DNA from: Rhodocyclales bacterium | GTDB taxonomy: Bacteria; Pseudomonadota; Gammaproteobacteria; Burkholderiales; Rhodocyclaceae | Assembly: GCA_026399475.1 (NCBI GenBank) | Contig: JAPLQY010000073.1 | Coordinates: 1-64,000, forward strand | DNA length: 64,000 nucleotides | Reading direction: 5' to 3' | Shown here: positions 1-64,000 of the stretch, in pieces | How positions within the stretch are numbered: position 1 is the first letter of the stretch | Layout: each line of letters begins with the position of its first letter | Notes under the pieces: model-generated | What the model was told of the DNA's origin: nothing | Database searches by the model: none | The model's input: the letters and a program-made list of their open reading frames with translations, nothing else | Program-made: the position numbers and the translations under genes

Positions 1-879
1 GGCCGAGGAGCCGCCGGGGATCACGGCCTTGAGCTTGCGCCCGCCGCGCATGCCGCCGGCCATTTCGAGCAGCCTTGCGAAGGGCGTACCCATCGGTACT
101 TCGTAGTTGCCGGGACGATTGACATGGCCGGACACCGAGAACAGCTTGGTGCCGCCATTGTTGGGCTTGCCCAGATTCAGGTAAGCCTCGCCGCCCATGC
201 CCATGATGAAGGGGATCGCGGCGAAGGTTTCAGTGTTGTTGATCGTGGTCGGCTTGCCGTAGAGGCCGAAATTCGCCGGGAAAGGCGGCTTGTAGCGTGG
301 CTGGCCCTTCTTGCCCTCGATGGATTCGAGCAGGCCGGTTTCCTCGCCGCAAATATAGGCGCCCCAGCCGTGATGCGCGAAGAGATCAAAACTGAAATCC
401 GAGCCAAGAACATTGTTGCCCAGATAGCCGGCGGCGCGAGCTTCGTCTAGCGCTTCTTCGAAACGCTGGTAGATATCGAAGATCTCGCCGTGAATGTAGT
501 TGTAGCCGCGCTTCGCACCCACCGCATAGGCGGCAATGATCATGCCTTCGATGGTCGAGTGCGGGTCGTAGCGCAGCAGGTCGCGATCCTTGAACGTGCC
601 GGGCTCGCCCTCGTCGGTGTTGCAGACGACGTACTTCTCCGGTGCGGCCTTGGGCATGAAGCTCCACTTGAGGCCGGCGGGAAAACCCGCACCGCCGCGA
701 CCACGCAATACCGACTTCTTGACTTCCGCTATAACATCGTCCTGAGGCATCTTGCTGGACAGAATCCGCTTCAGCTGGACGTAACCGCCGCGCGCTTCGT
801 AATCCTTGAGGCTCCAGCCGGCATCGCCCTTGGCCCAGCCGGTCGTGAGCAGGGGATTGATGGTGTCGATCAGAGCCAT
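1..879 (-). CDS. nuoF: NADH-quinone oxidoreductase subunit F, partial (3' end outside window)
   Basis: FMN- and NADH-binding subunit of complex I, the entry point for electrons from NADH. The reverse strand reads open from the ATG at 879 to the window edge, 293 codons of a protein normally about 430 residues long. The visible part has the glycine-rich FMN/NADH region [10 protein letters not shown] (about residues 59-68), the NTDEGEPG motif and the YICGEETG motif. The C-terminal 4Fe-4S cluster region lies outside the window. One base separates it from the nuoE stop, so it is translated as part of the nuo operon. Family and frame are certain; only the missing end limits the call. Confidence 0.96.
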
Positions 880-880
880 G

Positions 881-1372
881 TTATTTGCACTCCGCCAACA
901 GCTTGTCGATCTGTTCGGGCAGCATGAAGCTGCACATGCGCTTGTTGTTCACCAGCATCACCGGCGCATCGCCGCAGGCGCCCATGCACTCGCCTTCCTT
1001 CAATGTGAACCTGCCGTCCGCGGTGGTCTCGTTGAAATCGATGCCGAGCTTTTCCTTGACGTAGTCCGCTGCATGTACGCCACCCGACAAGGCGCAGGGC
1101 AGGTTGGTGCACACCGTCAGCTTGTATTTGCCGACCGGCTTCAGATCGTACATGTTGTAGAAACTTGCCACCTCGTATGCGGCGATCGGTGCCATGCCGA
1201 GATAGCCGGCTACGGCAGCGATGGTCTCCTTTGACAGCCAGCCCTTTTCGTCCTGCGCGATAACGAGCGCCGCCATCACCGCGGACTGCTTCTGGTCCGC
1301 CGGATACTTGGCCACTTCCCGGTCAATTTTCGCGAGCGCTTCGGAACTCAACATGTCGTATTGGTTAGTCAT
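881..1372 (-). CDS. nuoE: NADH-quinone oxidoreductase subunit E
   Basis: Thioredoxin-fold 2Fe-2S subunit of the complex I dehydrogenase arm; it carries cluster N1a and docks on NuoF. At 163 residues it is the usual length. The four cluster ligands are visible as CTNLPC (about residues 92-97) and CMGAC (about 128-132). It starts 9 bases after the nuoD stop and ends one base before nuoF. Nothing is unusual. Confidence 0.97.
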
Positions 1373-1380
1373 GCGGCGGT

Positions 1381-2634
1381 CTATCGGTCAACGTCACCAA
1401 GCACCAGGTCGATGGTGCCGATAACGGCGGTCGCATCGGCCAGCATGTGGCCTCTGACCAGCTCATCGACGCCTGCCAGATGCGGAATACCTGCGGTGTG
1501 CAACTTGATGCGGTAAGGCTTGTTGGCGCCGTCGGACACGGCCCAGACACCCATCTCGCCCTTGGGGTGCTCGATGGCGGCATAGGCTTCGCCAGCCGGC
1601 ACGTGCATGCCCTCGGAGAACAGCTTGAAGTGGTGGATCAGCTCTTCCATGCTGCCCTTCATCTTCTCCCGCGATGGCGGCGCCACCTTGTGATCATCGG
1701 TGATGACCGGGCCGGGATTTTTCCGCAGCCACTCGATGCACTGGCGGATGATGCGGTTGGCCTGGAGCATTTCTTCCATGCGCACCAGGTAGCGGTCATA
1801 GCAGTCGCCATTCACGCCCACCGGAATATCGAAGTCCATGCGGTCATAGACTTCATAGGGCTGCTTCTTGCGCAGGTCCCATTCGACGCCCGAGCCGCGC
1901 AACATTGGCCCGCTGAAGCCCTTCTGCAAGGCACGCTCCGGGCTGATGACGCCGATGCCGACGGTGCGCTGCTTCCAGATCCGGTTGTCGGTCAGCAGGG
2001 TATGGTATTCACTTACATACACCGGGAAACGCTTGGTAAAGTCTTCAAGAAAATCGAGCAGCGAACCGCTGCGCGCCTCGTTCAGTTCCTTCACCGTCTG
2101 CGCGTTCTTGAACTTGTTTTCCTTGTACTTCGGCATCTGGTCCGGCAGATCACGATAAACGCCTCCGGGCCGATAGTAGGCCCCGTGCATGCGAATGCCG
2201 GTCAGTGCCTCGAGCACGTCGAAGATGTCCTCGCGCTCGCGGAAGGTGTAGAGCACCATGGTCATGGCGCCGATATCGAGCGCGTGGGTGCCGATGCTGA
2301 GCAGATGGTTCAGGATGCGCGCCATCTCGTCGATCATGACCCGTATGTACTGGGCCCGGATCGGCACTTCGACACCCAGCAAACGCTCCACGGCCAGGCA
2401 GTAGGCATGCTCGCTGGGTATCATCGACGTGTAGTCAAGGCGATCCAGGAAGGGCAGTGTCTGCAGCCAGGTGCGCGATTCCGCCAGTTTCTCGGTGCCA
2501 CGGTGCAGCAGGCCGATGTGCGGATCGGCGCGCACGATGACCTCGCCATCCAGTTCCAGCACCAGGCGCAATACGCCGTGGGCAGCCGGATGCTGCGGGC
2601 CGAAATTGATGGTGTAATTCTTGACGTCAGCCAC
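1381..2634 (-). CDS. nuoD: NADH-quinone oxidoreductase subunit D (49 kDa type)
   Basis: Peripheral-arm subunit of complex I that forms the quinone site with NuoB; it descends from a NiFe-hydrogenase large subunit. The 417-residue length is normal for the unfused form. Recognisable stretches are [14 protein letters not shown] near residue 11, [12 protein letters not shown] near 40 and the terminal DLVLGDVDR. The start overlaps the end of nuoC by 8 bases, indicating translational coupling. NuoC and NuoD are separate here, unlike the fused form in enterobacteria. Confidence 0.98.
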
Positions 2635-3229
2635 GGCCGTCGCCTTTTCCGTAGTTTGCTTCGCGCACGATGCGCGGCGTGACTTCGCGCGGCTCGATGG
2701 TCACCGGCTGATAGATCACGCGCTTCTGCTCGGGGTCGTAACGCATCTCGACATAGCCGGAAATCGGGAAGTCCTTGCGGAAGGGATGTCCGACGAAGCC
2801 GTAGTCGGTCAGGATGCGGCGCAGATCGACATGGCCCTCGAAATGGATGCCGAACAGGTCGAAGGCTTCGCGCTCGTACCAGTTGGCGCTGTCCCAGATA
2901 TCAGTAACCGAGGCCACCACGGGGAACTCGTCATCCTCGGCAAACACCTTGACGCGCAAGCGCCAGTTATGGGTGATCGACAGCAACTGGCTGACCGCCG
3001 CATAGCGCTTGCCCTGATAGCCGGTGAATTCGGAATAATCGATGCCGCTGAGATCCATCAACTGCTCGAAGCGCAAGGCAGGATCGTCGCGCAACTGGCG
3101 CGCCACATCGAGATAATTCGCGGCGGGAATCGCGATGGCGAGCTCGCCCAGGGCCAGCACCGGTTCGCCGATGCGATCACCGAAGCTTTCCTTGAGTTGC
3201 CGGCAAAGACGATCCAGTTTGACGCTCAT
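2627..3229 (-). CDS. nuoC: NADH-quinone oxidoreductase subunit C (30 kDa type)
   Basis: Connecting subunit of the complex I peripheral arm. At 200 residues it is the usual size for the unfused betaproteobacterial form. The family signature is seen as [15 protein letters not shown] (about residues 120-135), followed by [20 protein letters not shown]. It lies between nuoB (18-base gap) and nuoD (8-base overlap) in canonical order. Confidence 0.97.
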
Positions 3230-3247
3230 GGCATGGGATTGTTCAGG

Positions 3248-3724
3248 TCAGCGGGCAATGGTGGTGGTACGACGGATCTTGCTTTGCAACTGGATCAGGC
3301 CGTACAGCAGCGCCTCGGCCGTGGGCGGACAGCCAGGCACATAGACATCGACCGGCACGATGCGATCCACGCCGCGCACCACCGAATACGAGTAGTGGTA
3401 ATAGCCGCCGCCATTGGCGCACGAGCCCATGGAAAGCACCCATCGCGGTTCGGCCATCTGGTCATAGACCTTGCGCAGGGCCGGCGCCATCTTGTTGGTC
3501 AGCGTACCGGCGACGATCATCACGTCGCTTTGCCTCGGGCTCGGACGAAAGACGATGCCGAAGCGATCGAGGTCGTAGCGCGAACAGCCGGTGTGAATCA
3601 TTTCAATGGCGCAACAGGCCAGCCCGAAAGTCATCGGCCACATCGAACCGGTACGCGTCCAGTTGATGATCTTGTCCAGCGACGTGGTGACGAAGCCTTC
3701 CTGCAGAATGCCTTCGATGCTCAT
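3248..3724 (-). CDS. nuoB: NADH-quinone oxidoreductase subunit B
   Basis: Carries cluster N2, the last 4Fe-4S centre before quinone. The 158-residue protein shows the adjacent cysteine pair in GLACCAIEM (about residues 35-43), GSCANGGG near 102 and the VPGCPPT cysteine near 133, which together supply the four ligands. The start [15 protein letters not shown] is conserved in the family. The 133-base gap to nuoA upstream is unusually long and holds a palindrome and a G-rich run, described separately. Confidence 0.98.
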
Positions 3725-3798
3725 GCGCCGATCCCTTGCGGTGAATGCGCCCGGACAACGCGCCCCAAGACAATCGAGCGTAGCGAGCCAAACTGTTG

Positions 3799-3833
3799 CC
3801 CCCGCCCCGGGGCGGGGGTCGGGGAGTGGGGGG
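3799..3833. repeat. 20-bp perfect GC palindrome plus G-quadruplex-type run between nuoA and nuoB
   Basis: Positions 3799-3818 form a perfect palindrome, five C, G, four C and its mirror. On the + strand four G-runs follow each other at 3809-3812, 3814-3818, 3821-3824 and 3828-3833 with loops of 1, 2 and 3 bases, which fits a G-quadruplex. Because nuo is transcribed from the other strand, the G-rich strand is the template and the mRNA carries the C-rich version and the hairpin. No uridine run follows, so it is not a standard terminator. It could attenuate transcription or stabilise a processed end between nuoA and nuoB. Confidence 0.8.
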
Positions 3834-3857
3834 CGACCAATTCGCAGTTACGATTGT

Positions 3858-4232
3858 TCATTCCCAATCCAGCGCCCCTTTGGCCCACGCATACACATAG
3901 CCAACGACGAGGATGCCGATAAACACGAACATTTCGACGAAACCGAACATCTTCACCGCGTCGGTATTGACGATCTCCTTGAAGATCGCTGCCCAGGGAA
4001 AAAGGAAGGCGATTTCAAGGTCGAACAGGATGAACAGGATGGCGATCAGGTAATAGCGCACATCGAACTTCATGCGCGCATCTTCAAAGGGCGCGAAGCC
4101 GCACTCGAATGCGGAAAGTTTTTCGCTGTCGGGACGATTGGGCGCAATCAACCAACCGAGGAGGATGGGCACACACCCGAAGGCGAGGCCTACCAGTACA
4201 AAGACGAGGATCGGAAAGTAATTATCCAGCAT
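3858..4232 (-). CDS. nuoA: NADH-quinone oxidoreductase subunit A
   Basis: Small membrane subunit of complex I with three transmembrane segments. The 124-residue protein shows a hydrophobic N-terminal helix, the conserved loop [20 protein letters not shown] (about residues 43-62) and [12 protein letters not shown] (about 70-81), whose acidic residues matter for coupling. It is the first gene of the nuo operon, downstream of a leucine tRNA on the same strand. Confidence 0.97.
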
Positions 4233-4344
4233 GTTGGTGGCGCGGCCACTTCACTCGTTATTGTCGGCCGGCGAACCCGCAATGCTCTGCAAGACAACCG
4301 ACGCTCAACTGCATTTTTGCTGCTCTGCCTGTTGCCAAATTCCT

Positions 4345-4429
4345 TGGTGCCGACGGTGAGACTCGAACTCACACAGCTTTCGCCACTACCCCCTCAAGAT
4401 AGCGTGTCTACCAATTTCACCACGTCGGC
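4345..4429 (-). tRNA. tRNA-Leu (anticodon GAG)
   Basis: An 85-nt class II tRNA read on the reverse strand. The acceptor arms pair GCCGACG with CGTCGGC, the D-loop contains GGTAGACACGC, the anticodon stem CTATC/GGTAG encloses the loop TTGAGGG with anticodon GAG, a variable arm is present, and GTTCGAGTC forms the T-loop. The 3' CCA is encoded. Its place between secG and nuoA is common in betaproteobacteria. Confidence 0.96.
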
Positions 4430-4525
4430 TTTGCGCTACTGCGCGAGTGGCGCGAATTATATATCAAGCGATTGACTCGCTCGTGCGCCGCAACAAAAAA
4501 ATCCATCGACAGAAGTTTCTGCCAG

Positions 4526-4876
4526 CTATTTCGGAATGTCCTTGGCCTTGGAGTCAGGCACTGCGGGCGTCTGCACAGGAACTGCAGGAGTCGTCTGGGC
4601 CGGAGCCGAATCCATCACGCTGCCTGAAACCCTCGGGCTCGAAGTAGCTATATAGGAGAGCGCAAGACTGGTCAGGAAGAACACCGCCGCAAGGACTGCT
4701 GTCGCGCGCGACAGAAAATTGGCGGAACCCGTGGCACCGAACAGGCTGCCCGATGCGCCGCTGCCGAACGCCGCGCCCATGTCCGCACCCTTGCCATGCT
4801 GGAGCAGCACGAGGCCGATAACGCTGAGACCGGCGATGATATGCACGGTCAGAATCACGGTATGTAATAGATCCAT
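4526..4876 (-). CDS. secG: Preprotein translocase subunit SecG
   Basis: Small inner-membrane partner of SecYE that aids protein export. The 116-residue protein has a first helix at about residues 5-25, the family segment VLLQHGKGADMGAAFG (about 23-38), a GASGSLFGATGSANFLSR loop and a second helix at about 58-77. The C-terminal tail is rich in Pro, Val and Thr, which is typical of betaproteobacterial SecG. It sits between tpiA and tRNA-Leu. Confidence 0.96.
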   Translation of the reverse strand: MDLLHTVILTVHIIAGLSVIGLVLLQHGKGADMGAAFGSGASGSLFGATGSANFLSRATAVLAAVFFLTSLALSYIATSSPRVSGSVMDSAPAQTTPAVPVQTPAVPDSKAKDIPK

Positions 4877-4897
4877 GAAAACCTCTTGAGATTATGT

Positions 4898-5641
4898 TCA
4901 GGCAGCGGCGCAGATCGCCAGAAAATCTGCCGCTACGAGTGAAGCGCCGCCGATGAGTCCGCCATCGATGTCGGCCTGACCGAAAAGCTCGGCCGCGTTG
5001 TTCGCCTTGACGCTGCCGCCATACAGGATGCGCAGCTCGGCCGCGATATCGGCGCTGTCGCGCGCAAAACGGGCCCGAATCAGGGCATGAACGTCCTGCG
5101 CCTGTTGCGGTGATGCGGTACGCCCGGTGCCGATCGCCCATACCGGCTCATAGGCCACGACTGCGCCGGCAAAGGCAGCAACCCCGGAATTCGCCAGCAC
5201 TGCGTCTATCTGTCGCGTCACCACCTCGCCGGTAATGCCTGCCTCGCGCTCGGCCAGCGATTCGCCCACGCACAGCACCGGCATCAGCCCGGCTTTCAGC
5301 GCTGCGGCAAACTTGGCAGCAACCACGGCGTCGGTATCGCCGAAGAAGGAACGGCGTTCGGAATGGCCGACCAGGGCGTAACGGCAACCGAAATCCGCCA
5401 GCATCGCCCCGCTCACTTCGCCGGTCCAGGCCCCTTGCGCATGCTCGGAGACGTCCTGCGCCCCCCAGGCGACGCCGCTGCCATCGAGCACGGCGCGCGC
5501 CTGTGCGAGGTAGGGATAGGGCACGCACAAGGCGACCCCGGCAGTACCTTTGGCGCCATCGCGCACGGCATGCAGCAGCCCCAGATTGGTGGCCAGGCTG
5601 CCATGCATTTTCCAGTTTCCAGCAACAAGTTTGGTGCGCAT
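4898..5641 (-). CDS. tpiA: Triose-phosphate isomerase
   Basis: Glycolytic and gluconeogenic enzyme interconverting dihydroxyacetone phosphate and glyceraldehyde 3-phosphate in the cytoplasm. From the ATG at 5641 the protein is 247 residues and begins MRTKLVAGNWKMHG, matching the conserved N-terminus with the substrate lysine; a GTG nine bases upstream is less likely. The catalytic histidine is in GHSERR and the catalytic glutamate in AYEPVWAIGTG; the phosphate loop LYGGSVKANN is present. It is the first gene of the leftward tpiA-secG-tRNA-nuo block and is divergent from frdA. Confidence 0.97.
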   Translation of the reverse strand: MRTKLVAGNWKMHGSLATNLGLLHAVRDGAKGTAGVALCVPYPYLAQARAVLDGSGVAWGAQDVSEHAQGAWTGEVSGAMLADFGCRYALVGHSERRSFFGDTDAVVAAKFAAALKAGLMPVLCVGESLAEREAGITGEVVTRQIDAVLANSGVAAFAGAVVAYEPVWAIGTGRTASPQQAQDVHALIRARFARDSADIAAELRILYGGSVKANNAAELFGQADIDGGLIGGASLVAADFLAICAAA

Positions 5642-5786
5642 AGACGGCACGGAAGCGTGTAGACGAAGCCCGCGATTATAGCTGCTGCGTCAGGCGAATG
5701 CCACACCGGCCGACTTCCGGGACCGCACAAGGGATGGCTTGAAGCGCTGTCCAATGGATATCGGCTCTTATGTCTTACCGTTGCGT

Positions 5787-5800
5787 TTGACACAAATCAA
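5787..5800 (+). promoter_or_regulatory. Candidate FNR-type site upstream of frdA
   Basis: The sequence TTGAC-ACAA-ATCAA differs by one base from the FNR/Anr consensus TTGAT-N4-ATCAA. Its centre is about 70 bases before the chosen frdA start. A possible -10 element GACAAT at 5822-5827 places the site near -41.5, the usual activating position. This predicts anaerobic activation of frdABCD. The match is strong but computed by eye. Confidence 0.65.
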
Positions 5801-5863
5801 CAAGACGCCTTGCAAAACCCCGACAATGGCGACCCAAGATCAACGTATAAACGGATGGGCTTA

Positions 5864-7621
5864 ATGGACACGATATCGACCGATGTTGCAATCATAGGTG
5901 CCGGAGGCGCGGGTCTGCGTGCCGCCATCGCCCTGGCTGAAACCGACCCCTCCCTGCGCATTGCGCTGATCTCCAAGGTATACCCGATGCGCAGCCATAC
6001 CTGCGCTGCCGAGGGAGGCGCCGCCGGCGTGATCAAGCCCGACGACAGCTTCGACATGCACTTCGACGATACCGTGGGCGGCGGCGACTGGCTGTCCGAC
6101 CAGGACTGCGTCGAATACTTCATCCATGAAGCGCCCAAGGAACTGCTGCAACTGGAACACTGGGGCTGCCCCTGGAACCGCGAAGCCGATGGCTCGGTAG
6201 CCGTGCGGCCCTTCGGCGGCATGAAGAAGAAGCGCACCTGGTTCGCCGCCGACAAGTCCGGCTTCCATATCCTGCACACCCTGTTCCAGACCTCCCTTAA
6301 GTTTCCGACCATCACCCGCTACGACGAATATTACGCACTCGACCTGCTGGTCGATGATGGCCGCTGCCAGGGCGTGACCGCCATGGAAATGCGCAGCGGC
6401 GAATTGCGCCAGATCCACGCCAAGGCAGTGATCATCGCCGGCGGCGGTGCCGGCCGCATGTTTCCCTTCTCCACCAACGGTGCGATCAAGACCGGCGACG
6501 GGATGGCCATGGCCTACCGCGCCGGCGCCCCGCTGAAGGACATGGAGTTCGTCCAGTACCACCCGACCGGCCTGCCCAACACCGGCAGCCTGCTGACCGA
6601 AGCCTGCCGCGGCGAAGGCGGCATCCTGGTCAACAAGAATGGCCGCCGCTACCTGCAGGATTACGGCATGGGTCCGGAAACTCCCGTCGGCCAGCCGCAA
6701 CTCAAGACCATGGAGCTCGGTCCCCGCGATCGAGTCAGCCAGGCCTATTGGCATGAACTGCAGAAGGGCAATACGGTGACGACGCAGTGGGGCGAATGCG
6801 TGCTGCTCGACATGCGCCACCTCGGCGAAAAGAAGATCAACGAACGCCTGCCCCTGGTGCGCGAACTGGCCGATGCCTACCTCGGCGTCGACATCGTCAA
6901 GGAAGCCGTGCCGATCCGCCCCGTGGTGCACTACATGATGGGCGGCATTTCGACCAACACGGCGGCGGCCACGCCTCTGCCCGGCCTGTTTGCCGCCGGC
7001 GAGTGCGCCTGCGTCAGCCTGAACGGCGCCAATCGCCTTGGGTCGAATTCGCTGGTCGAGCTGCTGGTCTTCGGCCGTCGCGCCGCGCTCTCCGCCATCG
7101 AGCACATCCAGGGCCTGCCTGCCTCCAGCGCACCGGCGCTGAATGCCCGCGCCGAAGAAACCCAAAAACGGATCGACGAGCTCTTCACGCGCACCGACGG
7201 TACGGAATCGATGTCCGGCCTGCGCAAGGAAATGATGGACACGATGGAAAAGAACGTCGGCATCTACCGCACTGAAGAGGGCCTGCAGGAAGGCGTGAAC
7301 AAGATCCACGAGCTGCGCCAGCGATACTGCCGGGTGAAACTGACCGACAAGAGCAGCGTCTTCAACACCGACCTGTTCCAGGCGCTCGAACTGGGTTCCA
7401 TGCTCGATTGCGCCGAAGCCGTGACGGTCGGTGCGCTGGCCCGCAAGGAATCGCGCGGTGCGCACCAGCGACTCGATTACGTCGACCGCGACGACAAGAA
7501 ATTCCTGTGCCACACGATGGTCCATCACCAGGGCCTGGACGTTCCCCGCGTGGACTACCTTGACGTGGTGATCACCAAATCGCCGCCGGGCGTGCGCGAC
7601 TACTCGGGAGACCACAAATGA
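5864..7621 (+). CDS. frdA: Fumarate reductase flavoprotein subunit
   Basis: Catalytic subunit of quinol:fumarate reductase, converting fumarate to succinate at the cytoplasmic membrane. From the ATG at 5864 (an ATG at 5855 is also possible) the protein is 585 residues and aligns throughout with enterobacterial FrdA rather than SdhA. FAD-binding GAGGAG is at residues 12-17, the covalent-FAD histidine is His45 in MRSHT, and FVQYHPTGLP and GANRLGSNSLVELL are present. The last codon overlaps frdB (ATGA). The operon order A-B-C-D with two small membrane anchors supports fumarate reductase. SdhCDAB would have the anchors first. Confidence 0.93.
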   Translation: MDTISTDVAIIGAGGAGLRAAIALAETDPSLRIALISKVYPMRSHTCAAEGGAAGVIKPDDSFDMHFDDTVGGGDWLSDQDCVEYFIHEAPKELLQLEHWGCPWNREADGSVAVRPFGGMKKKRTWFAADKSGFHILHTLFQTSLKFPTITRYDEYYALDLLVDDGRCQGVTAMEMRSGELRQIHAKAVIIAGGGAGRMFPFSTNGAIKTGDGMAMAYRAGAPLKDMEFVQYHPTGLPNTGSLLTEACRGEGGILVNKNGRRYLQDYGMGPETPVGQPQLKTMELGPRDRVSQAYWHELQKGNTVTTQWGECVLLDMRHLGEKKINERLPLVRELADAYLGVDIVKEAVPIRPVVHYMMGGISTNTAAATPLPGLFAAGECACVSLNGANRLGSNSLVELLVFGRRAALSAIEHIQGLPASSAPALNARAEETQKRIDELFTRTDGTESMSGLRKEMMDTMEKNVGIYRTEEGLQEGVNKIHELRQRYCRVKLTDKSSVFNTDLFQALELGSMLDCAEAVTVGALARKESRGAHQRLDYVDRDDKKFLCHTMVHHQGLDVPRVDYLDVVITKSPPGVRDYSGDHK

Positions 7622-8358
7622 AAGAGCGCACCGTCCAGCTCGAAGTCCTGCGCTACAACCCGGACACGGATACCGAGGCCCACTTCCAGAGTTATGAAGT
7701 GGTCTGCCAGGAAGAATGGGTCGTACTCGACGCCCTCAACAAGGTCAAGGCAGACATCGACCCGACGCTCAACTACCGCTGGTCCTGCCACATGGCCGTG
7801 TGCGGCAGTTGCGGCATGATGATCAACGGCGAACCCAAGCTGTCCTGCCATGCCTTCCTGCGCGATTACGAAGGCGTGATCCGGGTCGAGCCGCTGGCGC
7901 ATTTTCCGATCGAGCGCGACCTGGTGACCGCGCCCGACGACTTCATGGAAAAGCTCAAGCGCGTCAAGCCCTACATCATTCCGAAAGAAGAAAAGCCGAT
8001 CAGCGAGGGCGAGTACAAACAGACCCCGGCGCAACTGATGAAGTTCCGCCAGTATTCGATGTGCATCAACTGCATGCTGTGCTATGCGGCCTGCCCCGAG
8101 TACGGCCTGACGCCGAGCTTCATCGGCCCGGCGGCCCTGACGCTGGCGCACCGCTACAACATCGATTCGCGCGACGGCGGCCGCAAGGAGCGTCAGGAAG
8201 TCGTCGCCACCCATGAAGGCGTCTGGGAGTGCACTTTCGTCGGCGCCTGTTCCGAAGTCTGTCCGGCCCACGTCGATCCGGCCAGCGCACTGCAGCAGAT
8301 GAAGATCACCAGCTCGATCGACTGGATAGTCGAGCACCTGATTCCGGGAGGAAAATGA
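7618..8358 (+). CDS. frdB: Fumarate reductase iron-sulfur subunit
   Basis: Carries the 2Fe-2S, 4Fe-4S and 3Fe-4S centres that pass electrons from quinol to FrdA. The 246-residue length matches the family (about 244). Cysteine sets are visible as SCHMAVCGSCG and the following LSC (about residues 58-80), CINCMLCYAACP (about 148-159) and CTFVGACSEVCP (about 204-215). It overlaps frdA by 4 bases, and its stop shares a base with the frdC start. Confidence 0.95.
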   Translation: MKERTVQLEVLRYNPDTDTEAHFQSYEVVCQEEWVVLDALNKVKADIDPTLNYRWSCHMAVCGSCGMMINGEPKLSCHAFLRDYEGVIRVEPLAHFPIERDLVTAPDDFMEKLKRVKPYIIPKEEKPISEGEYKQTPAQLMKFRQYSMCINCMLCYAACPEYGLTPSFIGPAALTLAHRYNIDSRDGGRKERQEVVATHEGVWECTFVGACSEVCPAHVDPASALQQMKITSSIDWIVEHLIPGGK

Positions 8359-8750
8359 TGAGCCGCAGACCCCTGGTTAGAGAAGTACCGCCGACCTCCT
8401 GGTTCTTCCGCCATCCGCGCTACATGCGCTACATGTCGCGCGAGATCACCTGCATCTTTGTCGGCGCCTACTGCGTGCTGCTGGTGTTCGGCCTGCAGGC
8501 GCTGGCCGCCGGCCCCGCCGCCTATGACGGATTCCTGCTGGGGCTGAAGAGTCCGGCTTCAATCGTGTTTCACCTGCTGGCCCTGGTCGCTGCGGTGTAT
8601 CACGCTGCCACCTGGTTCAACGCCACGCAAAAGGCCATGCCGCTGCAGATCGGCGAGGACTTCGTGCCCGGCAACGTGATTTCCGGTGCGCACTATGTCG
8701 CGTGGGTAGTGCTGTCTTTCGGCATCCTCTTTCTTGCAGGAGCGTTCTGA
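8358..8750 (+). CDS. frdC: Fumarate reductase membrane anchor subunit C
   Basis: Membrane anchor with three helices that helps form the quinone site. The start at 8358 is chosen over the adjacent ATG at 8355 because GGGAGG at 8346-8351 then has normal spacing; the 130-residue product matches the family length. The glutamate of YMSRE (residue 29) sits at the position of the quinone-site glutamate of E. coli FrdC. Three hydrophobic segments lie at about 30-50, 65-85 and 105-130. Confidence 0.9.
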   Translation: MSRRPLVREVPPTSWFFRHPRYMRYMSREITCIFVGAYCVLLVFGLQALAAGPAAYDGFLLGLKSPASIVFHLLALVAAVYHAATWFNATQKAMPLQIGEDFVPGNVISGAHYVAWVVLSFGILFLAGAF

Positions 8751-8752
8751 CC

Positions 8753-9094
8753 ATGGCCAAGTCACACAAACCTGTCGTCTGGTTCCCCTTCGCCGCCGGC
8801 GGCACGGTCATCGCATTCTTCATTCCGGTAATCGTCCTGCTCACCCTGATGGCCGCTCTGGGCCATGTGCCGGCCGGCCTCGGCTACGAGAAGATGCACA
8901 CCTTCGCCGCCAGCGGCCTCGGCAAGCTGATCATTTTTGGCGTAGTCGCCCTCTCGCTGTGGAGTTCCGCGCATCGGCTGCGCTGCACCTTCTATGATTT
9001 CGGCGTCCGCGCCGACACGCTGGTCGCGACTGTCCTGTATATTGCGGCGATCACGGGCAGCCTTTATTCAGCGGCCTACCTGCTGCGAATCTAG
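8753..9094 (+). CDS. frdD: Fumarate reductase membrane anchor subunit D
   Basis: Second membrane anchor of quinol:fumarate reductase. From the ATG at 8753, preceded by AGGAG, the protein is 113 residues (family about 119) with three hydrophobic helices. The opening PVVWFPFAAGG and the internal SSAHRLRCTFYDFGV correspond to PVFWGLFGAGG and CGLHRMHHAMHDL of E. coli FrdD. Only two bases separate it from frdC. Confidence 0.9.
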   Translation: MAKSHKPVVWFPFAAGGTVIAFFIPVIVLLTLMAALGHVPAGLGYEKMHTFAASGLGKLIIFGVVALSLWSSAHRLRCTFYDFGVRADTLVATVLYIAAITGSLYSAAYLLRI

Positions 9095-9139
9095 TCGGCG
9101 CCAGACCGAAACGACTCACCCCCGGAGGAAAGCACAACA

Positions 9140-9901
9140 ATGGCACCACCCCCACTGGCCTCGCGCGAGGCGGTACGCGAAGAACGTTTCAGCGATGTCT
9201 GGAGCAATGACCTGAACGACGTCTTTGCCGACATCGCCCCCTATTACGACCGCGCCAACAACATCGCCGCGCTGGGGCAGTTCGGCAATTTTCTCCGGCG
9301 CTTCATGCAACTGGTGGATTTGCAGCCGAAGCAAAAGGTGCTGGACGTCTGCGCCGGCACCAACGCCATCGGCATCGCCCTGCTCAAGCGCGAGCCAACG
9401 CTGGACGTGCATGCCATGGACCGCAGCGTCGCCATGCAGACCGTCGGCCATCAGCGCGCCGCCGCGCTGGGCTTCCAGATCAAGAGCACCATCGGCGACG
9501 TGCACACGCTGCCCTTCCCCGACAACCATTTCGATGTCGTCACGCTGCAGTTCGCCTCGCGCCACCTGCGCGTGCGCGAAGTGTTCAGCGAGATCCTGCG
9601 GGTACTCAAGCCCGGCGGCCATTTCCACCACTCCGACATGCTGCGCCCGCGCAACGTGATCGTAAAGAATCTGTACTACACCTACCTGCGCGCCTGCCTC
9701 GGGCTGACCGGCCTGATCGTCGGCAGCGGCCCGGCGGCGGTCAAGGCCAAGCAGTACTTCATCGACGCGCTGGAACTGTTCTACACCGCCGAAGAACTGT
9801 CGATCATGCTGCGCGAACTGGGCTATGTCCAGGTAACCGTGGATAAGGTGTTTCACGGCATGCTCGGTTTTCATCGCGCAGTAAAGCCAGCTAAGACCTG
9901 A
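9140..9901 (+). CDS. UbiE/MenG-like class I methyltransferase linked to frdABCD
   Basis: A 253-residue SAM-dependent methyltransferase of the UbiE/Coq5 group, preceded by GGAGGAAAG. The N-terminal VFADIAPYYDRANN resembles the UbiE VFDSVAxxYDxMND, and LRVLKPGGHFHHSDM is the post-II motif. Motif I reads LDVCAGTNAIG instead of the usual LDLAGGTGD, and the UbiE AFGLRN stretch is replaced by QFASRHL. Its place 45 bases after frdD suggests action on the quinone used by fumarate reductase. That could be menaquinone C-methylation or a rhodoquinone-type modification analogous to RquA. The housekeeping UbiE is expected elsewhere. The exact reaction is not established. Confidence 0.7.
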   Translation: MAPPPLASREAVREERFSDVWSNDLNDVFADIAPYYDRANNIAALGQFGNFLRRFMQLVDLQPKQKVLDVCAGTNAIGIALLKREPTLDVHAMDRSVAMQTVGHQRAAALGFQIKSTIGDVHTLPFPDNHFDVVTLQFASRHLRVREVFSEILRVLKPGGHFHHSDMLRPRNVIVKNLYYTYLRACLGLTGLIVGSGPAAVKAKQYFIDALELFYTAEELSIMLRELGYVQVTVDKVFHGMLGFHRAVKPAKT

Positions 9902-9925
9902 CCGCGCCGGCAACGCGCAAGCGAC

Positions 9926-10597
9926 GTGAAGCGGGCGCACTCACTGGCCAGACTCAACGGCCGGATTCTCAATATCTTCAGCCAGCGCACCACCACCGCG
10001 CTGCGCGCCGCCCTGCCCCTGCGCCTGGCCCTGCCGCACCTGGAACCGGTGCTGGCGCTGAACGTCATCAAGGAAGTGCGCAAGGACACCCTGGTCATTC
10101 TTCGCGCCCGCGAACTGAGCGTGGAAAGCGCTCTCGCCTGGAGTGAGGTCCTGCCGCCACTGCTGCAGGCAACCAAGGAAATCGACCGCCTGTTCCTCGC
10201 CCGCGTCGGCAAATTCCCGGTCGAAATCGTGATCCGCTACGAGGAGATCGCCCCGATCCGCGCCCAGCGCATGAAGCTGCTCTTCAAGGCCGCGCAAAAA
10301 ATCCATACAACGCGCGATATCCAGTACCCCATGCGCGGTGCATTGCAAGCAACATTCTCGCGCGACGAATTTGCACAACTGCTTTACGAGCTGTTCCGGC
10401 TATATGCCGAAGAAACCCGATCCCTGAGCCGCTCGGTACGCCTGCCGGGACCGCTGGCGCTGCTGCGCGAACTCATCGCGCAGGAGCTACTGAACGTCAT
10501 GCTCAGCGTCGCACGGCCGCTGGCGCTGGAGATCGCCGCGGCGGCTTTTCGCGCAGCGCCTGCAAAGGCCGAGCCTGTATCGGACACGGAGACCTGA
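9926..10597 (+). CDS. Hypothetical protein downstream of frd-linked methyltransferase
   Basis: A 223-residue, arginine- and leucine-rich, probably all-helical protein that I do not recognise. It begins at a GTG 24 bases after the methyltransferase stop; no clear Shine-Dalgarno sequence is visible, so the start is uncertain. There is no signal peptide, no obvious transmembrane helix and no catalytic motif. Strong third-position GC bias and its position suggest it is a real gene co-transcribed with frdABCD and the methyltransferase, perhaps as an accessory of quinone metabolism or Frd maturation. That role is only inferred from context. Confidence 0.6.
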   Translation: MKRAHSLARLNGRILNIFSQRTTTALRAALPLRLALPHLEPVLALNVIKEVRKDTLVILRARELSVESALAWSEVLPPLLQATKEIDRLFLARVGKFPVEIVIRYEEIAPIRAQRMKLLFKAAQKIHTTRDIQYPMRGALQATFSRDEFAQLLYELFRLYAEETRSLSRSVRLPGPLALLRELIAQELLNVMLSVARPLALEIAAAAFRAAPAKAEPVSDTET

Positions 10598-10696
10598 AAC
10601 AAGCCTCGATAGACTGCGGCTGCAAAGGCCGGAAATGCTCTCGGTGGTATCGTTGAGCTTTCCATCATTCCAGTGCATCCCTACAAGGAGTGGCTC

Positions 10697-11584
10697 ATGA
10701 AACTCCCAACCAGGACCGCAACACCGCAAACTTGGCTGACCCGGATGCTGTTTCGGGCTGAGCGTCCGATGGCGTTTCTGGTCGCGCTGTCGATCCTGCC
10801 CACGGCTGCGGCCGCCGAGCCGAAAATGCCGATCTTCGACGCCCACATCCATTACAGCCACGATGCCTGGGATCGCACGCCGCCGAAAGAGGCCATCGCC
10901 ATCCTGCGCAAGGCGGGTCTCAAGCGGGCGATGATTTCCAGCTCCAGCGACGACGGCACGCAGATGCTCTACGTCGAAGCGCCGGACCTCGTGGTGCCCT
11001 CCTTGCGGCCCTATCGCAAGCGCGGCGAGATTTCGAGCTGGGTACGCGACGAGACCATCATTCCCCACCTCGAAGCGCGCCTGAAAAAGTATCGCTACGC
11101 GGCGATCGGCGAGTTCCATGTCTATGGCGCCGATGCCGACTTTCCGGTGGTGCGGCGCACGGTGCAACTGGCGAAGCAGTACAGGCTCTGGCTGCACCTG
11201 CATGGCGACAGCGACGCCATCGAGCGGGTGCTGGTGCAGGACCCCGAGGCGCGCATCCTCTGGGCGCATTCCGGTTTCGACCGGCCCGAACAGGTGCGCG
11301 CGATGCTGAAGAAACACCCCAAACTGTATGCCGATCTGGCTTACCGCAACGATCACGCCGTCGGCGGCAAGATCGATCCGGCCTGGCGCGTGGCCTTCCT
11401 GGAATTCCCCGACCGCTTCCTGGTCGGCACCGACACCTTCACGCCCGAGCGCTGGTACTACATCGCCGAGCATGCCGACTGGTCGCGTGCATGGCTGGCC
11501 GACCTGCCGCCCGAGGTCGCCGAGCGCATCGGCTGGCGCAATGGCGAAGCCCTGTTCGCTTCGATGATGGCGACCAGACCATGA
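10697..11584 (+). CDS. Secreted amidohydrolase-2 family protein
   Basis: A 295-residue TIM-barrel metal-dependent hydrolase of the amidohydrolase-2 family. The ATG at 10697 is favoured by AAGGAG six bases upstream. A hydrophobic stretch MAFLVALSILPTAAAAE (about residues 25-41) reads as a signal peptide or anchor after a long basic N-terminus. The HxH metal motif is in FDAHIHYS, with further histidines in WLHLHGD, WAHSGF and an aspartate in LVGTDTF. The substrate is unknown. It overlaps the next gene by ATGA and belongs to a three-gene periplasmic unit with a YtkA-like protein and a di-haem peroxidase. Confidence 0.8.
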   Translation: MKLPTRTATPQTWLTRMLFRAERPMAFLVALSILPTAAAAEPKMPIFDAHIHYSHDAWDRTPPKEAIAILRKAGLKRAMISSSSDDGTQMLYVEAPDLVVPSLRPYRKRGEISSWVRDETIIPHLEARLKKYRYAAIGEFHVYGADADFPVVRRTVQLAKQYRLWLHLHGDSDAIERVLVQDPEARILWAHSGFDRPEQVRAMLKKHPKLYADLAYRNDHAVGGKIDPAWRVAFLEFPDRFLVGTDTFTPERWYYIAEHADWSRAWLADLPPEVAERIGWRNGEALFASMMATRP

Positions 11585-12024
11585 AGCACCGACGCCGGAT
11601 GTGCGGCGCGCCGGCTGCTTTGGCCTTGCTTCTGATGGCAGCCGCAGCGCAGGCCGCCTGCCCGCCGGGCGAAGCCGATGGCACGGTGGTCAGCAAGGAC
11701 GAACTGGTGCTCGCCTACCGGCCGGCGCTGAACCCCGACAAGGGGCCGAAGGCGAACCGGGTACCGATGGCGAAACACTTCGCGCTGGAGGTGCAGTTGT
11801 GCGACAAGGGCGGCGTCTCCGGCGCTCAACTCACAAAGGCCGATGCCACGATGCCCGAGCACAAGCACGGCATGAACTATCGGCCGGTCGTGACGCCGCT
11901 GGGCGACGGGCGCTTCCGGGTCGAGGGCATGATGTTGCACATGGCGGGCCATTGGCAACTTGCCTTCGAGGCGCAAGCGGGCAAACAGGTGACGCGCTTC
12001 ACCCATGACGTTCAGATTGAGTAA
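11581..12024 (+). CDS. YtkA-like exported protein
   Basis: A 147-residue exported protein with a basic N-terminus and an alanine-rich signal peptide ending AAAAQAA (about residues 15-26). The core EHKHGMNYRP...GRFRVEGMMLHMAGHWQL resembles the YtkA/FixH-type beta-sandwich, in which His and Met residues may bind copper. It starts inside the amidohydrolase stop (ATGA) and its 3' end overlaps the peroxidase start by 20 bases, so the three are translationally coupled. The family call is by pattern and the function is inferred. Confidence 0.65.
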   Translation: MKHRRRMCGAPAALALLLMAAAAQAACPPGEADGTVVSKDELVLAYRPALNPDKGPKANRVPMAKHFALEVQLCDKGGVSGAQLTKADATMPEHKHGMNYRPVVTPLGDGRFRVEGMMLHMAGHWQLAFEAQAGKQVTRFTHDVQIE

Positions 12025-13219
12025 GGACGCGGTGAATCGCGTGGCCATCGCGGCCGCCTTGCTGCTGCTGTCGGCAGCAGCATTCGCCGGCGAAGGCATC
12101 GAGGGTTTCACTGCCGCGGAACTCGGCCGCATCGCCTCGCACGGGCCGTGGCCACTGCCGTGGACGCCGGATCCCGGCAACCGGGTGTCGGGCAATGCCG
12201 CCGCGATCCGGCTGGGCCACGAGCTGTTTTTCGACAAGCGCCTGTCGGCCAACGGACAGGTGGCCTGTGCAAGCTGCCACGACCCGGCAAAGGGCTTTCA
12301 GGACGGCCGCGCCACGGGCCGCGGCCTGGCGACAGGCACGCGCAATACACCCGGCCTGCTCAACGTGCGCGACCAGCGCTGGTTCGGCTGGGACGGCGGG
12401 CACGACAGCCTTTGGTCGGCGAGCCTGCGCCCCATCCTCGATCCGCGCGAGATGGGCGGCAGCGCGGTACGCGCCGCACACCTGCTGCGCAACAAGGTCG
12501 AACTGGCTTGCCACTACGCCCAAGCTTTCGGCAAGCCACCTGATGCGCGCGACCCGGAACTGCTGGTGAATGTTGCCAAGTCCATCGCGGCGTGGCAGGA
12601 GACGCTGGCCTCGCCCGCCAGTCCCTTCGACCTGTTTCGCGATGCACTGGAACGCCAGGATGCGCAGGCGACCGCGGCCTATCCGGCAACAGCGCGGCGC
12701 GGATTGCGCCTGTTTCTGGGCCGGGGGCAATGCGCCACCTGCCACGCCGGGCCGCTGTTCAGCAATGGCGAGTTCGGTGATACCGGCATACGCTTCTTCA
12801 TCCAGCCGCATGGCGTCGATCCCGGCCGCCAGGGCGGCATCAAGCGCCTGCTGGCCAGCCCGTATAACCTGCTCGGCGCGTTCAATGACGACGCCATGCG
12901 GGACAATGCCACGACGACGCGATTCCTGCGGCCGGAGCATCGCAACTTCGGCGAGTTCAAGGTGCCGAGCCTGCGCAACCTGACGCTCACCGCGCCCTAC
13001 ATGCACAACGGCAGCCTCGCCACCCTGCGCGACGTGGTACGGCACTACTCGGAACTGGATGAAGACCGACTGCACGCCGACGGCGAGCGTATCCTCAAGC
13101 CGCTGAAGCTCAGCGAGGAGGAAATCAGTGATCTGGTGGCGTTTCTGGAGTCGCTGTCGCCGCCTACCCCGTTGCCGGCGCCTGTCGCGCCGACTGCTGT
13201 CAAGGCCTGTCGCCGCTAG
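12005..13219 (+). CDS. Di-haem cytochrome c peroxidase / MauG-family protein
   Basis: Periplasmic di-haem protein of 404 residues with a signal peptide at about residues 10-30. Two haem-binding motifs are visible, CASCH (about residues 88-92) and CATCH (about 245-249), with the spacing of the CcpA/MauG family. Typical segments are LGHELFFDKRLS, FGEFKVPSLRNL and APYMHNGSLATL, the latter containing a likely distal methionine ligand. It may detoxify peroxide or oxidise a protein or metal-bound partner. It is the last gene of the amidohydrolase-YtkA unit. Confidence 0.9.
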   Translation: MTFRLSKDAVNRVAIAAALLLLSAAAFAGEGIEGFTAAELGRIASHGPWPLPWTPDPGNRVSGNAAAIRLGHELFFDKRLSANGQVACASCHDPAKGFQDGRATGRGLATGTRNTPGLLNVRDQRWFGWDGGHDSLWSASLRPILDPREMGGSAVRAAHLLRNKVELACHYAQAFGKPPDARDPELLVNVAKSIAAWQETLASPASPFDLFRDALERQDAQATAAYPATARRGLRLFLGRGQCATCHAGPLFSNGEFGDTGIRFFIQPHGVDPGRQGGIKRLLASPYNLLGAFNDDAMRDNATTTRFLRPEHRNFGEFKVPSLRNLTLTAPYMHNGSLATLRDVVRHYSELDEDRLHADGERILKPLKLSEEEISDLVAFLESLSPPTPLPAPVAPTAVKACRR

Positions 13220-13240
13220 GTCGAATCCGGCCGCCGCGTC

Positions 13241-13385
13241 AAAGCTTGTGAAGAAATCGTAGCGAGCGAGCCGCAGCGGGGTGCGGCCGGAGCGCAGCTA
13301 CCGGAACGTATGTTTTATACGTGAGGATAGCGAGCACCGCCCAATCCCCGATCCGGCTCGCGCAGTAGATTTATTCACAAGCTTT
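13241..13385. repeat. 145-bp element with 18-bp terminal inverted repeats
   Basis: The ends AAAGCTTGTGAAGAAATC (13241-13258) and GATTTATTCACAAGCTTT (13368-13385) are inverted repeats with one mismatch. The interior holds smaller stems, including ACGTAT/ATACGT around 13310, and no ORF. The inner right part, 13350-13374, recurs with one mismatch on the opposite strand at about 32617-32641, so it belongs to a dispersed family. The element fills the space between the peroxidase gene and the pstB stop codon and looks like a miniature inverted-repeat element. It could also act as a bidirectional terminator for these convergent genes. Confidence 0.7.
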
Positions 13386-14167
13386 CAGCCGAAGCGTCCG
13401 GTGATGTAGTCTTCCGTCGCCTTCTTGGTCGGCTTGATGAATATCTGGTCGGTGACGCCGAATTCGATCATCTCGCCGAGATACATGTAGGCGGTGTAAT
13501 CGGAGATGCGCGCCGCCTGCTGCATGTTGTGGGTGACGATGGCGATGGTGAACTCTTCCTTGAGTTCGCCGATCAGTTCCTCGATGCGCATGGTCGAGAT
13601 CGGATCCAGCGCCGACGTGGGTTCATCGAGCAACAGGACTTCGGGCTTCACGGCAATGCCGCGCGCGATGCACAAACGCTGCTGCTGGCCGCCCGAAAGA
13701 CTCATGCCGCTCTGGCCCAGCTTGCTCTTGACTTCTTCCCACAGCGCCGCCTTGCGCAAGGCCCACTCGACACGGTCCTGCATGTCGCCCTTCGACAGGC
13801 TTTCGTGCAGACCGACGCCAAAGGCAACGTTATCGTAGATCGACATCGGGAAGGGCGTCGGCTTCTGGAACACCATGCCGACCTTGGCACGGATCGAATT
13901 GGCCTCGATGCCCCTGGCCAGCATGTCCTTGCCATCGAGCAGCAGTTCGCCGACGGCACGCTGCTCCGGATACAACTCGTACATGCGGTTGAAGGTTCGC
14001 AGCAGGGTCGACTTGCCGCAGCCGGAAGGGCCGATGAAGGCGGTGACATTCCTCTTGTAGATATCGAGGTTGATGTTCTTCAGCGCGTGGTACTTGCCGT
14101 AATAGAAATTGAAATTCCGGCAGGATATCTGCGCCTGCAAATCGAGGGAGGGTTCATTCATCATCAT
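13385..14167 (-). CDS. pstB: Phosphate ABC transporter ATP-binding protein
   Basis: ATPase of the high-affinity phosphate importer PstSCAB on the cytoplasmic side. The 260-residue protein has Walker [10 protein letters not shown] (about residues 46-54), the signature LSGGQQQR, Walker [13 protein letters not shown] and the H-loop THNMQQA. It is the last gene of the pst operon, 22 bases after pstA. No phoU follows; the downstream space is filled by an inverted-repeat element. Confidence 0.98.
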
Positions 14168-14189
14168 CTTGGAGACTCATCTCGGCAAA

Positions 14190-15029
14190 TCAAACTCGGT
14201 GTTTATCGCGGAACAGCACGCGGGCAAGAATATTCAGGCTCAGCACGCCGAGCGTGATCAGCAGGACGGCGGCCCAGGCCAGATCCTGCCAATCCTTGAA
14301 CGGGCTCATGGCGAACTTGAAAATCGTCACCGGCAAATTGGCGACGGGCTGGTTCATGTCCAGTGTCCAGAACTGGTTCGACAGGGCGGTGAACAGCAAG
14401 GGTGCGGTTTCACCCGAGATGCGCGCGACGGCGAGCAGTACGCCGGTGAGTACGCCGGCCACCGAGGCGCGCAAGGTCACCCGGGTGATGACTTTCCATT
14501 TCGGGGTGCCGAGGGCGAACACGGCTTCGCGCAGTGTGTTCGGCACCAGCCGCAGCATGTTCTCGGTGGCGCGAATCACCACCGGGATCACCAGCATGGC
14601 CAGCGCGACGACGCCAGAGTAGCCCGAGAAATGCCCCGCCGGAGCTACGTAGATTGCATAGACGAAGAGGCCGATCACGATTGAAGGCGCCGACAGCAGG
14701 ATGTCGTTGATGAACAGCGTGCTGCGGCCCAGCCAGGTATGCTGCCCGTACTCCGCCAGGTAGATGCCGGCAAGAATGCCGATCGGGGTTCCCACCAGGG
14801 TCGCCAAGGACACCAGCATCAGGCTGCCGACGATGGCATTCAACAATCCGCCTTCGGAACCCGGCGGCGGCGTCATTTCTGTGAACAGCCGCAGCGACAG
14901 GCTGGAAAAACCCAGCTCGAAAGTCGTCAGCAATATCCAGAACAGCCAGAACAGGCCGAACGACATCGCCAGCAATGCCAGCGTCAAGGCAATGCGATTC
15001 GTGAGCTTGCGTTGCGCGTGCAGATCCAT
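14190..15029 (-). CDS. pstA: Phosphate ABC transporter permease A
   Basis: Inner-membrane permease of PstSCAB, 279 residues with about six transmembrane helices. The permease EAA-type loop is visible as [22 protein letters not shown] (about residues 170-190). The N-terminus [13 protein letters not shown] is cytoplasmic. It follows pstC by only 7 bases. Confidence 0.96.
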
Positions 15030-15036
15030 GGCGGGC

Positions 15037-15984
15037 TCAGGTCGTTGTGCCTTCCTGGCGCGACAACTGCATCAGCAGCAGCTTGGACAGCGACAGGACG
15101 ATAAAGGTGATGAAAAACAGGATCAGGCCGAGCTCGATCAGCGATGCCGTATAGATCACCGATTCGGCCTCGGCAAACTCGTTGGCCAGTGACGAGGCAA
15201 TGCTGTTTCCCGGCAGGAACAGCGAGAAACCGCCGAACACATTCATGTTGCCGATCAGGAAGGTGACGGCCATGGTCTCGCCCAGGGCACGTCCGAGACC
15301 GAGCATGACGCCGCCGATGACCCCGATCCTGGTGTAGGGCAGCACCACGTTCCAGACCACTTCCCAGGTCGTGGCGCCGACGCCGTAGGCCGACTCCTTC
15401 AGCATGGCCGGCGTTACGTCGAAGACGTCGCGCATTACCGAGGCGATGAAGGGAATGGTCATGATCGCCAGTACGACACCCGCACTGAGAATGCCGATGC
15501 CCAGTCCGGGGCCGGAAAATAGCTCGCCAATCACGGGCAATTTGCCCAGCGTATTCGCCAGCATCGGTTGCGCATACTTGGCAAACACCGGCGCAAAAAC
15601 CAGCAGGCCCCACATGCCATAGACGATGCTTGGAATGCCCGCCAGCAACTCGATGGCAATGCCGAGCGGGCGCTTCATCCAAGGCGGGGCCAGTTCGGTC
15701 AGAAACAGCGCGATGCCGAAGCTGACCGGAACGGCGATGACCAGCGCCACCAGCGAAGTCACCAGCGTGCCGTAGATTGGAATCAGGGCGCCGAAGCGCT
15801 CGGCGGGTGGGTTCCATTCGCCGGACCAGAGGAAGCCGAAGCCGAAGCGTTCGATGGCCGGCCACGCTCCATAGACCAGCGAGGCGATGGTTCCGGCCAG
15901 CATCAGCAGCACGAAAATCGCCGCAGATCGGGTCAGGTTTAGAAAAACCCAGTCGCCCAGATTGCCTTGTCGGAATGTGCTCAT
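15037..15984 (-). CDS. pstC: Phosphate ABC transporter permease C
   Basis: Inner-membrane permease of the phosphate importer, 315 residues with about six helices. The EAA-type loop is [20 protein letters not shown] (about residues 194-213), and [15 protein letters not shown] and [15 protein letters not shown] are typical PstC segments. It follows pstS after a 78-base gap. Confidence 0.97.
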
Positions 15985-16062
15985 TGGTCTTCAATCATCC
16001 GGGAAAGGACGGGCAGCAGCCCAAGTCTGGCGGCACGGGCCGCTGCGCCTGGACTGCCATGC

Positions 16063-17106
16063 TTACTTGCCCGTCCAGACTGGCTTGCCCGAGGTGTCCT
16101 TGATATTGCCCCAGGCAGCGCGGATCAGCTTGACCACGCTCTCCGGCAAGGCCACGTAGTCGAGCTCATCAGCCATCTTGGCGCCGTTCTTGTAAGCCCA
16201 CTCGAAGAACTTGAGCGCTTCCAGCGCCTGGGTCGGCTTGTCCTGAACTTTTTGCATCAGGATGAAGGTAGCGCCCGAAATCGGCCAGGCATCCTTGCCC
16301 GGCGCGTTGGTGAGAATTTCGTAGAACGCCGACTTGGTCCAGTCGGCGCCGGCGGCGGCGGCCTGGAATGTCGTGTCGCTCGGCTGCGGGAAGTTGCCAG
16401 CGGCATTTTGCAGCAGGGCATAGGTCAGCTTGTTCTGCTTGGCGTAGGCAAACTCGATATAGCCGATCGAACCCGGCAGGCGCTGGACGAAGGCGGAGAC
16501 GCCCTCGTTGCCCTTGCCGCCCAGCCCCACCGGCCACTGCACCGCCGTACCCTCGCCGACCTTCTGCTTCCACTCCGGACTGACCTTGGACAGATAGCTG
16601 GTGAAGATGAAGGTGGTGCCGGAACCGTCGGCGCGGCGCACCACGGCAATCGGCTGATCCGGCAGCTGCGTCTTCGGATTCAGATCGGCGATCGCCTTGT
16701 CATTCCACTTGATGATCTTGCCGAGGAAAATGTCGGCCAGGACCGTACCGGTCAGGCGGATATCGCCGGTCTTGATGCCCGGCAGGTTGTAGGCCAGCAC
16801 TTCGCCGCCGATCACGGTGGGGAACTGCACCAGTCCCAGCTTTTCGAGTTCTTCGGGTTTCAGCGGCATGTCGCTGGCGCCGAAGTCCACGGTCTTGGCG
16901 GTGATCTGCTTGATGCCGCCGCCGGACCCGATGGATTGGTAGTTCATCTTGTTGCCGGTGGCCTTCTGGTAGGCCTCGGCCCACTTGCCGTAGATCGGCG
17001 CGGGAAAGGTGGCGCCGGCGCCGGTGATGTCGGCCGCGCTGGCCGTCGAAATGACCAGCAGTGAAGCGGCGGCTATCCCTGCGTTTCTGAAGGTGCGAAT
17101 CAGCAT
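16063..17106 (-). CDS. pstS: Phosphate ABC transporter substrate-binding protein
   Basis: Periplasmic phosphate-binding protein, 347 residues with a signal peptide ([10 protein letters not shown], then a hydrophobic stretch ending STASAAD near residue 25). Phosphate-contact regions are [13 protein letters not shown] at the mature N-terminus, [20 protein letters not shown] and [13 protein letters not shown]. It is the first pst gene, with a likely Pho box and -10 element about 80-110 bases upstream on the same strand. Confidence 0.98.
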
Positions 17107-17182
17107 GTCCTAACTCCTGTTAAATGTCCTGTGAAATGTTCGGACGGGCCGGAACACCGGCTTCGTATGTTGCAACGCGACA

Positions 17183-17216
17183 AGTCTAGGCAGCGAATGT
17201 TACAAAACAGTGAAAT
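17183..17216 (-). promoter_or_regulatory. Candidate Pho box and -10 element for pstS
   Basis: On the reverse strand ATTTCAC-N4-TTGTAAC (17216 to 17199) fits the 7-4-7 direct-repeat layout of PhoB sites; the second unit is one base from CTGTAAC. Exactly 10 bases later comes TAGACT (17188 to 17183), the spacing seen at E. coli Pho promoters, where the Pho box replaces the -35 element. The first unit is degenerate. The site lies in the divergent space shared with olsA. Confidence 0.5.
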
Positions 17217-17288
17217 CAAGTGCCGAGGGCAATATTTTTCCTCGGCCGAGGTCACGAGCATGTAACAGGCCGCCCATATTCTTGGCCG

Positions 17289-18089
17289 ATGCCATTGCTT
17301 ATCCTGATCGCCCGCCTGAGGCTGCTGCTGGTCGGATTCCATATCCTGTCCGGCGCATTCCAGGCAGCTGTGCTGTTCCGTCTGGGCGGTGCCCGGTGGC
17401 GACAGCACCTCACCCGCGCCTGGTCGCGCCAGTTGCTGGCGCTGCTCGGAATCCGCGTCGACGCGGATGGGAACGATCTGGCCCGCATCGAGCGCGGCCT
17501 GCTGGTCGGCAACCACATCTCGTTCATCGACGTCCTCGTCATCAACGCCCTGCTCCCTTCTGCCTTCGTCGCCAAGAGCGAGGTGGCGCAATGGCCCCTG
17601 ATCGGCTGGCTCAGTCGCCAAACCGGCACCGTGTTCATCGAGCGCGGCAGCCGCAAGGCCGCTCACCACACCCATCAGCACATGCGGCAGGCGTTCGATG
17701 CCGGCCGGCGCCTGGCCATCTTTCCCGAAGGCACCACTACGGCCGGCGACACACTACTGCCCTTCCACGCTGCGCTGTTCCAGAGCGCCATCGACGCCGC
17801 CGTGCCGGTCCATGCCATCGCGCTGAGCTACCACGCTGCCGGTGGTGCCCGCTCCGCGGCACCGGCTTACATCGATGACATCAGCCTGCTGGCCTGCCTG
17901 ATGAGCGTCCTGCAGGCCGGCGGCCTGGTCGCGCGGGTCACGCTGGCAGCAAGCTTCGCCCCGCCACTGCCGGATCGCCGTCACCTTGCCCACCGCGCCC
18001 ACCATGCGGTCGCGGCTGCGTTGGCACGCTTTGATTCAGCGCAACCCCCAACGCAACCTCGCCGTAACGAAGCGGCAATCAGGCGGTAA
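17289..18089 (+). CDS. olsA: Lysophospholipid/ornithine-lipid O-acyltransferase (PlsC family), likely OlsA
   Basis: Membrane-associated acyltransferase of 266 residues from the ATG at 17289. The catalytic motif is NHISFID (H-x4-D, about residues 76-82) and the acceptor motif is FPEGTT (about 143-148). An N-terminal hydrophobic segment anchors it. Family members either acylate lysophosphatidic acid or, as OlsA, add the second acyl group to lyso-ornithine lipid. The next gene is an OlsB homologue, so OlsA is the better call, although dual activity is possible. It is divergent from pstS, consistent with phosphate-starvation use. Confidence 0.78.
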   Translation: MPLLILIARLRLLLVGFHILSGAFQAAVLFRLGGARWRQHLTRAWSRQLLALLGIRVDADGNDLARIERGLLVGNHISFIDVLVINALLPSAFVAKSEVAQWPLIGWLSRQTGTVFIERGSRKAAHHTHQHMRQAFDAGRRLAIFPEGTTTAGDTLLPFHAALFQSAIDAAVPVHAIALSYHAAGGARSAAPAYIDDISLLACLMSVLQAGGLVARVTLAASFAPPLPDRRHLAHRAHHAVAAALARFDSAQPPTQPRRNEAAIRR

Positions 18090-18140
18090 CGCAGGTTTTT
18101 GAAAATGCAGGCGAACCCCGAAAGCCCAAAGGAGAACGCC

Positions 18141-18914
18141 ATGCAAAAACACCTGATCGAAAACACCGCGGCCGGCCAGCACGTCGGCTACACCGTTGCG
18201 CTGGCGCGCAGCGAAGCAGAAGTCCGCGAAGCGCAGCGCCTGCGCTACAAGGTATTTGTCGAAGAACTCGGTGCCCACATCCAGTCGCGCGTGCAGAACC
18301 ACGACATTGACCTCTACGATCCGTTCTGCGAGCACCTGATCGTGCGTGAAAGTCATGCCGACCGCATTGTCGGCACCTATCGCATCCTGTCGCCGGACGC
18401 TGCCCGCCGCGTCGGCAGCTACTACTCGGAAAACGAGTTCTACATCAACCGGCTGCAGAACCTGCGCAGCCGCATGGTGGAAGTCGGCCGCTCCTGCATC
18501 CATCCCGACTATCGCAGCGGCGCCGTCATCACGCTGCTGTGGGCCGGACTGGCCGAATACATGGTGAGCAACAACTACGAGTACCTGATGGGCTGCGCCT
18601 CGATCGGCATGGCCGACGGCGGACACAATGCGGCCAACCTGTTCGCCCAGATGGATGCGGCCCACATGGCGCCGGCGGAATACCGCGCCTTTCCCCAGCA
18701 CAGCCTGCCCTTCGAACGGCTCGCCAACGGCCAGCCGGCGCTGGTCCCGCCGCTGATCAAGGGCTATCTGCGCGTCGGGGCCTGGGTCTGCGGCGAACCG
18801 GCCTGGGATCCCGACTTCAATACCGCCGACCTGCTCATGCTGCTGCCGATGTCGCGCATGAATCCACGCTACATGCGTCACTTCATCAAGCCCGCAGAAC
18901 CGGTCGCGGCATGA
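18141..18914 (+). CDS. olsB: L-ornithine N-alpha-acyltransferase OlsB (GNAT family)
   Basis: Transfers a 3-hydroxyacyl group from acyl carrier protein to ornithine, giving lyso-ornithine lipid, the substrate of OlsA. AAAGGAGA seven bases upstream fixes the start at 18141 rather than 18099; the product is 257 residues. The family region VAL-RSEAEVREAQRLRYKVFVEELG (about residues 14-40), EVGRSCIHPDYRSG and GCASIGMADGG are typical of OlsB-type proteins, which are often mislabelled hemolysin. The following glycosyltransferase overlaps it by ATGA. Confidence 0.85.
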   Translation: MQKHLIENTAAGQHVGYTVALARSEAEVREAQRLRYKVFVEELGAHIQSRVQNHDIDLYDPFCEHLIVRESHADRIVGTYRILSPDAARRVGSYYSENEFYINRLQNLRSRMVEVGRSCIHPDYRSGAVITLLWAGLAEYMVSNNYEYLMGCASIGMADGGHNAANLFAQMDAAHMAPAEYRAFPQHSLPFERLANGQPALVPPLIKGYLRVGAWVCGEPAWDPDFNTADLLMLLPMSRMNPRYMRHFIKPAEPVAA

Positions 18915-20191
18915 GTGTTGTCGAGGTCGCACTGGGGCAGGGCATGCCCGGTCGCAGCCCTGCCCGCGCAAGGCACGACGGCCGCTCGCTGCATGTACTG
19001 ACGATCAGCGATGTCTACTTTCCGCGCATCAACGGCGTCTCCACCTCGATTCAGACCTTCCATGCCGAACTCGCCCGCCTCGGCATACGCGTCACGGTGG
19101 TGGCACCGGACTATTTTGCAACCAGCAGCACCGGCGATGCCCTGGCCAATATCGTCCGCCTGCCCTCGCGCGCCGTGCCGCTGGACCCGGAAGACCGGCT
19201 GATGCAATGGAGTGCGCTTGCCGATCTGGACCACCGTCTGGCCGGAGTCGGCATTGATGTGGTGCATGTCCAGACCCCCTTCGCCGCGCATTACGCCGGC
19301 CTGCGCCTGGCGCGAGCGCGGGGGGTTCCCTGCATCGCCAGCTATCACACGCACTTCGAGGAATACCTGTTCCACTACATTCGCTTCCTGCCCAGGGGCG
19401 CGCTGCGCGCTGCTGCCCGCCGGCTGGCCCGGCACCAGTGCAATGCCCTTGACGCCGTCGTCGTGCCCTCGCAACCGATGGCCACCACCTTGCGCGACTA
19501 TGGCATCGACATACCGCTGCACGTCATCCCCACCGGCCTGCCGGAAAGCCAGTTCCTGCGCGGCAACGGCGGGCGCTTTCGCCAGGCCTGGGGCATCGCC
19601 GCCGAACGCAGCGTAGCGCTCTTCGTCGGCCGCGCGGCGTTTGAAAAGAATATCGGTTTCCTGCTTGAAATGATCGCCTGCGCATGTCGGCGGCGGCCGG
19701 AGCTGATGCTGGTCATTGCCGGCGAAGGCCCGGCCCTGCCGGCCTTGCGTCGCCAGGCCGCTACCCTGCGCCTGGACGACCACGTCCGCTTCGTCGGCTA
19801 CCTGCCGCGCGACGGCGGCCTGCGCGACTGCTATGCCGCTGCCGACGTGTTCACCTTCGCCTCGCGTACCGAGACCCAGGGCCTGGTGCTGCTCGAAGCC
19901 ATGGCGATCGGCCTGCCGGTGCTGGCCATTCCGGCGCTGGGTGCGGCCGAGATCATTCTCCCGAGGCGCGGCGCCGTGGCCGCCGCCGACACGCCGGATG
20001 CGTTTGCCGAGCAACTGGTGGCCATGCTCGACCGGCCTGGCAAGCTGGCTGCCATGGCCGTCGAAGCCATCCGCTTCGCCCGCGAATGGGATGCAGCGAC
20101 ACAGGGCGCGCGGCTCGCCGCGCTCTACCGCCAACTGGTGCGCGCCCCGGTCACCGTCGACTGCGTACAGCCCCTGCCCGCCAGCCGATGA
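18911..20191 (+). CDS. GT4-family glycosyltransferase, candidate glycolipid synthase
   Basis: A 426-residue GT-B glycosyltransferase. The N-domain opens with LHVLTISDVYFPRINGVSTS (about residues 27-46), and the nucleotide-sugar motif E-x7-E is seen in TETQGLVLLEAM. Its overlap with olsB and dgkA and its placement in a block ending in a PlcP-type phospholipase suggest that it glycosylates diacylglycerol or a first glycolipid. This would be analogous to the Agt enzymes that replace phospholipids under phosphate limitation. The sugar donor cannot be told from sequence; a cell-envelope polysaccharide role is the alternative. Confidence 0.8.
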   Translation: MSVVEVALGQGMPGRSPARARHDGRSLHVLTISDVYFPRINGVSTSIQTFHAELARLGIRVTVVAPDYFATSSTGDALANIVRLPSRAVPLDPEDRLMQWSALADLDHRLAGVGIDVVHVQTPFAAHYAGLRLARARGVPCIASYHTHFEEYLFHYIRFLPRGALRAAARRLARHQCNALDAVVVPSQPMATTLRDYGIDIPLHVIPTGLPESQFLRGNGGRFRQAWGIAAERSVALFVGRAAFEKNIGFLLEMIACACRRRPELMLVIAGEGPALPALRRQAATLRLDDHVRFVGYLPRDGGLRDCYAAADVFTFASRTETQGLVLLEAMAIGLPVLAIPALGAAEIILPRRGAVAAADTPDAFAEQLVAMLDRPGKLAAMAVEAIRFAREWDAATQGARLAALYRQLVRAPVTVDCVQPLPASR

Positions 20192-20577
20192 ATACCGAGC
20201 CCATTGTCGAAGAAAGCCCCTTCAAAGGCCAGACCGGCCTGCGCCGCATCTGGAATGCCTTCAGCTATTCGCTGTCCGGACTGCACGCCGCCTATCTCAA
20301 CGAAGATGCGTTCCGCCAGGAGAGCCTGCTCGCGGCGGTATTGATCCCGATCGCCCTGGCCTTGCCCCTGCCCGGCATCTCCAAGGCGCTGATGATCGCC
20401 AGCGTGCTGCTGGTTCTCGTGGTCGAGTTGCTCAACTCCGCCATCGAAGCCGCTATCGATCGCATTTCGCTGGATCGGCACCGGCTCTCCAAGCGCGCCA
20501 AGGACATCGGCAGCGCAGCGGTGCTGATTGCCCTGATCAACGTATTGACCACCTGGTCGCTGGTGCTGTGGTCGTGA
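20188..20577 (+). CDS. dgkA: Diacylglycerol kinase DgkA
   Basis: Small integral-membrane kinase turning diacylglycerol into phosphatidic acid. The start at 20188 overlaps the previous stop (ATGA) and gives 129 residues. The family core VVELLNSAIEAAIDRIS (about residues 79-95) contains the catalytic glutamate region, with three transmembrane helices around it, and an N-terminal amphipathic helix is present. Here it would balance diacylglycerol produced by PlcP between recycling and glycolipid synthesis. Confidence 0.95.
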   Translation: MNTEPIVEESPFKGQTGLRRIWNAFSYSLSGLHAAYLNEDAFRQESLLAAVLIPIALALPLPGISKALMIASVLLVLVVELLNSAIEAAIDRISLDRHRLSKRAKDIGSAAVLIALINVLTTWSLVLWS

Positions 20578-20584
20578 GCACGAC

Positions 20585-21778
20585 ATGACAACACCACTGC
20601 ATGTCGCTGTCGTTACGGAAACCTACCCGCCGGAGGTCAATGGCGTTGCCATGACGCTCGGTCGCATGGTGCAGGGACTGCTGGCCCGCGGCCATAGCGT
20701 CAGCCTGATACGGCCGCGACAGGGCGCGCAGGATGCCGCGGATTCATCATCGACACGGCACTCGACCACGCTGGTACGCGGACTGCCGATCCCGGGTTAC
20801 GCCGGTCTCAGATTCGGTCTGCCGGCGCCGTGGCTGCTGCGCCGCCAGTGGCGCGCCGACCGACCGGACGTGGTGCAGGTCGTTACCGAGGGTCCGCTGG
20901 GCGCCTCGGCCATCGCAGCGGCGCGTGAATTGGGCATCCCGGTGGTCTCCGAGTTCCATACCAATTTTCACGCCTACAGCCGGCATTACGGCTTTGGCTG
21001 GCTGGAAGGTCTGGTCGCCGCCCATTTGCGGCGCTTGCATATCCGCAGCCGGATGACCCTGGTGCCCTGCCGCCAGCTCGGCGTCGATTTGCTGCGCCGG
21101 GGCTACCGCGGCATTCGCGTGGTCGCCCGCGGCGTCGATACGGCGCTGTTCAATCCGGGACGCCGCAGCGCCGCACTGCGCACCTCCTGGGGCGCCGGCG
21201 ACAACGACCTGGTAGTGGCCCATGTCGGCCGTCTGGCTCCGGAAAAAAACCTGCCACTGCTGCTAGCTGCTTTCGAGGCGATCCACCGCTACGCTCCCGG
21301 CGCACGCCTGGTGCTGGTCGGCGACGGCCCATCGCGCCGGCGTCTGGAACAAGAACATCCCGAACACATCTTTAGCGGGATGCGGCATGGCGAGGATCTC
21401 GCCGCCCACTACGCGTCGGCCGACCTGTTCCTGTTTCCCAGCCTGACCGAAACCTATGGCAACGTCACCCTGGAAGCACTGGCCAGCGGCCTGCCGGTGG
21501 TGGCCTACCGCATGGCAGCGGCGGCCGAACTGATACGCCACGGTGACAATGGCATGCTGGCCGATCCCGGTGCCAGCGATCAGTTCATACGTGCCGCGCT
21601 CGATCTGGTGACCCGCCCCGGCGCGCGGCGGCGCGCGGCCGCAGCGGCTCCGCAAAGCGTCGCCGCGCTGGACTGGGAGAGCATCCACGACCGCTTGGTG
21701 GATACCCTGCGCGAAGCCATCGCCCGACCGGCGATCCCGATGCTCGACGGCTCGACTTTTCGCTTCCTTCCCGACTAG
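20585..21778 (+). CDS. GT4-family glycosyltransferase, second candidate glycolipid synthase
   Basis: A 397-residue GT-B enzyme resembling the MgtA/SqdX/Agt group. Visible motifs are VVTETYPPEVNGVAMTL (about residues 9-25), SEFHTNFHAYSRHYG and the E-x7-E motif in TETYGNVTLEA near residue 295. It starts 7 bases after dgkA and ends 9 bases before plcP, the neighbour of agt genes in known phosphate-limitation lipid-remodelling loci. Diacylglycerol glycosylation is inferred from this context; the donor sugar is unknown. Confidence 0.82.
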   Translation: MTTPLHVAVVTETYPPEVNGVAMTLGRMVQGLLARGHSVSLIRPRQGAQDAADSSSTRHSTTLVRGLPIPGYAGLRFGLPAPWLLRRQWRADRPDVVQVVTEGPLGASAIAAARELGIPVVSEFHTNFHAYSRHYGFGWLEGLVAAHLRRLHIRSRMTLVPCRQLGVDLLRRGYRGIRVVARGVDTALFNPGRRSAALRTSWGAGDNDLVVAHVGRLAPEKNLPLLLAAFEAIHRYAPGARLVLVGDGPSRRRLEQEHPEHIFSGMRHGEDLAAHYASADLFLFPSLTETYGNVTLEALASGLPVVAYRMAAAAELIRHGDNGMLADPGASDQFIRAALDLVTRPGARRRAAAAAPQSVAALDWESIHDRLVDTLREAIARPAIPMLDGSTFRFLPD

Positions 21779-21787
21779 CCGGCGTCC

Positions 21788-22609
21788 ATGCACGTCCGTT
21801 CGATCTTCATCTCCGACGTCCATCTCGGCACCCGCGGCTGCCAGGCGGAGCGCCTGCTCGACTTCCTGCGCGACTACGACAGCGAAAACCTGTTCCTGAT
21901 CGGCGACATCATCGACTTCTGGTCGATGAACCGCGGCATCCACTGGACCCCGGCGCAGAATACCGTGGTGCAGAAAATCCTGCGCCGCGCCCGCCACGGC
22001 CAGCAGGTAATGCTGATCCCCGGCAACCACGACGAGGCCATGCGCGAGTACGACGGCATTTCCTTCGGCGACATCGTGGTCCGGCGCGAGCACATCCACG
22101 TCGCCGCCGATGGCAAGCGCTACCTGCTGCTGCACGGCGACGAGTTCGACCAGGTGACGCGCTATCACCGCTGGCTGGCGGTCATCGGCGACGTCGGCTA
22201 CAACCTGCTGGTGCGCCTCAACGCCTCGCTTTCTCGACTGCGGCGCCTGCTGCGCCGACCGGGCTACTGGTCGCTGGCCGGCTATGCCAAGAGTCGCGTC
22301 AAGCGCGCCGTTTCCTTCGTCTTCGACTTCGAGGATTCCCTGATTCACGCCGTGCGCGAACGCGGGCTGGATGGCGTGATCTGCGGGCATATCCACAGCG
22401 CCGCCCTGCGCCAGGTCGGCGACGTCGTCTATGTCAATTGCGGCGACTGGGTGGATAGCTGCACCGCTATCGTCGAGCACCACGACGGTCGCCTGGAACT
22501 GGTGCGCACCTGGCAGACTGTCGCGACGATGGCGAACCTGGCTGCACCAGCCTTGGATGAAACGCTATCCGCCGGCATCGCTGCTGACCGCGCTGTCATA
22601 CAAATGTAA
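21788..22609 (+). CDS. plcP: PlcP-type phospholipase C (calcineurin-like metallophosphoesterase)
   Basis: A 273-residue cytoplasmic metallophosphoesterase, often labelled UDP-2,3-diacylglucosamine hydrolase. The metal motifs are SDVHLGTRGCQAE (about residues 9-21), GDIIDFW, GNHDE, LLHGDEFD and GHIHSA. The TRGCQAE segment, the YWSLAGYAKSRVK stretch and the 273-residue length match Sinorhizobium PlcP, which cleaves phosphatidylcholine and related lipids under PhoB control, better than LpxH. It closes an operon with two GT4 enzymes, DgkA and OlsAB. A Pho box for the next gene overlaps its stop. Confidence 0.82.
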   Translation: MHVRSIFISDVHLGTRGCQAERLLDFLRDYDSENLFLIGDIIDFWSMNRGIHWTPAQNTVVQKILRRARHGQQVMLIPGNHDEAMREYDGISFGDIVVRREHIHVAADGKRYLLLHGDEFDQVTRYHRWLAVIGDVGYNLLVRLNASLSRLRRLLRRPGYWSLAGYAKSRVKRAVSFVFDFEDSLIHAVRERGLDGVICGHIHSAALRQVGDVVYVNCGDWVDSCTAIVEHHDGRLELVRTWQTVATMANLAAPALDETLSAGIAADRAVIQM

Positions 22610-22610
22610 T
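22593..22610 (+). promoter_or_regulatory. Candidate Pho box upstream of the CYTH-CHAD gene
   Basis: CTGTCAT-ACAA-ATGTAAT has the exact 7-4-7 layout of a PhoB site; the first unit is a perfect consensus match and the second differs at two positions. It overlaps the plcP stop codon and lies 58 bases before the next start. A possible -10, TAAACT, is at 22633-22638, about one helical turn further than in E. coli. It implies separate phosphate-responsive expression of the CYTH-CHAD gene. Confidence 0.6.
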
Positions 22611-22668
22611 AATTTTCGTGGCGGACAGGGGCTAAACTCGTACCCAATCCACTTCCGGCATCGACCCG

Positions 22669-24198
22669 ATGGCTCGACAACTCGCACTCAAACTGGCCAT
22701 CGCCGAGAACCGCCACAGCGCTCTGCTGCGGCACCCTGCCCTGGCGACGGCAAGCGCGCGTGAGCAGCACCAGCTGGTCAGCATCTACTATGACACGGGT
22801 CGCATGGCCCTGCGTCGCGCCGGTGTCCTGCTGCGCCTGCGCAAGCAGGGCGCCTCCTGGCAGCAGACAGTCAAGCGCCAGGAGGAGTCGCACGGCGGCC
22901 TGACGCAACGACCCGAGTGGCATGCGCCCTACATGAATCACTTCGATTTTTCCTGCGTTGACGATACGACGCTGCGCGACTGGCTGCAACGGGACAAGAT
23001 CGCAGGCCGCCTCGCCGCAGTTTTCGAAACCAACATCCGCCGCATTGTCTGGCAACTCGATCCCGATACGGACACCCGCATTCTGGTCAAACTCGACCGC
23101 GGCTGGATCGCCGCCAACGGGCGCCGCGATAGCCTCTCCGAACTCGAACTGCAACTGATCTCGGGCAGCATCGACAGTCTTTACGCCTTCGCCCTGCAAC
23201 TTGCCCAGCGCCACGCACTGCCGCCGCTGCTGCTGTCGAAAGCGGAGCGGGGCTACCGGCTGTTCCACAACACGCCGCAACGCCCGGTCAAGGCCGGCGA
23301 CGTGCCGATCGACTCCGCAGAAGCGCCGCTGGCGGCGTTCCGCCTGATCGCGCAGGACTGTTTGTCGCATCTGCAACTCAACCACGATGGCGCCGTGACC
23401 AGCGACGATCCGGAATACGTACATCAGATGCGGGTCGCCATGCGCCGCCTGCGCGCTGCGCTGCGCATGTTCGGCCCGGTGCTGCCAGCCGGTTTCGCCG
23501 AGCAACTGGTGCCGCCGATGCGCGAACTGATGCGCGGACTGGGACAGGCCCGCGACTTCGACGTACTGATGGCCGAGATTGTTGTCCCGGTTGCCAATGC
23601 CCTGCCGGACGAGCCGCGTCTGACCGATCTGGCCGGCGCCATCACCGACCGCCTCTATGCTGCCCGCACCGATATCCGCCACGCCCTGCGCCAACCCGGC
23701 TACAGTCAGTTGCTGCTGACCGCTGGCAGTCTGCTGCAGCGCACGCCCTTCATCGAACCGCCCACCACCAGCGACGAGTCTCTGTCCCTGTTGCAGTTCG
23801 CCGACCGCCGTCTGCGCCGCCTGCTGAAGAAGATTCTCGAACTGGCCGATGCCGCCCGCGTCGACTATCCGCCCTCGCTGCACCAGTTGCGCATCGGCAT
23901 CAAGCGGCTGCGCTATGCCATCGAGTTCTTCGGCCCGATGATTCCCGGAAAATCCGGCACCGCCGCAATCAAGCGACTCGCCGGGCTTCAGGAGGAGCTG
24001 GGCCAGCTCAACGATCTGGCCAGCGCCGGCACCCTGCTGATGGTCTGCGCCGGCCGCGACCCGCTGCTGCGGGAAGCAGTGACGCTGATCGGTGGCTGGC
24101 ACGGACAGCGGCATGCCGCCCTGCTCGACGACATCCCCAACAAGCTGAAACTAATCCGCGGCCTCAAGCTGCCACGACTGGAACAGAAGCAGGCATAA
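22669..24198 (+). CDS. CYTH-CHAD domain protein with a degenerate CYTH signature
   Basis: A 509-residue fusion. The N-terminal CYTH (triphosphate tunnel) domain spans about residues 1-205 and the helical CHAD domain about 220-500, with conserved histidine/arginine segments HQMRVAMRRLRAALR and HQLRIGIKRLRYAIEFF that bind polyphosphate. CYTH proteins normally open with E-x-E-x-K, the metal-binding signature. Here the segment is RQLALKL, with Gln4 and Ala6 in place of both glutamates and only Lys8 retained. YYDT, LRLRKQG and KLDRG are kept. It may bind polyphosphate without hydrolysing triphosphate. Confidence 0.9.
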   Translation: MARQLALKLAIAENRHSALLRHPALATASAREQHQLVSIYYDTGRMALRRAGVLLRLRKQGASWQQTVKRQEESHGGLTQRPEWHAPYMNHFDFSCVDDTTLRDWLQRDKIAGRLAAVFETNIRRIVWQLDPDTDTRILVKLDRGWIAANGRRDSLSELELQLISGSIDSLYAFALQLAQRHALPPLLLSKAERGYRLFHNTPQRPVKAGDVPIDSAEAPLAAFRLIAQDCLSHLQLNHDGAVTSDDPEYVHQMRVAMRRLRAALRMFGPVLPAGFAEQLVPPMRELMRGLGQARDFDVLMAEIVVPVANALPDEPRLTDLAGAITDRLYAARTDIRHALRQPGYSQLLLTAGSLLQRTPFIEPPTTSDESLSLLQFADRRLRRLLKKILELADAARVDYPPSLHQLRIGIKRLRYAIEFFGPMIPGKSGTAAIKRLAGLQEELGQLNDLASAGTLLMVCAGRDPLLREAVTLIGGWHGQRHAALLDDIPNKLKLIRGLKLPRLEQKQA

Positions 24199-24226
24199 GG
24201 TACTTCGAGGCAGAACAGGAAACGCG

Positions 24227-25585
24227 ATGGCATCTCATCATGCCGATTCACGGGAACAGTCAGGAGGCGAAGGGCAGCAGCTGAGAATTGTTCAGGGCCT
24301 GCTGGCCCGTCAGCGAAGAGTGGAGAACCTTGTCCACCGGCAGGACATGCCGCGCCACCAGCTTGTCGAAAATATGGTGCATAAGCAGCACCTGTCGGAA
24401 CTCAAGAACCGGCTTGATCAGATGGCGCCTGACTGCTTGGCCCGCATACTCGAGGCGCTACCCCAGGGCGATAGCCTCCTGGTTTGGGAACTGCTGGCTC
24501 CAGAGCGTGGCGATGAAATCCTCGACGAGTTCTCTGACGCACTGCGTGATACCTTTTTGGCCTCGCAAGTTTCGCCCCGCAAGCCGATCATGCTCAGCGC
24601 CTTCGACCTTCAGAATGGCCGACTGCACCAGATTTCCATTGACTGCCGGGAAGACCTGACCAGAGCGAAACCGATCTGGGTTGATCTGATCGCCCCCTCG
24701 CGCACCGAGCGAAAATGGATTGAAGAGATCTTTTGCCTTCATCTTCCTGATGCGGACGACCTCACCGACCTTGAGGAGTCCGCACGCTGCTATATTGAGG
24801 ACAACGGCGAAGTACATCTGCACTCCTATTTCCTGCTCGACAAGAAAGACGAATCGCGCAGCGTTGCTGTCGCCTTCATCCTGCACAACAACATCCTTTT
24901 CTCGATGCGCGGCGAGGAACTACCTGTCTTCCGCCTGCAGCGCTTGCGCGCACGCATCCAGCCCGGCTACGTTACCGAAGGCAAGGATGTGCTGATCGAC
25001 CTCTACGCAGCCGACGTCGAATATTCGGCGGCCGCGCTGGAGGAAATCTACGTCGAGCTCCAAGCCGTGGGGTGCACGGTACTCTCGCCGCAAGTTACGG
25101 ATGACCGGGCGGCCGAGATTCTTTCCGAGATCGCACGGCAGGAAGATCTCAACGGCCGCATCCGGCGCAACGTTCTTGATACCCGCCGCGCCTTGTCATT
25201 TCTGATGAGAGGGCGGCTGCTTTCACCCGACCAGCATGACGACACGAGGCAGATCCTGCGCGACATCGAATCGCTCGACGGGCATACATCATTCCTCTTC
25301 GGCAAGATAAATTTCCTGATGGACGCGACGATAGGCTTCATCAACATCAACCAGAACAAGCGCGTGTCTTCGCTCACGACAATCAGCGTCATATTCATGC
25401 CCATGAATATTCTTGCCGGCATTGGTGGCATGTCTGAATTTTCGATGATGACGAGTGGAACTCCATGGCCTGTCGCTTACAGCGCCTTCGTAGCAGGAGT
25501 GGTAGCCGTAGGTTGGCTTACGTTTGCCGCTCTGCGCTTATTCGAGAAACGAACGCTGCGAAAAGGCTCCGTTCGCAGGAGCTAA
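24227..25585 (+). CDS. CorA-family divalent cation transporter with an N-terminal MgtE-N-like region
   Basis: A 452-residue membrane protein. The N-terminal 110 residues contain LDQMAPDCLARILEALPQGD and VWELLAPERGDEIL, which resemble the helical MgtE N-domain repeats; an ordinary CorA cytoplasmic domain follows from about residue 120. Two C-terminal transmembrane helices lie at about 378-400 and 412-432. The CorA signature GMN between them is GMS here (AGIGGMSEF). The change in the selectivity motif and the fused sensor-like region suggest altered ion preference or gating. Confidence 0.82.
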   Translation: MASHHADSREQSGGEGQQLRIVQGLLARQRRVENLVHRQDMPRHQLVENMVHKQHLSELKNRLDQMAPDCLARILEALPQGDSLLVWELLAPERGDEILDEFSDALRDTFLASQVSPRKPIMLSAFDLQNGRLHQISIDCREDLTRAKPIWVDLIAPSRTERKWIEEIFCLHLPDADDLTDLEESARCYIEDNGEVHLHSYFLLDKKDESRSVAVAFILHNNILFSMRGEELPVFRLQRLRARIQPGYVTEGKDVLIDLYAADVEYSAAALEEIYVELQAVGCTVLSPQVTDDRAAEILSEIARQEDLNGRIRRNVLDTRRALSFLMRGRLLSPDQHDDTRQILRDIESLDGHTSFLFGKINFLMDATIGFININQNKRVSSLTTISVIFMPMNILAGIGGMSEFSMMTSGTPWPVAYSAFVAGVVAVGWLTFAALRLFEKRTLRKGSVRRS

Positions 25586-25645
25586 ATGGGGCCGGAAGCG
25601 ATCAGTCCGATAGCATTCAGTGCGACGACCGTTGCATCATCGGCC

Positions 25646-25885
25646 TCATTCACTATGCTCTTCAGCGAATCGCCTTCTCAGCTCGACTATGCGCGCGCGC
25701 CATTCGGTTAGCTGTTCATCCTCGATCTGCATCTGCAATGCCACGGCTTGCAGCGGATCAAGTTCGTCGCGCTCGAGCTTGCGTGTCAGCTTTTTTCGCA
25801 TTCGCGCCAGAATGCGTTCCGCATCGTCTTTGCTCAGAAGCATGGCCTTCTCGACCCATTCCGGTGAAGGTTCTTTCAGTTTCAT
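25646..25885 (-). CDS. Small conserved hypothetical protein
   Basis: A 79-residue charged helical protein starting at the ATG at 25885, which has AAAGGA at normal spacing; the longer reading to 25945 lacks such support. It opens MKLKEPSPEWVEKAMLLSK and is rich in Arg, Glu and Leu with coiled-coil character, and has no membrane segment. It stands alone, convergent with the CorA gene. No function is recognised. Confidence 0.6.
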   Translation of the reverse strand: MKLKEPSPEWVEKAMLLSKDDAERILARMRKKLTRKLERDELDPLQAVALQMQIEDEQLTEWRARIVELRRRFAEEHSE

Positions 25886-26061
25886 CGTAACTGTTCCTTT
25901 CTCTGTCGTAAGCCGGGAAACAATCCATACAAGGCTGCAACGCAACGTCGCGATACGTTATCGACGGTCTTGGATGGCCCTTTGTTCGCTTTCAAAGTCG
26001 CTGGGCGGCTTTCCGGCGAAAGCCTCAATATGAACCACGCATGGTCTGGCAAATGGCCGGA

Positions 26062-26520
26062 TCAACGCGCTGCCAGCTCATAAGCACCCTTGTGCAAGAG
26101 CTTCTTGCCGTCCGCCCGCTGCAGGTAGGTGTCCGGGGCAGCCAGATCAGACTGCTCATTCATATCGACGCGGGCACGCAGCCGGCCCCTGTTCCAAACA
26201 CTTTCCCATAATCCGGAAAGTTCGATACTTTGGTCCATGCGAAAGAATTCACCGGGCCAGCTCTTCCGCGCCTCCAAATGCCAGAACGTTTCCACATTCT
26301 CAAGTGCGCTCCACCACGCCTCAAGCTCCTCCTGGGAAGTAGCGGGAAACCAGAGCCATTCACGGTTGCCGAACCCCTCTTCCAATGCGACAACAAACTC
26401 CGTATCACATCGGCGAGTGAGTTCCGAAAAGATATTCTCAGAGAAAATGAGTGCCTCGCCTGTTGGAGACGGGGTGACACAAGCGGAAATCCGCCCCGTG
26501 TGGCCTCTGTTACTGACCAT
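26062..26520 (-). CDS. Hypothetical protein
   Basis: A 152-residue soluble protein from the ATG at 26520, acidic and tryptophan-rich (EWLWFPATSQEELEAWWSALENV near the middle). The start is uncertain: an in-frame ATG at 26559 also exists. The 26520 start overlaps the stop of the upstream cysteine-rich gene by 11 bases, suggesting coupling. No family is recognised. GC content is lower than in the flanking housekeeping genes, hinting at acquired DNA. Confidence 0.55.
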   Translation of the reverse strand: MVSNRGHTGRISACVTPSPTGEALIFSENIFSELTRRCDTEFVVALEEGFGNREWLWFPATSQEELEAWWSALENVETFWHLEARKSWPGEFFRMDQSIELSGLWESVWNRGRLRARVDMNEQSDLAAPDTYLQRADGKKLLHKGAYELAAR

Positions 26521-26740
26521 CTTGAGTCGCAGACGATGTTGCCAGGCATGCCGCCACATGCTCTCCGCACCAGGAATGCGTTGTTACCGGCGGAAAGCAC
26601 CATCGATGCAGCTCGCGCGGCGACTGCTCGCCGGCAAAGTTCGGTGGGTATCGATGACAACTGCCGACTCCATGATCCTGCTCGATGTAATAGCCGCAGG
26701 TGCCGCAAGTGGCATCAAGTTTGCGCGGCGCTTTTTTCAT
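26510..26740 (-). CDS. Small cysteine-rich (zinc-ribbon-like) protein
   Basis: A 76-residue protein from the ATG at 26740 (83 residues from 26761). It has CGTCGYY, then SCHRYPP, RWCFPPV and a terminal WCGEH. This spacing of Cys-x2-Cys, Cys-x-Arg-Tyr-Pro-Pro and Trp-Cys-Gly-Glu is typical of a family of small metal-binding hypothetical proteins. It overlaps the next leftward gene, and a Pho-box-like sequence lies 66 bases upstream. The function is unknown. Confidence 0.6.
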   Translation of the reverse strand: MKKAPRKLDATCGTCGYYIEQDHGVGSCHRYPPNFAGEQSPRELHRWCFPPVTTHSWCGEHVAACLATSSATQDGQ

Positions 26741-26805
26741 GTGAATAGAAGGATGAAGCATCGGTGTGAGGCAACAGCACTATATCTGGCATCAGCGCCG
26801 GGGTT

Positions 26806-26823
26806 GTTACGGTTTCGTTACAG
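26806..26823 (-). promoter_or_regulatory. Pho-box-like direct repeat
   Basis: The reverse strand reads CTGTAAC-GAAA-CCGTAAC, two near-identical heptamers in the 7-4-7 layout of PhoB sites. A -10-like TATAGT follows 20-odd bases later, before the cysteine-rich gene at 26740. It is assigned by eye. The region also contains decayed sequence, so chance is possible. Confidence 0.4.
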
Positions 26824-27190
26824 TTGCTTTCATGTCAACACCTATCCGGCCCACTCGCGCGAAGTCATGGCAGCCAATTCTCGTCGTTCTCGGGCGCTGC
26901 GGGACACCGGATTGAGCACGATTTCGACAATTCACCCATGGGGATTTGGACGATATGTTACGGCGACAGCGAGTCCAAAGCACCCCAAAGTCCCGAGGAA
27001 TGCGCCCCCGCAGCGATCGCCCAGGAAAGTCGGCACCGGCAGAACGGCAACTTGCATATCACGGTGACCCGCCATCCCACTGCAGTCACAAGTCTCGTCA
27101 CACTGCGTTCACCGAAACGTCACGCTTGAGTCACTTCACCGCAACTTTCGCTGACTACATTGCCTGCTCCGTTTCGATGAAAGTCTCCAA
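26824..27190. other. Non-coding or decayed stretch
   Basis: No ORF here has a convincing start, codon bias or recognisable product on either strand. The segment lies between leftward small genes and the rightward chemoreceptor remnant. It probably contains decayed coding sequence and the promoter of the leftward pair. Confidence 0.5.
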
Positions 27191-27470
27191 TGCTCCCGCG
27201 TATTGCAGCGACCCTGACGGTCGCGTTCAGCGTTGCCGTTCCTTCGACAATGGCAAAGCCGACCGGGCGACCGTCCATGTCCAGACTATCGCCGAGGGCA
27301 CCGAGGTACAGCGCGAGTCAAGCACGCGGATCGCCCGGAACATGCAGGAGGTCAACGTGATGGCCGAGGAAAGCCGTGCCCACGCCCACCCTACGGCGAC
27401 TGCCATCGATGGCCTCAGGAAACTTGCCGGACACCTGCGCAGTGTGGTGGCGGGCCTGAAAACCGGATGA
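27191..27470 (+). pseudogene. Methyl-accepting chemotaxis protein remnant
   Basis: From about 27289 the frame reads IAEGTEVQRESSTRIARNM, then QEVNVMAEES and LRKLAGHLRSVVAGLKTG and stop. This matches the last 55-60 residues of chemoreceptor signalling domains (the pattern QS-x-AS-x-IAQNVE, M-x-EES and LE-x-LA-x-L-x-V-x-FK). The rest of the receptor is missing. Just upstream, in another frame, an ATG at 27191 begins a hydrophobic leader-like peptide that may be the old N-terminus. It is best explained as a receptor gene with a large internal deletion and frame loss. Confidence 0.55.
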
Positions 27471-27652
27471 CGCGGTGAAAATCAATGATCGAAGTTCGCG
27501 ACTGGCTGGGGAGGCCGGATCATCAAGGCTCCGGGAATCATTCCAGGTTTCCTTCTGCCCACCCGGACAGAGTCCCTGATATGGACATCCAGCACGAGGG
27601 ATCAGCCATCAATCGCGACTCCGGTCCTGCAGTCTTTCCTGGAGCAATCAAA

Positions 27653-29380
27653 ATGAGTAAGGACGATGCCGGCAGCTCTGGCCGGCCGCGATTTCCAGGC
27701 CCCCCTGTAGCAGATGAACTTGTGGAGAGAGTTCCGCTGGCGGGCAGCGTGCTGTGCGAGTGCCCGGCGGTTGAGGCCCTGTCCCGCACACGGACCGTGC
27801 TTGAGGCCTTCACGATGCACCCAGACCTGATCGGCCTGCCGGTTGTCGACAGCAACACCGGCAGGCCGATCGGCTTGATCAATCATGCGCACTTCATGAG
27901 CAACCTGGCTAGACCTTTCTACAGAGAGGTCTACCTTGACCGCAACTGCTGCATCTTCATGGACACCGAGCCCCTGATCATCGAAGAGGAAGTGCCATTG
28001 CACGTCGTCTCGACGCTCATCGCCGAGGCAGGGAAGAAGGTGGCGGCCGATGGCTTTCTGATTGTCGCCGACGGTCGCTATCGTGGCGTGGGACATACCC
28101 AGGATGTGCTGCGCATCATGGCCGACATTCACCGCAAGCAATCGCACCGACTCGCTCTGAGTCACGACAGACTCGAAGACGTCGTTCTCGAGCGCACCCA
28201 GGCGCTGGTCGAGGCCCGGGACGCAGCCCAGGCCGCCAACGTGGCCAAGAGTGCCTTCCTCGCCAACATGAGCCACGAGATCCGCACGCCGATGAACGGC
28301 ATCCTAGGCATGGCGCATCTGCTGCGGCGCGGCGGCGTGACGCCCAAGCAGGCCGAACGCCTCGACACGATCGACACCTCGGCCCAGCACCTGCTGGCCG
28401 TCATCAATGACATCCTGGACATATCGAAGGTCGAGGCCGGAGCTCTTGTGCTGGAGGATGCACTGGTTGCAGTGGACAGTCTGATGGCCAATGTCATTTC
28501 GATTCTGGGCGAGCGCGCCAGGGCGAGGAACATTCGCCTGCTGATCGAGGTCGAACCGCTGCTACCCGACCTGGCGGGCGACCCAACGCGCCTGCAGCAA
28601 GCCTTGCTCAACTACGCGACCAACGCCATCAAATTCACCACAACCGGCTCGGTTACCTTGCGTGCCATCAAACTGCATGAAATGGACGAAACGGTATTGC
28701 TACGCTTCGAGGTCGAGGATACCGGGATCGGCATTGCCGCCGAGGCGCTACCCCGGCTCTTCAGCGCCTTCGAGCAGGCGGACAATTCCACGACCCGAAA
28801 ATATGGCGGTACCGGACTCGGCCTGGTGATTACCAGGCGTCTTGCGGAACTGATGGGCGGCAACGCTGGCGTAGAGAGCACGCCAGGAGTCGGCAGCACC
28901 TTCTGGTTCACAGCCAGGCTGCAGAAGAAGGAACGACGCAAGGCCGAACGCACGCCACATATCGTTGGTCCGGATGCGGAGGCGGAGCTCCGGCAGGGCT
29001 ACTGCGGTAATCACATCCTGGTTGTCGATGACGAGCCGATCAATCGCGAAGTGGCAAAGATTCAGCTCGAGGACACCGGCTTGGTGATCGACACGGCGGA
29101 GGATGGCGCGCAGGCCATCGCCAAGGCTCGGATGAAGGCCTACGCGGCCATCCTGATGGACATGCAGATGCCGAACGTGGACGGCCTGGAGGCCACACGA
29201 CAGATTCGCCTGACTCCGGGCTACCGGAGCACGCCGATCATTGCCATGACCGCCAACGCATTTGCCGAGGACAAGGCACGGTGCCTGGAAGCCGGGATGA
29301 ACGACTTCCTTATCAAGCCTTTTGTACCGGACACGCTGTTCGCGACACTGCTAAGGAACTTGAATCAGTGTGATGATTGA
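27653..29380 (+). CDS. CBS-domain hybrid sensor histidine kinase/response regulator
   Basis: A 575-residue hybrid kinase from the ATG at 27653, which has GGAG eight bases upstream. A CBS-pair-like sensory region spans about residues 45-165 ([30 protein letters not shown]). HisKA has the H-box [15 protein letters not shown] (about 200-214). The ATPase has [14 protein letters not shown] and GTGLGL. A C-terminal receiver (about 450-570) has VVDDEP, the phospho-acceptor aspartate in LMDMQMP and LIKPF. No transmembrane segment is seen, so it senses a cytoplasmic cue. No partner regulator is adjacent. Confidence 0.88.
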
Positions 29381-29402
29381 CCAGGGATGGCAAACCCGGC
29401 CG

Positions 29403-30170
29403 CTATACAGTCAGCTCACCAATGCTTGCGAGCCACTGCCCGATTTGCGCCAGAACCCATGTATCGTCATCGAGCGGCAAATCATGTCCCGCCTCAGGGT
29501 GGAGGGCGATCGGGACTTTCCACTGGTCGGCGAGTTGCAGGGAACAGCGCGGATTGACCAGTGCGTCCCGCGCCCCCGCCAGCAACAGCAGGCTGTCCAG
29601 TGGCCTCCCTTGCGGCGCGCGGTAGCGAGCCGCTGCCAGCAGTTGCAAAAGTGCGTTGCGCTTCGTTACGGGGCTCTCACGACGCCATTGCAGCCATTGC
29701 TCGATCACTTCCGCCGGATTGGAAAGCAGCCGCGTGGTCATCTGCAGGATCGCCGACTCGAGCTCCCGATCGCTCGTCCCGAAACCGAACAGGCGTATCA
29801 GCCGCAGGTAGTTGGTCGGCCGCAGCCGGCGATAAAACGGACTGACGGGCCGCAGGCTGGTATTGACCAGCACCGCCGCCGCGATGTCATGCGGATGCCG
29901 TGCAGCCCACGCAACTGCAACCATCGCACCCAGTGACATCGCCAACACCTGAACCGACGGCGCTATCCCGAGCCTTGCAATCTCGGCATGACACCAGTCG
30001 GCCATCGCTTCGACGCTGGGCAGACTCGCAGTTCCGTTGAGCTTTCCATTGCCGGGCAGGTCGAGACAGATCACCCGTGCATCGCCCAGCGCCGCGCCAA
30101 GGTGCTCGGGAAACCGGCCCCAGTGGCGGGATTCGCGCGTCAGGCCGCGCAGCAACACCCAGTCAGTCAT
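29403..30170 (-). CDS. Alpha/beta-fold hydrolase
   Basis: A 255-residue cytoplasmic hydrolase from the ATG at 30170, which overlaps the upstream peptidase stop (ATGA). The nucleophile elbow is AMSLGAMVA (about residues 94-102), the oxyanion region follows LLRGLTRESRHW at the N-terminus, and the catalytic aspartate and histidine lie in AGARDAL and HPEAGHDLPLDD. The substrate is unknown. The pairing with an M14-type carboxypeptidase suggests processing of a peptide or amide compound. Confidence 0.75.
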   Translation of the reverse strand: MTDWVLLRGLTRESRHWGRFPEHLGAALGDARVICLDLPGNGKLNGTASLPSVEAMADWCHAEIARLGIAPSVQVLAMSLGAMVAVAWAARHPHDIAAAVLVNTSLRPVSPFYRRLRPTNYLRLIRLFGFGTSDRELESAILQMTTRLLSNPAEVIEQWLQWRRESPVTKRNALLQLLAAARYRAPQGRPLDSLLLLAGARDALVNPRCSLQLADQWKVPIALHPEAGHDLPLDDDTWVLAQIGQWLASIGELTV

Positions 30171-31189
30171 TGCACCGCGCCATACCAGCGCCGCATGGCG
30201 CGCTGACGGTGCAACTCGCGCTCCTCGCCCACGGGCGCCCACAGCCCGTTACCGCTGGCCGCACGGGTCATGAAATCAAGCCAGGAAAGATGGCGGCGCA
30301 ACACACGCAGGCGACGATGCTCGATCAGCGGGTTGAAGATTCCGTGGCGTGAAAACAGCTGCCGCGGGTTCTTCTTGACCCACAACCAGGAGCCCATTTC
30401 CAGCGTCAGCGGCAGAAACACGCGGTCCGCCTGTTCCAGAGCGCGCAGGTATAGATAGTCCCACAGGTCCCCGTGCGCCAGGTATTGCCGACTTTGCGGT
30501 TCGAACACATAACGGTGGTGACTGTGCGTCTGGTCGAGGATTTCGCGCAGCGCATGCATTTCCGCCAGATGGGGAATCGGCTCCGACGTATGCGCGTAGG
30601 GAAACCAGATTCGATCGCTAACGCCAAAGCCGGAATGGCAGTCGACGACCATGCTGAAGCGATGGCTGAGCAGTTCGTCATCAACCAGCTGGCACACGGC
30701 CGAAGTTTCTGCCTCCAACGGCCCGGCAAGAGGTCCCCGATACCATGGCAAGCGCGGCCCAAGCCGGTGACCACCGATCAGGAATGGGGCCTTCTCCCGC
30801 GCATCGAGCGGCGCATTGCGCATCAAATCGACGCCATTGGGATTGGCGCGCGTGCGCCGGAACATGCCACCTGGATTGACCACGGGAACAAAAACCAGGC
30901 GCAGATGCTCCAGTTGCCGATTCAGTGTCGTGTCCCAGCGCAGCCGGCTGATGACACTTTTCAAAAAGGCGATCACTACCTGGGCGCCGATCCGCTCCAG
31001 CCCATGGACGCCGCCGAATATGCCGATGGCCGGCACGGACGGATCAGGATTGCCAAACGCGATGGCATGCAACGGGAAACACTGCTCGCCGCAGGCAAGC
31101 TCGCACAGCGTTCGCGCTTCAAATCGGGAACCGGCACCGGCGACAAGCTGCTCCAGTTCGTCGAGTTCGTGAATGCCTGTTTCGATCAT
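30167..31189 (-). CDS. M14-family zinc carboxypeptidase-like protein
   Basis: A 340-residue protein; the ATG at 31189 is preferred to 31207. The zinc motif H-x2-E is in GGVHGLERIGAQ (about residues 60-71), the third zinc ligand is probably the histidine in VVDCHSGFG and the general base the glutamate in LTLEMGSW. There is no signal peptide. It belongs with succinylglutamate-desuccinylase/AstE-like cytosolic M14 enzymes rather than digestive peptidases, so it may cleave an N-acyl amino acid or murein peptide. Co-translated with the alpha/beta hydrolase. Confidence 0.75.
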   Translation of the reverse strand: MIETGIHELDELEQLVAGAGSRFEARTLCELACGEQCFPLHAIAFGNPDPSVPAIGIFGGVHGLERIGAQVVIAFLKSVISRLRWDTTLNRQLEHLRLVFVPVVNPGGMFRRTRANPNGVDLMRNAPLDAREKAPFLIGGHRLGPRLPWYRGPLAGPLEAETSAVCQLVDDELLSHRFSMVVDCHSGFGVSDRIWFPYAHTSEPIPHLAEMHALREILDQTHSHHRYVFEPQSRQYLAHGDLWDYLYLRALEQADRVFLPLTLEMGSWLWVKKNPRQLFSRHGIFNPLIEHRRLRVLRRHLSWLDFMTRAASGNGLWAPVGEERELHRQRAMRRWYGAVQ

Positions 31190-31337
31190 GGCAGAAGGAT
31201 AGCGCAAGGCCGCACAGAAATTTCCACGCCTCCTGTTTTTCGACGCTCGCCGCGAATTGTCATCAGGATGAAAACTTGCTGCAACACTCGGCCGCTAAGG
31301 TGGGCAAACAAGCCACATCAAACGAAGGAGAACCGCC

Positions 31338-31427
31338 ATGCAAGCCTTGATCGACCTGTTCTTCAGCAACGTTGAGCGCATGTTCGATGACCAATGGGTG
31401 GTGATCTGGCTGCTGGACGATCTCTGA
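31338..31427 (+). CDS. 29-residue small ORF
   Basis: The ORF MQALIDLFFSNVERM... is 29 codons and begins 7 bases after GAAGGAG, the strongest ribosome site nearby. The peptide is amphipathic, has two tryptophans near the end and ends DDL. No known family is recognised. The good ribosome site and isolation in an otherwise empty gap support translation. Confidence 0.45.
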   Translation: MQALIDLFFSNVERMFDDQWVVIWLLDDL

Positions 31428-31479
31428 ACCACTTCACAGGACTCGGCTCGCCTCCCCAACTTGACATTCCGGTGACATC

Positions 31480-31605
31480 ATGATGCGTCGCTTCATCTCC
31501 CATCCCGCACTGGCCCTGGGCAGCACCCTGCTCTGGGGCGCCATAGAACTGCTGGCCCTGTTTCGTTCGCGCTGGAGCAATCCCGGCCGCGCGCAGCGGG
31601 GATGA
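31480..31605 (+). CDS. 41-residue small membrane protein
   Basis: A 41-codon ORF (MMRRFISHPALALGSTLLWG...) with one hydrophobic segment at about residues 9-27 and a basic tail. Its stop overlaps the next start (ATGA), which argues for a real, coupled gene. The ribosome site is weak. No function is known. Confidence 0.5.
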   Translation: MMRRFISHPALALGSTLLWGAIELLALFRSRWSNPGRAQRG

Positions 31606-31901
31606 AGCTCGCGCACGAACAATGTCGAGGCATTCCAGATCCTGACCCGGCGGACGCGGTGCCGACAAGCCCGCAGCGCTACTGCTATTGCTGCCGCAAG
31701 CCACACCCGGAAAGCCAGATGCGTCCGGTCGAATCCTGCGTGGGCATGCGCTGGCGCTGCAAGGCGGGAATCAAGGCGGCCCGGCAGGACGGGAGCTGGC
31801 GTGAAGCCTGGGGTCGGGCCACATCCGAAGCCAATCGGTCGCAGGCCAGGCACGGGATAGATCATCTAAACAAACTGCTGCGCGAAAGGGAAATTGCCTG
31901 A
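31602..31901 (+). CDS. Hypothetical protein with a CxCC motif
   Basis: A 99-residue basic protein starting in the stop of the 41-residue gene. It contains YCYCCRK (about residues 27-33), ESCVG and RWRCKAG, a possible metal-binding cluster, then a charged helical tail. There is no signal peptide. The gene on the opposite strand lacks such support. Function unknown. Confidence 0.5.
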   Translation: MKLAHEQCRGIPDPDPADAVPTSPQRYCYCCRKPHPESQMRPVESCVGMRWRCKAGIKAARQDGSWREAWGRATSEANRSQARHGIDHLNKLLREREIA

Positions 31902-32126
31902 TCGCGGGGCCAAAAGAGATATCCGCCGGACAATTAGGCAGCGCCGATCCTTGCCCTGCTGGCCATTGAATGCGGAATGCCTGTTCTCGCCTTTGTCCAA
32001 TCTGCGGAGCCTGCAGTCGAAATTCCGGCCGCATGACTCCCCGGGATTTCCCGAGTTTGGCGCCGTCATGCCAGTGTCACCGGCGTACCGTAAGCTGCGC
32101 GGCTCAATAACTGGGGGATGTGAGAT

Positions 32127-32579
32127 TTGGATCTGATACTCTGGCGTCATGCCGAAGCCAAGGAAGCTTCCGGCCCCGTCGCCGATGGCGACCGGGAACT
32201 CACCACGCGAGGACTGAAGCACGCACAAGAGACGGCCGAGTGGCTGCGCACTCAACGGCTGCCCGATGTAATGGTGCTGTCCAGTCCGGCCAAACGGGCT
32301 CAGCAGACTGCGCAGACGCTGGGTCTGCCGTTCAAGGTCAAGACACAACTCGGGGTGGGCGCGAGCGTTGCCGATCTGCTCGGCGCCGCGGACTGGCCGG
32401 ATCATCCCGATGCGATCATCCTGGTCAGCCATCAACCGGCGCTGGGACGACTGGCCTCGCTGCTGCTCGCCGGCGCCGAAGCCGACTGGACCATCAAGAA
32501 GGGAGGAATCTGGTGGTTTACCAACCGGGTTCGCCACGACGAAACCCAGACCGTACTGCGCGCGGTGCACAACCCCTGA
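32127..32579 (+). CDS. sixA: SixA-type phosphohistidine phosphatase
   Basis: A 150-residue member of the histidine phosphatase superfamily. Catalytic RHA is at residues 7-9 (LILWRHAEAK), the second arginine lies in SSPAKRAQQTA, and the second histidine is in LVSHQPALG. The likely start is a TTG at 32127 with GGGGGA upstream; no in-frame ATG precedes it. SixA removes phosphate from histidine phosphotransfer domains. It is convergent with glmM. Confidence 0.8.
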   Translation: MDLILWRHAEAKEASGPVADGDRELTTRGLKHAQETAEWLRTQRLPDVMVLSSPAKRAQQTAQTLGLPFKVKTQLGVGASVADLLGAADWPDHPDAIILVSHQPALGRLASLLLAGAEADWTIKKGGIWWFTNRVRHDETQTVLRAVHNP

Positions 32580-32609
32580 GAACTTGCGGATCCCGCCATT
32601 GGACTTGCT

Positions 32610-32645
32610 TCGAGCGTAAATCTACTGCGCGTGCCGGATCGGAGT
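32610..32645. repeat. Partial second copy of the 13.3-kb repeat
   Basis: The segment TAAATCTACTGCGCG followed by TGCCGGATCGG matches the reverse complement of 13350-13374 with one mismatch. Weaker similarity continues toward the glmM stop. No matching inverted partner is visible nearby, so this is a truncated or decayed copy between sixA and glmM. Confidence 0.6.
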
Positions 32646-32656
32646 TTGAACGGTGC

Positions 32657-34012
32657 TCACTCGCCGAAGGCCTGCCGCACCGCTGCGGCGATGGCTTCGG
32701 CCCGCGCCAGCACGACCGCAGCGTCGCGCCCCTCCACCATCACCCGCAGCAAAGGCTCTGTGCCCGAAGGGCGCAGCAGCACCCGCCCGTTACCGTCGAG
32801 CGTCGCCTCGGCGGCCTTCACCGCTGACTGGATGCCCGAGTCGACGGCCCAGTCAAAACCGACAGGCATGCGCACATTGATCAATTGCTGGGGATAGAGC
32901 GTCAGATCGGCGCAGGCCTCGGCCAGGGTTTCGCCGGTCGCGCGCAGCGCGGCCAGAACCTGGAGCGCGGCGATGATGCCGTCACCGGTGGTATGACGAT
33001 CAAGACAGATGATGTGCCCCGAGTTCTCTCCGCCGAAGAGCCAGCCCCGCTCCTGCATCATCGCCAGCACATAGCGGTCGCCAACCCTGGCGCGACCGCA
33101 GGCGATGCCCAGCCGCCCCAGTGCGTGTTCCAGTCCGAGGTTGCTCATCAGCGTGCCGGCCACGCCCGGCACAGTCTGGCTGCGCGCACGATGCCGGGCA
33201 ATGACGTAAAGCAGTTGATCGCCGTCGTAGAGGTTGCCTGCCGCATCGGCCATCACCAGCCGGTCGCCGTCGCCATCAAGCGCGATGCCGCAGTCGGCAG
33301 AGGTCTCGATTACGGCACGACGCAGCGCCTCGGGTGCCGTGGCGCCGACATTCTGGTTGATGTTCAATCCATTCGGCATGTCGCCAACGCCGACTATCTC
33401 GGCGCCGAGTTCATGGAACACCCGGGGCGCAACGTGATAGGCCGCGCCATGGGCGCTGTCCACCACGATCTTGAGGCCGCGCAGGTCCAGATCGTTGGGG
33501 AAGGTGCTCTTGCAGAATTCGATGTAGCGCCCGGCGGCATCGTCCACGCGGCGCGCCTTGCCGAGCCCGGCCGATTCCATGCAGGTCATCGGCTGATCGA
33601 GCCGCGCCTCGATGTCCAGTTCCACCGCGTCCGGGAGCTTGGCACCCTGCGCCGAAAAGAACTTGATGCCGTTGTCGTCATAGGGGTTGTGCGAGGCGGA
33701 AATCACTACGCCGGCCTGCAGGCGCAGGGCACGCGTGAGGTAGGCCACGGCCGGTGTCGGCATCGGCCCGCAGAGCATCACATCGACACCCGCCGCCGAA
33801 AATCCGGCTTCCAGCGCGGCTTCCAGCATGTAGCCGGAGATGCGGGTGTCCTTGCCGATCAGTACCGTGGGCCGCTCGTTCGCCCGCAGTCCGTCGCGCG
33901 CCACCAGGGATGAGCCCGCCGCAAAACCCAGGCGCATGACAAAATCCGGTGTTATCGGCGCCTTCCCGACGCGGCCGCGGATACCGTCAGTGCCGAAATA
34001 CTTGCGTCCCAT
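32657..34012 (-). CDS. glmM: Phosphoglucosamine mutase
   Basis: Converts glucosamine 6-phosphate to glucosamine 1-phosphate for UDP-GlcNAc synthesis. The 451-residue protein starts [13 protein letters not shown], has the catalytic serine in [14 protein letters not shown] (about residues 98-111), the metal loop DGDGDRL and the phosphate-binding [15 protein letters not shown]. It begins directly after the folP stop, the classic ftsH-folP-glmM order. Confidence 0.98.
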
Positions 34013-34843
34013 TCAGTAGTCCTCCACAGCTTGCAAGACCGCCAGCGCGTCTCGTATCGCCGCCACGTCATGCACCCGCACAATGCGCGCGCCGCGCAGG
34101 ACCGCGAGCACCTGCGCTGCGACTCCGGCATAGACCCGTTCGGTCGCCGCGCGACCCGTGAGCAGGCCCAGCATCGACTTGCGCGACAGGCCCACCATGA
34201 GTGGCAGGCCCGGTACCACCAGTTCACCAAGGCGGCGCAACAGCGCGATATTGTGTTCCAGTGTCTTGCCAAAGCCGAAGCCCGGGTCGACGGCGATGCG
34301 GTTCAGGGCGATACCCGCCATCTCTGCGGCGGCGACGCGCTCGGCGAGAAACTCGGCAACCTCGGTGACGATATCAACGTAGTGCGGATCGTCCTGCATG
34401 GTGCCCGGATTGCCCTGCATGTGCATCAGGCATATCCCGGCCTTGCTCGCGGCGACCAGTTCCAGGGCGCCCGGCGCGCGCAGTGCAGTGACATCGTTGA
34501 TCATGTCGACGCCCGCCGCCAGGACGGCATGCATCACCTGCGGCTTGACGGTATCGATCGACAGCGGCGTGCCGCAATCGTGCAGGGCCTCGATCACCGG
34601 CAGCAGGCGATCGATCTCCTGCTGCGCCGGCACCGGTATCGCCCCCGGCCGCGAGGATTCGGCGCCGATGTCGAGAATGTGCGCGCCCTCTTCGATCAAC
34701 CGCCGGCCGAGCGCAATGGCGGCATCAGTATCGCCGTACAGGCCGTCGCCGGAAAAGGAATCGTCGGAAAGGTTGACGATGCCCATGATGAGCGGACGCT
34801 CGGCATTGAGTACGAAGCGCCCACAGTGAAAATTCTGTGTCAT
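34013..34843 (-). CDS. folP: Dihydropteroate synthase
   Basis: Condenses p-aminobenzoate with dihydropterin pyrophosphate in folate synthesis; the sulfonamide target. The 276-residue protein has MGIVNLSDDSFSGDG (about residues 20-34), DIGAESSRPGA and DPGFGFGKT. No Shine-Dalgarno sequence is evident; the upstream space is occupied by heptad-repeat copy A, which separates it from ftsH. Confidence 0.96.
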   Translation of the reverse strand: MTQNFHCGRFVLNAERPLIMGIVNLSDDSFSGDGLYGDTDAAIALGRRLIEEGAHILDIGAESSRPGAIPVPAQQEIDRLLPVIEALHDCGTPLSIDTVKPQVMHAVLAAGVDMINDVTALRAPGALELVAASKAGICLMHMQGNPGTMQDDPHYVDIVTEVAEFLAERVAAAEMAGIALNRIAVDPGFGFGKTLEHNIALLRRLGELVVPGLPLMVGLSRKSMLGLLTGRAATERVYAGVAAQVLAVLRGARIVRVHDVAAIRDALAVLQAVEDY

Positions 34844-34851
34844 TGATTCGG

Positions 34852-34922
34852 AAAACGTGAAATGTGAAACGTGAAACGTGATATCCGCGCGTCACGTTTC
34901 ACATTTCACGTTTCACGTTTCA
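34852..34922. repeat. GTGAAAN heptad inverted-repeat element, copy A
   Basis: Left arm about 34852-34882 contains GTGAAAT, GTGAAAC, GTGAAAC and GTGA in tandem; right arm about 34891-34922 is the inverse with GTGAAAC, GTGAAAT, GTGAAAC and GTGA when read on the other strand. About 8 bases separate them. The right arm supplies the TGA stop of ftsH. No ORF lies inside. It would form a long hairpin in the ftsH-folP transcript. Confidence 0.85.
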
Positions 34923-36800
34923 AGCGGGTGCCGGCGCGGTCGGCTCGGGGCCCGGCGCGCTATCGCCCCTGGGCGCCGGCGGCGCACTGGAAGGCTTGGG
35001 CGGGCGCGGTGGCAGGCCGGCCATGATGTCGTTGATCTGGTCGGCGTCGATGGTTTCCAACTCCAGCAGCGCCGCCGTCATGGCCTCGACCTTGTCGCGG
35101 TTGTCTTCCAGCAAACGGCGTGCGCGCGCGTACTGCTCGTCGAGCATGCGGCGAATCTCGGCATCGACTTTCTGCATCGTGGCTTCCGACATGTTCTTGT
35201 GCGTAGTCACCGAGCGGCCGAGGAAAATCTCGCCTTCCTCTTCGCCGTACACCATCGGGCCCAGACTGTCGGACATGCCCCACTGCGTCACCATGCGCCG
35301 GGCGAGATCAGTGGCGCGCTGGAAATCGTTGGAAGCGCCGGTGGTCATCTGCTGCATGAACAACTCTTCGGCAATCCGGCCGCCAAACAAAACGGCAATG
35401 GTGCAGAGCAGGCGTTCACGGTCCTGGCTGTAGCGTTCCTGATCGGGCAACTGCATGGTCAGGCCGAGCGCACGGCCGCGCGGAATCACAGTCACCTTGT
35501 GCACCGGGTCGGTCTTGGGCAGCAGCTTGGCCACCACGGCATGACCGGATTCGTGGTACGCGGTGTTCCTGCGTTCCTCTTCGGGCATGACCATCGACCG
35601 GCGCTCGGCGCCCATCATGATCTTGTCCTTGGCCCGCTCGAAGTCCTCCATGTCTACCAGGCGCTTGTTGCTGCGCGCGGCGAACAGCGCGGCTTCGTTG
35701 ACCAGATTGGCCAGATCTGCGCCGGAGAATCCCGGGCAACCGCGGGCCAGGATCGACGCGTCGATGTCCGGCGCCACCGGCACCTTGCGCATATGCACTT
35801 TGAGAATCTGTTCGCGGCCACGAATGTCCGGCAACGGCACCACCACCTGGCGGTCGAAACGACCTGGGCGCAGCAGGGCCGGGTCGAGCACATCGGGACG
35901 ATTGGTGGCGGCCACCACGATCACGCCCACCGAAGGCTCGAAACCGTCCATCTCGACCAGCATCTGGTTCAGCGTCTGCTCGCGTTCGTCGTTGCCACCG
36001 CCGAGGCCGGCACCACGCTGGCGGCCGACGGCATCGAGCTCGTCGATGAAGATGATGCACGGCGCTGCCTTCTTGGCCTGGTCGAACATGTCGCGCACGC
36101 GCGCGGCGCCAACACCGACGAACATCTCGACGAAGTCGGAACCGGAAATCGAGAAGAAAGGCACCTTGGCCTCGCCGGCAATCGCCTTGGCCAGCAGCGT
36201 CTTGCCGGTCCCAGGCGATCCGACCAGCAGCACACCGCGTGGAATGCGACCGCCGAGTTTCTGAAATTTGGACGGATCGCGCAGGAAGTCGACCATTTCA
36301 AAGACTTCTTCCTTGGCTTCGTCGCAGCCGGCCACATCGGCAAACGTGATGATGTTGGATGATTCATCCATCATCCGCGCCCGGCTCTTGCCGAATGAGA
36401 ATGCGCCGCCCTTGCCGCCACCCTGCATCTGGCGCATGAAGAAGACCCAGACGCCGATCAGCAGCAGCATGGGAAACCACGAGACGAAAATACTGGTCAG
36501 GAAGGACTGCTCTTCCTCGGGCTTGGCGACGACCTTGACGTTGTTCTTCAAGAGATCGGACACCATCCACAAGTCAGGTGGCGCGTAGGTGGTAATTCGC
36601 TTGCCATCGGTCGTGGTGGCTTCCAGCGTGCGGCCCTGAATCACCACCTTGGTGACGCGGCCCTGCTTCACCTCTTCGAGGAACTGGGAGTACTCCAGCG
36701 ATCCGAGCACGGTCTGGCGGGTATTGAACTGATTGAACACCGTCATCAGGACAATGCCGATCACCAGCCAGATCGCCATGTTTTTGAACATATTATTCAA
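34920..36800 (-). CDS. ftsH: ATP-dependent zinc metalloprotease FtsH
   Basis: Membrane AAA protease that degrades LpxC, sigma-32 and damaged membrane proteins. The 626-residue protein has transmembrane segments at about residues 6-25 and 100-120, Walker A GSPGTGKT (about 193-200), Walker [12 protein letters not shown], the SRH region and the zinc motif HESGH (about 416-420). The C-terminal tail is Pro/Ala-rich. Its TGA stop lies inside heptad-repeat copy A. Confidence 0.98.
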
Positions 36801-36889
36801 GGTGAAGCCTCTCTTTCCCTCGATCGGGACTACATATCAGGTCATTCTAGTGCCGATTGCCATGCCCTGCAAACCGCAACAACTGGCGA

Positions 36890-37546
36890 TCAGGCCCGTT
36901 TGCCGCGCGCCAGCAAGTAGATCTCGGCGCTGCGATTGCGCGATGCGGCCGGCTTTCTCATCTGCAAGGTATGGAACTGTTGCTGCATGGCGCGCCTCAG
37001 TTCCATGAAACCGTCACCCTGAAACACCTTGACCAGCATGTCGCCACCAGACTTCAGATGAAGACCGCAGAACTCCAGGGTCAGTTCCGCCAGTACCATC
37101 ACGCGCGCCTGATCGACCATGCCGATGCCCGACATATTGGGGGCCATGTCCGACAATACAAGGTCGACCTGCCGGCCAGCGAGGGCATCGGCTAACGATC
37201 TCAGCACCGCATCGTCGTGAAAATCGCCCTGGATGAACTCGACGCCATGCACGGGCTCCATCGGCAGCAGATCGAGCGCAATCAGCCGCCCGCCGGGGGC
37301 CACGCGCTTCGCGGCAACCTGCGACCAGCTACCGGGTGCCGAACCGAGGTCGACTACCGTCATGCCCGGCCTCAGCAACTTGTCCTTGTCGTCGATTTCG
37401 GTCAGCTTGAACGCGGCGCGGGAACGCCAACCCTCCACTCTGGCCCGCTGCACGTAGGCATCATTGACGTGCTCGGTGATCCAGGCCTTGGTGGTCTTGT
37501 TCTTCTTGACCTTGTCCTTCTTGTTGCTCTCGACCTTGCCGCTCAC
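36890..37546 (-). CDS. rlmE: 23S rRNA 2'-O-methyltransferase RlmE (FtsJ/RrmJ)
   Basis: Methylates U2552 of 23S rRNA. The 218-residue protein starts with a GTG and a lysine-rich tail, then [30 protein letters not shown]-binding [13 protein letters not shown] (about residues 66-78) and the catalytic-tetrad segments [13 protein letters not shown] and KVFQGDGF are present. Its start is only 14 bases from the divergent yhbY start. It leads into ftsH, a common and heat-shock-linked arrangement. Confidence 0.96.
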
Positions 37547-37560
37547 GTTACAATCCCGCC

Positions 37561-37932
37561 ATGACTGAACTATCTCCTACACAGCGCCGCGCCCTGAGGG
37601 CCGCCGCGCACCATCTGAATCCCGTCGTTTCCATCAGCCAGAAGGGCCTGACGCCTTCCGTCCTGGCGGAGATCGACCGCTGCCTCAAAGCCCACGAACT
37701 GATCAAGCTGAGACTTTACGGCATTGAACGGGAAGTACGCGAGGCCCTGTTCATTGAAATCTGTACTGCGCTCAATTGCGCCGAGGTGCAGCACATCGGC
37801 AACCTGCTGGTGCTCTGGCGCGAGAATCCCAAGGACCCCGCGGTACAGGAGTCGGCGCTGGCGAGACGGCGTAAGTCCGAACCGATGACCAAGAAGCAGG
37901 CCGCTGCGCGCAGCGAAACCCGCAAGCGCTAG
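37561..37932 (+). CDS. yhbY: YhbY-type RNA-binding protein (CRM domain)
   Basis: A 123-residue ribosome-assembly factor with one CRM domain (about residues 5-95). The family segments are [20 protein letters not shown] and ELIKLRLYG, and a basic C-terminal tail follows. It is divergent from rlmE, so both RNA-maturation genes share a very short control region. Confidence 0.92.
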
Positions 37933-37935
37933 ACG

Positions 37936-38400
37936 CTAACGCCCCTTGCCCCGTTCCTGCAGTATCACCAGCGCAATTCCCAGCAGGGTTTGCACCAGGT
38001 AAAGCGCGCTCGACACACCGTGCCAGGTGGTGAAACGATCGCGCAGGGCGCTTTCCATGACCCGGCGCGGCAGCGCATCCGCCTGTAGCTGCGCCAGTAT
38101 CGGCTGAACGCCGAAGTGGCCGGCAACGGTCAGGCCGAGCATCAGCAGCACGATCCAGAATACTCCGGACTGAATCGCCCGCCAGCCCTTGGCAAACAGC
38201 ACGAACAGGATCAGGTAAGACCCGCAGCCGATGCCGACCCACGCTGTGACGGTGAACATCGCGCCGGCCAGATTGCCCGCCATGCCGCGGTCGGCAAGCT
38301 GGGTGAACAGCACGGGCGCAGCAATCAATCCGATCGCCAGCAAGCCGCCGACCCAGGCGGCAATCGCAATGCTGTAGAGCGCCGACGCGAGGCCTCTCAT
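37936..38400 (-). CDS. DUF4149-family membrane protein
   Basis: A 154-residue integral membrane protein with four predicted helices, starting at the ATG at 38400, one base after the greA stop region. Family segments include AAWVGGLLAIGLIAAPVLF (about residues 14-32) and DRFTTWHGVSSALYLVQTL. It is found next to greA in many betaproteobacteria; the function is not known. Confidence 0.85.
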   Translation of the reverse strand: MRGLASALYSIAIAAWVGGLLAIGLIAAPVLFTQLADRGMAGNLAGAMFTVTAWVGIGCGSYLILFVLFAKGWRAIQSGVFWIVLLMLGLTVAGHFGVQPILAQLQADALPRRVMESALRDRFTTWHGVSSALYLVQTLLGIALVILQERGKGR

Positions 38401-38401
38401 A

Positions 38402-38877
38402 TCAAACGTATTTGACGTCCAGTATTTCGTACTCGCGCCGCCCGCCCGGCGTCTGCACCTCGGCGACGTCACCCGCAAACTTGCCGATCAGCGCGCGCGC
38501 CACCGGAGAGTTCAGCGAAATCATCGCGGACTTGATGTCCGCTTCGTCATCGCCGACGATCTGGTAGGTCACGGTGTCGCCGCTGTCCAGATCTTCGAGC
38601 TCGACCGTCGAGCCGAACACCACGCGGCCATCGACATCCAGCGATGCCGGATCGATGATCTGCGCATTGCCGAGCTTGCCCTCGACTTCCTTGATGCGGC
38701 CTTCGAGAAAGCCCTGCCGCTCCTTGGCGGCATCGTACTCGGCGTTCTCCGACAGGTCGCCGTGCGAGCGTGCCTCGGCTATCGCGGCGATCACCGACGG
38801 GCGATCGACCGTCTTCAAACGCTGCAGCTCCTTGCGCAGCAGTTCCGCGCCGCGCAGGGTAATGGGGAATTTTGCGC

Positions 38878-38881
<4 letters not shown>
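38402..38881 (-). CDS. greA: Transcription elongation factor GreA
   Basis: Rescues backtracked RNA polymerase by stimulating transcript cleavage. The 159-residue protein has the N-terminal coiled coil with the catalytic acidic tip in [21 protein letters not shown] (about residues 35-55) and a C-terminal FKBP-like domain ending ILDVKYV. Its start overlaps the carB stop by 4 bases. Confidence 0.97.
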
Positions 38882-42123
<3,242 letters not shown>

Positions 42124-42135
42124 TTTTTCTGCCTG

Positions 42136-42783
42136 TCAATTCAAGGTCGAATCGGCGAGTCGGGCGCCGAAACCGATAAACATTGCGCCAATCCCGCCGG
42201 TTGCACCGGCCGAAAGGCGACGCCTGCTGCGGAACTGCTCAGCCAGATGGGCGCCCCCCAGAATCAGCACCGAGAGATATAGCCCGCTGATGATCTGGCA
42301 GATCAGTCCGAGAATGGCGAAGGAGAGCGCCGGATGGGCGTAGCCCGGGTCGACAAACTGGATGAAGAATGAAACGAAAAACATGATGGCCTTGGGGTTC
42401 ATGAGGCTGATCACCAGCGCGGCATGGAAAGGCCGTGCCGCATCGACCCGCGGCGTTGCCGCGGCAACCTGCTGCCGAACATGCCAGATCGCCCACGCCG
42501 ACCGCAACAAGCCGATGCCGAGCCATGCCAGGTAGGCCGCTCCGGCGTACTTGAGTACAACGAACAGCGCAGGACTGGCCTGCAACAACGACGCCACGCC
42601 GGTTGCCGAGAGCACCATCAGAATCGCATCGCCGACAAAAATCCCGCAGGCGCCCAGATAGCCGGCGCGAACTCCACGCTGGGACGCCACCGACAATACA
42701 TAGAGCGAGTTCGGCCCCGGCAGCAGCACGATGAAAATCGTGCCCAGCACATAGGTCGCGAGATCGGTAATGCCGTACGCCAT
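42136..42783 (-). CDS. LysE/RhtB-family amino acid exporter
   Basis: A 215-residue inner-membrane protein with about six helices. Typical segments are FIVLLPGPNSLYVLSVASQRG (about residues 18-38), AGAAYLAWLGIGLLRSA and ALVISLMNPKAIMFFVSFF. It lies 3 bases after carA and 12 bases before carB, so it is co-transcribed with carbamoyl-phosphate synthase. Export of arginine, an arginine precursor or another amino acid is possible; the substrate is not determinable. Confidence 0.88.
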   Translation of the reverse strand: MAYGITDLATYVLGTIFIVLLPGPNSLYVLSVASQRGVRAGYLGACGIFVGDAILMVLSATGVASLLQASPALFVVLKYAGAAYLAWLGIGLLRSAWAIWHVRQQVAAATPRVDAARPFHAALVISLMNPKAIMFFVSFFIQFVDPGYAHPALSFAILGLICQIISGLYLSVLILGGAHLAEQFRSRRRLSAGATGGIGAMFIGFGARLADSTLN

Positions 42784-42786
42784 GAC

Positions 42787-43917
42787 CTACTTCGCGGCCA
42801 TCGACTGAATGAAGCGGTCAAAGAGATAGGCCACATCGTGCGGCCCGGGACTGGCTTCGGGATGCCCCTGGAAACAGAAGGCCGGCCGATCCTTCCAGGC
42901 CATGCCCTGCAGGCTGCCGTCGAACAACGAGACGTGGGTCACTTTCACGTTCGTCGGCAGACTGGCCGGATCAACCGCGAAACCATGGTTCTGGCTGGTA
43001 ATCAACACCTGCCCGGTTTCGAGATCCTTGACCGGATGATTGGCGCCATGATGGCCGAACTTCATTTTCAGGGTCTTGCCGCCGGCTGCCAGGCCCATCA
43101 ACTGATGCCCGAGGCAGATGCCGAAGGTTGGCAGGCGCCGCTCGAGAAACTCGCGGATCGCCGCCACGGCGTAGTCACAGGGCTCCGGATCACCTGGACC
43201 ATTGGACAGAAAAACGCCGTCGGGATTCAGCGCCAGCACTTCTGCTGCCGGCGTCTTGGCCGGAACGACGGTAAGCTTGCAGCCGCGCGAGGCCAGCATG
43301 CGCAGGATGTTGCGCTTGACGCCGAAATCGTAGGCGACGACGTTGAAACGGAAATTGTCCGGCTGCGCGAAACCCGTACCGAGTTGCCACTCGCCTTCAC
43401 TCCATGCATAGGACTTCTCCGCGCTGACCACCTGCGCCAGATCCATCCCGGCCAGGCCAGGAAAGGCGCGCGCCTTGGTCACGGCGGCTTCCGCATCGAG
43501 ATGTTCCCCGGCCATCAGGCAGCCCGCCTGGGCGCCCTTTTCACGCAGGATGCGAGTCAGCTTGCGGGTGTCGATGTCGGCCAGTCCCAGCACGTTCTCG
43601 GCGCGCAGGTAGGCATCGAGTGTCTGCTCGCTGCGAAAATTCGAGGCCAGCAGCGGCAGGTCACGGATCACCAGACCAGCCGCATGAATGCGAGCGGCTT
43701 CGCAGTCTTCACGATTGACGCCGTAGTTGCCGATGTGGGGATAAGTGAGGGTGACGATCTGACGGGCGTAGGACGGATCCGTGAGGATTTCCTGGTAGCC
43801 GGTGAGCGCCGTGTTGAACACCACTTCGCCGACGCTGCTGCCGGTCGAGCCGATGCCTTTGCCTCTGAATACTGTTCCGTCGGCCAGGGCAAGAAGGGCA
43901 GGCGGAAAGTGAGGCAC
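42787..43917 (-). CDS. carA: Carbamoyl-phosphate synthase small subunit
   Basis: Glutamine amidotransferase subunit that feeds ammonia to CarB. The GTG at 43917 is chosen because GGGAG lies at proper spacing; a TTG at 43941 is possible. The 376-residue protein has [15 protein letters not shown] at the N-terminus, the catalytic cysteine in [11 protein letters not shown] (about residue 261) and the histidine/glutamate pair in [14 protein letters not shown]. Confidence 0.96.
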
Positions 43918-44078
43918 GATGAGGCTCCCGGAACAAGACAATTCGGCAATCGGAACCGGACACCGCTTGTTTCACATAGCGTCCGGCAAACCATCGAATT
44001 ATAGCTCGTCAGGCCCCCAGTCGCAAACCCGCGACAACCCGCGCAACGCACCGGAGTCGTCGCAAGTCGATCCCGCAG

Positions 44079-44888
<810 letters not shown>

Positions 44889-45311
44889 CTACTTCTTCTC
44901 TTCCTTGACAGCGTCAGGGGCTGCCGGCGCCAGGATCTCGATCACCTGTGCAGCGGGTTTGGGCGCTTCGGCCTTTGTCCCGTCTTCAGCCACGACATCG
45001 CCGGTCACGCGCGTGAGTTTGTTGTCCTGGAAGTACACCGCCATGCTGCGCTGCTGTACCTCGCCATTTCCCGGCCGGAAGCGATACACATAGTCCCAGC
45101 GGTCGGCATGGAACATGTCGACCACCAGAGGCGAGCCGAGAATGAAGCGCACCTGGTCGCGACTGAGGCCCGGCTTCAACAAGGCCACCATCTCCTGAGT
45201 GACGAAGTTGCCCTGCCGCACATCGATGCGATAGGGCGAGAGATAGGACGTGACCTGCGGTGTATTGGAACAGGCTGCCAGAAACGGCAGGAGCAACAGA
45301 AATCGCTTCAT
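44889..45311 (-). CDS. bamE: Outer membrane assembly lipoprotein BamE
   Basis: Lipoprotein of the BAM complex that inserts beta-barrel proteins. The 140-residue protein has a signal peptide with lipobox LAACS (Cys15), YRIDVRQGNFV, LKPGLSRDQVRFILGSPLV (about 48-66) and DRWDYVYRF. A Glu/Pro/Ala-rich tail of about 30 residues extends beyond the usual domain. It is divergent from fur, as in many proteobacteria. Confidence 0.94.
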   Translation of the reverse strand: MKRFLLLLPFLAACSNTPQVTSYLSPYRIDVRQGNFVTQEMVALLKPGLSRDQVRFILGSPLVVDMFHADRWDYVYRFRPGNGEVQQRSMAVYFQDNKLTRVTGDVVAEDGTKAEAPKPAAQVIEILAPAAPDAVKEEKK

Positions 45312-45373
45312 CGGGAAATTCCGGGAAAACCACTGGTCGGTGATGGCGGCCTATTCTGGCACGCCTCGTCTCT

Positions 45374-45399
45374 CCCCGATTGCATTATCCCAATCGGGG
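45374..45399. repeat. Inverted repeat in the bamE-fur divergent region
   Basis: CCCCGATTG and CAATCGGGG form a perfect 9-bp stem with an 8-base loop. It lies midway between the two divergent starts, so it could be an operator or a stem in either leader. No uridine run follows it in either direction. It does not look like a typical Fur box. Confidence 0.6.
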
Positions 45400-45444
45400 C
45401 GCGAAAACTATATCATAGCTGCCCGCCCATCACTGCGCGTCTCC

Positions 45445-45464
45445 GCGTGGCCCCGAGGCCACGC
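45445..45464 (+). promoter_or_regulatory. GC-rich hairpin in the fur leader
   Basis: GCGTGGCC-CCGA-GGCCACGC forms a perfect 8-bp stem with a four-base loop, ending 10 bases before the fur ATG. No good Shine-Dalgarno sequence is visible between stem and start. If transcribed, the stem would crowd the ribosome site and may limit Fur translation. Confidence 0.55.
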
Positions 45465-45474
45465 TTACTTCTCC

Positions 45475-45933
45475 ATGACCCATCCCGACGACCTCAAGAG
45501 CATCGGCCTCAAGGCGACCTATCCGCGCCTGATGATTCTCGACCTCTTCCACAAGCTGCAGGATGAGGGTTCGCCGCGTCACGTCACGGCAGAAGATGTC
45601 TATCGCCACCTGCTGGCCGATGGCATGGATATCGGGCTGGCCACCGTCTATCGCGTGCTGACCCAGTTCGAGCAGGCCGGCTTGCTGCAACGCCACCATT
45701 TTGAATCCGGCAAGGCGATTTTCGAACTGAACGAGGGGCAACATCACGACCACCTGGTTTGCCTGCAATGCGGCCGGGTCGAAGAATTCTTCGATGCCGC
45801 GATCGAGAAACGCCAGATCAGGATAGCGGAAGAACGCGGCTTCACGGTTCGGGAACACGCCCTCTACCTTTACGTCGAGTGCAACAAGACTGACTGTCCC
45901 CACCGCAAATTGAGCGTGAAAAGTGAAACGTGA
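45475..45933 (+). CDS. fur: Ferric uptake regulator Fur
   Basis: Iron-responsive repressor, 152 residues. The winged-helix DNA-binding domain covers about residues 5-85 (IGLATVYRVLTQFEQAGLL is the recognition region). Metal sites are HHDHLVCLQCG (about 90-100) and CNKTDCPHRK near the end. The last codons, VKSET and stop, are formed by the left arm of heptad-repeat copy B, so the native C-terminus appears to have been replaced. Divergent from bamE. Confidence 0.96.
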   Translation: MTHPDDLKSIGLKATYPRLMILDLFHKLQDEGSPRHVTAEDVYRHLLADGMDIGLATVYRVLTQFEQAGLLQRHHFESGKAIFELNEGQHHDHLVCLQCGRVEEFFDAAIEKRQIRIAEERGFTVREHALYLYVECNKTDCPHRKLSVKSET

Positions 45934-45989
45934 CAAAAGCCGCCAGTAACCCAGGTTCTCCTCATCACATTTCACGTTTCACATTTCAC
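45916..45989. repeat. GTGAAAN heptad inverted-repeat element, copy B
   Basis: Left arm 45916-45934 reads GTGAAAA, GTGAAAC, GTGAC; right arm 45965-45989, read on the other strand, is GTGAAAT, GTGAAAC, GTGAAAT, GTGA. About 30 bases separate them and no ORF is inside. The left arm encodes the end and stop of fur, and the right arm ends 11 bases before the TTG start of the next gene. Confidence 0.82.
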
Positions 45990-46000
45990 GGCTCTTAAGC

Positions 46001-46573
46001 TTGGAAGCCTTCCTGACTTCGACCACCCTGGTCGCCATCGCCGAAATTGGCGACAAGACCCAGTTGCTGTCCTTCGTCCTTGCCGCCCGGCTGCGCAAAC
46101 CTCTGCCCATCATTGCCGGCATCCTTGTCGCCACCGTGCTCAATCACGCCCTGGCCGGCTCGGTTGGCGTCTGGCTGGCGCAACTGATCGCGCCGCAATG
46201 GCTGCCGTGGATAACCGGCTCGGTATTCATCGTCTTCGGCCTGTGGGCATTGCATCCGGATTCGCTCGACGAGAGTCCGAAGATTCATCGTGCCGGGGCT
46301 TTCGTCACCACCACCATCGCCTTTTTCATCGCCGAAATGGGTGACAAGACCCAGTTCGCCACGATGGCGCTGGCGGCGCAATTTCAGGGGGCGCTGCTTG
46401 CGGTGGTGATGGGCACCACGCTGGGCATGATGCTGGCCAATGTGCCGGCAGTCATCATCGGGGAAAAACTAGCCAAGCGTCTGCCGCTGACGGCCATCCG
46501 CTGGATCGCGGCCGCCGTGTTCATCGCCACCGGTGCGGTCACCATGCTGGGCGCACCCGCTCTGCCGGTCTAA
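46001..46573 (+). CDS. UPF0016/Gdt1-family cation (probably manganese) exporter
   Basis: A 190-residue membrane protein with six helices in two repeats. Each repeat carries the family motif, EIGDKTQ (about residues 15-21) and EMGDKTQ (about 111-117), which binds the transported cation. Bacterial members such as MneA export manganese. The start appears to be TTG at 46001; no ribosome site is evident because heptad-repeat copy B lies immediately upstream. No manganese riboswitch is seen in the short leader. Confidence 0.88.
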   Translation: MEAFLTSTTLVAIAEIGDKTQLLSFVLAARLRKPLPIIAGILVATVLNHALAGSVGVWLAQLIAPQWLPWITGSVFIVFGLWALHPDSLDESPKIHRAGAFVTTTIAFFIAEMGDKTQFATMALAAQFQGALLAVVMGTTLGMMLANVPAVIIGEKLAKRLPLTAIRWIAAAVFIATGAVTMLGAPALPV

Positions 46574-48231
46574 CCCGAACCAGGCAAACCAAGCATTTCC
46601 GCCGCGTGACGGCGCGTGGTATCGGTGATTTTCTCGCCGCCCAGCATGCGGGCAATCTCTCCGACGCGGGCGTCCGTATCCAGCACCCTGACCGAGGACG
46701 TGGTCGCTCCCTTGCTCGTTTCCTTGGCGATCGACCATTGCCAGTCGGCCTGTGCCGCCACCTGAGGCAGGTGGGTGACGCACAGCACCTGGCGGCTCTT
46801 GCCCAGTTCGCGCAGCATGCGGCCGACGATCTCGGCGACGCGACCGCCGATGCCGACATCCACCTCGTCAAAAATCAGCGTCCCCGCAGGATTCGCCTGG
46901 CTGGCGATGACCTGCAAGGCCAGGCCAATGCGCGACAACTCACCGCCTGAGGCCACCTTGGCCAATGCGCGCAGCGGCTGGCCAGCGTTGGCCGTGACCA
47001 GGAATTCGACACTCTCGAGTCCGCTGGAGGCGCCTTCAGGCAAAGACTCCAGGGCAATTTCGAATCGTCCGCCGGCCATCGCCAATTCCTGCATGCCGGC
47101 TGTCACGGCCCTGGACAAGGCCTTGGCAGTCTTTGCCCGCAAGGCCGAAAGTTTCTTCGCCAACTCACGAAAAGAAGCTTCCGCCCTGAGTTCCCTGTCG
47201 GCCAGCGCCGCCGGGTCTGCACGCAGCGTGAGTTCGGCCAGGCGGGTCTGCAAATCCTGCAGCAAACCAGGCAGCTCCATCGCCGTGACACGATGCTTGC
47301 GCGCCATCTGTGTCACCGCATCGATGCGGTTGTCGAGCTCGTTCAGACGCGCCGGATCAAGCTCGAGGCGGTCCTGATAACGCCGTAGCGCCAATGCCGA
47401 CTCTTCGAGCTGGATCAACGCGGTCTCGAACAACTGGGCCGCTTCGCTCAGCGCCGGATCGAAACCGGTCAGTTCATACAGCCGCGCCCCGGCATGCTGC
47501 AGCAGCGGCAGACTCGCCACCTCGCCTTCTTCAAGCACGGCCAGCGCGGCGCTCGCGCCTTCCAGCAAGACATTGGCATTACCCAGCCGACGGTGTTCCT
47601 GTTCCGTTTCCTGCCACTCGGCCGCATCGAAGGCCAGCGCGGCAAGCTCTTTCACCTGCCATTCGAGCAGTTCGCGCTCGCGCACCGTGGCCTCGACATC
47701 CTTCTCGGCAGCCTGACGCGCCTCGCGCGCAACACGCCATGCGCCGTAAGCTGCGGCCACCTCGCGCGCCAGTGCCTGCGCTCCGGCGTGGGTATCGAGC
47801 AAGGCGCACTGGGCATCGCTGCGCAACAGGGATTGATGGGCGTTCTGACCATGAATGTCGGCAAGAAAATCGGCCACTTCGCGCATCTGCCCCAGCGTCG
47901 CCGCGGCGCCGTTGATATAGCCGCGGGAACGCCCGGCACTGTCGATCACGCGACGCAGCAGGCAGGTGTCCGTGTCGTAGTCGGCGGCCTGCAACCAGGC
48001 GTCGAGTGCGCCTCCGGCCGCGACATCGAACTCGGCAGAAATCTCCGCACGCTCGGCGCCGTTGCGCACCACGGCAGCATCGGCGCGCTCGCCCAGGGCC
48101 AGCGACAGCGCATCGACAAGAATCGATTTTCCGGCACCGGTTTCGCCGGTCAGGGCGCCAAAACCGCCGCCGAACTCAAGGTCGAGGCGGTCGACAATCA
48201 CAAAATCGCGAACGATCAGACGCAGGAGCAT
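46570..48231 (-). CDS. recN: DNA repair protein RecN
   Basis: SMC-like ATPase for double-strand break repair. The 553-residue protein has Walker A GETGAGKSILVDAL (about residues 29-42), central coiled coils, and the C-terminal SGGELSRIGLAL signature and Walker B TLIFDEVDVGIGG. It follows nadK by 3 bases and is convergent with the UPF0016 gene, overlapping it by 4 bases. Confidence 0.97.
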   Translation of the reverse strand: MLLRLIVRDFVIVDRLDLEFGGGFGALTGETGAGKSILVDALSLALGERADAAVVRNGAERAEISAEFDVAAGGALDAWLQAADYDTDTCLLRRVIDSAGRSRGYINGAAATLGQMREVADFLADIHGQNAHQSLLRSDAQCALLDTHAGAQALAREVAAAYGAWRVAREARQAAEKDVEATVRERELLEWQVKELAALAFDAAEWQETEQEHRRLGNANVLLEGASAALAVLEEGEVASLPLLQHAGARLYELTGFDPALSEAAQLFETALIQLEESALALRRYQDRLELDPARLNELDNRIDAVTQMARKHRVTAMELPGLLQDLQTRLAELTLRADPAALADRELRAEASFRELAKKLSALRAKTAKALSRAVTAGMQELAMAGGRFEIALESLPEGASSGLESVEFLVTANAGQPLRALAKVASGGELSRIGLALQVIASQANPAGTLIFDEVDVGIGGRVAEIVGRMLRELGKSRQVLCVTHLPQVAAQADWQWSIAKETSKGATTSSVRVLDTDARVGEIARMLGGEKITDTTRRHAAEMLGLPGSG

Positions 48232-48234
48232 GGT

Positions 48235-49125
48235 TCAGTGACGCGGGGTCGAGCTCCAATGCAGCTTCTCCCGCAGCATGGCGAAATAGCTGTAGCCCGG
48301 CGGGTGCAGCAGGGTAATGGCGTGGAGCGAACGGACCAGGCGCACGACATCGCCGGCGCGCGCATCGAAGCGCGTTTGTCCATCGAAGTGAACGCGTGCA
48401 TCGTGCGGAGGCAGCAAGGCGATATCGATCGTGCTGCTGTCGCTGACGGTAATCGGCCGATTGGAGAGTGCGTGCGGGCACAGCGGGACGATGGCGATGC
48501 CGGGCACCGAGGGATGGAGAATCGGGCCGTTGGCGGACAAGGCATAGGCGGTGGAACCAGTAGGCGTGGACACGATCAGGCCATCCGCACGCAGGACGTG
48601 GATCAATTCGCCGTCGACCTTCACTTCGAGTTCGATCATGCGGCCGATGTCGCCCTTATTGACTACGACGTCATTGAGCGCCAGTGTCCGATAAGCGGGC
48701 TCGCCATCGCGCAGCACTTCGGCATCGAGCAGGAACCTCTGCTCGCGGCTGAACTTTCCCGCAAGCAAGGCGGTGATGCTCTCGATCATGGCGCCAAGGG
48801 CGATGTCGGTCATGAAACCGAGCCGCCCCTGGTTGATGCCGACCAGCGGCACATCGAACCGGGCCAGGTGCCGCGCGGCATTGAGCATGGTGCCGTCGCC
48901 GCCAAGAATCACCGCAAGCTCGGCACGGGCGCCAATCATCTCGTAGCTGGCTACCGTATAGCCATTGGCGCCGACCGCCGCGGCGGTATCTTCTTCGAGC
49001 AGCACCTCGACACCGCGCTCGCTCAGAAAGGTAGCAAGCACCCGCAGGGATTCGGCGATTTCCCGGCTCTGGTACTTGCCGATCAGGGCGATGGTGTTGA
49101 AGGCATGGAATGTGGCGGCGTTCAT
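48235..49125 (-). CDS. nadK: NAD kinase
   Basis: Makes NADP from NAD and ATP. The 296-residue protein has the GGDGTM motif (about residues 75-80), [10 protein letters not shown] and the conserved [16 protein letters not shown] (about 184-199). It is divergent from hrcA and co-transcribed with recN, a common proteobacterial order. Confidence 0.97.
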
Positions 49126-49236
49126 GCGGCCGATTAAACCACAATTGACGATGGCTTTTTTTCACGAATGGGTGACGGACAACGTGCCGGACGGTCCATT
49201 GAGAGGCAATTCCGACAGACTGCTAGAATCCGTTCC

Positions 49237-50256
49237 ATGCTCGACTATCGTGCGCAAACCCTGCTGAGAACCCTGATCGAACGCTATATCGCCGAAGGTC
49301 AGCCGGTCGGTTCGCGCACGCTTTCGAAATACTCAGGCCTTGAACTCTCCCCGGCCACGATCCGCAATGTCATGTCGGATCTGGAAGAGATGGGCTTTAT
49401 CGCCAGCCCGCACACCTCGGCCGGACGCGTACCGACGCCCCTGGGCTACAGGCTCTTCGTCGATTCCCTGCTGACGGTGAAGCCCCTGCAGGGCAGCGAG
49501 CTTTTCGAGATTCAGGAAGCCATCCAGCCCAACCAGCCGCAACTCGTGATCAGCCACGCATCGCAACTGCTGTCGCAGCTCACCGCATTTGCCGGCGTTG
49601 TGGTCGCGCCGCGTCGCCAGCAGCCGCGCATCCGACAAATCGAGTTTCTCAGCCTCTCCGAAAAGCGCATTCTGCTGATCATCGTCACTGCCGATGGCGA
49701 CGTGCAGAACCGCATACTGTTCACTCAGCACAATTACACCGCATCGGAACTGGTCACGGCCGCGAACTACCTGAACCAGAACTGCTTCGGACTGGATTTC
49801 GATCAGGTCCGTGCACGCGTCATGGAAGAACTGCGCCAGCTGCGCGCCGACATGTCCGAGCTGATGACGGCCGCACTCGATGCAGGCAACCAGGCCATCG
49901 CCGACACCTCGACGCAATATGTCATCAGCGGCGAAAAGAACCTGCTCGGCATCGAAGACCTGTCGTCCAACATGACGCGCCTGCGCCGCCTGTTCGATCT
50001 GTTTGAACAAAGAACCGGGCTGGCGCAGTTGCTCGAGCTGTCCTGCCGCGCCGATGGCGTCCAGGTCTTCATTGGCGGCGAATCCGGCATCGCGCCGCTC
50101 GACGAATGCAGTGTGGTGGCCGCACCTTACGAGGTCGACGGCCAGATCGTCGGCACCATCGGCGTCATCGGCCCGACGCGCATGGCCTACGAGCGCGTGA
50201 TTCCCATCGTGGACATCACCGCCAAGCTGCTGTCTTCAGCACTTTCAACTCCCTGA
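49237..50256 (+). CDS. hrcA: Heat-inducible transcription repressor HrcA
   Basis: Represses chaperone genes by binding CIRCE elements. From the ATG at 49237 the protein is 339 residues, with the winged helix in [20 protein letters not shown] (about 23-42), [16 protein letters not shown] and the GAF-like sensor region. No CIRCE sequence is visible before grpE or dnaK here, so its targets (usually groESL) are outside the window. Confidence 0.96.
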
Positions 50257-51341
50257 TGTCGCGCTACGCTCCCGAACCCGCGCCACAACATGGCGCGCCT
50301 CGACGCACCGCTGTTTTGCTGGTGAATCTTGGCACACCCGAAGCGCCTACCGCGGCGGCATTGCGCCGTTACCTCAAGCAGTTTCTCTGGGACCCGCGCG
50401 TGGTCGAAATTCCGCGTCCGGTCTGGTGGCTTATTCTCAACGGCATCATCCTCAACCTGAGGCCCGCCAAATCGGCCGCAAAATACGCAAAGATCTGGAT
50501 GTCCGACGGTTCGCCGCTGAAGGTCCACACCGAGCGCCAGGCCAGGCTGCTCAAGGGCTGGCTCGGTGAAGCCGGTGCTGCGGAACTCACGGTGGCGTGG
50601 GCCATGCGCTACGGCCAGCCCTCGATCGGCGGTGTTCTCGACCAGTTCAAGCGCGACGGCGTCGAGCGCGTCCTGGTAGTGCCGCTCTACCCTCAATATG
50701 CCGCCAGCAGTACCGCCAGCGTGATGGATGACGTCGCCGACTGGCTCAAGCGCAGCCGCAACCCGCCGGAACTGCGTTTCATCAAACATTTCCACGACCA
50801 CCCCGGCTACATCGCCGCGCTGGCCGCCAGCGTGCGCGAATACTGGGCCGCAAACGGCAGGCCTGACAAGCTGGTGATGAGTTTTCATGGTGTGCCGCGC
50901 CGTTCGCTCGATCTGGGCGACCCCTACCATTGCGAATGCCAGAAAACCGGGCGACTGCTGGCGGAATCTCTTCAACTCGCCGGGAAAGACTACCTGATCA
51001 CCTTCCAGTCGCGCTTCGGCAAGGCCGAGTGGCTGCAGCCCTATACCCAGCCAACGCTGGAACGGCTGGGCCGGGAAGGCACGGCGCGGGTCGATGTCAT
51101 CTGCCCCGGCTTTGTTGCCGATTGCCTGGAGACACTGGAAGAAATCGCAATGGAATGCAAAGAGGCTTTTCTGCATTCGGGCGGCAAGGAATTCCACTAC
51201 ATCCCCTGCGTCAACGAACGACCCGACTGGATTGCCGCGTTTCGCGATCTGGTCTTGACCCATCTCTCCGGCTGGCCGGTCGCCGCTCAGTCCGATCCAG
51301 CCGCCACGGACCGTGCGAAGGCGCTCGGCGCAAAAAGCTGA
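50256..51341 (+). CDS. hemH: Ferrochelatase
   Basis: Inserts iron into protoporphyrin IX in the last step of haem synthesis. The 361-residue protein starts in the hrcA stop (TGATG). It has [13 protein letters not shown] (about residues 19-31), the catalytic histidine in [10 protein letters not shown] (about 210) and the glutamate region [13 protein letters not shown]. Co-transcription with hrcA is usual in betaproteobacteria. Confidence 0.96.
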
Positions 51342-51363
51342 TACCGTACTCCTGGAAGCCAGC

Positions 51364-51393
51364 GAAAGTCGGTGCTGGCAATACGGCGCCGAA
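51364..51393. repeat. Imperfect direct repeat flanking the CHAT gene, left copy
   Basis: This 30-base segment (GAAAGTCGGTGCTGGC, then AATACGGCGCCGAA) matches 54581-54610 at 24 of 30 positions in direct orientation. Each copy also contains a GTCGG-GC/GC-CCGA stem. The pair brackets the CHAT gene exactly. Confidence 0.5.
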
Positions 51394-51395
51394 CT

Positions 51396-54300
51396 CTACC
51401 GCCCGCCATCCCCCACCAGCGAAAAAGGCGCCCAGAACATCGGGTGGGCGTAGGTATAGCCTTTGGTGCCGAGCATGTCGGTCGGCACTCCGCGATCCAT
51501 CAGGTCAAGCATCGTCGCCCGCAGTGCCTCGGCACGAGTCACAGTCGGGTGGGTGGCCTGATGCTCGAACAGCTTCGTCGTCAGCAACATCGCCGAGACC
51601 GTCTCCACCGGCCAGTTCGACACCAGCAGCGTGCGCGCCCCGGCAAAAAAGAAAGCCTTGCCCAGACCCGACACCGCCTCGCTGCCGGCGCCGTCGCCCG
51701 CCGCTGTGTTGCAGGCGCTCAGCACCACCCAGTCAGCATTCAGCTTCAGGCCCAGCACTTTCCCCATGGTCAGCAAACCGTCCTCGTCGGCATTGCCGGT
51801 GACTTCGGGCGCACTCAGCGCCAGGGCCGGCTGCGTCAGACCGTTGAGATCGCCCGGCACCAGCCCGTGGGTGGCAAACATCACGATGCGACGGTTGTCG
51901 AGTTGCCCGGATTTCACGTTCTTCTCGCTGGCGGCCCGGCCGAGAAACACATCGTTGGCGACATCAGCCTGCAACACGCGGGCGATGCTGGTGATCTCCT
52001 CGGCGGTATCGGGCAAACGAGCGAGTTGCGCCAAGCCGGCAGAATTGGCGACGGCCACCGTCGGCATGGCGACCGGTGCATCTGCCACTGTCGCCACCGG
52101 CGCAGCGGCCACGGCGTCTATCGCCAGATTGCGGAAGCGACGACGGGTGGTCGTGCCGTCGTTTGCCGCAAGGGCCATTGCATTGCTGAACAGCGGATCG
52201 CCAAAGCCGATGAATTCTTTGCGCCCCGGCTTGACGGCAGGCATCCGGCGCAGCGCGAGCAAGGTACTGACCGATGGCAATTGCGTGACCGCCGCGCGGC
52301 GAATCAGCCAGGGTGCTTTGCGGTATTCCTCGAACAGGCTGCCTTTGGAAGCCACTGCGACAAATGGCGCGGTCGCCAACACCGCGAAGGGCAGTTGTCC
52401 CAGCGCCTTGTGCGGCACCACGATCAGGTTCTTCGCCTCGCGCCAACCAGCCTCCACTGGCTGCAACAGTTTGCGGTACAACTCAAAAGATTGCGCCAGA
52501 TCGAAACGCGGCATGTCCTCCAGGGCGACGTCCCCGACATCCAGCGCCTTGCGCAGATGAGCGACCTGCCGGGCGGCCTCGGCATCGGTCAGCGCCACTT
52601 CGGCAAAGGCGGCGCGGCCGGTCTTGGGCACGGCCCAGACGTAGCTGCGCTCGGCACCGACATAGATCGAGATCAAGGCTTCGTCCGCCGCCAGGGCGGC
52701 CTGCGCCTGGGCAATAGTGGTGGGCTTGGGTGCAATCAATTCGGCATAGTCGGGAAAGCGCTGGGCCAGTTCGAGCTTGAGCTTGTCGCGTTCGACGCGC
52801 AGAGCCTCGATGTCGCGACGCAGGTCGGCGATGACCTCGGGCAACTGCTGTTCGGGAGGTGCCGAGAGCAGGCGGTTGAGCAGGTCGGAGAGCGTCGCGA
52901 ATCGCTGTTGGGCATCCTGTTCGCGGCGCGCCAGCTCGGCCAGCGCCGGATCGCTGGGCGTGGCGCAGGCGGCACTCTCGGCCAGCGCCCGCTGCACGGC
53001 ACTGCCGCGCGCGACATCGGCGATGCGGAAGGCTTCGGCGGCGGCGTCGATTCCGGCGGACTTGAGCAATTGCGAATCGCGCAAATCGACCAGCAGCTTC
53101 ATGTAGCTTTCAAGTATCCAGACCAGCCGCATCTGGCGGGCGACGGCGCCGCCTTGTTCGCCGCCACCGCTGCGACGGGCTTCGTCGAGCAGGATGGGGA
53201 TGGCGCCCTGGAATTCGGCCAGCGCTTTCTCGGCTTGGCCGTCGGCGGCCAGTGCCATAGCGTAGAAGCCATGGGACTGGGCGGTGAAGTATTCGGTTTC
53301 AGAAAGGCCCATAGACAGCCGCTTGCGGTACAAGTGGTCGACCATAGCCAAGGACTTCTTAACGTCGCCGGTGCGGAGCAAGGCAATGCTCCAAGTGAGA
53401 TCGGCACCGCCAATCTTTGCATACTGATCTGGATTCGAAGCCAATGCTTTGTCGCGGACTTCAAATACAGCAATGGCATCCTGCCATCTGGATCGGGCGG
53501 CCAATGAGGCACCGAGTAAGGAGCGTGCTTCGCCTAGCAGAACTGATTCGCTGGCCACCCCTGCTCTCTCGAAGCTATCAATTGCCGCTCGTGCCAGCAG
53601 CTCCGATTCTCGAGATCGACCAGATTCATAAATAATCTCGCCCAATACTCCAACCGTCAAAGCCGTGAAATGGGAGTAGCGTCCATAGGCTTGAAGCCAA
53701 TGAAGTAAGGCACTCCGAGCATAGTATTCCGCCTCGGCACTCCGTCCTTGATGGGTCAGGTTACTTGCGAGCGCCATTTCGGCTCTTGCCCATAGCCCAA
53801 TGACTCCACCTCGAGATACACCTGCGCGATAAAAGTCCTTAGGCATTTTGGTTTGCTGCTTTACTACGAGCTCACTGAGTTCCAGTGCTTTGCGCAATCT
53901 TCTTTCCGACTCCTCGTTATTGCCTTCAGCATTGAGCAGCAGGCCGTGACTTAAGTGGCTTTCCATTTCAAACATTTGGCCCAAGGTTGGCCAAATGTAA
54001 GTTGATCTAAGTCGTGCGATTCGCGCGTCAGCGTCTTGTGCCGCTTTGCGTGCAGCGTTCATTTCATATAGCGCTGAATGTGCTGTTGCAAGATATCGCT
54101 CCGCGGACAGGCCGTAACCCCATCGGTCGCTCTTCGCCAAATCGGTCGATAGTTCTATGCCTCGAATCCAGCTTCCTCCTTGTATTTCTGCATATATCAG
54201 ATCCAAGGTAATTCGACGACGGTCGCCGATACCTCCGTCTTTTACCAGATCGCTTGGAAAAACATATGAAAGTGCCCTTTCCAAATCAGCAATCTGTTGT

Positions 54301-54554
54301 TTAGCATTGCCCAATACTGCGTTCGCTTGACCACGCCGATGATAAAAAATCGCCAGTTCCTGTTCATGCCTGGTATCCGGCGGCTGTGCCTCGGCCTGGG
54401 CACGCAGTTTCGCAACCGCCGCCGGATCGGGCTTGTACTGATCCAGCACCGCCAGAATATCCGCCACGTTGCGCGGCGGTACCGGTGGCGTTTGCGCGAA
54501 AGCCGGAATGACAGGCAGCAAAAAGAAGGCCGCGATCAGTAGCCGGAAACGCAT
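51396..54554 (-). CDS. Exported TPR-CHAT domain protein
   Basis: A 1052-residue protein with a signal peptide (residues 1-21, ending AFAQ), a long tetratricopeptide-type helical region (about 60-520), a charged linker coiled coil near 560-600 and a C-terminal CHAT caspase-like protease domain (about 650-1045). The catalytic dyad is visible as His in FATHG (about 896) and Cys in LSACNT (about 946). The TPR half is clearly lower in GC than the CHAT half and the flanking genes. Export of a CHAT protease points to a periplasmic role; substrate and partner are unknown. Confidence 0.85.
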   Translation of the reverse strand: MRFRLLIAAFFLLPVIPAFAQTPPVPPRNVADILAVLDQYKPDPAAVAKLRAQAEAQPPDTRHEQELAIFYHRRGQANAVLGNAKQQIADLERALSYVFPSDLVKDGGIGDRRRITLDLIYAEIQGGSWIRGIELSTDLAKSDRWGYGLSAERYLATAHSALYEMNAARKAAQDADARIARLRSTYIWPTLGQMFEMESHLSHGLLLNAEGNNEESERRLRKALELSELVVKQQTKMPKDFYRAGVSRGGVIGLWARAEMALASNLTHQGRSAEAEYYARSALLHWLQAYGRYSHFTALTVGVLGEIIYESGRSRESELLARAAIDSFERAGVASESVLLGEARSLLGASLAARSRWQDAIAVFEVRDKALASNPDQYAKIGGADLTWSIALLRTGDVKKSLAMVDHLYRKRLSMGLSETEYFTAQSHGFYAMALAADGQAEKALAEFQGAIPILLDEARRSGGGEQGGAVARQMRLVWILESYMKLLVDLRDSQLLKSAGIDAAAEAFRIADVARGSAVQRALAESAACATPSDPALAELARREQDAQQRFATLSDLLNRLLSAPPEQQLPEVIADLRRDIEALRVERDKLKLELAQRFPDYAELIAPKPTTIAQAQAALAADEALISIYVGAERSYVWAVPKTGRAAFAEVALTDAEAARQVAHLRKALDVGDVALEDMPRFDLAQSFELYRKLLQPVEAGWREAKNLIVVPHKALGQLPFAVLATAPFVAVASKGSLFEEYRKAPWLIRRAAVTQLPSVSTLLALRRMPAVKPGRKEFIGFGDPLFSNAMALAANDGTTTRRRFRNLAIDAVAAAPVATVADAPVAMPTVAVANSAGLAQLARLPDTAEEITSIARVLQADVANDVFLGRAASEKNVKSGQLDNRRIVMFATHGLVPGDLNGLTQPALALSAPEVTGNADEDGLLTMGKVLGLKLNADWVVLSACNTAAGDGAGSEAVSGLGKAFFFAGARTLLVSNWPVETVSAMLLTTKLFEHQATHPTVTRAEALRATMLDLMDRGVPTDMLGTKGYTYAHPMFWAPFSLVGDGGR

Positions 54555-54580
54555 GCGTTACCCTTCGGTCGGGTGTTTGT

Positions 54581-54610
54581 GAAAGTCGGCGCGGGCGGTA
54601 CGGCACCGAC
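54581..54610. repeat. Imperfect direct repeat flanking the CHAT gene, right copy
   Basis: GAAAGTCGGCGCGGGC followed by GGTACGGCACCGAC; partner of the segment at 51364-51393 with 24 of 30 identities. It lies 26 bases upstream of the CHAT start. Confidence 0.5.
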
Positions 54611-54659
54611 AAAGACCTCGTGCGCATGCACTTGGGCTATTCCCGTCATGCAGCGAACG

Positions 54660-55013
54660 CTATCTCACGATTGCAACTATTTGCCGCAGCAAAGCGGGCA
54701 GCGATGTCTGCACCGTTTCCCATACTACGTCGAGATCGATGTCGAAGTAGCCGTGAGCCATGCGATTGCGCATGCCGCGCATTTGTTGCCAGGGCAGGGC
54801 CGGGTGCGCGGCGGTGAATTCGGGACATTCCGAGGCGATCTTGCTCGCCGCCTCGCCGAGCACAATGAGATTGAGGATAACGGCCTGCTGCGTCTTCCGG
54901 TCGGCAAGAAAATCCTCTTTTGCCATGCCTTCGGTAAAGCTCATAGCCAAGGTGATGGCCTCGACCATGTGATCGAGATAGTCGAACGCACGCGAGTTGC
55001 CGGGCTCGCTCAT
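54660..55013 (-). CDS. hepT: HepT-like ribonuclease toxin
   Basis: A 117-residue HEPN-domain toxin of the HepT/MntA system. The R-x4-H-x-Y active-site motif is seen as RNRMAHGY (about residues 81-88). It starts inside the mntA stop, with the antitoxin gene first. HepT toxins cleave RNA or are silenced by AMP addition from MntA. Confidence 0.9.
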   Translation of the reverse strand: MSEPGNSRAFDYLDHMVEAITLAMSFTEGMAKEDFLADRKTQQAVILNLIVLGEAASKIASECPEFTAAHPALPWQQMRGMRNRMAHGYFDIDLDVVWETVQTSLPALLRQIVAIVR

Positions 55014-55300
55014 ACCGGCAGGGCTTCCCGGATCACCTGCTCGCGAAATCGCTTGGGCAGGTCCCCCGGCGTGAGTATGTCGACGGGAATACCCAGTACG
55101 GTTTCCAATTCGACCTGCATGGCGCCCAGATCGAACAAGGTGGCTCCCGGCAATGGGTCCACGAGCAAATCGAGATCGCTGCCATCAGCGTCGCAATGAT
55201 GAATGACCGACCCGAACACCCTCGCGTTGCGCACTGGGTAGCGTGCAACGGCCTGCCTGATGAGTTCCCGATTGTTCTGTAGTGCGATTGACGGCTTCAC
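55010..55300 (-). CDS. mntA: MntA-type nucleotidyltransferase antitoxin
   Basis: A 96-residue minimal nucleotidyltransferase. The GS-x10-D-x-D signature (residues about 30-45: GSVIHHCDADGSDLD) is intact, so it can probably AMPylate HepT. The GTG at 55300 is preferred; a longer reading to 55381 adds an unconserved tail. It overlaps hepT by 4 bases and is divergent from trxC. Confidence 0.88.
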   Translation of the reverse strand: MKPSIALQNNRELIRQAVARYPVRNARVFGSVIHHCDADGSDLDLLVDPLPGATLFDLGAMQVELETVLGIPVDILTPGDLPKRFREQVIREALPV

Positions 55301-55417
55301 GGCATCATTGTAGGTCAGGTCGTTTTCAGGACCAAGAATAGCTTGCGGGCCGCGAGCGCCGCTTGAATTTGCTGACGGCATCTATATATCAGTAACATCT
55401 GATATATGGAGCGCACC

Positions 55418-55852
55418 ATGTCCGAACCGTTGATCGTCGTTTGCCCCCACTGCCATACGCCCAACCGCCTTGCCGCCGAACGCCTTGCCGACGGCGGCAC
55501 TTGCGGCAAATGCAAGGCTGGTCTGTTCGCCGGTGAGCCGGTGGAACTCGACGCGACGAGCTTCGATATTCACGCTGGTCGTTCCGATATCCCGCTGCTG
55601 GTGGATTTCTGGGCACCCTGGTGCGGCCCCTGCCGCGCCATGGCGCCGGCCTTCGCCCAGGCAGCAAAGCAACTGGAGCCGGAATTCCGCCTGGCGAAGG
55701 TCAACACCGAGGAAGAGCAGCAGCTTGCAGCACGCTTTGGCATCCGTTCGATTCCGACACTGGCCCTGTTTCGCCACGGCCACGAAGTCGCGCGCCAGGC
55801 CGGCGCGATGGATGCCGCCAGCCTGATTCGCTGGGTGCGCGGTCAAAAGTGA
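55418..55852 (+). CDS. trxC: Thioredoxin 2 (TrxC)
   Basis: Zinc-containing thioredoxin, 144 residues from the ATG at 55418 with GGAG upstream. The N-terminal zinc site is CPHC (about residues 9-12) and CGKC (about 29-32); the redox site is WCGPC (about 69-73). TrxC reduces disulfides and is often oxidative-stress-linked. It precedes grpE, consistent with a stress-response neighbourhood. Confidence 0.95.
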   Translation: MSEPLIVVCPHCHTPNRLAAERLADGGTCGKCKAGLFAGEPVELDATSFDIHAGRSDIPLLVDFWAPWCGPCRAMAPAFAQAAKQLEPEFRLAKVNTEEEQQLAARFGIRSIPTLALFRHGHEVARQAGAMDAASLIRWVRGQK

Positions 55853-55888
55853 GTCTTTCCCGCGGCGCAAATAATTATTCAGGGCGGG

Positions 55889-55916
55889 CTTGAAGCCCCG
55901 GGATTCACCCTCATAT
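55889..55916 (+). promoter_or_regulatory. Sigma-32 heat-shock promoter of grpE
   Basis: CTTGAA at 55889-55894 and CCCTCATAT at 55908-55916 are separated by 13 bases, matching the RpoH consensus CTTGAA-N11-15-CCCCAT-x-T closely. The -35 lies within a small palindrome, GGGCTTGAAGCCC. It precedes grpE by about 30 bases and probably drives grpE-dnaK-dnaJ. Confidence 0.8.
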
Positions 55917-55944
55917 GCGTCGGGTTTCTTCAGGAGCCCTACCC

Positions 55945-56511
55945 ATGCAGGACAATTCATCCATCCCCAGCACCCCGCAGGACGCTGAAAACACCGCGTC
56001 ACCAGCGTCGGCTTCTGATACGGCGTCCGAAGCCACGGTAATGCCCAGTCTCGAGGAAATGCTCAAGGCGGCTGAACTCAAGGCCGCCGAGCATCACGAT
56101 GCCTGGTTGCGCGCCAAGGCCGAGACCGAGAACGTGCGGCGTCGGGCGCAGGAAGACATCGGCAAGGCCGGCAAGTTCGCCGTCGAGAAATTTTCCGGCG
56201 AAATGCTGGCAGTCAAGGACAGTCTCGAAGCCGCGCTGGCCAGCGAAAACCAGAGCGCCGAACATCTCAAGGAGGGCGTCGAACTGACGCTGCGCCAGTT
56301 GATCGCCGCTTTCGAGAAGTCCGGCCTGACCGAGATCAACCCGCTCGGCGAAAAGTTCGATCCGCACAAGCATCAGGCCATCAGCCAGATCGAAGCACCG
56401 GACGACGCGACGGAAGCCAACACGGTACTCAGCGTTCTGCAGAAGGGCTATGCCCTGCACGATCGAGTAATCCGCCCCGCGCTGGTGGTGGTTTCCAGGG
56501 CCAAGGCTTGA
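55945..56511 (+). CDS. grpE: Nucleotide exchange factor GrpE
   Basis: Releases ADP from DnaK. The 188-residue protein starts at 55945 with AGGAG upstream (the longer reading from 55915 is unlikely). The long coiled coil spans about residues 40-100 and the C-terminal beta domain contains [13 protein letters not shown] (about 136-148) and [17 protein letters not shown]. Heptad-repeat copy C lies between it and dnaK. Confidence 0.96.
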
Positions 56512-56543
56512 AGCCACCCGCAATACCCCCATATCAGAAGCAT

Positions 56544-56619
56544 GTAAAACGTGAAAAGTGAAATGTGAAACGTGAGGGACGCAATTGAAGGACGTCACGT
56601 TTCACGTTTCACTTTTCAC
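56544..56619. repeat. GTGAAAN heptad inverted-repeat element, copy C
   Basis: Left arm 56544-56576 reads GTAAAAC, GTGAAAA, GTGAAAT, GTGAAAC, GTGAG; right arm 56594-56619 on the other strand is GTGAAAA, GTGAAAC, GTGAAAC, GTGAC. About 17 bases separate them. It lies between the grpE stop and the dnaK ribosome site (AAAGGAAATC), leaving the latter intact. No ORF inside. Confidence 0.85.
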
Positions 56620-56654
56620 CCGGAATTTAGAGAACTCTCGATAAAGGAAATCAA

Positions 56655-58594
<1,940 letters not shown>

Positions 58595-58598
<4 letters not shown>

Positions 58599-59009
58599 AA
58601 CGGGAAACGTGAAAAGTGAAACGTGGTCACCGCGAGCTCCGGGTATGGCAGGAAGCCATGACGCTGGTGGAACTCGTCTACGCGATTACGTCCAGCTTTC
58701 CGAAAGAAGAACAATTCGGTTTGACCAGTCAAATGCGGCGAGCAGCGGTCTCCGTCCCTGCCAATATTGCCGAGGGCGCAGCCCGAAACGGTACTAAGGA
58801 ACTGCTGCACTTCCTTGGTATCGCTTCGGGTTCGCTATCCGAACTGGATACCCATATTGAACTTTCATCCCGATTGAAGTTCGTCAACGACACAAGCGAT
58901 GTCCAGAATAAAATCGACCAAGTATCCGCACTGATAATGGCCCTGTCCAAGTCCTTGCGTCAGAAGCTCTGAGCCAGACACGTTTCACATTTCACATTTC
59001 ACTTTTCAC
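58595..59009. mobile_element. Heptad-flanked four-helix-bundle cassette (copy D)
   Basis: Left arm 58595-58625 reads GTGAAAC, GGGAAAC, GTGAAAA, GTGAAAC, GTG; right arm 58979-59009, read on the other strand, is GTGAAAA, GTGAAAT, GTGAAAT, GTGAAAC, GTG. Over 31 bases they pair in register, with differences almost only at the seventh base of each heptad. They enclose one gene, a four-helix-bundle protein. The cassette separates dnaK from dnaJ and uses its arm as the dnaK stop. It looks like the coding member of the family whose empty members are copies A, B and C. Mobility is inferred. Confidence 0.55.
58616..58972 (+). CDS. Four-helix-bundle protein (23S-rRNA-IVS / Avd-like family)
   Basis: A 118-residue helical protein. 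The family pattern is clear: HRELRVWQEAMTLVELVY (about residues 5-22), FGLTSQMRRAAVSVPANIAEG (about 34-54), KELLHFLGIASGSLSELDTH (about 61-80) and a final helix. Members occur as intervening-sequence proteins in 23S rRNA and as Avd in diversity-generating retroelements, where they bind nucleic acid. The GTG start is the last full GTGAAAC heptad of the left arm, so protein start and repeat are inseparable. No reverse transcriptase is present. Confidence 0.85.
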   Translation: MKRGHRELRVWQEAMTLVELVYAITSSFPKEEQFGLTSQMRRAAVSVPANIAEGAARNGTKELLHFLGIASGSLSELDTHIELSSRLKFVNDTSDVQNKIDQVSALIMALSKSLRQKL

Positions 59010-59014
59010 GACTC

Positions 59015-60136
59015 ATGAGCAAACGCGACTACTACGAAATCCTCGGCATCAACCGCGATGCCTCCGACGAGGACATCAAGAAGGCCTACCGCAAGCTGGC
59101 CATGAAGCACCATCCCGACCGCAATCCGGACAACCCCAAGTCGGAAGACCACTTCAAGGAAGCCAAAGAGGCCTACGAGATTCTTTCCGACGCGCAGAAG
59201 CGTGCGGCGTATGACCAATACGGCCATGCCGGCGTCGATCCGCAGGCCGGCGGCCCGGGCGGAATGGGCGGCTTCGCCGACGCCTTCTCGGATATTTTCG
59301 GCGACATCTTCGGCGGCGGCGGGCAGCGCGGCGGCGGCCGCTCCAATGTCTATCGCGGCGCCGACCTGCGCTACAACCTGGAAGTCGCCCTCGAGGACGC
59401 CGCGCGCGGCACCGAGACCCGCATCCGCATCCCGACCATGGCCGAATGCGAAACCTGCAACGGCAGCGGCGCCAAGAAAGGTACCGAACCCAAGACCTGT
59501 CCCACCTGCGGCGGCCACGGCCAGGTGCGCATGCAGCAGGGCTTCTTCTCGATCCAGCAGACCTGCCCGAAGTGCCATGGCACCGGCCGTTACATTCCCG
59601 ACCCCTGCGGCACCTGCCACGGCTCCGGCCGCGTCAAGCAGCACAAGACCCTGTCAGTCAAGATTCCATCGGGCATAGACGAAGGCGATCGGATTCGTCT
59701 TACCGGCGAGGGCGAACCCGGCGTCAATGGCGGCCCGCCGGGCGACCTCTACGTCCAGATCCACCTCAAGGCCCACGCCGTATTCCAGCGCGACCATGAC
59801 GACCTGCATTGCGAGATGCCGCTCAGCTTTGCCACGGCGGCGCTCGGCGGCGAAATAGAGATACCGACGCTCGATGGCGTCGCCAAGCTCAAGGTGCCCG
59901 CTGAAACGCAGACCGGCAAGGTCTTCCGCCTGCGCGGCAAGGGCATTAAGGGCGTGCGCTCCATCAGCCACGGCGACCTGCTCTGTCATGTCGTGCTCGA
60001 AACCCCGGTCAGCCTCACCGAGCGGCAGAAGGAACTGCTGCAGGAATTCGAAATCATCAGCCAGGGCAACGCCCAGCGGCACAGCCCGCGCGCGCAAAGC
60101 TGGCTCGACCGGGTCAAGGATTTCTTCAGCAAGTGA
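59015..60136 (+). CDS. dnaJ: Chaperone DnaJ (Hsp40)
   Basis: Co-chaperone of DnaK, 373 residues. The J domain (about residues 5-70) contains the HPD triad in MKHHPDRNP; a Gly/Phe-rich region follows; four C-x2-C-x-G-x-G zinc repeats are [24 protein letters not shown] and CGTCHGSG (about 147-212). Its ATG is 5 bases after the right heptad arm, and no Shine-Dalgarno sequence is visible, so the insertion may have altered its translation. Confidence 0.98.
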
Positions 60137-60190
60137 CCAGGCCAGCGCCGCGAATGTCGGCGGTGGCGCCCCACGGCGAACAGCTTCCTG

Positions 60191-61720
60191 TCAGGCCTTG
60201 CGGCGTGGCGTCGGGGCGCGCTTTCGGGGCGCGGGCTTGGCGGTCTTCGCGCCGGTCTCCCTCGCACCAGACGCCACGGTTTTGGCCGAAGCACCGCCGC
60301 TCGTACGTCCGCGCGTCGCCCGCGGCAGGATCGCAGTTTCAAGTTCCTTGAGCGCGTCTTCGGCATACACCGCCAGACGCTGCATGCTCGGCAGCGAGGA
60401 GTGGCAGCCGGTGAAGCCGAAGTTCATCGAGCCCGCATAGCTCTGGCAGGTGATGTTGAGCGCCTGTCCGTGGGTGACGATGGAGGCCGGGTAGGTCGCC
60501 ATCAGTTCGGCGCCGCGGAAGTAGAGAAGCTTGTCCGGCCCCGGAACGTTGGAGATGGTGATATTGAACATCGGTCGCATACGTCCGCCGATGCCCGTCA
60601 GCAGCGTGATGATGGTTGGCGCCATGAGCAGTATCGTGTATTGGAGCATGGCCTGCTTCGGCAGGCTCTGGACATGCTCCTTGGCATGGCGGACCGAGTT
60701 GCGAATCGCCTCCAGGCGCGCCTTGGCATCGTCGATGTCGGTGCCCAGCGTGGCGATGATGAAGGTGATCGCATTGCCGCTGCCCTCGTCATCCCTGGGG
60801 CGCACCGAGACCGGAATGCCCGTGGTCAGGGACTGTTCCGGCAGACTGTCGCGCTCCTGCAGAAAGCTGCGCAGCGCGCCGCCACAAATCGCCAGCACCA
60901 CGTCGTTGAGTGTGCAATCTGCGGCCTTGGCCAGAGTGCGCATGCGCTCCATGGAGAACTGCTGCGTGGCAAAACGCCGCTTCTCGCGCACCCGCCCGTT
61001 AAGCACTGAACGCGGCGCGGCAAAGGGCACGATCAGGCCCTCGCCGGGATCACCGACGCGCTTGAGCATTTTGGCAAAGGCTGCAATCAGTTGCGGCACC
61101 GTCTGTGCCTGGCCGCGCAGCGCCTGAACTGCCGCGGCCGCCGCATTGGCGACGGTCGGCAACGGGTTCTCTCGCCCGACCCGCGCCGCCAGCTCCGGAC
61201 CCGACGCCCAGAACGGCGGAAGCTTGAGGCTCCTGGCGCGGTCGGGCGACATCGCCCGCTGCAGCAGCTTCATTCCACTCACCCCGTCGATCAGTGAATG
61301 GTGCATCTTGATGAACAGTGCGAAGCGGTCGGCCTCGAGCCCCTCGATGATGGTGCACTCCCAGGGTGGGCGGCTCAGATCGAGCGGCGTGCTTTGCAGG
61401 CGGCCGACCAGTTCGCCCAGCTCGCGCTCGCCGCCCGGCCAGGGCAACGCCGCGTGCCGCACGTGGTATTCGAGGTCGATGTCATCGTCCTCGATCCAGA
61501 CGGGAACGGGGTTCTTGTTGAAGGCGTACTTCAGGCGACGGTTCCACGGGGCGGAGAACTCGCGGTGGCTGCGGAACTCGGTCATCAACTGGCGCATGAA
61601 GTCCCTCGGCGCGCCCTCGGGCAGGCGAAACTCAAGCAACCCGCCAACATGGTTTGGAGTGGCGCGCGACTCGGTGAACAACCAGGCGGAATCGAGCGGA
61701 TTCAGACGAACGGAAGTCAT
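60191..61720 (-). CDS. Wax ester synthase/diacylglycerol acyltransferase (WS/DGAT family)
   Basis: O-acyltransferase of the bacterial WS/DGAT family, forming wax esters or triacylglycerol from acyl-CoA. From the ATG at 61720 the protein is 509 residues. The catalytic HH-x3-DG is seen as MHHSLIDGVSG (about residue 134), with NVPGP-type segment ITISNVPGPDKL near 390. A C-terminal tail of about 45 residues is rich in Ala, Lys, Arg and Pro (AKPAPRKRAPTPRRKA), which is not part of the usual enzyme. Confidence 0.88.
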   Translation of the reverse strand: MTSVRLNPLDSAWLFTESRATPNHVGGLLEFRLPEGAPRDFMRQLMTEFRSHREFSAPWNRRLKYAFNKNPVPVWIEDDDIDLEYHVRHAALPWPGGERELGELVGRLQSTPLDLSRPPWECTIIEGLEADRFALFIKMHHSLIDGVSGMKLLQRAMSPDRARSLKLPPFWASGPELAARVGRENPLPTVANAAAAAVQALRGQAQTVPQLIAAFAKMLKRVGDPGEGLIVPFAAPRSVLNGRVREKRRFATQQFSMERMRTLAKAADCTLNDVVLAICGGALRSFLQERDSLPEQSLTTGIPVSVRPRDDEGSGNAITFIIATLGTDIDDAKARLEAIRNSVRHAKEHVQSLPKQAMLQYTILLMAPTIITLLTGIGGRMRPMFNITISNVPGPDKLLYFRGAELMATYPASIVTHGQALNITCQSYAGSMNFGFTGCHSSLPSMQRLAVYAEDALKELETAILPRATRGRTSGGASAKTVASGARETGAKTAKPAPRKRAPTPRRKA

Positions 61721-61801
61721 GGTGTCAGCCCTCGGGCAGAATAACGAACGCACACCATAGCCGATTTTGCAAAACACGGCGCACGGTGGTTCTCCGTGGA
61801 C

Positions 61802-63409
61802 TCACGGCGTGCGCCTGGCGGCCGGCGGCACCGAACTCATGATGTGCTCGGCCAGGGCCGTGATGGTCAGGCTGGGATTGACGCCTGGATTAGCCGGCAT
61901 GATCGAACCGTCGCAGATGATCAGGTTGCGGTAGCCAAAGGCCCGGCCGTCGCCGTCGACTACACCGGTCGTCTCATCGCTGCCGATCACCGCGCCGCCG
62001 AGAATGTGGGCCGTGGTGGGTATGTTGGCCAGCGCCTCGGGTACCATGCTTTGGGCAATTCCCCCTGTGCGTTCGGCGAGCCAGGCCGCTGCGGCGTTGC
62101 CCTCGGCGATGAAGGTCGGGTTGGGCATGCCGGCGTCCTGCTGCGTGCCGAGCCTGAGCCTGCCGAACAGGCCGCGCCGGGCGACGAAGGCGATGGCGTT
62201 GTCGCGGCTTTGCATGACCAGCAGGATCAGGCTGCGCCGCCCCCAGTGCAGCGGCGACATGGATTTGAGGAAGCGCCACGGGTGGCGCAGGACCTGCCCG
62301 AGCAGCAGCCAGGGGCGCGTCAAGCGGCTGCCTTCGCCGGTCAGCAGGGTGAAGAAGAACTTCATGAAGTCGCCCTTGTCGCCGTAGGTGACGAGTTCGA
62401 TGTGGGTGTCGTGGCCGAGGTGCACGCTGGCGCTGATCGAGACATCGTAGGCCGGTCGCAGCGTGTCGTCCGGCAGGGTGACGGCGAGGATCGATTCGCT
62501 GTTGGTGCGCACCAGGTGCCCCAGCCGGTCACTCAGGCGCGGCAGGCCGCCGTCGTGCTTGCAGCGCGCCAGCAAGGTGTTGGTGCCGAGCGCGCCGGCG
62601 GCGAGCACCACACCCTTCGCCCGCAGGGTACGCGGTCGCCTGGCGAACCAGGCACCGGGATAAACGGTGTCGACGGCGTAGCCGGTCTCGCCCGTGCCGC
62701 CGTCGAGCGGCCGGATGTCGCGCACCTCGCTCTGGTCGAAAATCCCGACGCCGAGTTTTTCTGCGAACCAAAGGTAGTTCTTGACCAGCGTGTTCTTGGC
62801 TCCCACGCCGCAACCGGCGGTGCAGCCTCCGCAGCGCGTGCATCCGGTGCGCGCCGACCCGCTGCCGCCGAAATAAGGATCGGCCACGGTCACGCCGGGC
62901 TCGCCGAAAAACACGCCGCAGGGCGTACGGGTAAAGCTGTCGGCGGCGCCGAAATGTTCGCCGAGTTCCTTCAGCAGCATCTGGCCGTCGCTGGCCCAGG
63001 GCACGGTTTGCACCCCCAGCATGCGCTCGGCCGTGTCGTAGTGCGGCTGCAGCACGGCATGCCAGTCTGCCAGCCCGGCCCACTGCGGATGGGCGACGAA
63101 GGACGGCTTGGCGCGGTAGAGCGTGTTGGCATAGACCAGGCTGCCGCCGCCCACCCCGGCACCCGAAGCGATGAAGATGTCCTTGAAGATCGAGACGCGC
63201 GAAATGCCGCGCAGTCCCAGCGCTGGCGCCCAGAAGGTGCGGCGCAGGTTCCAGGTCGATTGCGGAAAGTCCTCGTCCCGCATGCGCGGACCGGTTTCCA
63301 ACACGGCGACCGAATAGCCCTTCTCGGCCAGGCGCAGCGCGGCGACGCTGCCGCCGAAGCCGGAGCCGACGACGATCCAGTCGTAGTCGAAGGTGGCATC
63401 GCCGGCCAT
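61802..63409 (-). CDS. GMC-family oxidoreductase, cholesterol-oxidase-like
   Basis: A 535-residue FAD-dependent oxidoreductase. The FAD motif VVGSGFGGS lies at residues 13-21, the C-terminal GMC segment is GVNPSLTITALAEHI (about 510-524), and GVGGGSLVYANTL is typical of the cholesterol-oxidase branch. A cysteine cluster, GCTRCGGCTAGC (about 186-197), recurs in this branch and might hold an iron-sulfur centre. No signal peptide. Substrate probably a sterol or long-chain alcohol; unproven. It follows the DUF1254 gene by 7 bases. Confidence 0.82.
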   Translation of the reverse strand: MAGDATFDYDWIVVGSGFGGSVAALRLAEKGYSVAVLETGPRMRDEDFPQSTWNLRRTFWAPALGLRGISRVSIFKDIFIASGAGVGGGSLVYANTLYRAKPSFVAHPQWAGLADWHAVLQPHYDTAERMLGVQTVPWASDGQMLLKELGEHFGAADSFTRTPCGVFFGEPGVTVADPYFGGSGSARTGCTRCGGCTAGCGVGAKNTLVKNYLWFAEKLGVGIFDQSEVRDIRPLDGGTGETGYAVDTVYPGAWFARRPRTLRAKGVVLAAGALGTNTLLARCKHDGGLPRLSDRLGHLVRTNSESILAVTLPDDTLRPAYDVSISASVHLGHDTHIELVTYGDKGDFMKFFFTLLTGEGSRLTRPWLLLGQVLRHPWRFLKSMSPLHWGRRSLILLVMQSRDNAIAFVARRGLFGRLRLGTQQDAGMPNPTFIAEGNAAAAWLAERTGGIAQSMVPEALANIPTTAHILGGAVIGSDETTGVVDGDGRAFGYRNLIICDGSIMPANPGVNPSLTITALAEHIMSSVPPAARRTP

Positions 63410-63416
63410 CGTCGGC

Positions 63417-64000
63417 TCAGCCGACGCGCCGCAGCACCGGCGGGTCGTAGCGCTGCTCGACGATCTCGGGCGCCGGCATGTAGTTGCGCATGGTCAGGTT
63501 GAAGTTGCCCTGCTTCGGCGCCGGCAGCCAGTTGGCGACCTTGTCCTCGGAGGGACGCTCGGCCTGGATGTAAATGCGCAGACCGCCGTCGGCATCGAAC
63601 TTGAGACCCTTCATGTTCTCGCGGATGGCCCAGCGATTGGCGTCGTTCACCACCAGGTTGAAGTCCTGGTACATGGTGATCGACCAGAAGGCCTCGACCT
63701 TGGGGAACTGGTCCTTGCGCATGTAAAGCTCGTAGACGCCCTTGCTGCTGAGCCGCTCGCCGTTCTGGTCGAGCGAGGCCCAGAGGTAGGTGCACTCGTA
63801 AGGCGGGTGGGCGACGATGCCCCAAAGCGACTGCCATGCCGCGCGCATCAGGTAGTCGGTGGTCTTCGCCTGGCCGATGTTGGTCGGAAAATAGAACCAG
63901 CCGTTGACGGAACGTGCCCAGGGCCGCTCGACGTGGGCGCGCAGGGTGCGCAGGCCGTCGCGCGCGGCGCGTGCCAGTCCGCGATTGGTGTCGGGATCGT
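63417..64000 (-). CDS. DUF1254/DUF1214-family protein, partial (5' end outside window)
   Basis: The reverse strand is open from the stop at 63417 to the window edge, well beyond the internal ATG at 63848; sequence such as RPWARSVNGWFYFPTNIG upstream of that ATG fits the family. The visible 190-odd residues form the C-terminal DUF1214 domain (YLWASLDQNGERLSSKG, FWSITMYQDFN, ending LRRVG). Members are often exported and adjacent to lipid or steroid genes; their activity is unknown. Confidence 0.85.
   Translation of the reverse strand, partial: DPDTNRGLARAARDGLRTLRAHVERPWARSVNGWFYFPTNIGQAKTTDYLMRAAWQSLWGIVAHPPYECTYLWASLDQNGERLSSKGVYELYMRKDQFPKVEAFWSITMYQDFNLVVNDANRWAIRENMKGLKFDADGGLRIYIQAERPSEDKVANWLPAPKQGNFNLTMRNYMPAPEIVEQRYDPPVLRRVG

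Follow-up and report, generated by a model that had tools for sequence, protein, structure and literature searches.

The window analysed here, a 64,000-nt stretch of a Rhodocyclales genome (G000), carries an element that fills the gap between dnaK and dnaJ, a single gene enclosed by two inverted arrays of a 7-bp unit, GTGAAAN (Table 1). The left arm reads GTGAAAC, GGGAAAC, GTGAAAA, GTGAAAC and a final GTG, and the right arm, when reverse-complemented, GTGAAAA, GTGAAAT, GTGAAAT, GTGAAAC and GTG. As stated in the original prediction, the arms are in register, differ almost exclusively at the seventh base and include the GTG start of the gene. The single exception is a T>G exchange in the second left heptad, and the start codon opens the last full heptad of the left arm. 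The entire element folds as RNA with its arms paired (z -3.7). In the window, 26 matches to GTGAAANGTGAAA with up to 2 mismatches were found, as compared with 2.39 expected and a maximum of 7 among 100 shuffles, which rules out a chance origin of the arrays. Three further inverted array pairs in the window, absent from the original prediction, contain no gene. The only RNA-gene match in the window was to a tRNA. Two small overlapping frames on the minus strand at 54660-55381 resemble what we take to be a HEPN/MNT nucleotidyltransferase pair.

Table 1. Coordinates of the dnaK-dnaJ element, its neighbours and the gene-less hairpins in the window.
Feature	Position	Strand	Remarks
Gene-less GTGAAAN hairpin	34850-34923		RNA fold z -8.4
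Gene-less GTGAAAN hairpin	45916-45989		RNA fold z -5.8
Gene-less GTGAAAN hairpin, grpE-dnaK gap	56544-56619		RNA fold z -8.1
dnaK, upstream neighbour	56655-58598	+	Stop codon TGA within first heptad
Left arm, four GTGAAAN heptads + GTG	58595-58625	+	31 nt
PF05635 four-helix-bundle gene, 118 aa	58616-58972	+	GTG start inside left arm; model pLDDT 94
Right arm, inverted GTGAAAN heptads	58979-59009	-	31 nt
dnaJ, downstream neighbour	59015-60136	+	Starts 5 bp past right arm

The encoded protein matches the PF05635 profile with 124.8 bits (cut-off 33.8, E 2.1e-36), confirming the predicted assignment to the 23S-IVS four-helix-bundle family. Its structural model matches 2gsc (XCC0516, E 2e-8) and 2rld (E 5e-4), the former being an assembly of five four-helix bundles according to the title of a reference. 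No catalytic domain was recognised in PF05635, and conserved polar residues are present in the protein.

The flanks of other PF05635 genes were compared using an arm score, for which both flanks of a gene were matched in inverted orientation without gaps and the best match was taken. In a first set, 55 of 79 loci, weak hits included, scored higher than 95% of 150 mismatched pairs; the top value of this control (147.5) exceeded every observed score, the control being inflated because relatives share units. In a second set, drawn from several phyla, 50 of 80 loci reached a score of at least 14. Of 200 mismatched pairs, 13 did so, and of 275 intervals of equal size taken from other parts of the same loci, 9. 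When the sets were pooled, clear inverted arms (score at least 13) were present at 107 of 159 PF05635 genes, with a period of 7 in 95, 8 in 11 and 5 in one, or, following removal of two duplicates, at 105 of 157 distinct genes, with a period of 7 in 93. Arms flank many other four-helix-bundle genes, but about a third (52 of 159) lack clear arms. Twelve armless loci considered as rRNA intervening sequences gave no Rfam match, and phage carriage was discarded as no match was found in the phage collection. Other PF05635 genes occupy a cas6-cas4 gap, a position between two cmr genes and one between ribonucleotide reductase genes (L267, L263 and L261, on cyanobacterial plasmids), and conjugation operons also hold copies. 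In genome G389, a PF05635 gene (L090) has a grpE-like stretch on one side and a dnaK-like stretch on the other, the second gap in the operon that holds the window element.

GTGAAAN did not prove to be the general flank of these genes, as the unit differs from gene to gene. The arm units of other PF05635 genes include GGGAAGN, GGCTTGR, GCAAGAG, GTGAYTN and GGGGCTA, with GGACTGA at a broken copy (assigned partly by eye), and GGGAATN at L160, a close relative of XCC0516 (E 1e-63). A PF05635 gene was found in the dnaK-dnaJ gap of 12 examined loci, where the arms consist of GTGAAAN in G000 and its congener G013, GGGAAGN in G009, L140-L142, L144 and L148, GGGAAAN in L146 and a mixture of GTGAAGN and GGGAAGN in L143, while L189 has no arms and L216 weak arms only. 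The unit has therefore changed at one locus, mostly on both arms. Across 93 genes, heptad similarity rises with protein identity (rho 0.28 for pairs below 60% identity, 0 of 500 permutations). Shared descent may account for part of this correlation, but genome G058 carries PF05635 genes with differing units.

The unit is also dispersed. Exact matches to GTGAAANGTGAAA among 61 genomes numbered 132 in G000, 77 in G013, 23 in G052, 10 in G008 and no more than 2 in any other; a backward-read control gave 14 matches in G000, part of which can stem from the arrays, and the G000 assembly has a contamination estimate of 9%. PF05635 was above the cut-off in six of these genomes (G000, G013, G009, G033, G047 and G058), so the two richest in GTGAAAN arrays both carry the gene, of which G000 has one copy, yet G052 and G008 have GTGAAAN arrays and no PF05635 gene above the cut-off. 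When 13 arms were searched jointly in their 12 source genomes, 285 matches were obtained, and 141 of the 150 listed, the elements' own arms included, were to the genome's own arm, a proportion equalled in 0 of 10,000 label shuffles. G033, G047 and G088 have the gene and few or no arrays apart from its own arms.

Inspection of 20 more array places in G000 identified 19 gene-less hairpins and one single short array (L232). The arms of 22 gene-less hairpins measured mostly contain 3-5 units (range 2-11) and enclose loops of 8-49 nt, and the seventh base of the measured heptads is C in 50, A in 37, T in 23 and G in 6. The loops have no long common sequence, which argues against the hairpins being deletion copies of the gene-bearing element, a derivation that was rejected. 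They are nevertheless slightly more alike than letter-shuffled loops (mean 11.6 versus 10.5 with 5 nt trimmed from each edge, 0 of 100 shuffles; best pair equalled by 7 of 100), and a residual weak shared signal or a composition effect would remain as the source of this likeness. The loop of one hairpin (L226) contains a perfect GC-rich hairpin of its own. Gene orientation around the hairpins, as judged by the longest frames, was dropped from the analysis, since wrong frames win in GC-rich DNA. At G000:C7:15031-15152 (L221), one arm has grown to 11 heptads, of which eight, consecutive or nearly consecutive, end in A, and the other arm has 4. Expanded arrays of this kind could result from replication slippage and from template switching driven by hairpins, with no element protein, the gene being incidental, and slippage is proposed for 7-nt repeats in the available text of PMC4679880. 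As the general origin of the arrays this is extremely doubtful, for it leaves unexplained the one-unit inverted pairs at unlinked sites, their match to the genome's own gene and the 423-bp gene-carrying insertion described below.

The dnaK-dnaJ gap was readable in 19 of 31 congeners. By eye, 3 of these have the element, one (G017) has a different array hairpin and 15 have native gaps of 106-129 nt with hairpins of their own. The reading of the locus as a mobile element, put forward in the original prediction, survives because arrays recur around PF05635 genes and empty sites exist, the arms and gene not being fixed at this position. Carriers are scattered on the dnaK/dnaJ tree, with G013 grouping with G004 (0.965) and G009 with G006 (0.939), and the PF05635 genes of G000 and G013 are 89.9% identical, about as much as their flanks (85.0 and 90.6%). 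This combination would fit either losses or, at a single site, repeated acquisition or local recombination. The idea of a small selfish element is supported, though not in the form proposed: the gene-bearing copy, found at the same locus in congeners elsewhere, seems stationary and the dispersed units are gene-less hairpins.

The gene-less hairpins also vary between relatives. Of those in the window, the hairpin at 34850 has a native one at its site in 7 of 10 congeners inspected and a different heptad hairpin in 2 (G011 and G017; by eye), that at 45916 is absent from all 10 congeners inspected, and that at 56544 is shared by G013 alone among the congeners read, with a different loop. At the 19 other gene-less sites of G000, a GTGAAAN hairpin is present in G013 at 8 of 18 readable sites, in G002 at 0 of 16 and in G017 at 0 of 14; four of the 19 were not compared in G017, flank anchors failed at the remaining unreadable sites, and congener flanks were too diverged for calling target duplications. 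Where both G000 and G013 have a hairpin, the loops clearly agree at L228 and L230 only (by eye). Other arrays occur at the same sites, namely octad hairpins in G017 at 6 of 14 readable sites and in G013 at L224, and in G002 an octad or nonad hairpin at 2 sites and a PF13366 gene at L221; these may only mark tolerant gaps. At the site of L229, where G000 has a heptad hairpin, G017 carries a unit of close to 41 bp (TGTCCCCGAACC...; L323) in roughly four tandem copies.

The location of the hairpins at gene ends, their strength as predicted RNA folds and their occurrence where congeners have native hairpins (dnaK-dnaJ, grpE-dnaK and 34850) would be expected of an RNA regulon that serves the host, in which the protein binds heptad hairpins in mRNA for processing or termination and selection keeps and spreads them as cis elements. 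Conserved control elements would, however, be steadier than the counts for G013, G002 and G017, and even near-identical plasmids differ in whether they have a copy, and we regard such a regulon as rather unlikely.

The plasmid copies concerned are cyanobacterial. A PF05635 element is present on plasmid C of Trichormus variabilis and on a Scytonema plasmid but absent from four plasmids of other cyanobacteria with flanks about 98% identical. The filled sites are longer than the empty ones by 423 bp and an additional GTAAT, a 5-bp repeat found on both sides, and the insertion falls between two genes, after the stop of the first and before the start of the second. Four other plasmid sites compared were not clean, so the GTAAT repeat represents one locus. 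At the clean-insertion site, a Nostoc sp. C052 plasmid (L385, 935-1066) has a seemingly decayed copy consisting of the left arm and the start of the gene (by eye). A clean insertion with a 5-bp repeat, and the conserved polar residues, could indicate that the element is an ordinary small transposon with arrays for ends and the four-helix-bundle protein its transposase. PF05635 has no nuclease fold, however, and no gene copy was seen to have jumped recently within a genome, the paralogues being diverged or unalignable, and this role is very unlikely. Loci L100 and L101 are identical across the full 2.7 kb compared.

Genes for GxxExxY proteins (PF13366, PDDEXK_3), which we had presumed beforehand to lie near octad arrays, were then tested. 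Within the genus, PF13366 is matched in 13 of 31 genomes (19 matches), and inverted arrays of 8-9-bp units were present at 16 of 18 loci viewed. A phylum sample of 299 genomes contained 57 with a match; 25 of 30 loci viewed there score at least 14, as against 26 of 200 mismatched pairs. Array-flanked PF13366 genes were recorded among loci L332-L349 and L351-L380. The window genome has a PF13366 gene of its own at G000:C73:128952-129302 (L337), flanked by CGCAGAGG units. A search with five PF13366 arms in 12 congeners gave 53 matches in G002, 53 in G015, 65 in G017 and 63 in G027, those listed being mostly to the genome's own units, though G017 has PF13366 as broken gene pieces only. The same arms gave 17 matches in G000, 6, 1, 4 and 0 in G018, G023, G016 and G019, which have no PF13366 match, 2 in G004, 0 in G013, and only 5 in G008 though its arm was a query.

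PF13366 is unrelated to PF05635, and the two families have a common layout and partly common sites. This, together with the lack of a known catalytic domain in PF05635, would be accounted for if an unseen enzyme acting in trans, such as a transposase, integrase or reverse transcriptase of the host or another element, moved the array hairpins, and the small genes were cargo trapped between two arrays. Cargo genes leave unexplained both the match of dispersed units to the genome's own arm and the tracking of the protein by its unit, and we judge this arrangement unlikely.

The arms recurring at PF05635 genes, their gene-specific units, the dispersed copies, the presence or absence at orthologous sites and the one clean insertion with a 5-bp repeat were all observed directly. 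On balance, they are probably best explained by a two-part mobile system resembling REPIN/RAYT in its working but built of unrelated parts, a stationary protein gene and dispersed hairpins of its own unit. The stationary gene would encode a four-helix-bundle protein, the solved relative of which is a pentamer, and would end in inverted tandem arrays of a 7-bp unit whose sequence goes with the protein, while gene-less hairpins built from that unit and differing in their loops would be dispersed over intergenic DNA. As inferred from the sequences, the protein is likely to recognise its own unit, which it would bind on a folded single strand, perhaps with one heptad per subunit and four to five per arm. 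There is a better than even chance that it promotes hairpin spread, by the copying of units into short intergenic gaps, and the catalytic machinery may be that of the host. Against the two-part system stand the armless genes, the arrays without a gene in G052 and G008, the gene with few or no further arrays in G033, G047 and G088, the restriction of the 5-bp repeat to one locus, the absence of a recognised catalytic domain and the slight likeness of the loops, and the correlation between unit and protein could arise by shared descent alone.

A wider reading, which we consider possible at somewhat less than even odds, is that these are widespread minimal mobile elements with ends forming a short-unit code that is read by the encoded protein. 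Units of 7 bp would be read by a pentameric four-helix bundle and those of 8-9 bp, independently, by a PD-(D/E)XK protein of PF13366. They would settle in operon gaps, often replacing native hairpins; rRNA intervening sequences would be a branch that landed in rRNA hairpins; and the gene-less copies would make up much of the bacterial heptanucleotide-repeat excess, including GGGAATC of Xanthomonas and probably the cyanobacterial heptads. If true, this would bring together a protein family with solved structures but no known function, heptameric intergenic repeats recorded without a cause, rRNA intervening sequences and the 23S_rRNA_IVP genes in cas loci. All of these could then be tested jointly, since the flanks of a PF05635 gene reveal the predicted ligand of its protein. 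Many bacterial phyla would also contain mobile DNA of ~50-430 bp with no recognised transposase.

Several known systems share features with the element. The Avd chains of diversity-generating retroelements (DGR; 4dwl and 8ub7) are similar in fold to the window model (Foldseek probability 1.00, TM about 0.75-0.78, E 0.08-0.4), but the window protein scores below the cut-offs of the Avd (23.8 bits of 80 needed) and bAvd (20.6 of 40) profiles. Like the ORF-bearing 23S rRNA intervening sequences of Coxiella and others, in which terminal inverted repeats form a long stem that is said to replace a small tetraloop (PMC4990558, in the text available), the element has a PF05635-family protein between terminal inverted repeats; it lies, however, in an operon gap outside rRNA. 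The presence of 18 23S_rRNA_IVP genes in cas loci was reported earlier (PMC3936711, in the part available). A candidate for the target-site duplication typical of transposons, GTAAT, was seen at one site. The PF13366 elements share inverted short-unit arms, dispersed same-unit hairpins and some of the sites but differ in their nuclease-like PD-(D/E)XK protein and longer units.

No literature linking PF05635 or PF13366 to short-unit repeats was found in a search that had preprints and most subscription papers outside its scope. For Xanthomonas, the accessible text of PMC4692102 gives 186 and 183 GGGAATC tracts in two genomes, most of four units, with 70 and 75 inverted pairs, and the Xanthomonas PF05635 genes have GGGAATN arms. 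Other intergenic heptads are GGGGAYT in Nostoc and TAACTGA in Beggiatoaceae (PMC4692102 and PMC4679880); the available portions of these papers interpret the repeats as G-quadruplexes or regulators and name no gene. The closest parallel in working is REPIN/RAYT, described in the available text of PMC8049555 as hairpins dispersed over intergenic DNA, each made of two inverted repeats around a variable spacer, together with one vertically inherited gene per genome that bears the same repeat. The gene-less GTGAAAN hairpins likewise pair two inverted repeats around a variable spacer. G000 has a single PF05635 copy and the gene keeps its locus in congeners elsewhere, but the dnaK-dnaJ carriers are scattered on the tree. 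The systems differ in the gene, which is PF05635 here and not a REP-associated tyrosine transposase, and in the repeat, here a 7-bp tandem array with a unit that varies from gene to gene.
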